A stretch of DNA of 33,021 nt, taken from NCBI GenBank assembly GCA_016765075.1, contig JAESQP010000156.1:1-33021 (forward strand). The letters are read 5' to 3'. The stretch comes from Gammaproteobacteria bacterium (GTDB taxonomy: Bacteria; Pseudomonadota; Gammaproteobacteria; GCA-2400775). Made by a program: the position numbers and the translations under genes. Of the stretch, positions 1-33,021 are shown piece after piece (the first letter of the stretch is position 1; the number at the start of each line of letters is the position of its first letter). The notes below the pieces were generated by a model that was not told where the DNA came from, made no database searches, and saw nothing but the letters and a program-made list of their open reading frames with translations.

Positions 1-249
1 AAATGGCAAGACAAGAGCGGGAATGATCGTTACACCACAGAGATTGTTGCCAACGAAATGCAGATGCTTGATAGTCGTGGTGGTGGCGACCAGTTTTCAG
101 GTGGTGGCCAGCAATCGTACAGTGGTGGTCAGTCGTCATCTCAATCGCCGCCGCAACGCTCTGGCGGCGCGCAACAACAGCCTGCATCGGCGCCAGCCCA
201 AGGACAGGCAATGGCGAACGATGATTTTGACGACGATATTCCGTTTTAA
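1..249 (+). CDS. ssb: Single-stranded DNA-binding protein SSB, C-terminal part (5' end outside window)
   Basis: Reading frame 1 is open from the first base. It begins with the end of the OB fold (KWQDKSGNDRYTTEIVANEM, then QMLDSR), which is very typical of bacterial SSB. A Gly/Gln/Ser-rich disordered linker follows, then the acidic tip DDFDDDIPF. That tip is the conserved peptide through which SSB recruits replication and repair proteins. SSB coats single-stranded DNA as a tetramer. Only about 82 residues are visible and the start lies upstream of the window. The downstream gene sucC is unrelated and begins 67 bases later. Confidence 0.95.
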   Translation, partial: KWQDKSGNDRYTTEIVANEMQMLDSRGGGDQFSGGGQQSYSGGQSSSQSPPQRSGGAQQQPASAPAQGQAMANDDFDDDIPF

Positions 250-316
250 CTTGCCCCGCAGGGTGTAGCCAAAATTAAATGGGCATCGAGCCAATAATTT
301 ATATCCAATCATATAG

Positions 317-1498
317 ATGAAGCTTCACGAATATCAAGCCAAAGCTTTGTTTGAGAGCTTTGGTATTAGCTTGCCTAAACACGGTGTTGCTGTGTCAGTA
401 GCGCAGGCTCGTGAGCTGATGGAAAAAATCCCTGCTAACGGCTGGGTTGTTAAAGCACAGGTGCATGCAGGCGCACGTGGTAAGGCGGGCGGCATCAAGC
501 TGGTGAGCAATATCGTTGAGCTAGAGCAGGCTGCTAACGAGTTACTTGGTTCGCATCTAGTGACACATCAAACAGGGCCGCAAGGCCTGCCCGTGAACCA
601 TGTACTGATTGAGCCAGCAATCAATATCCAGCAAGAACTGTATGTCAGTCTTTTGCTGGACAGAGCAATTGAGCGTGTTGTATTTATTCTGTCGACTGAA
701 GGTGGAATGGATATCGAAACAGTGGTGGCGACTCAGCCAGAAAAAATTCATCGTCTGGTCGTCGATCCCGTTGTTGGTTTACAGTATTGGCAATGCCGAC
801 AAGTGGCTTTTGACTTGGGATTGTCACCGGTTTTGATGGCTGCCCTGGCTAAGTTGATGCAATCACTTTATCGCCTGTACGTAGCAAAAGATGCCAGCCT
901 GATAGAAATCAACCCCTTGGCGATAACTGAGGATGATCAATTGATCCCACTCGACGCCAAGGTGGAGATTGACGACAATGCCTTGTATCGCCATCACGAT
1001 TTGGCATTACTACGTGACGCTGAGCAAGAAGATGAAAAAGAGCGTGCGGCGCACATTCACAATCTAAACTATATCTCGTTAGACGGTGACATTGCCTGTA
1101 TGGTCAATGGTGCAGGTTTGGCAATGGCGACGATGGACTTGATTAAGTTGCATGGTGGTGAGCCAGCTAATTTTCTTGATGTGGGTGGTGGCACCACGGC
1201 GGACAAAGTTGCTGAAGCCTTTAAGTTGATTGTCTCCGGTGGCCAGGTTAATGCAATTTTGGTGAATATATTTGGTGGCATTGTCCGTTGTGATTTGATT
1301 GCACAAGGTATTATCTCTGCCATCAAAGAAGTAGGCATTGCCATTCCTGTTGTGGTGCGTTTGCAAGGCACTAATGCAGAGCAAGCACGTGCGCTGCTTG
1401 ATAAAAGTGGACTTGACCTGGTATCAACTGAGTCTTTGACTATGGCGGCGCAGCAAGCCGTTGCACTGGCTAATAAAACAGAAAAAGGTGTTGGCTAA
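317..1498 (+). CDS. sucC: Succinyl-CoA synthetase (ADP-forming) beta subunit
   Basis: The 393-residue protein matches SucC in length (E. coli 388) and along its whole sequence. The N-terminal ATP-grasp region starts [17 protein letters not shown] and contains [15 protein letters not shown]. The C-terminal CoA-ligase part contains [29 protein letters not shown] and [10 protein letters not shown]. With SucD it forms the TCA-cycle enzyme that interconverts succinyl-CoA and succinate with nucleotide phosphorylation. Malate-CoA ligase (MtkA) is a close relative, but the beginning and conserved blocks read as SucC. No good Shine-Dalgarno precedes ATG 317. Its stop overlaps the sucD start by one base (TAATG), so the two are translationally coupled. 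The pair stands apart from sucAB or other TCA genes in this window. Confidence 0.93.
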
Positions 1499-2370
1499 TG
1501 AGCATATTGGTTGATAAAAGCACCAAAGTCATTTGCCAGGGCTTTACTGGAAAGCAAGGCACCTTTCATTCCGAGCAAGCGATTGCTTATGGCTCGCAAA
1601 TGGTTGGTGGCGTAACACCAGGTAAAGGTGGCCGAGTACACCTTGGCTTACCGGTATTTAATACAGTTCGGCAAGCAGTTGAGCAAACTGGTGCGCAAGC
1701 AAGCAGTATTTATGTGCCGGCACCATTTGCAGCCGAAGCGATCATCGAAGCGGCTGCTGCCGGTGTTAAAGTGATTTGTTGTATTACTGAGGGTATACCG
1801 GTTTTGGATATGCTCAAGGTTAAGGCTGTATTAAAACAATATGATGCGTGGTTGATTGGGCCGAATTGCCCGGGTGTCATTACCCCGGGTGGCTGTAAGA
1901 TTGGTATTATGCCTGGCAATATTCATCAAGTGGGTTCGGTGGGGATTGTTTCGCGCTCAGGTACGCTGACCTATGAAGCGGTGCAGCAGACAACGGCAGT
2001 GGGGTTGGGACAGAGCACCTGTGTTGGTATTGGTGGTGATCCTATTCAAGGCATGAATTTTATCGACTGCTTGCGTTTATTTGAGCAAGATGAGCAGACA
2101 AAAAGTATTATCTTAGTTGGCGAAATTGGCGGCGCAGCCGAAGAAGCCGCGGCAGAATTTATTCAAAGCGATGTTAGTAAGCCAGTAGTGGCTTATATTG
2201 CGGGTATCACTGCGCCAAGTGGTCGTCGTATGGGCCATGCTGGTGCAATTATCTCTGGTGGTCAAGGCACTGCTGAAGGCAAGATTGCCGCGTTAGAAAA
2301 AGTAGGCGTTGAGGTGGTGCGTTCGCCAGCGGATATCGGTGAGCAGTTAAAACAAAGATTGTCCGCCTAG
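1498..2370 (+). CDS. sucD: Succinyl-CoA synthetase alpha subunit
   Basis: The 290-residue protein has the usual SucD length. The N-terminal CoA-binding Rossmann domain shows [17 protein letters not shown] and PGKGG. A mid-region contains [11 protein letters not shown]. The phosphorylated active-site histidine is H247 in [13 protein letters not shown]. It catalyses phosphoryl transfer through phospho-His and binds CoA; the beta subunit binds nucleotide. The start codon overlaps the sucC stop by one base. The C terminus ([14 protein letters not shown]) also follows the family. A role in the TCA cycle is inferred from family membership. Confidence 0.94.
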
Positions 2371-2420
2371 CCTATCTTGGATATTGCTAATAGTTTACTG
2401 TGAAGGAAGCTCTAATTTAT

Positions 2421-2424
2421 GGAG
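2421..2424 (+). promoter_or_regulatory. Shine-Dalgarno GGAG that fixes the CDGSH gene start
   Basis: GGAG lies 8 bases before ATG 2433. The alternative in-frame GTG at 2400 has no comparable site, so the shorter protein is preferred. Confidence 0.5.
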
Positions 2425-2432
2425 TTGTACAC

Positions 2433-2672
2433 ATGACTAAACCTATCGTTGCTGGTCGTACTCCGATATCAACCGTGTTGGAAGTTGGTAAAACTTATTA
2501 TTTTTGTACCTGCGGTCGTTCTCATAAGCAACCGTTTTGCGATAGCTCGCATCGCGATAGCGAGTTTTCACCAAAAGCATTCAGCGTTGGAGAGTCTAAA
2601 TTTTATTATCTTTGTATGTGTAAAAAATCTGCTAATTTGCCTTTTTGTGATGGCACTCATGCTAAGAACTAA
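2433..2672 (+). CDS. Small protein with two CDGSH iron-sulfur domains
   Basis: The 79-residue protein has two CDGSH-type zinc-finger-like motifs that bind 2Fe-2S clusters through three Cys and one His. The first is CTCGRSHKQPFCDSSH and the second CMCKKSANLPFCDGTH. In the first motif the Gly of CDGSH is replaced by Ser; the ligands are all kept. Such double-CDGSH proteins (mitoNEET-like, bacterial class) are thought to act in redox or cluster transfer, but no exact reaction is known. The frame stays open upstream to a GTG at 2400. ATG 2433 is preferred because GGAG (2421-2424) lies 8 bases upstream and homologues begin near MTKP. It stands between sucD and nadE without obvious partners. Confidence 0.85.
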   Translation: MTKPIVAGRTPISTVLEVGKTYYFCTCGRSHKQPFCDSSHRDSEFSPKAFSVGESKFYYLCMCKKSANLPFCDGTHAKN

Positions 2673-2729
2673 TCTTAATACCTGTAATTTCCCACGCAAT
2701 CACCCACGTAATCGCCAGGTTAAGTCACT

Positions 2730-2852
2730 TTGACAAAAAAACTCCGTATAACTATCGCACAATGTAATTTACATGTGGCGATATTGAAGGCAATGCTGAG
2801 CAGGTGTTGTCTGCGACGATATTTGCGCGTGATGAGCAGTCTGCTGATTTAG
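2730..2852 (+). pseudogene. nadE: 5' end of NAD synthetase gene, out of frame with the rest
   Basis: From TTG 2730 this frame reads LTKKLRITIAQCNLHV, which is the expected N-terminal strand of glutamine-dependent NAD synthetases (family pattern LRIALAQLN..VGDIEGN). Directly after CATGTGGCGAT the homology jumps to the next frame, which reads GDIEGNAEQVLSATIF. Restoring one G (GTGGCGAT to GTGGGCGAT, near 2775-2779) would join both frames as LHVGDIEGNAEQVL. As given, the frame runs on to TAG 2850-2852. An AGG at 2717-2719 could serve the TTG start. This is either a sequence error or a real one-base deletion; the DNA alone does not decide. Confidence 0.7.
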
Positions 2853-4357
2853 TTATTTTCCCTGAGTTAAGCCTAAGTGGTTACCCGCCTGAAGATTTGG
2901 TTTTGCGTGATGGTTTTTGCGCAGCGGTGGCCCAGTCTTTGGATTCATTGGTAAAACAGATTAAGGGTATCAAGGTTGTTGTTGGCTACCCCTTACTGCA
3001 AGACGGCTTGTTATATAACGCTGCTTCAGTGTTGGCTGATGGAAAAATACTTTGCACCTACCGTAAACAGCAAATTCCAAACTATGGCGTTTTTGATGAA
3101 AAACGTTATTTTACGCCGGGCGATGAAACCTGTATTTTCTCTATTAATGGCGTGTCGTTGGCTTTAACGATATGCGAAGATATCTGGCGGCCTGGGCCAG
3201 TCAATCAGGCGGTGCACGCTGGTGCTGATTTGATTATTAATATTAATGCATCGCCCTATCATGAAGACAAACAGTGCGAACGTGAAACGGTGTTGATCCA
3301 GCGTGTGCGTGAGAGTGGTTTGCCGATTGTTTATTGCAATTTGGTGGGTGGCCAGGACGAGTTAGTGTTTGATGGTGCCTCAATGGTTATCGCTGCCGAT
3401 GAAGCTATTCATTACTGTTCACCAATGTTTGATAGCGCTAATTCTTTGGTGGAATTTGCCAAAGTGGAATCTTCTGGTGACTTACAGCCAAGTGTTGCGC
3501 AAACGTACGTGTTGCCTCAGCGTGAGCAATCGATATATCAGGCAATGGTGCTGGCGGTACGTGATTATGTTGGTAAAAATGGTTTCCTGGGCGTCGTCAT
3601 GGGCTTGTCTGGAGGCATTGATTCTGCGCTAACACTTGCAGTCGCCGTTGATGCTCTCGGCGCAGAAAATGTACAAGCGGTGATGATGCCTTATCAATAT
3701 ACCTCCGACATAAGCATCGAAGATGCGCGTACCGAGGCTCAAACATTAGGCGTTCGTTATGATGAGATTGCCATCGAATCTATGTTCGACGCCTTTGTTA
3801 CCGAGTTAAATAAAAAAGAAGGTTTGGCGCCAAGCGATTTGGCTAAACAGAATTTGCAAGCGCGTTGTCGCGGTGTGTTGCTGATGGCAATCTCAAATGA
3901 GACTGGCCGCATGGTGTTGACTACGGGCAATAAGAGTGAAATGGCAGTGGGTTATGCCACCTTGTATGGTGATATGGCAGGGGGGTTTGCACCGTTAAAA
4001 GATGTTTCTAAGACGATGGTCTATCAGTTAGCGCGTTATCGCAATACGATTTCTGACGTCATTCCTGAGCGGGTGATTAATCGAGCGCCTTCTGCTGAAT
4101 TGGCGCCGGATCAAAAAGATGTGGACTCTTTACCTGCCTACGAGGTTCTCGACCCCATTCTTCAAGCCTATGTTGAAGAGGATAAATCCGTTGCTGAAAT
4201 TATCGCTGATGGCTTTAGTGAAGAGACAGTGCGCAAGGTTGTTGGCATGGTACGACGTAATGAGTATAAACGGCGTCAAGCGCCTCCGGGCGTTAAATTG
4301 ACAGCACGAGCTTTCGGTAGGGATCGACGTTATCCGATCACATCGAGCTATGTTTAG
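2804..4357 (+). CDS. nadE: Glutamine-dependent NAD(+) synthetase (N terminus frameshifted)
   Basis: This two-domain enzyme makes NAD+ from deamido-NAD, ATP and glutamine-derived ammonia. The N-terminal nitrilase-type glutaminase domain shows FPELSLSGYPPEDL (catalytic Glu), YRKQQIPNYGVFDEKRYF (Lys) and LTICEDIWRPG (nucleophile C124 in this numbering). The C-terminal ATP pyrophosphatase domain shows the P-loop GLSGGIDSALTLAV at about residues 267-280. TTGNKSEMAVGYATLYGDMAGG follows in two adjoining stretches. The open frame of 517 residues lacks roughly the first 20-25 residues, which lie upstream in another frame (2730-2778). If GTG 2804 were truly the start, the first beta strand of the glutaminase would be missing. 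glnB follows 125 bases downstream, a recurrent pairing with regulatory meaning. Confidence 0.9.
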   Translation: MLSATIFARDEQSADLVIFPELSLSGYPPEDLVLRDGFCAAVAQSLDSLVKQIKGIKVVVGYPLLQDGLLYNAASVLADGKILCTYRKQQIPNYGVFDEKRYFTPGDETCIFSINGVSLALTICEDIWRPGPVNQAVHAGADLIININASPYHEDKQCERETVLIQRVRESGLPIVYCNLVGGQDELVFDGASMVIAADEAIHYCSPMFDSANSLVEFAKVESSGDLQPSVAQTYVLPQREQSIYQAMVLAVRDYVGKNGFLGVVMGLSGGIDSALTLAVAVDALGAENVQAVMMPYQYTSDISIEDARTEAQTLGVRYDEIAIESMFDAFVTELNKKEGLAPSDLAKQNLQARCRGVLLMAISNETGRMVLTTGNKSEMAVGYATLYGDMAGGFAPLKDVSKTMVYQLARYRNTISDVIPERVINRAPSAELAPDQKDVDSLPAYEVLDPILQAYVEEDKSVAEIIADGFSEETVRKVVGMVRRNEYKRRQAPPGVKLTARAFGRDRRYPITSSYV

Positions 4358-4428
4358 GCTACGGTGATTTGTAGAGCTTAGTAAGGCGGAGTATAAGACA
4401 TCGACGTCAACACAGAGTCGTTGTACTA

Positions 4429-4434
4429 TATACT
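4429..4434 (+). promoter_or_regulatory. Possible -10 box for glnB
   Basis: TATACT matches the sigma-70 -10 consensus at five of six positions and lies 48 bases before the glnB ATG. The -35 region is weak (TCAACA-like, with approximate spacing). This is a candidate only. Confidence 0.25.
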
Positions 4435-4461
4435 ACGCAATGAGCTTAACTGGCTCTATAA

Positions 4462-4821
<360 letters not shown>

Positions 4822-4865
4822 TGTTTGTTACGGCTACAAGCTGTGTTGCTTCAAATCGCATTGAA

Positions 4866-5040
4866 CCTAAATAAATCAGTTAAGTCCACTGCGAACACTT
4901 AAATGTACTAAACCTAAGTGTTTTTTCTCACTGTAGACTCACCCATGAGCGACTACGCGATCGCCTAAAATTAGCAAAAAACACGTTACCTCCATCACTT
5001 TAGACGCCCTTGCTACGATTTAACTGATTTATTATTTAGG
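4866..5040. repeat. Distant inverted repeat pair flanking the glnB terminator
   Basis: CCTAAATAAATCAGTTAA (4866-4883) has a near-exact inverted partner at 5020-5040 that reads TTAACTGATTT then ATTATTTAGG. The partner has a 3-base insertion relative to the left copy. About 136 bases lie between the arms, including the terminator. No gene is seen inside. It may be a small decayed insertion; no transposase is present. Confidence 0.4.
4894..4926 (+). terminator. Rho-independent terminator after glnB
   Basis: AACACTTA (4894-4901) pairs perfectly with TAAGTGTT (4915-4922) across a 13-base loop. The right arm runs into a T tract, TTTTTTC. It sits 73 bases after the glnB stop. Confidence 0.75.
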
Positions 5041-5058
5041 CTTAAGCAGTCTTCCCTG

Positions 5059-5324
5059 GTACTCCAGCAAGTTAGTATTGACAGGTTCAGAGCTAGCCCA
5101 ATGTACCGATACAAGGCGCAGTCCGCAGGCAAGGGTTGTTCCCTTGCCAAGGGCTGTAACGCAGTAGCGGTGCATTGGGCTGGTTCCCTTTGGGCGAGAC
5201 GAGAAGCGGTCATCTGCGTTGTTGTGCTGCCTTGAATTAGCTATGGCTAATACTGCGTTCGCACGCCTATCAGCTGACCGCTTTTCGTCTCGCTGAGCCT
5301 GTCAATACTAACTTGTTGGAGTAC
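5059..5324. repeat. Nested palindromic (MITE-like) element, 266 bp, abutting the bamD stop codon
   Basis: The outer arms are inverted copies: 5056-5090 (GTACTCCAGCAAGTTAGTAT, then TGACAGGTTCAG) and 5293-5327 (CTGAGCCTGTCAATACTAAC, then TTGTTGGAGTAC), with only a few mismatches. Inside are two further stem-loops. One joins AGCCCAATGTACCG (5095-5108) to CGGTGCATTGGGCT (5168-5181) and carries the perfect hairpin GGCAAGGG / CCCTTGCC (5128-5148). The other joins GCGAGACGAGAAGCGGTCA (5194-5212) to TGACCGCTTTTCGTCTCGC (5275-5293). A small ATTAGC TATG GCTAAT hairpin lies near its tip. There is no credible coding frame. The right end touches the bamD TAG (5324-5326). It behaves like a non-autonomous mobile or REP-type structured repeat. 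Confidence 0.7.
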
Positions 5325-6112
5325 TAGCTCTTCGTTCGTTTTCGTAAGGCTTTGGCCTGTGGGTGATCAGGGTAATTTAGCTGCAACACTTGTAGGCTAT
5401 TGTTCGCTAAGTAGTGCATGCCGAGATGTTTGTAAGTGCGTATTAGTATGGCTAAGGCATCAGCGGTGGCTGGCGACTCTGGCAGCTTTTCAATAATATA
5501 TTTGGCGCGATTAATTGCGGCGATAAAGGCACCACGTTTAACGTAAAAGCGTGCGACATGCAGTTCGTGCTTAGCCAGGGTGTTACGTAAGTAAACCATA
5601 CGCTGCCGTGCATCTGAGCTGTATTGACTTGCGGGAAACTTATTTACCAGCTGCGAAAAATATCGGAACGACTCGGTAAGTGTACGTGGGTCACGGGTGG
5701 CTGGGTCAAAGAAGCGGATAGGGCCAAATTTTCCCGAACGATCATCAAATGTGGCTAAGCCGCGCAGATAATAAGCACGATCTACTTTTTCATGGCGTGG
5801 GTTTAGGCGAATAAAGCGATTAGCTGCACTTAAGGCTGCTTCAAGTTCCTCATTATCAAGATAAGCAAAGCCGATATTGAGTTGTGCGCGCTGGGCAAAA
5901 GGCCCAAATGGAAAGCGTTTTTCCAGTTCTTGAAAATGTTCGATGGCGGCATCGTAGGACTTTTTATTATAGGCGGCAGTTGCCTCATCATAAAGGCGGG
6001 CGGCAGTCCAGTTAGTAGGGACATCCTCTTTGTCAGGAAATAATGAACAGCCACTGGTGACTAACAGTGAAGCCAGCAGAAACAGTAGAAGTATTGGGCG
6101 TAAGCAAAGCAC
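5324..6112 (-). CDS. bamD: Outer membrane assembly lipoprotein BamD
   Basis: The 262-residue lipoprotein has a signal peptide with lipobox LVTSGC (acylated C22). Five TPR-like repeats follow: ARLYDEATAAYNKKSYDAAI, FPFGPFAQRAQLNIGFAYL, then YYLRGLATFDDR, FPASQYSSDARQRMVYLRN and AKYIIEKLPESPATADAL. These are the hallmarks of BamD (YfiO), an essential Bam-complex subunit that folds beta-barrel proteins into the outer membrane. The start is GTG at 6112 with no strong ribosome site; no better start keeps the signal peptide. Divergent rluD-pgeF across a second bamD-like gene matches the usual gammaproteobacterial locus. The stop codon TAG borders a palindromic element, so the last residues may have been altered by insertion. 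Confidence 0.93.
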   Translation of the reverse strand: MLCLRPILLLFLLASLLVTSGCSLFPDKEDVPTNWTAARLYDEATAAYNKKSYDAAIEHFQELEKRFPFGPFAQRAQLNIGFAYLDNEELEAALSAANRFIRLNPRHEKVDRAYYLRGLATFDDRSGKFGPIRFFDPATRDPRTLTESFRYFSQLVNKFPASQYSSDARQRMVYLRNTLAKHELHVARFYVKRGAFIAAINRAKYIIEKLPESPATADALAILIRTYKHLGMHYLANNSLQVLQLNYPDHPQAKALRKRTKS

Positions 6113-6181
6113 AGTGATATACCAAAAAGTTAAGCCAACATTATAAACGGCCAGAACGACAAAGCCACTCGCGATTGCGCA

Positions 6182-7453
6182 TTAACGGCTATTGAGTTTG
6201 TTATGAATATCCGACATCGAGCGCACCCAGGGGTTCGGTAGCTGTAACTCAGCACTGAGTCCCTTTAACGCAAGTAAGGCTTCATTTTTGCTGCGGTAAT
6301 GACCATAAGTCAGCGTAAACCAATGACTGCCTTCATTGCGTGCGCGAAAATAGCCTGCTTCTGCAGCAATATCATGTTTCTTAATGTAATCTTGCAAGGC
6401 TTTTTCATCGTTAGTGCCAAGTAATTGTAAGGTATAGCTAGCGCCAGGCTGTGACAAATACCACGATTCCCGTTTGAGTTCATTATCATTGTCAGTGAAA
6501 TCGCTAAGGTCAGCAGTATTGGGTGATATGAGTTGGACTTGGTTTTCACTCTCTAGGTTTGGCTCAGTGCGTGGGCGAGGTTTATTGGCAGCTTCGATTG
6601 CAAAGCGGGCACTTTGTTTTGCAATTTGGCGCTGCTTCAGCTTAGCGGGGTCAACACGGATTACCTCATTGCCGCTAGTATGCGCACTAGTAGTATGACG
6701 ATAATCGGGATATTTGCGTTTAAGCGCTTGGCGCACATCAGAGGCTTGTACCAGGCTACCTTGTGCTGTAAATGCCTCAATCATTACTGAATAGGCTTCT
6801 GGTGTAGATTCCGAGCGAGTATAATTTTTAATTATGTATTCAGCGCGGGCAATGGCTTCTTTATATTTATTGAACGACAAAGCAGTTTTTGCCAGTTTAA
6901 TTTCATGTTCAGCTAATTTGCTGTGTAGGACTTCCATGCGAATACGGGCATCTTGATTGTATTTGCTATTAGGGTGGCGGCGGACTAATTCAGCGAACGA
7001 CGCAAATGCTTTACGTGCTATAGCAGTGCGCGCATTACCCGTTAGCTGACTGCTTTGCAGTTGTTTAATTCCATCATTGTAGCGAGCGAGGCCGCGCAGA
7101 TAATAGGCGTAATCAATGAGCGAATGGTTTGCATAGGTTTGAATAAAGGCGTTGCTGGCTTCGACTGCAGCATTACTATCACCCAGCTTGTAATGCGCAT
7201 AACCGCTGCCGAGCAGCGCCTGTGGCGTTGTTTTGTCTTCAGGAAATTGCGTGCGTAAGCGGGTAAACTGATTTAATGCTTCACGGAAATTACCATTATC
7301 CACGGCGTTTTGGCCGCGTGCATAGATTGCCATGGCCGTATTTCCAGCAGTAAGGTCTGGTTCGCTGCCAGTGTTAGACGGCGCCGTGTTTGGTGTGCTC
7401 GAACAGGACACACATAATAGTGCGGCCAAGCCAAGCAGCGTTAATTTATTCAA
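6182..7453 (-). CDS. BamD-like TPR lipoprotein with a C-terminal SPOR domain
   Basis: From TTG 7453 the product has about 423 residues. It starts with a lipoprotein signal (MNKLTLLGLAALLCVSC, Cys17; Cys at -3 is unusual). A BamD-like TPR array follows: ARGQNAVDNGNFREALNQF, YYLRGLARYNDG, HPNSKYNQDARIRMEVLHS, AEYIIKNY. A low-complexity linker of about 90 residues comes next. The SPOR/DamX-type domain at about 337-417 shows YTLQLLGTNDEKALQDYI, WFTLTYGHYRSKNEALLAL and NPWVRSM. SPOR domains bind denuded septal glycan; BamD TPRs bind barrel precursors. The gene lies 69 bases upstream of true bamD in the same direction and looks like a duplicate fused to SPOR. An earlier TTG (7471) is possible; GGAG 9 bases before 7453 favours the later start. 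Confidence 0.8.
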   Translation of the reverse strand: MNKLTLLGLAALLCVSCSSTPNTAPSNTGSEPDLTAGNTAMAIYARGQNAVDNGNFREALNQFTRLRTQFPEDKTTPQALLGSGYAHYKLGDSNAAVEASNAFIQTYANHSLIDYAYYLRGLARYNDGIKQLQSSQLTGNARTAIARKAFASFAELVRRHPNSKYNQDARIRMEVLHSKLAEHEIKLAKTALSFNKYKEAIARAEYIIKNYTRSESTPEAYSVMIEAFTAQGSLVQASDVRQALKRKYPDYRHTTSAHTSGNEVIRVDPAKLKQRQIAKQSARFAIEAANKPRPRTEPNLESENQVQLISPNTADLSDFTDNDNELKRESWYLSQPGASYTLQLLGTNDEKALQDYIKKHDIAAEAGYFRARNEGSHWFTLTYGHYRSKNEALLALKGLSAELQLPNPWVRSMSDIHNKLNSR

Positions 7454-7624
7454 AAACCTCAGCTCCAGCAAGGTATGCAGACCTTAGTCATCAGTGCGAT
7501 GATAAGTGATAGTGATGGCTGGACTATAGCAGAGCTTATACAACGTTGCCTTAATTTTGATATGGATACTTATGTGTTGTTGTAAGATAAAACTGAAGGT
7601 TAGCAGGTGTTATTAAAATGTTTA

Positions 7625-7654
7625 ATCAATATCAATGCTCGTATTGATGTTGAT
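7625..7654 (+). promoter_or_regulatory. Inverted repeat in the rluD leader
   Basis: ATCAATATCAATGC (7625-7638) and GTATTGATGTTGAT (7641-7654) form an inverted repeat with a 2-base centre and 12 of 14 exact matches. In RNA all 14 positions can pair if G-U is allowed. It sits 29 bases before the rluD ATG, so it could be an operator or a leader hairpin. No known regulator site is recognised. Confidence 0.35.
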
Positions 7655-7683
7655 GTGGGCTTTGAATTGGGTCAATTTTATTT

Positions 7684-8673
7684 ATGACAGTAACGACAAA
7701 TAATACGAATGAATTGCGTCAGTCGATTAGCGACGAGCTAGCAGGCATGAGGCTCGATCAGGCACTGGCACGCCTATGGCCAGAGTATTCGCGTTCACGT
7801 TTAAAACAATGGGTTGATGAGGGGCTGGTTACGGTTAATAGTAAGGTGTTGCGACCTAGAGACAAAGTGCATGAAGGCGATGAAGTTGTATTAAAGCCGC
7901 AGCAGATTGCTGATGACACCTGGCTGGCGCAAGACATTGCTATCGATATAGTCTATGAAGATGACCAGCTTATTGTTATTAATAAAGCGGATGGAATGGT
8001 TGTTCACCCGGCGGCAGGAAACTACCAAGGTACCTTGGTTAACGCCTTATTATATTATGCGCCGAATCTTGCTACTTTGCCGCGTGCGGGGATTGTGCAT
8101 CGGCTAGACAAGAATACAACGGGCTTATTGGTTATTGCCAAAACTTTACAGGCACATAAGGTTCAGGTGGCACAGATGGAGCAGCGTAGCGTCAAACGCA
8201 AGTATGTGGCGATTGCTCAAGGCGCCATGGTGGCTGGTGCGACTATTGATGAGCCGATTGCGCGCCACCCTGTTAATCGTCAACGTATGGCGGTAGTTAG
8301 AGCCGGCGGCAGAACAGGACGCGAAGCCATTACCCATTATCGCGTACGCGAACGTTTTCGTTGTCACACCATGATTGATGTGCAGCTCGAAACAGGTCGC
8401 ACTCATCAAATTCGTGTGCACATGGCACATATAAAGTATCCGCTGCTAGGCGATCCAGTGTACAGCGGCCGTGCACGTAGAATGGCAGGTGCCTCAGCAG
8501 AGCTGACTGCGTGCCTAGATAATTTTAAGCGACAAGCCCTGCATGCTTTTGAACTTGAGCTGGTACATCCTCAAAGCAAAGAGATGATTGGTTGGCAAGC
8601 ACCGATCCCTGATGACATGCTGGCCGTGGCCGACGCCTTGCGCGTGGATGACAAACTGCACAGTGACAATTAA
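7684..8673 (+). CDS. rluD: 23S rRNA pseudouridine synthase RluD
   Basis: The 329-residue protein has an N-terminal S4 RNA-binding domain (about 20-80, MRLDQALARLWPEYSRSRLK). It is followed by the RluA-family catalytic domain. The catalytic Asp is D142 in GIVHRLDKNTTGLLVIAK. Also present are RKYVAIAQG, LETGRTHQIRVHMAH and YPLLGDPVY. RluD makes pseudouridines in helix 69 of 23S rRNA. The identity as RluD rather than RluC or RluA is supported by the S4 domain, the length and the classic divergent position opposite bamD with pgeF next. pgeF begins 36 bases after its stop and is probably co-transcribed. Confidence 0.92.
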   Translation: MTVTTNNTNELRQSISDELAGMRLDQALARLWPEYSRSRLKQWVDEGLVTVNSKVLRPRDKVHEGDEVVLKPQQIADDTWLAQDIAIDIVYEDDQLIVINKADGMVVHPAAGNYQGTLVNALLYYAPNLATLPRAGIVHRLDKNTTGLLVIAKTLQAHKVQVAQMEQRSVKRKYVAIAQGAMVAGATIDEPIARHPVNRQRMAVVRAGGRTGREAITHYRVRERFRCHTMIDVQLETGRTHQIRVHMAHIKYPLLGDPVYSGRARRMAGASAELTACLDNFKRQALHAFELELVHPQSKEMIGWQAPIPDDMLAVADALRVDDKLHSDN

Positions 8674-8709
8674 TGCGACGCACATGGTTTCTTTAAGGCA
8701 CATAATATA

Positions 8710-9492
8710 ATGATGCGGAGCGCCCCCCTTATCACCCCAAGTTGGCCAGCACCGCACTGGGTAAAGGCGGTAACGACGACACGTCAGGGTGGTGTCAGTG
8801 CTGGGGCATTCGCAAGTTTTAATCTTGCTCAACATGTGGGTGATACAGCAAATAATGTATCGTTAAATCGAGTACAACTTGCCAGTTTGCTTAATTTGCC
8901 GCAGTCGCCCCATTGGTTGACACAGGTGCACGGTAATCGTGTGATTGAGCTTAGTGATACGGATGAGCAGGGGATGGTACCCAAAGCGGATGCAAGTTAC
9001 ACACGAGCAGCAGGGCAGGTATGTGCCGTGATGACAGCCGATTGCCTGCCGATATTGCTCTGTCATCGTCGACATAAAATTATTGCTGCTGTACACGTGG
9101 GTTGGCGCGGTCTAGCGCAAGGCGTAATTGAGGCAGCGTTGACGCATTTTGATGGCCATTCTAATCCCCGTTCTAGTCATAAGAATCAGATGCTGGCTTG
9201 GCTCGGCCCGGCTATCAGTAGTAAAGCATTTGAGGTAGGTGTAGAGGTTTATCGGACGTTGGCTTTAGACCAAGACAGCGCTGCCTGTTTTACAACAAGT
9301 AGCGATGCGCATTGGCATGCAGATTTATATGAATTAGCGCGATTACGCTTGCGCAAGGCTGGGGTTGCAGCAATATATGGTGGGGAGTTTTGCTCTTACA
9401 CTGATTCAGCACGTTTTTTTTCTTATCGCCGTGATGGCAAGAGCACAGGTCGCATGGCGAGCCTTATCTGGATGGACGATAAAGGGTGTTAA
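8710..9492 (+). CDS. pgeF: PgeF/YfiH multicopper-oxidase-like peptidoglycan editing factor
   Basis: The 260-residue protein belongs to the YfiH/DUF152 family. Motifs are TTTRQGGVSAGAFASFNLA, WLTQVHGNRVIEL, CAVMTADCLPILLC, AAVHVGWRGLAQGVIEA and WLGPAIS; these carry the His and Cys metal ligands. The family removes wrongly incorporated L-Ser or Gly from peptidoglycan precursors in E. coli and shows purine-nucleoside phosphorylase/laccase-like activity elsewhere. The protein normally ends soon after RMASFIW; here RMASLIWMDDKGC is extended. Its last codons GGG TGT TAA lie in the terminal repeat of the palindromic element at 9484-9688. It follows rluD and faces tesA. Confidence 0.9.
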   Translation: MMRSAPLITPSWPAPHWVKAVTTTRQGGVSAGAFASFNLAQHVGDTANNVSLNRVQLASLLNLPQSPHWLTQVHGNRVIELSDTDEQGMVPKADASYTRAAGQVCAVMTADCLPILLCHRRHKIIAAVHVGWRGLAQGVIEAALTHFDGHSNPRSSHKNQMLAWLGPAISSKAFEVGVEVYRTLALDQDSAACFTTSSDAHWHADLYELARLRLRKAGVAAIYGGEFCSYTDSARFFSYRRDGKSTGRMASLIWMDDKGC

Positions 9493-9688
9493 CAATCACC
9501 GTTCGTGGCGAAATTCTGATCTTTTTTCGCGCTGACTGCGTTGCGCATCGTTGCACCCCAAGAGTACTTCCTCAGGAATGCTACCGCATTCCCTCAGGGC
9601 GCAATAGAACAACTATTACGCCTCAGCACGCCTTGCCAGCACGAAAAATGACTCAGAATTACACCAACGAAGGTAATTGTTAACACCC
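9484..9688. repeat. Palindromic element, 205 bp, between convergent pgeF and tesA
   Basis: The left arm 9484-9534 (GGGTGTTAACAATCACCGTT and on) and right arm 9637-9688 are inverted copies of about 51 bp with small gaps and mismatches. The outermost 13 bases are identical on both sides (GGGTGTTAACAAT). The centre holds further hairpins: GGAATGC TACC GCATTCC near 9575-9592, and GGCGCAATAG / CTATTACGCC near 9598-9622. No real coding frame is seen. The end repeats overlap the last two codons and stop of both flanking genes: pgeF ends Gly-Cys-stop, and tesA on the other strand also ends Gly-Cys-stop. It may also terminate transcription from both sides. Confidence 0.75.
9558..9603 (+). repeat. 46-bp dispersed repeat, copy 1 (inside the palindromic element)
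   Basis: CCAAGAGTACTTCCTCAGGA (start of the unit) matches 13047-13092 at 42 of 46 positions in the same orientation. The shared unit ends CCCTCAGGGCGCA and contains a GGAATGC/GCATTCC hairpin. Confidence 0.75.
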
Positions 9689-10330
9689 CCTAGAGATGCC
9701 TTCCAGTAGTGATTTAATCGCAGGCCAGACATTATCCAGTATTCGTTCTTGTGCTTTTATGGATGGGTGGAGCTGGTCGGGTTGAAAATAGTCGGGGTTG
9801 TCTTCGAATCCGTTTAACATTGAGGGAACCAGCGTAACCGCGTATTTGTCTGCTAGCAGAGTATAATTATTACTAAAGTCATGGGTGTATTGTGGACCAT
9901 AATTTGGCGGTAACCGCGTACCAAGCAGCAGTACCTTGGAGCCGTTGGATTGTGCCATAGTAATCATTTGGTCAAGATTGTTTCTCATCTCGTTGAGAGA
10001 CAAGCCACGCAGGCCATCGTTAGCACCGAGCTCAATAATGGTGAGAGAGGGTTTAGCGTAGTTGAGTGCTTTACCAATGCGGTTCAAGCCACCAGCGCTG
10101 GTGTCACCGCTGATGCTGGCGTTAACAACAGTGAAGTCGAAATGACTTTCGCTAAGACGCGCTTGTAATAAGCTTACCCAGCCGGCTGCTTGCGGCATAT
10201 TGTGGGCAGCACTGAGGCTGTCGCCAATAACAAGAATGCTCGGTTTGTTGACAGTTGATGCGTTAGTCGTGGTCACAAACAAGACGATATTGATGAGATT
10301 GGCTAATAAGATTTTAACGAGTTTATTCAT
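9680..10330 (-). CDS. tesA: TesA-like GDSL esterase/lysophospholipase (thioesterase I), periplasmic
   Basis: The 216-residue SGNH hydrolase has a signal peptide ([20 protein letters not shown], then TTNA). The block I nucleophile is S38 in ILVIGDSLSAAHNM. Further motifs are NASISGDTSAGG (block II Gly), IIELGANDGLRG (block III Asn) and DQLHPS (block V Asp/His). These are TesA/ArylE-type features, so it should hydrolyse acyl esters or thioesters in the periplasm. The ATG at 10330 overlaps the start of divergent ybbA by two bases. The frame stays open upstream, but the signal peptide fixes this start. Adjacency to ybbA-ybbP is conserved in many gammaproteobacteria. The final Gly-Cys-stop comes from the palindromic element. 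Confidence 0.9.
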   Translation of the reverse strand: MNKLVKILLANLINIVLFVTTTNASTVNKPSILVIGDSLSAAHNMPQAAGWVSLLQARLSESHFDFTVVNASISGDTSAGGLNRIGKALNYAKPSLTIIELGANDGLRGLSLNEMRNNLDQMITMAQSNGSKVLLLGTRLPPNYGPQYTHDFSNNYTLLADKYAVTLVPSMLNGFEDNPDYFQPDQLHPSIKAQERILDNVWPAIKSLLEGISRGC

Positions 10331-11036
10331 GGATACTAAAAAAGATTGCTCTCCAATATTGCCCCCAATATTAACCGTGTCATCACTTTGTAAGTCAGTT
10401 GTCGGCCCAGGCGGTAACTTGCAATTGTTACAAGACATCAATTTTAGCGTAAACGCAGGTGAGCGTGTCGCCATTGTCGGTGCTTCGGGTGCCGGCAAGT
10501 CTACTTTGCTTGGCTTGCTAGCAGGTTTGGACACACCCAGCAGTGGTTCGGTTTATCTCAACGATATTGCGATATTTGACCTCGATGAAGATCAGCGTGC
10601 ACGCCTGCGTGGTGATAATATCAGCTTTGTCTTTCAATCGTTTCAATTGTTGGCAAACTTGAACGCAGTGGAGAACGTTGCGCTGCCGCTGGAAATAAAA
10701 GGCGATGCGATGGCAGCGGACAAGGCGCAGGAGCACTTACACCAAGTGGGACTAGGCCATCGCTTGCGTCATTACCCATCACAATTATCCGGTGGTGAAC
10801 AACAGCGGGTTGCGCTTGCACGTGCTTTTGTCACGCAGCCCAAGTTATTGTTCGCCGATGAGCCTACCGGCAGCCTTGATCGCGACACAGGTCAAGCCGT
10901 CATTGAGCTATTAACCCGTCTGAATCAGCAGCATGGCTCAACCTTATTGATTGTCACCCACGACGATAAAGTGGCGCAGTATTGTCAGCGCACCATCACC
11001 CTGGAGGCGGGGCGTATTATGGCGTCGCAGTCGTGA
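10329..11036 (+). CDS. ybbA: ABC transporter ATP-binding protein YbbA
   Basis: The 235-residue ATPase is of the LolD/MacB-like (FtsX-partner) class. Walker A is GASGAGKST (51-59), Q-loop FVFQSFQLL (100-108), signature [14 protein letters not shown] (from 153), Walker [13 protein letters not shown] (from 173) and H-loop H211. It pairs with the FtsX-type permease YbbP next door; YbbA-YbbP is thought to work with TesA on hydrophobic substrates, but the substrate is not known. ATG 10329 agrees with the E. coli YbbA N terminus. The start codon overlaps that of tesA on the other strand. Its stop overlaps the ybbP start (GTGA). Confidence 0.9.
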
Positions 11037-13579
11037 ATGCACTGCGCTTATCGTTACGCATGCTGCGCCGCAGTTGGCGCAGTGGTGAGATACAAATACT
11101 CTTTTGGGCTTTATTGATTGCGGCTACGGGCATGACCGCTGTCGAGGCCTTTACCGATCGCGTACAGCAGGCCTTAGCCAACCAGGCAAATGATTTGCTG
11201 GGTGCTGACTTAGTGCTGCAATCAGACCACCCCATCGAGACTAAATTTATGGAGCAGGCCAATACACTGGGCTTGCAATTTGACTTTAAAACTGAATTTC
11301 CCAGCGTCGCAGTGACAGACAGCAAACTACGGTTAGGTGGCATCAAGGCAGTGGGTGATGCCTACCCATTACGTGGGCAATTACGTATTCGCAATAAAAT
11401 TGGCGCTGAAATTGTTGAGCGCAGCCATGGCCCGGCGCGTGGTGAGGCATGGTTAGACCTGCGCATGTTGTCGCAGCTAGCACTTGAGGTTGGTGGTCGG
11501 GTCAAACTCGGTAACAAGGAATTTGTCGTCAGCGCCGTGCTGGAGCAAGAGCCAGATCAAGCTAGCAACTTCGTCGCCATGTCACCACGCGTGATGATTC
11601 ATCATCAAGACCTGGCTGCAACGGCATTACTGCAACGAGGCAGCCGAGCGCGTTATACGCTATTAATTGCTGGGGCCAATACGCAACTGGAAAAGTTTCG
11701 TGAGCAAGTAACACCTCTACTTGCTCCTGATCAGCAGCTGCAAGATGTTAAGCAAGCACGGCCACAAGTGGCTATTGCGCTTGATCGTGCTGAGCGTTTT
11801 TTGGGACTTGCAGCGATGGTGAGTATTGTCCTTGCTGGAGTTGCTATCGTTAGTGCAAGCCGCCGTTATTTGTCCTTGCATCTCGATGACTGTGCACTAT
11901 TGCGCTGCATGGGTGCAAGTTATCATACGATTTTCATCATTATTGCCGGTCAGCTTGTTGTTACCGGTATTGTCGCCACGGCCTTGGGTGTGGCGCTAGG
12001 CTATGGTGCCCAGTTTTTTCTCAGTCAGATCTTGGCACCGCTAATATCCGCTCAGCTACCATTGCCTGGGTGGTTGCCGGGGTTGAGTACTTTTTTGATT
12101 GGTATGGCATTGTTGCTAAGTTTTGTTTTTCCAACATTACTGCAATTAAGAAAAGTCCCTGCCCTGCGCGTGCTGCGCCATGATCTTGGCAATATAGAGG
12201 TGAAAAGTATTAGCGCCTATGCCTTGGGCATCACAGTGGTTGTTGCCTTAATGATATGGCAAGCGCGAGACATACGTTTGGTTATCTATGTCGTATTAGG
12301 AGTTGCCGTTGCTGTTATTTTACTTTACGTCTCGGCTCATTTGTTGATTCGTTTGTTGCGGTTGATACCGTTAAAGAGTGGTTATGGTTGGCGCCTTGGT
12401 TTGCGTGCAATGACGCAACGCAGTGGCGATACCGCGATGCAGTTAACTGCTTGCGGTATTGGTTTAATGGTGCTGCTATTATTTGCTTTGATACGCAATG
12501 ATCTGTTAGTCCAATGGCAGGCGAGCCTGCCCGATAAAGCACCGAATCAATTTTTAATCAATTTACAGCCGGGTCAACAACAACAGCTGTATGATTTATT
12601 TGACCAACATAATCTTGAGCGACCATTGCTGCATCCGGCAGTGCGAGGACGCCTGGTGGCGATTAATGCAATCGATCTCAGCGAGATTGCGGTGGATGGT
12701 GACCATGAAGATCAAGGTCGTCCCTCGAGAAGCCTAAACTTGTCATTTGCAATGACTGTTCCTGAGCACAGCCCTGTCGTCGAAGGCCGATGGTGGAGTG
12801 GTAGCGATAAAGGTTTAGTTTCTTTAGAGCAGGAATTCGCCGCTCGTATCGGCGCCAGCATAGGTGACCGAATTCGCGTCAATATTGCTGGAGTCGAGGT
12901 TGAGGCGAAGGTGGCTAATCTGCGCAAGGTTGAATGGGATTCTTTTCAGGTGAATTTTTATATGATTTTTTCTCCTGACGTAATGATAGATCAACCAACG
13001 GCATATATTTCTTCTTATTATCAACCACCGCCTACAGCAGTAGCCTCCAAGAGCACTTCTTCAGAAATGCTATCGCATTCCCTCAGGGCGCAGCATAATG
13101 ATTTGGTGCGTGACATTGTGACAGAGTTGCCTAACGTCACGTTGATCGATGTGGGAAGTTTGGTTTTGCAAATCAAACAGATTATTGATCGCGTGACACG
13201 CGCTGTTGAATATGTCTTTATCTTTACCCTGTGTGCGGGTTGTGTCGTGTTATTTGCAGCGATACATTCGACGCTGGATCAGCGTATACGTCACAGCGCC
13301 TTAATGCGTGCTCTGGGCGCCAGTCGTCGCCAGCTTAATCAAGCCAACCTGGCTGAATTTATTGGCTTGGGTTTAATGGCTGGCTTGATCGCCTCGATGG
13401 TTGCTACGGTTATAGCAAGTGTTATCGCGTCGGCCTTGTTTGACCTGACAGTTGTGATAAGCCCCTATGTTTGGCTATGGGGCTGTGTGTCGGGTGTCGT
13501 CTTAGTCAGCGCGGTGGGTTTTGTTGCAACGCGACGCGTATTGCAGCAGCCACCCTGGCAAGTGTTGAGAGCGCTGTGA
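11033..13579 (+). CDS. ybbP: YbbP-like ABC transporter permease (FtsX family) with an in-frame repeat insertion
   Basis: The product has 848 residues from GTG 11033, which overlaps the ybbA stop by four bases. Two FtsX domains are visible, around FLGLAAMVSIVLAGVAIVSA and near the C terminus (YVFIFTLCAGCVVLFAAIHS ... LMRALGASRRQL). A central membrane pair and large periplasmic domains are also present. RKVEWDSFQVNFYMIFSPD closely resembles E. coli YbbP (RKVDWESLRPNFYFIFPEG). Right after this, where E. coli has a short loop, about 20 extra residues (TAVASKSTSSEMLSHSLRAQ, 668-687) are encoded largely by a 46-bp repeat also found at 9558-9603. The frame survives. It probably forms the export or membrane-extraction channel with YbbA. 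Confidence 0.9.
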   Translation: MNALRLSLRMLRRSWRSGEIQILFWALLIAATGMTAVEAFTDRVQQALANQANDLLGADLVLQSDHPIETKFMEQANTLGLQFDFKTEFPSVAVTDSKLRLGGIKAVGDAYPLRGQLRIRNKIGAEIVERSHGPARGEAWLDLRMLSQLALEVGGRVKLGNKEFVVSAVLEQEPDQASNFVAMSPRVMIHHQDLAATALLQRGSRARYTLLIAGANTQLEKFREQVTPLLAPDQQLQDVKQARPQVAIALDRAERFLGLAAMVSIVLAGVAIVSASRRYLSLHLDDCALLRCMGASYHTIFIIIAGQLVVTGIVATALGVALGYGAQFFLSQILAPLISAQLPLPGWLPGLSTFLIGMALLLSFVFPTLLQLRKVPALRVLRHDLGNIEVKSISAYALGITVVVALMIWQARDIRLVIYVVLGVAVAVILLYVSAHLLIRLLRLIPLKSGYGWRLGLRAMTQRSGDTAMQLTACGIGLMVLLLFALIRNDLLVQWQASLPDKAPNQFLINLQPGQQQQLYDLFDQHNLERPLLHPAVRGRLVAINAIDLSEIAVDGDHEDQGRPSRSLNLSFAMTVPEHSPVVEGRWWSGSDKGLVSLEQEFAARIGASIGDRIRVNIAGVEVEAKVANLRKVEWDSFQVNFYMIFSPDVMIDQPTAYISSYYQPPPTAVASKSTSSEMLSHSLRAQHNDLVRDIVTELPNVTLIDVGSLVLQIKQIIDRVTRAVEYVFIFTLCAGCVVLFAAIHSTLDQRIRHSALMRALGASRRQLNQANLAEFIGLGLMAGLIASMVATVIASVIASALFDLTVVISPYVWLWGCVSGVVLVSAVGFVATRRVLQQPPWQVLRAL
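13047..13092 (+). repeat. 46-bp dispersed repeat, copy 2 (inside ybbP coding sequence)
   Basis: The unit starts CCAAGAGCACTTCTTCAGAA and ends CCCTCAGGGCGCA; it matches 9558-9603 at 42 of 46 positions. It is read through in the ybbP frame as residues about 672-687. Confidence 0.75.
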
Positions 13580-13616
13580 GCGAGTGTTGATATGGAGCTC
13601 GGATTATTAAATGGCT

Positions 13617-13663
13617 CTGAGGTTGCCCCAATTAAATCGTCCGTTTTATTGAGGGAACCTCAG
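13617..13663 (+). other. Stem-loop between ybbP and ilvB(I)
   Basis: CTGAGGTTGCCC (13617-13628) pairs with GGGAACCTCAG (13653-13663) with one bulged base and a 24-base loop. There is no T tract, so it is not a classic terminator. It could be a leader structure or 3'-end protector. Confidence 0.35.
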
Positions 13664-13724
13664 TATGGGCTCCCACGTAGGGGCGTGCAAGCCAGAAAAG
13701 CATTATGCTGGATGGCCAGACCCG

Positions 13725-13733
13725 TGGCATAAT
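13725..13733 (+). promoter_or_regulatory. Possible extended -10 promoter of the ilv operon
   Basis: TGGCATAAT has a TGn extension and a -10 hexamer CATAAT (five of six). The -35 region is weak. It would start transcription about 35 bases before the ATG at 13775. An attenuator peptide with runs of Val, Leu or Ile codons was not found. Confidence 0.3.
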
Positions 13734-13774
13734 ACCTCGTTCTAACTCTTTGGCTTACTTACTCTTAAAAGACC

Positions 13775-15526
13775 ATGCAGCAGCAATCAACTGGCGTCGA
13801 GATACTGACGGGCGCAGAAATTCTAACGCGAAGCCTTAAAGACGAGGGTGTTGAATACATCTTTGGCTATCCTGGCGGTGCGGTTTTGTATATCTATGAT
13901 GCTTTGTTTAAGCAAGATGCTGTTAAGCATATCTTGGTGCGTCATGAGCAGGGCGCATCGCATGCTGCGGACGGCTATGCTCGCGCAACGGGCAAGCCGG
14001 GTGTGTTGCTGGTGACGTCTGGCCCCGGCGCGACGAATGCGGTAACGGGTATCGCCACGGCCTATATGGACTCGATTCCGATGGTGATTATTACCGGTCA
14101 GGTTAATACCTGGGCTATTGGTAGTGATGCCTTTCAAGAAGTCGATGCGGTGGGCATTACCCGTCCCTGTGTCAAACATAATTTCCTGGTCAAGGATGTT
14201 AAAGATTTGGCAGAGACGATTAAAAAAGCCTTTTATCTCGCCAGCAGTGGTCGACCTGGCCCAGTGGTGATTGATGTACCAAAAGATGTGACGGCGCTTC
14301 GTACCGCGTATCACTATCCTGAAAAGGTTGAGATTCGCTCCTACAACCCGGTGGAAAAAGGTCATAGTGGCCAGATAAAACGCGCAGTTGACATGTTATT
14401 GGCGGCGAAAAAGCCGATGATTTACAGTGGTGGTGGTGGTGTTGTACTCGATAACGCCTCGGAGCTGTTGATCGAATTTACCCAAATGTTGGGTTTTCCT
14501 ATCACCAGCACCTTGATGGGCCTGGGTGCTTTTCCGGCATCAGATAAGCAGTTTTTGGGCATGCTGGGGATGCATGGCACTTACGAAGCGAATATGGCAA
14601 TGCATGATTGCGATGTTTTGTTGGCCATTGGTGCGCGTTTTGATGATCGCGTTGTCGGCAAAGTAGACGAATTCTGTCCTTACGCCAAAAAGATTCATAT
14701 TGATATTGACCCTGCCTCGATTTCCAAGAGTGTATTAGTTGATGTGCCGATTGTTGGTTCAGTAAGCAGTGTCTTAACCGATATGATGATCTTGCTGAAA
14801 GAGCAAGCTGTCAAAACAGACAAAGAGGCTGTTGCTAAATGGTGGGGTGAGATAGAAGACTGGCGTAGTAAAGATTGCCTGCGTTATGACACAAAATCTA
14901 AAATCATTAAACCGCAAAGTGTGATCGAGAGCCTGCACAAAGTCACCAAGGGTGATGCCTTTATCACGTCAGATGTTGGTCAGCACCAGATGTGGGCAGC
15001 ACAATATTATGGCTTTAACAAGCCACGTCGTTGGATTAATTCGGGTGGTTTAGGCACCATGGGTTTTGGTCTGCCGGCAGCAATGGGCGTGCAGTTGGCC
15101 TATCCTGATGAAACCGTTTGCTGCATCACCGGCGAAGCCAGCATTATGATGTGTATTCAAGAGCTTTCAACGTGCTTGCAATACAATTTGCCCATCAACG
15201 TGGTATCGCTTAATAACCGCTATATGGGCATGGTGCGTCAGTGGCAGGAATTCTTCTATGAAGGCCGTTATGCCATGTCCTATATGGATGCGCTGCCGGA
15301 CTTTGTTGCCTTGGCACAAAGCTTTGGTCATGTTGGGCTACGTGTCGAGTCACCGGCGGATGTCGAGGCAGCACTTAAAGAGGCCATTGCAGACACCAAG
15401 CGTTTATACTTTATCGACTTTGTTACCGATCAATCTGAAAACGTTTTTCCGATGATCGAGCAAGGCAAAGGGCATCATAAAATGCATCTGCCAGCACATA
15501 TGACAGCAGAACGGGATTTAGCGTGA
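13775..15526 (+). CDS. ilvB: Acetolactate synthase large (catalytic) subunit
   Basis: The 583-residue ThDP enzyme condenses pyruvate to acetolactate (or with 2-oxobutyrate), the first step of valine, leucine and isoleucine synthesis. The N-terminal domain shows FGYPGGAVLYIYDAL and RHEQGASHAADGYARATGKP with the catalytic Glu (E58). The middle FAD/structural domain includes GARFDDRVVGK. The C-terminal ThDP domain shows WINSGGLGTMGFGLPAA. The metal/ThDP motif usually reads GDGS..NN; here it reads GEAS (E454), with NNRYMGMVRQWQ downstream. The same variant seems to occur in some gammaproteobacteria and is probably functional. ilvH overlaps its stop by four bases. ilvB and ilvI cannot be told apart reliably; the short small subunit (162 aa) is IlvH-like. 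Confidence 0.93.
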   Translation: MQQQSTGVEILTGAEILTRSLKDEGVEYIFGYPGGAVLYIYDALFKQDAVKHILVRHEQGASHAADGYARATGKPGVLLVTSGPGATNAVTGIATAYMDSIPMVIITGQVNTWAIGSDAFQEVDAVGITRPCVKHNFLVKDVKDLAETIKKAFYLASSGRPGPVVIDVPKDVTALRTAYHYPEKVEIRSYNPVEKGHSGQIKRAVDMLLAAKKPMIYSGGGGVVLDNASELLIEFTQMLGFPITSTLMGLGAFPASDKQFLGMLGMHGTYEANMAMHDCDVLLAIGARFDDRVVGKVDEFCPYAKKIHIDIDPASISKSVLVDVPIVGSVSSVLTDMMILLKEQAVKTDKEAVAKWWGEIEDWRSKDCLRYDTKSKIIKPQSVIESLHKVTKGDAFITSDVGQHQMWAAQYYGFNKPRRWINSGGLGTMGFGLPAAMGVQLAYPDETVCCITGEASIMMCIQELSTCLQYNLPINVVSLNNRYMGMVRQWQEFFYEGRYAMSYMDALPDFVALAQSFGHVGLRVESPADVEAALKEAIADTKRLYFIDFVTDQSENVFPMIEQGKGHHKMHLPAHMTAERDLA

Positions 15527-16011
15527 AGCACATTATTTCAATCTTGCTTGAAAACGAAGCCGGTGCATTATCGCGGGTAGCGGGCTTATTTTCTGCGCGT
15601 GGTTACAATATTGAGTCGCTGACCGTGGCGCCCACCGAAGACCCCACGATGTCACGCATGACGTTAGTCACGCGTGGTTCGGATCAAATTATTGAGCAAA
15701 TTACCAAGCAGCTTAATAAATTGATTGACGTCGTCAAACTCGTCGATTTATCCGAGGACGCGCACATCGAGCGGGAAATGCTGTTGGTCAAAATTAAAAG
15801 TAGCAGTGATCGCGAAGAACTCAAGCGTCTCGCCGAGATTTTTCGTGGTCGCATTATTGATGTTACGCCTCGCACCTACACCATTGAGTTGACCGGCACC
15901 GGCAGCAAGTTAGACGCCTTTTTGCAAGCGCTGGAAGGTGCATCGATTATTGAAACCGTGCGCTCAGGTACCTCAGGTATTGCGCGTGGTGATAAAGGTC
16001 TGAGTTTGTAA
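15523..16011 (+). CDS. ilvH: Acetolactate synthase small (regulatory) subunit
   Basis: The 162-residue protein has an N-terminal ACT domain (MKHIISILLENEAGALSRVA, then GLFSARGYNIESLTVAPTED) and the usual ALS small-subunit C-terminal half (EREMLLVKI, RGRIIDVTPRTYTIELTG). The length equals E. coli IlvH (163). It binds valine at the ACT interface and stimulates the large subunit. It starts with GTG in the GTGA overlap with the large subunit, so expression is coupled. ilvC follows after 66 bases. Confidence 0.95.
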   Translation: MKHIISILLENEAGALSRVAGLFSARGYNIESLTVAPTEDPTMSRMTLVTRGSDQIIEQITKQLNKLIDVVKLVDLSEDAHIEREMLLVKIKSSSDREELKRLAEIFRGRIIDVTPRTYTIELTGTGSKLDAFLQALEGASIIETVRSGTSGIARGDKGLSL

Positions 16012-16050
16012 GAATTTTGTAAGAAATTTATCCCCCATTTATTTTGATAA

Positions 16051-17094
<1,044 letters not shown>

Positions 17095-17184
17095 ACGATC
17101 TTTGATCGACTCTAGGTCGGAGTCATGAATTGATTAGAGCTTTCTTGTTGTTGTGTTAGCGCTTGGCGTGACACTGTAAATATA

Positions 17185-17814
17185 ATGGGTCGGCGTACTC
17201 ACAGTCCTGTTTCTTTGGCAGGGTGGCCGTTATTTTCTGCGGCTGCTTTATTGGCGATAGTCTGTTTTCAATTCAGCCTGATTTTAGCGCTGTTTTTTTG
17301 CCTGATATTCAGCATACTGCTGTACCTATTTCGCGATCCGTGGCGTTCCATACCTGCCGACCCTTTGGCGGTTATTTCACCAATCGATGGCCAGGTTGTG
17401 GAAATTGTGCCAATGAATAACCCACAGACCGACCATATGGATCAACGTATTACTATCGATTTTTCTAAAACCGGTGCTTATGCCGTACACAGTGTTACAG
17501 AAGGTAAGATAATAACCTTGAGTCGTAATGCACCGGATATTAAACAGCGCGGAAAAAACATCACTGCTCTATCAATGGTCGTTCGCACAGATGAGCAAGA
17601 TGATGTTGTTATGGTGGTGCATCGTGGCTATTTAGGCCATTATCCTAAGTGTTACTATCACACTGGTGAGCGGGTTGGTCAGGGTCGGCAAGTCAGTTAT
17701 ATTCCTTTTGGTCGCCGCGTCGATGTCTATATCCCCGACACATCGCGTGTTGATGTTAAGGTAGGTGATCGATTGGTGGCTGGCGAATCAGTACTTGCGC
17801 ATTTTGTCCATTAA
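17185..17814 (+). CDS. Phosphatidylserine decarboxylase-like protein lacking the pyruvoyl serine
   Basis: The 209-residue protein has the fold and length of short (type II) phosphatidylserine decarboxylases. Two N-terminal membrane segments (about 11-48) precede LFRDPWRSIPADPLAVISPIDG. The C terminus is FGRRVDVYIPDTSRVDVKVG then DRLVAGESVLAHF. In active enzymes the same place reads FGSRVDVYLP, and the chain cleaves itself between Gly and Ser to make a pyruvoyl group. Here the Ser is Arg (G176-R177, GGT CGC), so self-cleavage and classical decarboxylation should be impossible. It is followed by pssA, the maker of phosphatidylserine. It may be a regulatory or structural paralogue; no full psd is seen in the window. 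No sign of gene decay otherwise. Confidence 0.8.
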   Translation: MGRRTHSPVSLAGWPLFSAAALLAIVCFQFSLILALFFCLIFSILLYLFRDPWRSIPADPLAVISPIDGQVVEIVPMNNPQTDHMDQRITIDFSKTGAYAVHSVTEGKIITLSRNAPDIKQRGKNITALSMVVRTDEQDDVVMVVHRGYLGHYPKCYYHTGERVGQGRQVSYIPFGRRVDVYIPDTSRVDVKVGDRLVAGESVLAHFVH

Positions 17815-17854
17815 AATGGCTGTATAAGGTAATCATGGTTGAGTGAGTCGGTCT

Positions 17855-18403
17855 ATGAGCATTGAACAAGAGTCCGGGAACCAAGCCGACAAAGATGCTA
17901 TGGATAAACGCAAGCCGCGCAGCCGTGGCATCTATCTATTACCAAACTTTTTCACCACAGCAGGCTTGTTTGCTGGTTTTTATGCCATAGTTTCTGCCAT
18001 TAATCATCACTTTGAAGCGGCATCGGTGGCAATTTTTGTCGCCATGGTGCTCGATGGTCTTGATGGTCGAGTCGCGCGTTTGACCCATACTCAGAGTGCT
18101 TTTGGTGCCGAATATGACAGCCTGGTTGATATGGTTGCCTTTGGTTTGGCGCCTGCATTAGTTATTTATTTATGGTCCTTGCAATCCTTGGGTAAGGTGG
18201 GTTGGTTGGTTGCTTTCATTTATACGGCTTGTGCTGCGTTGCGATTAGCACGCTTTAATTCGCAAAATGGTGGTACAGAAAAACGTTTTTTTAAAGGTCT
18301 AGCCAGTCCTGCTGCCGCGGCCTTGGTCCAGGGTTTGTTTGGGTCGCTAGTGACTGGCTTGGTGCTGATGTGGCGAGCGAGCCAAGCCGGTTTTTTACGC
18401 TGA
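17855..18403 (+). CDS. pssA: CDP-diacylglycerol-serine O-phosphatidyltransferase, 5' part (interrupted by frameshift)
   Basis: This carries the catalytic half of an integral membrane phosphatidylserine synthase. The CDP-alcohol phosphotransferase signature is complete: DGRVARLTHTQSAFGAEYDS then LVD, i.e. DGx2ARx8Gx3Dx3D. YLLPNFFTTAGLFAGFYAIV begins the first membrane segment and KRFFKGLASPAAAALV the later conserved block. The frame stops at TGA 18401-18403, after GFLR. Homology continues at once in the -1 frame, so the full protein would be about 269 residues, the normal size. The switch point coincides with T TTT TTA (18391-18397). ATG 17855 is chosen; GTG 17843 is possible. It lies 40 bases after the psd-like gene. 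Confidence 0.88.
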   Translation: MSIEQESGNQADKDAMDKRKPRSRGIYLLPNFFTTAGLFAGFYAIVSAINHHFEAASVAIFVAMVLDGLDGRVARLTHTQSAFGAEYDSLVDMVAFGLAPALVIYLWSLQSLGKVGWLVAFIYTACAALRLARFNSQNGGTEKRFFKGLASPAAAALVQGLFGSLVTGLVLMWRASQAGFLR

Positions 18404-18663
18404 TTGGCGTGGTGGTGACCTTATTTGCTGGCTTGCTAATGGTCAGCAATATTCTCTTTCGTAGCTTTAAAGACTTTGATATTAAGGGTCGCGTGCCTTT
18501 TGTTGCCTTGCTTGTTGTGGTGATGGTCTTTGTCCTGGTTTCTATCGACCCGCCAATCGTATTATTCGCTGGATTTTTGATTTATGCCCTATCAGGCCCC
18601 GCAGAGGCGTTGATGCGTAGCCGTTCAAAACGGGAAAATGATGATAATCAAGAAAAAAGCTAA
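18370..18663 (+). CDS. pssA: CDP-diacylglycerol-serine O-phosphatidyltransferase, 3' part (-1 frame)
   Basis: The open frame continues PssA from about base 18397: TLIGVVVTLFAGLLMVSNIL then FRSFKDFDIKGRVPFVALLV, VSIDPPIVLFAGFLIYALSG. These match the family's last three membrane helices, including the conserved SFKDLDLKGRVPF stretch. Residues before 18397 in this frame have no homology, and there is no ribosome site, so this is not an independent gene. Together with the upstream part it forms a complete pssA if a -1 shift occurs or if one T is missing from the assembly. Confidence 0.82.
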   Translation: MASEPSRFFTLIGVVVTLFAGLLMVSNILFRSFKDFDIKGRVPFVALLVVVMVFVLVSIDPPIVLFAGFLIYALSGPAEALMRSRSKRENDDNQEKS

Positions 18664-18679
18664 ACCGATATAGTTCATT

Positions 18680-18743
18680 TAGGGTCTGTTGACGTTTCAT
18701 TTTTATCACTGCAGCGATAAAAATGAAACGTCAACAGACCCTA
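18680..18743. repeat. Perfect 28-bp inverted repeat hairpin between pssA and ydbH
   Basis: TAGGGTCTGTTGACGTTTCA then TTTTTATC (18680-18707) is repeated exactly in inverse order at 18716-18743. The 8-base loop ACTGCAGC contains the palindrome CTGCAG. The element may be bounded by a duplicated TA (TA-GGG ... CCC-TA), as produced by several transposase families. No transposase frame is present. It may be a minimal non-autonomous insertion (paired IS ends), and it would also act as a bidirectional terminator or mRNA barrier. Confidence 0.8.
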
Positions 18744-18783
18744 GTTTTAATCTGATTCATCCTAAGTCTGAAAGGCTCATGGT

Positions 18784-21537
18784 ATGAAATTTCTGTTTAA
18801 AATTATTGTTAAGCTATTTTTCGTTATAGTGTTGCTGGTTGTTATGGCGTATTTCGCGGCACCTTATCTTGTCGAAAATACCCTTTTAAGACAATTAGAG
18901 CGCCAGGGTTTCGAAAGTATTTCTGTCAGTGCCGAGCGACCAAAATGGAATGCGCTCAGGCTAAATTGGCTCAACCTTGCATCACGCCAGGGCACAATAA
19001 AGTGGCGACTTGAAGCGCGCAATGCTAACGTCCAGATAAATTTACTTGCCCTTCTGCGTGGTGATCTACCCGTACTTTCCGTTGAAAAAGCCTATCTTGA
19101 AATAGATAGCCGTAGCCGCAGTGAGGCGGGCACATCGGATGATTTTGAATTAATTGTGCCCGCACAATGGTTAACATTAGTGCCATTGCGATCATTGAAT
19201 ATTGAGAAACTATTCATCAACTGGCATGGCCAGCAGCATAATGCTAAATATGAGGCTGTTGTGTCGGGTTACCGTATCGCTGATCGTATGCAGCTAGAAT
19301 TATTGGTGGTGCGAGAAGATAGCCAGCAAAGGTTAGGCTATAAGGCCGTATCATTCATAACACGTAGCGGTCAGTTTTCATTGTCAGTGACAACTCAAGA
19401 TAAAGATGATGTGCCCTTGTTATTATTTAAAGCACGGCTATCAGATCGTAACGATGCGATTGAAATTAATAAAGCCGAATTAGTTTTTGACCCACTAGGT
19501 TTAAATCAATTTGGCAGAGAGTTACGTTTGTTTGAGCCGATAGAGGTTGAAATATCGGGTCAAGTGACGCTTAAGCCGCATGGCTATATCCATAAAAAAA
19601 TTGTCGCTGGTTCACCGATCAAATATCACTTATCGGGTGATGTCTACGCCAAACTCAATTCTGTTTCTACGCCTTTGTACCCTTACGATACGGCAGCTGA
19701 GCTGCATATGAATTTTGCTATTGATCATGTCAGTACTGCTATCACCATAGATGAAAAATCTAATATAAGAACCGTACTACCCGACGAGCTTTTGGTGTTT
19801 TCTAGGTCATTTCCTCAGTTATTACCCTTTGCGATAGACCAGCCCCTGTCTATACAAATTATTAAGCCGCTGCATTTTCAATCAAATTTGGCGTTGGCAA
19901 AATTAGCTGATTTACAGCAATGGGATATTGAAGGTCTTGTTACAGTAAGCCTGCCATTAATTGATGGACAGCAATGGCAGCTTACCCTTGATTCACCAAG
20001 CGTGACTGTTGACGATGTAATCTCCCTTAATGCACGTTATACGTTGAGCTTGCCATTGGGCCAGTTTGATTTTGCAGACGGTTATGTGGCGCCATCAAAG
20101 CTTGATTTGGCTGGGTTAATCAACGCGCGTAGCCATCAGCTTTCTGTATCAATCAATCAACACTCATCTTGGACTTCACCACGCGTTAAATTCGCTGAGC
20201 ATACGCTGGATGCGCCAAGACTTAGTTTTAGAAAAGAGGCGGTCGTTGATTATGATATTGCGGCACAGCGATGGCAATTTAATAATGTTCAACTTGGCTT
20301 GGTGAGTAACCCGTTGCGTGCAGGTGACTTTATTGTTGCGCCGTCGACGATTGATATCGATATAGAACAGGCTCTGGGCGTGGCTGATAAATGGACTATA
20401 AACGGTCTGTTCGCTGCCGAACTATTGCTTAAAAATATTGCGGCAAATGATGATTTGGCACTTAACCTCAATGCACAATTCAGGGCGGATCAGAATGTTT
20501 TAACAGGCACCCATACGCTTTCATTCGATAAAGAAAACAATGTGATGGGTGGAGAGTTCGCCTATGAGCGGCAAGAGGCAAGCGGCGGCATACATTGGCA
20601 GACAGTTGCTAGCCCGCTCAAAGGCTGGCTTGAGACTTTGCCGGTGCTGCTGCCTTTGTTCGATATGGAAGACCTGCAGTTGCAAGAAGGCATGCTGGAC
20701 GCGAATATTTCATTGTTATTATTGCAAGATAACACCAAAGTAAAAGTTAGCGCTCGCCTCACCGGAGTGGCCGGTAACTATGGCGACATGGTGCTAAATG
20801 GAGGCGCTAGCCGAATCATTATTGATGATTTGTTTGCATTTTCCAGCAAGAAAAAAAGTACTGTTTCGCTTGATCTACTCGATGTTGGATTTCCTGTGAA
20901 GAATATACGTTTTAATGTGCAGCCAACTGTAATAGAACGGGGAACAGAAAAGGGCCTAACAGCGTTTGTCATTAGCGATTTCTCTGCTCGCACACTCGGT
21001 GGGCGTATCGCCTTTAAAAGCTTGCTTTGGCAGCCCAATAAAGAGACGCAGTTTGATGTCACTGTGCAGGGTCTTAACCTGCAAGAGATATTGTCGCTTG
21101 AGCAGCAGCCAGGTTTAAAGGGTTCAGGGTTGATCGATGGTCGCATACCCATTACCTTATCAAACGGGGAGCTCTCTGTCGCAGCAGGTGTTTTGGCAGC
21201 ACGTTCGCCGGGTGGTGTGTTGGCCTATCGTGGTGATGATCTCCAAGCGTTGATTAAAGACAATGAAGGCTTAGAGATAGTAGCTAAGGCGTTAGAAAAT
21301 TTTCGTTATGACAAGCTTAGCGCGGTGGTGAACTACCAACCCAGTGGTGACATGGTGCTGCAATTATCGATTGTTGGCCACAATCCTGAATTTGAAAATG
21401 GTCGCCAAATCAAACTGAATGTAAATATTGAAGAAAACGTGAAGTCTTTGTTGCAAAGTTTACAACTTGCCGACGACTTAACTGATAAAATTGACCAACG
21501 TGTTCAGCAAGGGTTAAAGCAGCATGTTGATAATTAA
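18784..21537 (+). CDS. ydbH: YdbH-like AsmA-family intermembrane lipid transport protein
   Basis: The 917-residue protein has a single N-terminal membrane anchor (about 5-27, FKIIVKLFFVIVLLVVMAYF). A very long periplasmic region rich in amphipathic beta strands follows, as in the AsmA-like clan. E. coli YdbH has 879 residues. The C-terminal part (SGLIDGRIPITLSNGELSVA, then ALENFRYDKLSAVVNYQPSG and DMVLQLSIVGHNP) matches the YdbH/dicarboxylate-transport-domain pattern. YdbH, TamB and YhdP are proposed bridges carrying phospholipids from inner to outer membrane. The next genes ynbE and ydbL are its known partners, in the same order as in E. coli. The perfect hairpin at 18680-18743 isolates it from pssA. 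Confidence 0.9.
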   Translation: MKFLFKIIVKLFFVIVLLVVMAYFAAPYLVENTLLRQLERQGFESISVSAERPKWNALRLNWLNLASRQGTIKWRLEARNANVQINLLALLRGDLPVLSVEKAYLEIDSRSRSEAGTSDDFELIVPAQWLTLVPLRSLNIEKLFINWHGQQHNAKYEAVVSGYRIADRMQLELLVVREDSQQRLGYKAVSFITRSGQFSLSVTTQDKDDVPLLLFKARLSDRNDAIEINKAELVFDPLGLNQFGRELRLFEPIEVEISGQVTLKPHGYIHKKIVAGSPIKYHLSGDVYAKLNSVSTPLYPYDTAAELHMNFAIDHVSTAITIDEKSNIRTVLPDELLVFSRSFPQLLPFAIDQPLSIQIIKPLHFQSNLALAKLADLQQWDIEGLVTVSLPLIDGQQWQLTLDSPSVTVDDVISLNARYTLSLPLGQFDFADGYVAPSKLDLAGLINARSHQLSVSINQHSSWTSPRVKFAEHTLDAPRLSFRKEAVVDYDIAAQRWQFNNVQLGLVSNPLRAGDFIVAPSTIDIDIEQALGVADKWTINGLFAAELLLKNIAANDDLALNLNAQFRADQNVLTGTHTLSFDKENNVMGGEFAYERQEASGGIHWQTVASPLKGWLETLPVLLPLFDMEDLQLQEGMLDANISLLLLQDNTKVKVSARLTGVAGNYGDMVLNGGASRIIIDDLFAFSSKKKSTVSLDLLDVGFPVKNIRFNVQPTVIERGTEKGLTAFVISDFSARTLGGRIAFKSLLWQPNKETQFDVTVQGLNLQEILSLEQQPGLKGSGLIDGRIPITLSNGELSVAAGVLAARSPGGVLAYRGDDLQALIKDNEGLEIVAKALENFRYDKLSAVVNYQPSGDMVLQLSIVGHNPEFENGRQIKLNVNIEENVKSLLQSLQLADDLTDKIDQRVQQGLKQHVDN

Positions 21538-21594
21538 CGAAGGATTTTTTGACACTGGCTCTTGTTATAAATAAGGAGCTTAGGTAAAAATACA

Positions 21595-21804
21595 ATGCTA
21601 GCCAATTTGAATCACAGTTTACAGCGCATATTATTATCTGCCATTGTACTCACTTTTGTAGCCGCTTGTGCGCCAACGATAAAGGTGCAGGCGCCAGATG
21701 AGCCGATCACTATTAATTTGAATGTCAAAATTGAACACGAAATTCGTGTCAAAGTAGAAAAAGACATTGATGATTTATTCTCAGAAGAAGGAGGGTTGTT
21801 CTAA
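21595..21804 (+). CDS. ynbE: YnbE-like outer membrane lipoprotein
   Basis: The 69-residue lipoprotein has a signal with lipobox VAAC (Cys25). The conserved YnbE body is EPITINLNVKIEHEIRVKVE then KDIDDLF, nearly the same as in E. coli (EPITINMNVKIEHEI). YnbE sits in the outer membrane and is thought to extend the YdbH beta groove. Its stop overlaps the ydbL start (TAATG). Confidence 0.92.
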   Translation: MLANLNHSLQRILLSAIVLTFVAACAPTIKVQAPDEPITINLNVKIEHEIRVKVEKDIDDLFSEEGGLF

Positions 21805-22187
21805 TGATGAATACTCTCAAAACTGCCACTTATCCTCTTGTTTATTCAATGCGTTCAATGCGTCGCTATTGCCGGTTTACGGCGCTAATCGTGGCAATGT
21901 TATTACCACTCTCTGCATTCGCACTAGGCTTACAAGAAGCTAAGTCACAACTGCTGGTCGGTGAAAGTGTGACGGGTTATATCGGTGTGGTAAAAGCCAA
22001 TGCAGGTGTTGTTGCGTTGGCGAATGACATCAATGCCAAGCGTAAAGCGAGCTACCAAAAAATTGCTAAACGCAACGGTACCAGTCTTGCCGCTGTCGAA
22101 CAATTAGCAGCGAAAAAAGCGATTGCAAAGACGGTAAACGGACAAATGGTTCAGCGATCACTAGGCGGCGCCTGGCTGCGCAAATAG
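21804..22187 (+). CDS. ydbL: YdbL-like periplasmic protein (DUF1318)
   Basis: The 127-residue protein has a signal sequence ending near PLSAFA. The DUF1318 body has LQEAKSQLLVGESVTGYIGV, ALANDINAKRKASYQKIA and the C terminus GGAWLRK, as in E. coli YdbL. In that system YdbL modulates YdbH-YnbE assembly. A good GGAGG (21790-21794) precedes the ATG, which overlaps the ynbE stop; a second ATG at 21807 is equally possible. The N terminus is longer than usual, so a start at M16 or M19 might be the real one. Confidence 0.88.
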   Translation: MMNTLKTATYPLVYSMRSMRRYCRFTALIVAMLLPLSAFALGLQEAKSQLLVGESVTGYIGVVKANAGVVALANDINAKRKASYQKIAKRNGTSLAAVEQLAAKKAIAKTVNGQMVQRSLGGAWLRK

Positions 22188-22220
22188 TCAATACGCTAAC
22201 ACTCTAAAGGAGAAAAAATA

Positions 22221-22703
22221 ATGATTTCCCTGGAAAAGATTGAGCCAAACAATTGGGTAAAACTGTGTGTTGTATTAGTGTTAGTGCTTATGGCAAGCGC
22301 TTGTGCGTCGAGTAAATCCGGCAAGGTTTACTCACGTGGCGAGACACAGCATGTTCAGACCGTTGAAGTGGGTACTGTCATTGCGGTTGAAAATGTGCTG
22401 ATCGAAGGCACTAAAACACCAATTGGTGCCGCAGCAGGTACCGTTGTTGGTGGTGTCATCGGCGCGGGTTCGGCCGATAGCTCAGGTGATCGCGTACGAG
22501 GTGTAATTGGCGCAGTGGTCGGTGGTGTTGTTGGCGCTGCTGCAGAAGAAGGCTTTACCCGTCGCAAAGGCCAGGAAATCACCATTGAGCTTGATAATGG
22601 TGAGGTGATATCGATCGTGCAAGAGGCCGATCAAAAAATTGCCATCAACGATACTGTACGTATTCTGACCCAGCCTAACGGCACCAAGCGCGTTACGCGT
22701 TAA
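22221..22703 (+). CDS. Glycine-zipper lipoprotein, SlyB/17-kDa antigen-like
   Basis: The 160-residue protein begins with a hydrophobic signal and lipobox-like MASAC (Cys28; Ala at -3 is slightly atypical). A Gly-zipper double segment follows at about 66-112 (TPIGAAAGTVVGGVIGAGSA and RGVIGAVVGGVVGAAAEE). The C-terminal beta-rich tail has ITIELDNGEVISIVQE. This is the arrangement of SlyB and Rickettsia 17-kDa antigens, outer membrane lipoproteins linked to envelope stability. AAAGGAG stands 8 bases before the ATG. It lies 33 bases after ydbL and ends at a terminator. The name slyB is likely but not certain. Confidence 0.8.
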   Translation: MISLEKIEPNNWVKLCVVLVLVLMASACASSKSGKVYSRGETQHVQTVEVGTVIAVENVLIEGTKTPIGAAAGTVVGGVIGAGSADSSGDRVRGVIGAVVGGVVGAAAEEGFTRRKGQEITIELDNGEVISIVQEADQKIAINDTVRILTQPNGTKRVTR

Positions 22704-22711
22704 ATGAAAAG

Positions 22712-22752
22712 GGTCTAATATAGGTTAGACCTTGGGTCGAAGAAACCCTTTT
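22712..22752 (+). terminator. Terminator region after the glycine-zipper gene
   Basis: GGTCTAA (22712-22718) pairs with TTAGACC (22725-22731). A second stem GGGT/ACCC (22734-22737 and about 22745-22748) runs into TTTT. It lies between this gene and the oppositely oriented M48 gene. Confidence 0.5.
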
Positions 22753-22785
22753 GGGGTGTATTGACACTACGTAGATTGGCCATTG

Positions 22786-24699
22786 CTAATAAGGTTGCCG
22801 ACCGGGCCTGCTTACCAATGGCATAGGGCAGCTCAAACAAGCCGAAATAACGCGCAGCAAATCCCAAGCCATCACCGTTACTTGATTATCATAGCCAATG
22901 CAGGTAGCACAGGCGGCAAGAAACTGCTGTTTTAGCAGTGGCACCAAGTGTTCCAATTGTGCCAGCGCAGCGTTGGTTGCATTAAGATTTAAATCGTCTT
23001 GGTGTGTACGCTGGCCTACTTTGATGGTCAGTGGCTTTAAACCACTGTAAAACGCCTGATCACGTTGCTCTTCGTCGTTATGACTGACATTGGCTAGTAA
23101 AGACAACACATTTAAGCAAGCGCCCTCTACTTGGTGCAAACTGTGATAGCTGCGGCGGTGTTTTTTCGTCTCTGCCTTTTTCGTAAATTGCGGGTCGAGA
23201 AAATGACAAAGCAGACGATAATGCAGCCACTCCATATGATCTGAAATCGCGTCAGCCATAATAAACTGCGTTAACAACCATTTAAGTTGTTGGTATTGTT
23301 GCGCTGATTGACGTTTTAATGCCGGAATGGCGATCTCAATCAATGGCAATATCTCAGTGGCATGTAATGTATCAACAAACGGTTTTAAACGTAGGACTTC
23401 TTGTGCCATTGCCGGGCTGTCTGCCAGATAGCCCAATTGTTGCGTTTGAATCGCTGGTTTTGTATCAAGTCGCAAGGCCAGCATCAGTGCATAGGCCGTA
23501 GCCGGGTTTTGTGCGGCCTGGTAAAGCGGTGAGGGCAGTGATTTAATCAAAGCGCCAGCAATCGCCATCATTACCGGATCAAGCATGCCAATAACTTTTA
23601 ACGAGTCAGGCAGGCTATCGATAATGCTGGAGCCGCTAGCGGTAGGCTCTTCTGCTGTTGGTGTGTTTGATGCTAATGGTTTACCAGTTAAGTATTGGCC
23701 ATCCCAATAACGATCAAGACGTGTAATACGTTCATTGATGGGAGGGTGTGTAGCGAAAAAATCAAAACTCCGCACCGAAGATACATCGCCAAAGAACATA
23801 TGGCTAAATTCTTCAACACCATGACTGCGTACACCGCTACCAACACCCGAGCCAATCACCTTTAGCGCATCAGCAATGCCATCCGGATTGCGCGTGTATT
23901 GCACAGCAGAGGCATCCGCCAAAAATTCACGTTGTCTTGACACTGCCGACTTGATTAAATTACCAAAAAGAGTACCGATGGCACCTATTAAGACCAAGCT
24001 TGCACCTGCCCCTAAAGCAAAGACCGCCGTACTACCAAAATTGTTGCTGCGGCGAGTACGACTCATACCACCGACCAATGCTCGACCCGATAAACCAATA
24101 AAAATAATACCTGACAGCACAGTAATTAAATTCAAATTAAGGCGCATATCACCATGCAGAATATGGCTAAATTCATGGGCGATAACGCCTTGTAGTTGAT
24201 CACGCGTCAGTCGTTGTAGCGCGCCACGCGTAATGCCTAACACCGCATCACTATCAGAGTGACCTGCGGCAAAGGCATTGATCGTTGTTTCATCCAGCAC
24301 ATAAACCGGTGGCACAGGCATGCCCGCAGCGATGGCCATTTCTTCTACAATATTCAATAATTGACGTTCGTCAGGGTCTTGCGTGTCAGAGTAAACAGGC
24401 GTGCCGCCTAAGCGCTCAGCAATGGTATAGCCACCTTGTCCCAGTTGAGAACGCTTATAGATAATGACACAGCCAACAATGATACTCATGACAAGCGCCG
24501 TTTTTAACAGCAATGGCCAGTTAAGATAATCTGCGGCTGACAGTGCTGTTCCAGTGTTGCCCCAAACAGCAAAGCCCCAAAGACTGCTTGCCACCACGAG
24601 AGTGGTTAAGCCAATAATCAGTATCACAGCAACAACAAACAGTGCGACGAGCTGCCCTGTTTTTTTGCGCGCTTGCTCTTGTTGTTGAAAAAAATTCAT
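22786..24699 (-). CDS. M48 family membrane metallopeptidase (HtpX-like) with a long C-terminal extension
   Basis: The 637-residue protein has two N-terminal membrane helices (about 18-40 and 60-82). The zinc motif HEFSH (H175, E176, H179) lies within GVIAHEFSHILHGD. Two further membrane segments follow, then REFLADASAV, which supplies the third ligand E258. FATHPPINERITRLDRY closes the M48 domain near residue 330. The remaining 300 residues are helical without recognised motifs (KSLPSPLYQAAQNPATAYAL, QLGYLADSPAMAQEVLRLKP). HtpX itself has about 290 residues, so this is a larger relative. M48B peptidases degrade misfolded membrane proteins. It is the second gene of a lemA operon, a common pair. 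Confidence 0.88.
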   Translation of the reverse strand: MNFFQQQEQARKKTGQLVALFVVAVILIIGLTTLVVASSLWGFAVWGNTGTALSAADYLNWPLLLKTALVMSIIVGCVIIYKRSQLGQGGYTIAERLGGTPVYSDTQDPDERQLLNIVEEMAIAAGMPVPPVYVLDETTINAFAAGHSDSDAVLGITRGALQRLTRDQLQGVIAHEFSHILHGDMRLNLNLITVLSGIIFIGLSGRALVGGMSRTRRSNNFGSTAVFALGAGASLVLIGAIGTLFGNLIKSAVSRQREFLADASAVQYTRNPDGIADALKVIGSGVGSGVRSHGVEEFSHMFFGDVSSVRSFDFFATHPPINERITRLDRYWDGQYLTGKPLASNTPTAEEPTASGSSIIDSLPDSLKVIGMLDPVMMAIAGALIKSLPSPLYQAAQNPATAYALMLALRLDTKPAIQTQQLGYLADSPAMAQEVLRLKPFVDTLHATEILPLIEIAIPALKRQSAQQYQQLKWLLTQFIMADAISDHMEWLHYRLLCHFLDPQFTKKAETKKHRRSYHSLHQVEGACLNVLSLLANVSHNDEEQRDQAFYSGLKPLTIKVGQRTHQDDLNLNATNAALAQLEHLVPLLKQQFLAACATCIGYDNQVTVMAWDLLRVISACLSCPMPLVSRPGRQPY

Positions 24700-24728
24700 G
24701 TAATTAGAATGTTCAATTATTTAAGGAG

Positions 24729-24751
24729 CCTTCTCCCATTGAGGGGGAAGG
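24729..24751. repeat. REP-like hairpin between lemA and the M48 gene
   Basis: CCTTCTCCC (24729-24737) and GGGGGAAGG (24743-24751) form a stem with one G-T pair and loop ATTGA. CCTTCTCCC...GGGAGAAGG hairpins are common intergenic repeats in proteobacteria. Here it may adjust relative expression of the two genes. Confidence 0.5.
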
Positions 24752-24782
24752 TTAGGATAAGAGGTCGTTATTTTAGGTTGTT

Positions 24783-25379
24783 CTAAAACGAAACCTTAGG
24801 CGCTTCTTGAATAGCTTCACTATCTGGCATTACCAATAACGTTGCATCGGTGGGATGACCAAAAGTCGTCGCCAGGAAAACAGGTGGAAAACTCTGACGG
24901 TATTCATTATAAGCCGTGACTGCATCATTAAAGGCCTGGCGTGAAAAAGCCACTTTATTTTCAGTGGTCGTTAGTTCTTCAGACAACTGCATCATATTTT
25001 CATTGGCCTTAATGTCCGGGTAGGCCTCAACCAATAAATTAAATTTACCCATCGACGCATTCAGATTACTTTCCGCCTTAGCCAAATCATTCATCGCCAC
25101 CTCGCTACCTGGATTAGCGCGTGCTGCATCCAGCATAGCACTAGCACCATTACGTGCAGCCACGACTGATTCAAGCGTTTCACGCTCATGCTTCATATAA
25201 CCCTTGGCAGTTTCAATTAAATTCGGAATTAAGTCATAACGGCGTTTAAGTTGTACTTCAATTTGAGCAAAGGCATTTTCAAAACGATTTTTCAGACTGA
25301 CTAAACGGTTATAAATACCAATGACATACAGCACTAAAGCAACAATCAGCACCAGTACGATAATGAATGAATATTCCAT
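24783..25379 (-). CDS. lemA: LemA family membrane protein
   Basis: The 198-residue protein has one N-terminal membrane helix (about 4-22). The LemA helical domain follows: YNRLVSLKNRFENAFAQIEV, QLKRRYDLIPNLIETAKGYM, then AYPDIKANENMMQLSEELTT and VAFSRQAFNDAVTAYNEYRQ. The function is uncertain; LemA proteins are regularly paired with M48 peptidases or TPM-domain proteins and may act in envelope stress. A strong GGAGGG precedes the ATG. It is the first gene of the operon with the M48 peptidase. Confidence 0.93.
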   Translation of the reverse strand: MEYSFIIVLVLIVALVLYVIGIYNRLVSLKNRFENAFAQIEVQLKRRYDLIPNLIETAKGYMKHERETLESVVAARNGASAMLDAARANPGSEVAMNDLAKAESNLNASMGKFNLLVEAYPDIKANENMMQLSEELTTTENKVAFSRQAFNDAVTAYNEYRQSFPPVFLATTFGHPTDATLLVMPDSEAIQEAPKVSF

Positions 25380-25601
25380 AAAGTCCCTCCCCTTTATTTA
25401 TGTTGTAGCAAGTGTATTGGAATTTTTATGTCTGTTTTGAGAAATATGGTTGCTTGTTATCGCTATTCAAGCCATGAATTATTATAAGTTATTGATATTT
25501 ATGTTTATTCACAGAAATTATTGCTCTGTAATCTGTTCACTCATTATATCCCACTAAAATATTAGCAGACAGTTTGCTTGCAATTTTGTCAGATATATCC
25601 T

Positions 25602-25618
25602 GATAGACATTGTCTATC
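25602..25618. repeat. 17-bp perfect palindrome near the IS remnant
   Basis: GATAGACA T TGTCTATC is an exact inverted repeat with one central base. A second small hairpin GTTTCA/TGAAAC follows at 25621-25642. It lies just outside the truncated end of the IS3-type remnant. The gene-free stretch 25380-25654 otherwise shows only AT-rich sequence, presumably holding the lemA promoter. Confidence 0.4.
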
Positions 25619-25654
25619 GAGTTTCATATAATTCCGTGAAACAATAGGGCGGAT

Positions 25655-25810
25655 TCAAGCCATAAGTGCATTTTCATCACTCAATATCGGTTGATACCGA
25701 TAACAGGTTTCACTGATAGAAAATACGTTGCACACAACACGAATGCTTGCTGAATATTCATCTTTGGCTCGTTGGGTCATCTCTTTGCGTCGAGATAGCT
25801 TTACCACTTC
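25655..25810 (-). pseudogene. IS3-type transposase orfB fragment
   Basis: The -1 frame relative to orfA reads VEVVKLSRRKEMTQRAKDEY then SASIRVVCNVFSISETCYRY and QPILSDENALMA before TGA. SRRxEMxxRA and FxISETCYRYQPxLSDENAL are typical of the start of IS3-family OrfB (HTH_21 region). The integrase domain is absent. Confidence 0.7.
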
Positions 25811-26085
25811 TACGTGCCCTCGGGGTATTTTTCGATGGCCTCGCGGGCGATTTCACACTTTAGTTTCTCTTCTGCGTACATCTTTTTAAGGCGCCGATTT
25901 TCATCTTCTAATTCCTTCATGCGTTTCATTAGTGACGCATCCATACCGCCGAATTTAGATCGCCACTGGTAAAAACACGCACTGCTCATGCCGTGCTCGC
26001 GACATAAATCAGGCACTGATACGCCAGATTCATTCTGCTTTAAGATCGCTAGTATCTGACTGTTTGTTCGTCTTGGTTTTTTCAT
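25810..26085 (-). CDS. IS3-family transposase OrfA (element remnant)
   Basis: The 91-residue protein has a helix-turn-helix of the HTH_8 type (TNSQILAILKQNESGVSVPD, then LCREHGMSSACFYQWRSKFG). The leucine-zipper-like segment is LKRMKELEDENRRLKKMYAEE-like (here MKRMKELEDENRRLKKMYAE). OrfA normally shifts to OrfB near its end; orfB here is truncated, so no transposase can be made. A GGAG-type leader (AGCAGGAG) precedes the ATG. It would bind IS ends but has no autonomous activity. Confidence 0.8.
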   Translation of the reverse strand: MKKPRRTNSQILAILKQNESGVSVPDLCREHGMSSACFYQWRSKFGGMDASLMKRMKELEDENRRLKKMYAEEKLKCEIAREAIEKYPEGT

Positions 26086-26336
26086 AGAAAACTCCTGCTC
26101 TTAATTTACGAGAATTTTCTACTTTTGACTCCTGTTGTTTATTGGGGGGATTACATACAGGCTCAGATGATGGGCTTGAGCTGGAAACCCCTATGAGTTG
26201 CTGCTGAAAAATCACTAAGATGGCTTGGTTTATCTCAATAGATGCTTAACGGGGCTTTAATTGGCAATTAATTTGTGCTAGCTTAAAGCCATGAGCGTCA
26301 ACCCTACTAAGCCAATATTCACAGCACAGCTTCCTG

Positions 26337-26417
26337 CTGGCGCCGGGTTTTTGCTCGTTCTGTTCCGACTACTGCCGTAAGGCAGACGACTCTATCGCAT
26401 AACTGGCATCGCGCCAG
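26337..26417. repeat. Nested inverted repeats upstream of leuA
   Basis: CTGGCGC (26337-26343) and GCGCCAG (26411-26417) bracket an inner hairpin CTGCC GTAA GGCAG (26372-26385). A third hairpin CTGGC ATCGC GCCAG shares the right arm (26403-26417). The design recalls the two larger palindromic elements in the window, though sequence identity is weak. The gene-free stretch 26161-26514 otherwise presumably holds the leuA promoter; no clear leader peptide or consensus promoter is seen. Confidence 0.35.
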
Positions 26418-26514
26418 AAAAAATCACAGAAATACCTTCCCCACTTCTTTTTTGAATGCATTGGCTCGGTTACACTTGCTATATCGCTGAGCCGTAGTCG
26501 TTGGAGTTTGAATC

Positions 26515-28074
26515 ATGAGCAGTACAAGCAGTAAAGAAAAATTAATTATTTTTGATACGACCTTGCGTGATGGTGAGCAAAGCCCGGGCGCGTCGATGAC
26601 TAAAGATGAAAAGGTGCGTATCGCTAAAGCGCTGGAGCGTATGAAGGTCGATGTTATCGAGGCGGGTTTTCCTATGGCCAGCCAGGGTGACTTTGATGCG
26701 GTTAAAGCGGTGGCTGATGCGGTGAAAGACAGTACCGTGTGTGGTTTGACGCGTGCGTTGGATAAAGATATTGACCGTGCTGCTGAGGCCTTAAAAGGGG
26801 CGAAGTCGGCACGCATTCATACCTTTATCGCAACATCGCCGATTCACATGAAAGCGAAATTGCGTATGCAACCAGACGAGGTGGTGGAACATGCGGTTGC
26901 CGCGGTCAAACGGGCGCGACGTTACACAGACAATGTTGAGTTTTCACCTGAAGATGCGGGTCGTTCTGAGTTTGAGTTTCTCTGTCGTGTGCTTGAGGCC
27001 GTGATTGATGCCGGTGCCACCACAGTGAATATTCCTGATACAGTGGGTTATAGTGTGCCCCATCAATTTGGTGAAACGATGCGTCGTTTGATTGAAAATA
27101 TTCCTAACTCTGATAAGGCAGTATTTTCTGTGCATTGTCATAATGATTTAGGTTTGGCGGTGGCGAACTCACTATCTGCTGTAATGAATGGGGCGCGTCA
27201 GGTTGAGTGCACCATTAATGGTTTGGGTGAGCGTGCAGGCAATGCGGCGTTAGAAGAAATTGTTATGGCAATGCGTACGCGTGCAGATGTATTTCCGTGC
27301 GAGGTAAGTATTGATGCTACGCAGATCGTGTCGTGTAGTCGTTTGGTGTCGGGTATTACCGGTTTTGCCGTACAACCTAACAAGGCCATTGTCGGTGCTA
27401 ATGCCTTTGCGCACGAAGCAGGCATTCACCAGGATGGTGTGTTAAAACACCGTGAAACTTACGAAATCATGCGTGCTGAAGATGTTGGTTGGAGTGCAAA
27501 CCGGATGGTATTGGGTAAGCATTCGGGTCGTAATGCCTTTCGTGCGCGTTTAAGCGAATTGAATATTGATTTTGATTCTGAAGAAGAATTGAACATTGCG
27601 TTTGGCCGCTTTAAGGATTTGGCAGACAAGAAACATGATATCTATGATGATGACCTTCAGGCCTTGGTCACCGAGGCCAACCTTAAAACTGAAAACGAAC
27701 GTATTAAATTAGTTTCTGTTTGTGTCACGTCAGAGACGGGTGAAACACCCAATGCTCAGGTTGTGCTTGTCGTTGATGGTAAAGAAGAGCAAGCGACAGC
27801 ATCGGGAGCGGGTGCGGTTGATGCGGTGTTTAAAGCGATTGAGGCGTTGGTGGAAAGTGGCTCTGAGCTGCAATTGTATGCGGTCAATAATATTACAAGC
27901 GGTACCGACTCGCAGGGTGATGTCACGGTGCGTTTGGCCAAAAATGGTCGTATCGTTAATGGCCAGGGCGCGGATACGGATATTGTCATTGCCTCGGCAC
28001 GCGCTTATGTTCATGCGGCGAATAAGATTATGCAGCCGACTAACCGTGCTCATCCACAAAACTCGCCGGTATAA
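26515..28074 (+). CDS. leuA: 2-isopropylmalate synthase
   Basis: The 519-residue protein is a full-length LeuA. The TIM-barrel catalytic domain has [19 protein letters not shown] (metal-binding and catalytic Arg18-Asp19), then [18 protein letters not shown] with the metal-binding His pair, and [14 protein letters not shown]. The subdomains show [20 protein letters not shown]. The C-terminal leucine-binding regulatory domain has [20 protein letters not shown]. It condenses acetyl-CoA with 2-oxoisovalerate, the first step of leucine synthesis, and is fed back by leucine. GGAG lies 7 to 8 bases before the ATG. It is the expected last member of an ilv-psd-pssA-leuA series, here displaced 8 kb from pssA. 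Confidence 0.95.
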
Positions 28075-28080
28075 AGTCTA

Positions 28081-28788
28081 ATGTCATCACGTCAAGCTGA
28101 GTATTTGAGTGCAATGGGTATTCAGCGTTGGCAGCTACGTGATGCTGAAAGTAATGTGCCTGCGGTTGCTAAAGCATTACAGGAAGCATCGGTTACTAAG
28201 GCGAATAGTGATCAGGAGGGTGAGTGGTGGTCTTTATCGGATGAGGTAGCAGTGTGCCGCCAGTGTGAGCTACATCAGAGTCGCACGCAGACGGTGTTTG
28301 GCGTTGGCAATCAACACGCCGATTGGTTGATTATTGGCGAGGCGCCGGGTGCCGATGAAGATCGTCAGGGCGAGCCTTTTGTTGGTCGAGCGGGTCAGTT
28401 GCTGACGCAAATGATTTTCGCATTAGGTTATGAGCGTGAGCAGGTCTATATTGCCAATATTCTGAAATGTCGACCGCCGAATAATCGTGATCCCTTGCCT
28501 GCTGAGGTGCACAGTTGCGAAGCTTATCTTAAGCGCCAGATCGCTTTGGTTGAGCCAAAAATAATTATTTCGGTAGGCCATGTTGCTGCACAAAACCTGC
28601 TAAAGACTGACACTAAAATCGACGCGATGCGTGGGCGTGTTTATCATTATGGTGAGCAAAAAACGCCAGTTATAGTCACTTATCACCCGGTATATTTATT
28701 ACGCTCCCCGCGCGAAAAAGCCAAGGTTTGGCAAGATTTACTGATGGCAAAGCAGGTTTTTCAACAAGCCAAAGCGGGCTTGGCCTAG
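28081..28788 (+). CDS. Uracil-DNA glycosylase, family 4 (iron-sulfur type)
   Basis: The 235-residue protein has a variable N-terminal 55 residues followed by a family 4 UDG fold. Motif A is IIGEAPGADEDRQGEPFVGR, with the catalytic region around E87. ILKCRPPNNRDPLP follows, and motif B is YHPVYLLRSPREKAKVW (H202). Four Cys that hold a 4Fe-4S cluster are C59, C62, C130 and C146. It removes uracil arising from cytosine deamination. It starts 6 bases after the leuA stop. E. coli uses family 1 Ung instead; this type is widespread in other bacteria. Confidence 0.9.
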   Translation: MSSRQAEYLSAMGIQRWQLRDAESNVPAVAKALQEASVTKANSDQEGEWWSLSDEVAVCRQCELHQSRTQTVFGVGNQHADWLIIGEAPGADEDRQGEPFVGRAGQLLTQMIFALGYEREQVYIANILKCRPPNNRDPLPAEVHSCEAYLKRQIALVEPKIIISVGHVAAQNLLKTDTKIDAMRGRVYHYGEQKTPVIVTYHPVYLLRSPREKAKVWQDLLMAKQVFQQAKAGLA

Positions 28789-28823
28789 TGATTTATTCAT
28801 CGTATTAAGTCATTATAAGCGTC

Positions 28824-29321
28824 ATGGCCTGTAAAAAAGATCAAATAGAAGCATCAATATCACGCACCTGTCTTATCCGTCCGATGCAACGGCAGGATGT
28901 GCCGGCTGTGTTAGCGATTGAGCAGCGCGCTTATGATTACCCTTGGACAAAAGGTATATTTAACGATTGTTTGCGCGTTGGCTATTATGGTTTTGTGGTT
29001 GAACGAGAAGAGGTTATTGTCGGTTATGCTTTGATGAATACCGTCTCGGATGAGGCGCATGTGCTAAATCTTTGCGTTGAGCTTGAGCTGCGCCGGCAAG
29101 GGATAGCTCGTATATTATTAGAATATATTATTGATCTCGCCAAGGAGCTTAAAGCCGTATCACTCTTTCTTGAGGTGCGTCAGTCCAACGTTGCTGCTCT
29201 AGCACTTTATCATGACTATGGCTTTGACGAGCTTGGTGTGCGTCGTAACTATTATCCGGCAGCGGTAGGGCGCGAAGATGCGATTATGCTTGTTAAACAG
29301 CTTGACTTGCAGCAGATGTAA
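28824..29321 (+). CDS. rimI: Ribosomal protein S18 alanine N-acetyltransferase RimI
   Basis: The 165-residue GNAT enzyme has the acetyl-CoA loop LELRRQGIARILLEYII. LNLCVE precedes it and FLEVRQSNVAALALYHDYGF follows, all typical of RimI. The C terminus YYPAAVGREDAIMLVKQL matches the RimI-specific pattern (RRNYYP..GREDAL.M). It acetylates the N-terminal Ala of S18. The first 15 residues are extra compared with E. coli, so a later start is possible. It lies 35 bases after the glycosylase gene, probably in one transcript. Confidence 0.9.
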   Translation: MACKKDQIEASISRTCLIRPMQRQDVPAVLAIEQRAYDYPWTKGIFNDCLRVGYYGFVVEREEVIVGYALMNTVSDEAHVLNLCVELELRRQGIARILLEYIIDLAKELKAVSLFLEVRQSNVAALALYHDYGFDELGVRRNYYPAAVGREDAIMLVKQLDLQQM

Positions 29322-29358
29322 AAATAGCCGTTGGTGGAAATAGCGGCGCTGGGAATCC

Positions 29359-29958
29359 TTAACGATTATGGTTAAGCTTGCTCCATAGATGTGCCAGCAG
29401 TAGCCAAAGCAGCCCTGCAATTGCCCCAAGTAAGTGCGCACGCGTGGCGACAGTAACGCTGTTTGCCAACCCCTCAATACGTTCTCCCAAAAGCTGTTGA
29501 ATAAAAATGTATAGGCTTAGTCCTGCGAGCGCGAGCGCATTGAATATTTTCTTGTGCTGATAATCGTTAATTGCTGATATATAAAATAGACCAATTAGCA
29601 CCCCAGAAAGCCCACCATACCATTTCAGTTCTTCGCTGAAGGTCAGTAGGCCGATGCTTACTGCAAGCATGATGAATACTAATGCGCCAAGCCAGTGCCA
29701 AGTTGAGAAATATTGGCTATAAAACTGTTGCAGCAGCATTAGCCCTGCTATGTTTAACAGCCAATGTGTCCATGACAGATGCGTGAGATGACCGCTTATC
29801 GCGCGCCATATTTCACCATTCATTACGCGTTCAAAATCTAAATACAATACATCTCTAATATCGCCAGGCAGTAGCATGATGAGGGCGGTGAGGAGTGCCA
29901 GCCAATATACATTTCTTCCTTTGCTAACTATCATGGAGTGTCTATCGTTCAGCGGCAT
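29359..29958 (-). CDS. rrtA: Rhombosortase (GlyGly-CTERM processing rhomboid protease)
   Basis: The 199-residue integral membrane protein has five to six hydrophobic segments. The rhomboid serine motif is YGGLSGVL (S118) and the catalytic His is H175 in ATRAHLLGAIAGLLW. HLTHLSWTHWLLNIAG supplies the conserved HxxxN of rhomboids. The small size and the RAHLxG form are those of rhombosortases, which cut proteins with a GlyGly-CTERM tail at the inner membrane, after which the substrate is modified and released by type II secretion. The divergent neighbour (30141-31784) carries exactly such a tail. The ATG at 29958 lacks a good ribosome site; M9 (29934) is possible. It ends facing rimI. Confidence 0.88.
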   Translation of the reverse strand: MPLNDRHSMIVSKGRNVYWLALLTALIMLLPGDIRDVLYLDFERVMNGEIWRAISGHLTHLSWTHWLLNIAGLMLLQQFYSQYFSTWHWLGALVFIMLAVSIGLLTFSEELKWYGGLSGVLIGLFYISAINDYQHKKIFNALALAGLSLYIFIQQLLGERIEGLANSVTVATRAHLLGAIAGLLWLLLAHLWSKLNHNR

Positions 29959-30055
29959 ATTTTTGTCATGTAGTTAAGGGTTGCTTGGGTAAGCCAATGA
30001 TTCATCACGGTTTGTTATTTTGCCAACTCACGCACATTGTTTCCTCTCATCACTT

Positions 30056-30084
30056 TTTAGAATAGAAGCTATAAAAAGTATAAT
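30056..30084 (+). promoter_or_regulatory. Promoter candidate for the secreted metallopeptidase gene
   Basis: TATAAT (30079-30084) is a perfect -10 box. TTTAGA (30056-30061), 17 bases upstream, matches the -35 consensus at four of six positions. An inverted repeat ACTTTTTA / TAAAAAGT (30052-30080) overlaps it and could be an operator. The start of transcription would be about 50 bases before the ATG. Confidence 0.5.
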
Positions 30085-30140
30085 ATCGGTCGCTAAGCAA
30101 ATACATGCCTGTGGAATTGGCACTAGAAATGAGTTGATGC

Positions 30141-31784
30141 ATGAAAAGAATTATACCGTTAGTTTTTTGTTTTTGGGTGACCTCAGCGTTGGCTGCCGCT
30201 GATTTGCCGATAACAGTTGCTGGTGATAGTTATATTGTTGCCTTGACAGAAAATAGCACTCTTTCGTATCGGGTCACAGAGCAGTTAGGTCAGGATGTAG
30301 GTGAGCACTATTATGGTGAGATAGATTCTGTGCCAGATAGTTGGGCGCGAGTATCCATAATTAGTGGGCAATGGCAAGGTATCGTGTCGGTTTACGGGGC
30401 GTTGTATGTCATTGACCAGCCTGTTGCGGAAAATTTGCAAGCAGCGCAGGCTGCGAGTATCGCTATGCCAGTGCAAGCCTTGGCAGATTTGGCTGACGAC
30501 ATGGGCAGTTGTGGGGTTGCAGGTCATGAAAGTGAGTTGGATACGTCATTGGTCTCGATTATGGAGGCAGGCGTCACCCAAGACGTTGCGTTTTCAGATT
30601 TTTGTGCTGCACAGGTCGATGGCCTGTGCATTCTACCTGAGATAGAATTTGCTTTTGATAGCGCTTTTCAGTCCTTGTATGGTGCCAGTGCTGCCGCCCA
30701 GGCGACCTCGTTGATTAATACCGCTGAGGGGTTCTATCGGCGTGACAGAGCAGAGATGGATGGTAATAACGGCATGAATATGGCTTTTGATGTCATTACT
30801 GTTGCGTTTCTATCCTCTGAAGTTTTTAGCACATCGACAGATGCGGGTATTTTTCTGAATGATATTGAGACAAAGAAAGCGAACGGCCAAATCTCATTTA
30901 TTACAAATAGTCAGGCGCTATTGCATGTAGTGACTGGGCGTGATTTTGATGGGTTAACAGCAGGTATAGCGAATGTTGATGTGCTATGTAATAGCAATGG
31001 CTTGGGTGTTGCTACAACCTCTGTAGTGGGTAGTATTCCACTCACTGCCGTGGTGATGGCGCATGAGCTTGGCCATAACCTTGGCTCGTTTCATGATGGC
31101 GAGACCGGTAGCGCCCCCCCTAATAGAGTTATTGCTGGCATGTGTGCTGATGGAAGCCATATCATGTCGTCATCTGTAAGCAGTGGTTTTACCGGTTTTT
31201 CCAGTTGTTCAGTAACGCAAATGGTTAATTCTGTTGAGGCCGTGTTATCACCAAACCAGTGTTTTAATTATCCTGCGGATATCGCTATCTCTAATCTAGT
31301 CAGCCCGACCAATGTCAATGTCGATGATGTCTTTAGCGCCTCGTACATGGTCTCGGTCATTGCCACAGGGTTTCAGGCCGTGGGACAAATTACGTTAACA
31401 GGTACATCTAATGTGGGTGCTCGGTTTACCAGCGTTACGGCGAATGGTAATGCATGTTCCATTGGTAGTAATGCTGGTTCCAGTTACAGTTGCACTGTAA
31501 ATAATCCGGGTGGCGGTGTTACGATAAATATCGATGGCACTATTACCGGTTTCAATGCTCAAGCCATCATCACGCACACAGCGTTAATCTCAACAGACGA
31601 CGTGACTGATGTGCTGATCAACGATAACAGTATTGCTCAAACTATGATTGTCGCAGGCACCATTACAGCGCCACCACTCCCTGCAGGAGCTGATTCAGAC
31701 GGTGACGGAGGCGGAGGCGGTAGTCTTGGTTGGCCGTTGCTATTGGGCTTGTTTGGATTGTTATTTCGTTGGCACTATTCTTGA
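30141..31784 (+). CDS. Secreted metzincin (M12-type) metallopeptidase with GlyGly-CTERM sorting tail
   Basis: The 547-residue protein has a signal peptide (MKRIIPLVFCFWVTSALAA). A propeptide-like region of about 150 residues follows. The peptidase domain has the zinc motif HELGHNLGSFHD (H308, E309, H312, H318) and the Met-turn in SHIMSSSVSSGFTGFSSCS. This is the reprolysin (adamalysin-like) pattern. A beta-rich region at about 380-510 (ADIAISNLVSPTNVNVDDVF ... CSIGSNAGSSYSCTVNN) resembles DUF11 repeats. The last 30 residues form a GlyGly-CTERM tail: DSDGDGGGGGSLG, a hydrophobic stretch WPLLLGLFGLLF and RWHYS. The rhombosortase gene is divergent 182 bases away, pointing to surface release by type II secretion. 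The substrates cannot be read from sequence. Confidence 0.88.
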   Translation: MKRIIPLVFCFWVTSALAAADLPITVAGDSYIVALTENSTLSYRVTEQLGQDVGEHYYGEIDSVPDSWARVSIISGQWQGIVSVYGALYVIDQPVAENLQAAQAASIAMPVQALADLADDMGSCGVAGHESELDTSLVSIMEAGVTQDVAFSDFCAAQVDGLCILPEIEFAFDSAFQSLYGASAAAQATSLINTAEGFYRRDRAEMDGNNGMNMAFDVITVAFLSSEVFSTSTDAGIFLNDIETKKANGQISFITNSQALLHVVTGRDFDGLTAGIANVDVLCNSNGLGVATTSVVGSIPLTAVVMAHELGHNLGSFHDGETGSAPPNRVIAGMCADGSHIMSSSVSSGFTGFSSCSVTQMVNSVEAVLSPNQCFNYPADIAISNLVSPTNVNVDDVFSASYMVSVIATGFQAVGQITLTGTSNVGARFTSVTANGNACSIGSNAGSSYSCTVNNPGGGVTINIDGTITGFNAQAIITHTALISTDDVTDVLINDNSIAQTMIVAGTITAPPLPAGADSDGDGGGGGSLGWPLLLGLFGLLFRWHYS

Positions 31785-31798
31785 GCGGTTTTCTATTT

Positions 31799-32257
31799 AT
31801 GTCTTATCGCATTATGGCGCTATTTTTTTCCGTGGTCTTAATAAGTTCATGCTCTGGCTTGGCCCAGCAGACGAATTCAGTGGCAGATGAGTACCAACAG
31901 AATTTTCAAATATGGCAGCAAACGGGTTGGAAGGACTATGACCTGATCTATCAGCGCCAATGTTTTTGTCTTGCCGAAGTGCTTAGAAAAATACGCGTAG
32001 AAGTACGCGATGGCAAGATTGCTAATGCAGTCTATGCCGATGATGGTAGTGCTATCGCAGCAGAGATTGATTACAGCCTAAAATCTGTCAGTGATTGGTT
32101 TGAATTGATTGCCGAGGCAATAGATCGTCCAGCCGAAGGCTTGCAAGTGAGTTACGATGAAATGCTGGGTTTTCCTAACTCAATATCGATCGACTACTAT
32201 CGGCGTATGGCCGATGATGAGGTGATGGTAGAAATTTTCGATGTAATAAGAAAGTGA
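31799..32257 (+). CDS. DUF6174-like lipoprotein
   Basis: The protein has about 152 residues from ATG 31799. A lipoprotein signal (MSYRIMALFFSVVLISSC) ends with a lipobox-like ISSC. The body reads WQQTGWKDYDLIYQRQCFC, then RKIRVEVRDGKIANAVYAD. DUF6174 proteins share a Y-x-Y...CxC...VxVxDGxV pattern, visible here with CFC. The function is unknown. It starts 14 bases after the metallopeptidase stop and is probably co-transcribed. The frame stays open upstream into the peptidase gene, but ATG 31799 gives a clean lipid signal; ATG 31814 is also possible. Confidence 0.75.
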   Translation: MSYRIMALFFSVVLISSCSGLAQQTNSVADEYQQNFQIWQQTGWKDYDLIYQRQCFCLAEVLRKIRVEVRDGKIANAVYADDGSAIAAEIDYSLKSVSDWFELIAEAIDRPAEGLQVSYDEMLGFPNSISIDYYRRMADDEVMVEIFDVIRK

Positions 32258-32274
32258 GGCTCTAAAAACCCACT

Positions 32275-32481
32275 TTAATAGTGAGGCGGCTTTTCATCAA
32301 CGATATTATTATTACTTTCTGTTGATTGCAGGCTTTGGTATCGCTGCGTTAGCAATTTCGCAAGGTCTTCTAACCTATCAATTTGTCTTTGTTGTTTTGT
32401 CACGACATCATTGAGTTGTTGTATCGTATCTTCTTGATAGGCAATACGTGTTTCGATATCAATTAAGCGATTTTCGTTCAT
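32275..32481 (-). CDS. slyX: SlyX family protein
   Basis: The 68-residue protein is a short coiled coil: RLIDIETRIAYQEDTIQQLN then DVVTKQQRQIDRLEDLAKLL. The C terminus DEKPPHY is the SlyX signature. The function is not established. It lies just after ettA on the same strand, 33 bases from it. Confidence 0.92.
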   Translation of the reverse strand: MNENRLIDIETRIAYQEDTIQQLNDVVTKQQRQIDRLEDLAKLLTQRYQSLQSTESNNNIVDEKPPHY

Positions 32482-32514
32482 CTGTTTGCTCCGCGCTGTA
32501 ATTTTTTGGCTGGT

Positions 32515-33021
32515 TTAATGAGTGAGCGGTTTGTACTTGATACGGCGTGGTTGTTCTGCCTTGCTGCCCAGGCGTCGTTTCTTGTCTGCTTCATAGTCGG
32601 CATAATTACCCGTAAACCACTCTACCTTGCTGTCCCCCTCAAAGGCGAGGATGTGTGTGGCAATACGATCAAGAAACCAGCGATCATGTGAGACCACTAG
32701 GGCGGTGCCGGCAAAATCCAGTAACGCCTCTTCCAATGCGCGCAGCGTTTCAATATCAAGGTCATTGGTCGGTTCATCGAGCAGGATGACATTGCCACCA
32801 CTGCGTAGTAATTTGGCCAGATGAACGCGGTTACGCTCGCCGCCGGATAATGTTCCGATACGTTTTTGTTGATCCTGGCCTTTAAAATTAAAGCGACCGA
32901 CATAAGCACGTGAAGGCATTTCAAATTTTCCGACCTGGATAATATCAGCGCCATCACTAATCTCTTCCCACACGGTTTTGTTGTCATCGAACTGATCACG
33001 TTTCTGCGTGACAGAAACAAG
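32515..33021 (-). CDS. ettA: Energy-dependent translational throttle protein EttA (ABC-F), C-terminal part
   Basis: The frame is open to the window end, so the gene starts outside. The visible 168 residues are the second ABC domain: [26 protein letters not shown], signature [15 protein letters not shown], Walker [22 protein letters not shown]-switch [15 protein letters not shown] and the tail [17 protein letters not shown]. The RIKYK ending and [12 protein letters not shown] are specific for EttA among ABC-F proteins. EttA binds the ribosomal E site and gates entry into elongation depending on ATP/ADP. Confidence 0.93.

Follow-up and report, generated by a model that had tools for sequence, protein, structure and literature searches.

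A BamD-type TPR protein joined to a DamX-type SPOR domain is encoded next to bamD in several gammaproteobacterial groups

Background

BamD binds POTRA5 of BamA and is essential, and CpoB (YbgF) is a periplasmic TPR protein linked to division. For the SPOR domain of DamX, one study reports that septal localisation needs Q351, S354 and W416, that the side-chain hydroxyl of S354 is not required, and that R380 and K418 make up a basic patch (PMC6895207). There is dispute over how the building of the outer membrane is coordinated with that of the septal wall. One study saw BAM enriched at midcell (PMC8620860), whereas in another the insertion of outer-membrane proteins (OMPs) in E. coli was highest at division sites with BamA evenly spread and without enrichment there, the septal insertion being ascribed to wall maturation (PMC9242858). 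With BamA spread in this way, E. coli would need no septal recruiter.

Here we analysed a stretch of 33,021 nucleotides (the window) from a gammaproteobacterial genome. A previous sequence-only reading had pointed to a gene next to bamD, the product of which would combine the TPR layout of BamD, a linker and a DamX-like SPOR domain, and had known of no described protein of this kind. Our search of the open-access literature (titles, starts of abstracts and selected passages) likewise found no description of a BamD-SPOR protein; automatic annotations of such a protein may exist. SPOR is not mentioned in a BAM review of 2026 (PMC13067283). The BamD-type TPR domain and the SPOR domain are each known; it is their conserved combination that looks new.

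Results and Discussion

Architecture of the fusion gene

The features of the locus are summarized in Table 1. The reading frame of the fusion gene, with its stop end at 6182, stays open as far as TTG 7471, and residues are numbered here from TTG 7453. No consensus promoter-like site was found for the fusion (shuffled sequences gave a mean of 3.6). Lipidation is predicted at Cys17; the cysteine at the end of the signal peptide is invariant in 16/16 aligned fusions, and position -3 of the lipobox is a non-standard Cys in all three fusion proteins of the family-level group f1. On one side of the fusion/bamD pair lie sucC, sucD, nadE and glnB (the score of the glnB product is slightly below its equivalog cut-off), and rluD and pgeF lie on the opposite side.

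Table 1. Features at the fusion/bamD locus of the window
Feature	Position	Strand	Remarks
BamD-like/SPOR fusion CDS	6182..7453	-	423 aa; TTG start 7453, as chosen in the sequence-only reading
Shine-Dalgarno-like GGAGCTGAGG	7457..7466	-	just before TTG 7453, by reading
Signal peptide ending at Cys17 (LCVSC)	7403..7453	-	
BamD/YfiO-type TPR domain	6749..7339	-	residues 39-235, Pfam YfiO
Linker	6470..6712	-	residues about 248-328, low model confidence
SPOR domain	6221..6445	-	residues 337-411, Pfam SPOR
True bamD	5324..6112	-	on the strand of the fusion, 69 bp further downstream
rluD	7684..8673	+	divergent from the fusion, locus marker; NF008385 417.4 bits, cut-off 351
pgeF/yfiH	8710..9492	+	TIGR00726 203.3 bits, cut-off 141.15

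The proposed layout was borne out by profile searches, in which the fusion matched Pfam YfiO (PF13525; 140.2 bits, cut-off 25) and NCBIfam TIGR03302 for BamD (179.9 bits, cut-off 81.4) in its N-terminal part, and its C-terminal region did match Pfam SPOR (PF05036; 36.5 bits, cut-off 21). In searches of PDB sequences, BamD/YfiO chains were the sole matches of the N-terminal part below an E of 0.01 (1e-27 for the best), and the SPOR domain of E. coli DamX (2lfv) was the only match for the C-terminal part (E 5e-9 with the whole protein, 3e-10 alone). The ending NPWVRSM, read as DamX-like, aligns with NPWAKPL of DamX, and the neighbour on the same strand is, as had been stated, the true bamD (YfiO, 213.4 bits). 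A real architecture of a BamD-type TPR domain and a DamX-type SPOR domain is thereby confirmed. Chance is excluded because of the E-values, the recurrence of the tandem in six groups (16 genomes) and dN/dS ratios well under 1 in both domains (see below).

An AlphaFold2 model of the fusion, built from three sequences only, gave a helical array with block pLDDT of 76-93 over residues 41-210. The model matched BamD 5ayw with a Foldseek E of 1.7e-11, and its TPR part matched E. coli BamD 3tgo with a VIA Z of 19.4 (3.3 A over 212 residues). The SPOR part was poorly resolved in the full-length model. When the last 100 residues were modelled alone, the best of five models had a mean pLDDT of 66 (the other four, 38-43), and its first Foldseek match was again 2lfv (prob 1.00, E 0.01, TM 0.59); for the relation of the SPOR domain to DamX, the sequence match is stronger evidence than the model.

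Other readings of the gene were rejected. An origin of the TPR part from CpoB/YbgF does not agree with its TIGR02795 score of 54.7 bits, below the cut-off of 90.1, or with the presence of a separate CpoB in the genome (contig C55, L003; 118.4 bits), which adjoins an ORF that is Pal-like by eye; the TPR part is of the BamD type rather than of the CpoB/YbgF type. The fusion is not the DamX protein itself (PRK10905, 42 bits against an equivalog cut-off of 256). A chance run-on of two genes was rejected because the fusion recurs in six groups.

Spread of the tandem

An initial set of 56 genomes, that of the window among them, contained the fusion in two more members of the genus (69-70% identity) and in two distant genomes. 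Two further genomes of the genus (G001 and G004) gave a SPOR-region match only, with neither bamD nor the fusion, and the locus is probably missing from these assemblies. Among 398 genomes from across the phylum, a large share of which belong to the same class, no full-length match beyond the window genome was present among the matches listed.

We then searched 369 genomes of the class by profile and by SPOR, and read 132 bamD loci: that of the window, 9 others, 40 mostly with several matches, 2 chosen by SPOR and 80 controls. Since this choice favours carriers, counts among the 132 loci are not frequencies, and with carriers taken from the matches listed there are at least 16 in the samples. 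A BamD-like gene with SPOR lies upstream of bamD in 16 of the 132 genomes, which belong to six family-level groups of the class: f1 (G000, G002, G003), f22 (G025, G172, G279), f23 (G026, G173), f72 (G075, G204, G306), f76 (G206, G079) and f129 (G132, G340, G245). Both Pfam cut-offs were passed in 14/14 carriers run against Pfam, from all six groups; the other two, G002 and G003, were recognised by our own profiles and by identity. In a seventh group, f82 (G085, G209), the gene is present with a decayed SPOR domain (0/2 reach the Pfam cut-off), and in four genomes the second BamD-like gene lacks SPOR (G308, G039, G181, G287). In the remaining 110 genomes, including all 80 controls, the stretch that was read holds a single BamD-like ORF, and no SPOR was seen in the controls. 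Of these 80 control stretches, 73 showed rluD, and a few contigs may stop short of the position that the fusion would occupy.

The fusion is on the same strand as bamD and next upstream of it in 18/18 fusion-bearing loci, these having been read because of bamD, so that copies elsewhere could be missed. The gaps are 4-364 bp; the frame in G172 overlaps bamD, due to a mechanical choice of the start.

Several related arrangements were observed. Two f129 loci (L075, 1725-3194; L076, 1264-2562) encode, ahead of the TPR-SPOR gene and bamD, a protein in which BamD-like TPRs precede two SPOR domains according to our own profile (Pfam reports one), with a signal peptide and no evident lipobox. In f36 (L040, L095, L096), a BamD-like gene that lacks SPOR stands in tandem with bamD, and its TPRs group apart, bordering on BamD, in both trees described below. 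In G002, an additional BamD-like copy, which is truncated, lies between rluD and the fusion (L038, 5569-6114).

The TPR domain as a BamD paralogue

The sequence-only reading had called the product a second BamD-like lipoprotein; that it is a second BamD is not supported by the present data. In our first tree, all 20/20 fusion TPR domains fell outside the branch holding 52/52 BamDs (support 95/97); the bootstrap of this tree was unsettled, with many long branches, the fusion TPRs lay on several branches, and the fusion label needed 5 changes. A second tree, from which CpoB and five rows, long or short, had been omitted, placed the 18 fusion-type rows on one side of a branch with a support of only 79, and the BamDs on another with 96.

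In 68 columns, 80% or more of the 52 BamDs agree; of these columns the fusions keep 53% on average. Framework residues (Y36, A51, P63, Y107, Y110 and P155 in E. coli numbers) are kept in 19-20 of the 20 fusions, whereas none has G65, D131, V181, Y185, R188, A190 or N196, each of which 85-100% of the BamDs possess; the lost residues may line the contacts with BamA, BamC or BamE. R135 is kept by 1/20, and R197 by 13/20, the three f1 proteins among them. In several fusion groups the last TPR is absent or unrecognisable in the alignment. Judged on these residues and trees, the TPR part is a BamD paralogue and not BamD. Y62 and R197 of E. coli BamD matter for substrate recognition according to one study (PMC10945584), and the alignments place F70 and R203 of the window protein at these two positions.

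The SPOR domain and septal binding

Aligned with DamX, the fusion has Q343, R372, W409 and R411 at the positions of Q351, R380, W416 and K418 (the last with the basic character kept), and G346 at that of S354. Q343 and W409 are invariant in 14/14 aligned SPOR domains from the six groups, and R411 is kept in 13/14; the f82 fusions are without the conserved Q and W. Since the DamX glycan-contact residues are kept, septal binding by the fusion may fairly be expected, and the residues for binding bare glycan strands, through which the sequence-only reading had SPOR domains localise, are in place. At the sequence level, the septal half of that reading is well supported. In places the SPOR domain would be dispensable, because the f82 gene persists with its SPOR decayed and the G308 copy is without one.

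SPOR domains of this type also occur on other proteins. L120 (1666-2883) joins the type IV pilus protein PilW (184.9 bits, cut-off 154) to a DamX-type SPOR (42.5 bits); L041 (1953-2822), near bamD, encodes a lipoprotein-like product with a Sel1 repeat (Pfam) and a DamX-type SPOR; and L117 (3464-4555) encodes a similar lipoprotein-like product, with the Sel1 repeat seen by eye. The DamX-type SPOR domain seems to have been joined to several repeat lipoproteins.

Origin and selection

On a tree of the 132 BamDs, the carrier label needs two changes, and a tree constrained to hold the carriers in one clade exceeded the result of the free search by 53.8 log units (P = 0.97 in the AU test). We regard a single origin as likely rather than proven, because the 18 rows share one side of the second TPR tree at a support of 79 only. 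One old bamD duplication, followed by vertical inheritance, some losses of SPOR and some further duplications, is the simplest account of these sequences.

The dN/dS ratios (Nei-Gojobori, point estimates) were well below 1 in both the TPR and the SPOR domains. For the f22 pairs, they were 0.15-0.16 in TPR, 0.19-0.20 in SPOR, 0.28-0.46 in the linker and 0.08-0.11 in bamD; for the f76 pair, 0.17, 0.35 and 0.35 in TPR, SPOR and linker, SPOR being no slower than the linker; and for a close f23 pair with few changes, 0.44, 0.21 and 0.28. Most f1 comparisons were saturated. Extra copies do decay (one is truncated in G002, L038, and copies in G204 and G308 are without SPOR), as would be expected if the fusion were a degenerating duplicate without function; however, given these ratios and the intact frames in six groups, we consider such a degeneration very improbable.

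Partners in the genome and the distribution of BamC

The window genome has one BamA match, on contig C17, and a dedicated BAM with a second BamA was rejected on this ground. BamE and Amidase_3 matches are also present, and in the carrier set, which consists of the 16 tandem genomes, the two f82 genomes and G308 (n = 19), BamE is over its cut-off in 18/19 and Amidase_3 in 17/19. The window genome has six SPOR matches including the fusion. One of the others is encoded at L118; it is long and built like DamX, with a DamX score of 26.8 bits that is below the cut-off.

BamC was called with PF06804 at E<=1e-6 among the matches listed. By this search it was not found in the window genome, in 12/16 carriers or in the fusion-carrying genomes of f1, f23 and f72, and was present in 4/16 (f22 and G340); weak matches below the cut-off were seen in G206 and G079. 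In the 132-locus set, which leans to strong BamD matches, BamC was present in 6/19 of the carrier set versus 104/113 of the others (Fisher; P = 3e-8), and class-wide it was over the cut-off in 229/369 among the matches listed.

These counts, together with the failure of the search to find BamC in the three f1 tandem genomes, could be explained if the fusion joined BAM beside BamD and BamC was then lost. However, the carriers are close to one clade and offer no more than 1-2 independent pairs (P = 1 in a sign test), the comparison set is biased as noted and the class-wide count is lower, f22, f82 and G340 have both the fusion and BamC, G206 and G079 have the weak matches, and a divergent BamC could be missed elsewhere. 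We think that a replacement of BamC by the fusion is quite improbable, and the failure to find BamC in most carriers is a lead, as yet without phylogenetic support.

Proposed role

The reading that we favour, at roughly even chances, is that the fusion is a septal outer-membrane adaptor, which would hold an envelope partner, perhaps BAM, at the septal wall stripped by amidases. In this proposal, bamD would have been duplicated at its own locus, probably once, and the copy would have gained a DamX-type SPOR domain. The product would sit in the outer membrane as a lipoprotein, its SPOR domain would bind glycan that amidases have denuded where the septum closes, and the linker would bridge the distance between the wall and the membrane anchor with its TPR array. 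This array, which can no longer be seated exactly as BamD is, would hold a partner, most likely a BAM part or a BAM client, and in this way the fusion might couple outer-membrane building or invagination to the splitting of the septal wall. Septal binding is the element that we infer from the SPOR residues; the partner of the TPR array is the least certain element of the explanation. The high OMP insertion at division sites of E. coli (PMC9242858) and the midcell enrichment of BAM (PMC8620860) speak for this role, and against it speak the Cys at -3 in f1, the decayed SPOR of f82 and the SPOR-less copy of G308, the SPOR ratio of the f76 pair, the lack of a promoter-like site, the weak SPOR models and the even spread of BamA (PMC9242858). 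The seat of BamD itself is disfavoured for the fusion, because the BamD residues are lost and R197 is kept in only 13/20. A link to OMP assembly is possible, since the Y62 and R197 positions survive as F70 and R203 in the window protein, and the earlier suggestion that the fusion places barrel assembly at the septum is, as it stands, unsupported and a possibility only.

It is conceivable, though we lean against it, that the fusion is a septal scaffold outside OMP assembly, with BamD only as its ancestor and with TPRs that bind wall enzymes or Tol-Pal in the manner of NlpI, LpoA and CpoB. The loss of BamD-specific residues in 20/20 fusions and of a recognisable last TPR in several groups would be expected in such a scaffold, as would the like SPOR type on the Sel1-SPOR and PilW-SPOR proteins, but the constant position of the gene beside bamD (in loci read because of bamD) and the remaining substrate-recognition positions F70/R203 are less easily explained by it. 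A bolder form of the adaptor, which we regard as unlikely, is specific to BAM at the septum: with SPOR on denuded glycans, the F70/R203 array would hand over OMPs or a BAM subcomplex, and the fusion would have taken the place of BamC in most of the clade, BamC being lost.

Under the favoured septal adaptor, the tandem pair may tie outer-membrane building to cell division. A conserved BamD-derived domain joined to a septal-wall binder would be a natural experiment on the disputed coupling of the two, and a clean handle on it.

Comparison with known systems

Several described proteins share parts of this design. DolP is a lipoprotein like the fusion, and contacts BamA and gathers at midcell according to one report (PMC8081527); unlike the fusion, it has BON domains and neither TPR nor SPOR. 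RlpA also has a C-terminal SPOR domain and a predicted outer-membrane anchor (PMC6895207), but RlpA of P. aeruginosa is a lytic transglycosylase and not a TPR protein. CpoB/YbgF differs in that the fusion is below the YbgF cut-off. The SPOR domain of DamX (PF05036, 2lfv) shares with the fusion the Q, R, W and basic contact positions. BamD shares with it the TPR array behind a Cys-bearing signal peptide, the locus and a fold match, whereas the fusions are without D131, Y185, R188, A190 and N196 in 20/20 cases and have a linker and a SPOR domain in addition.
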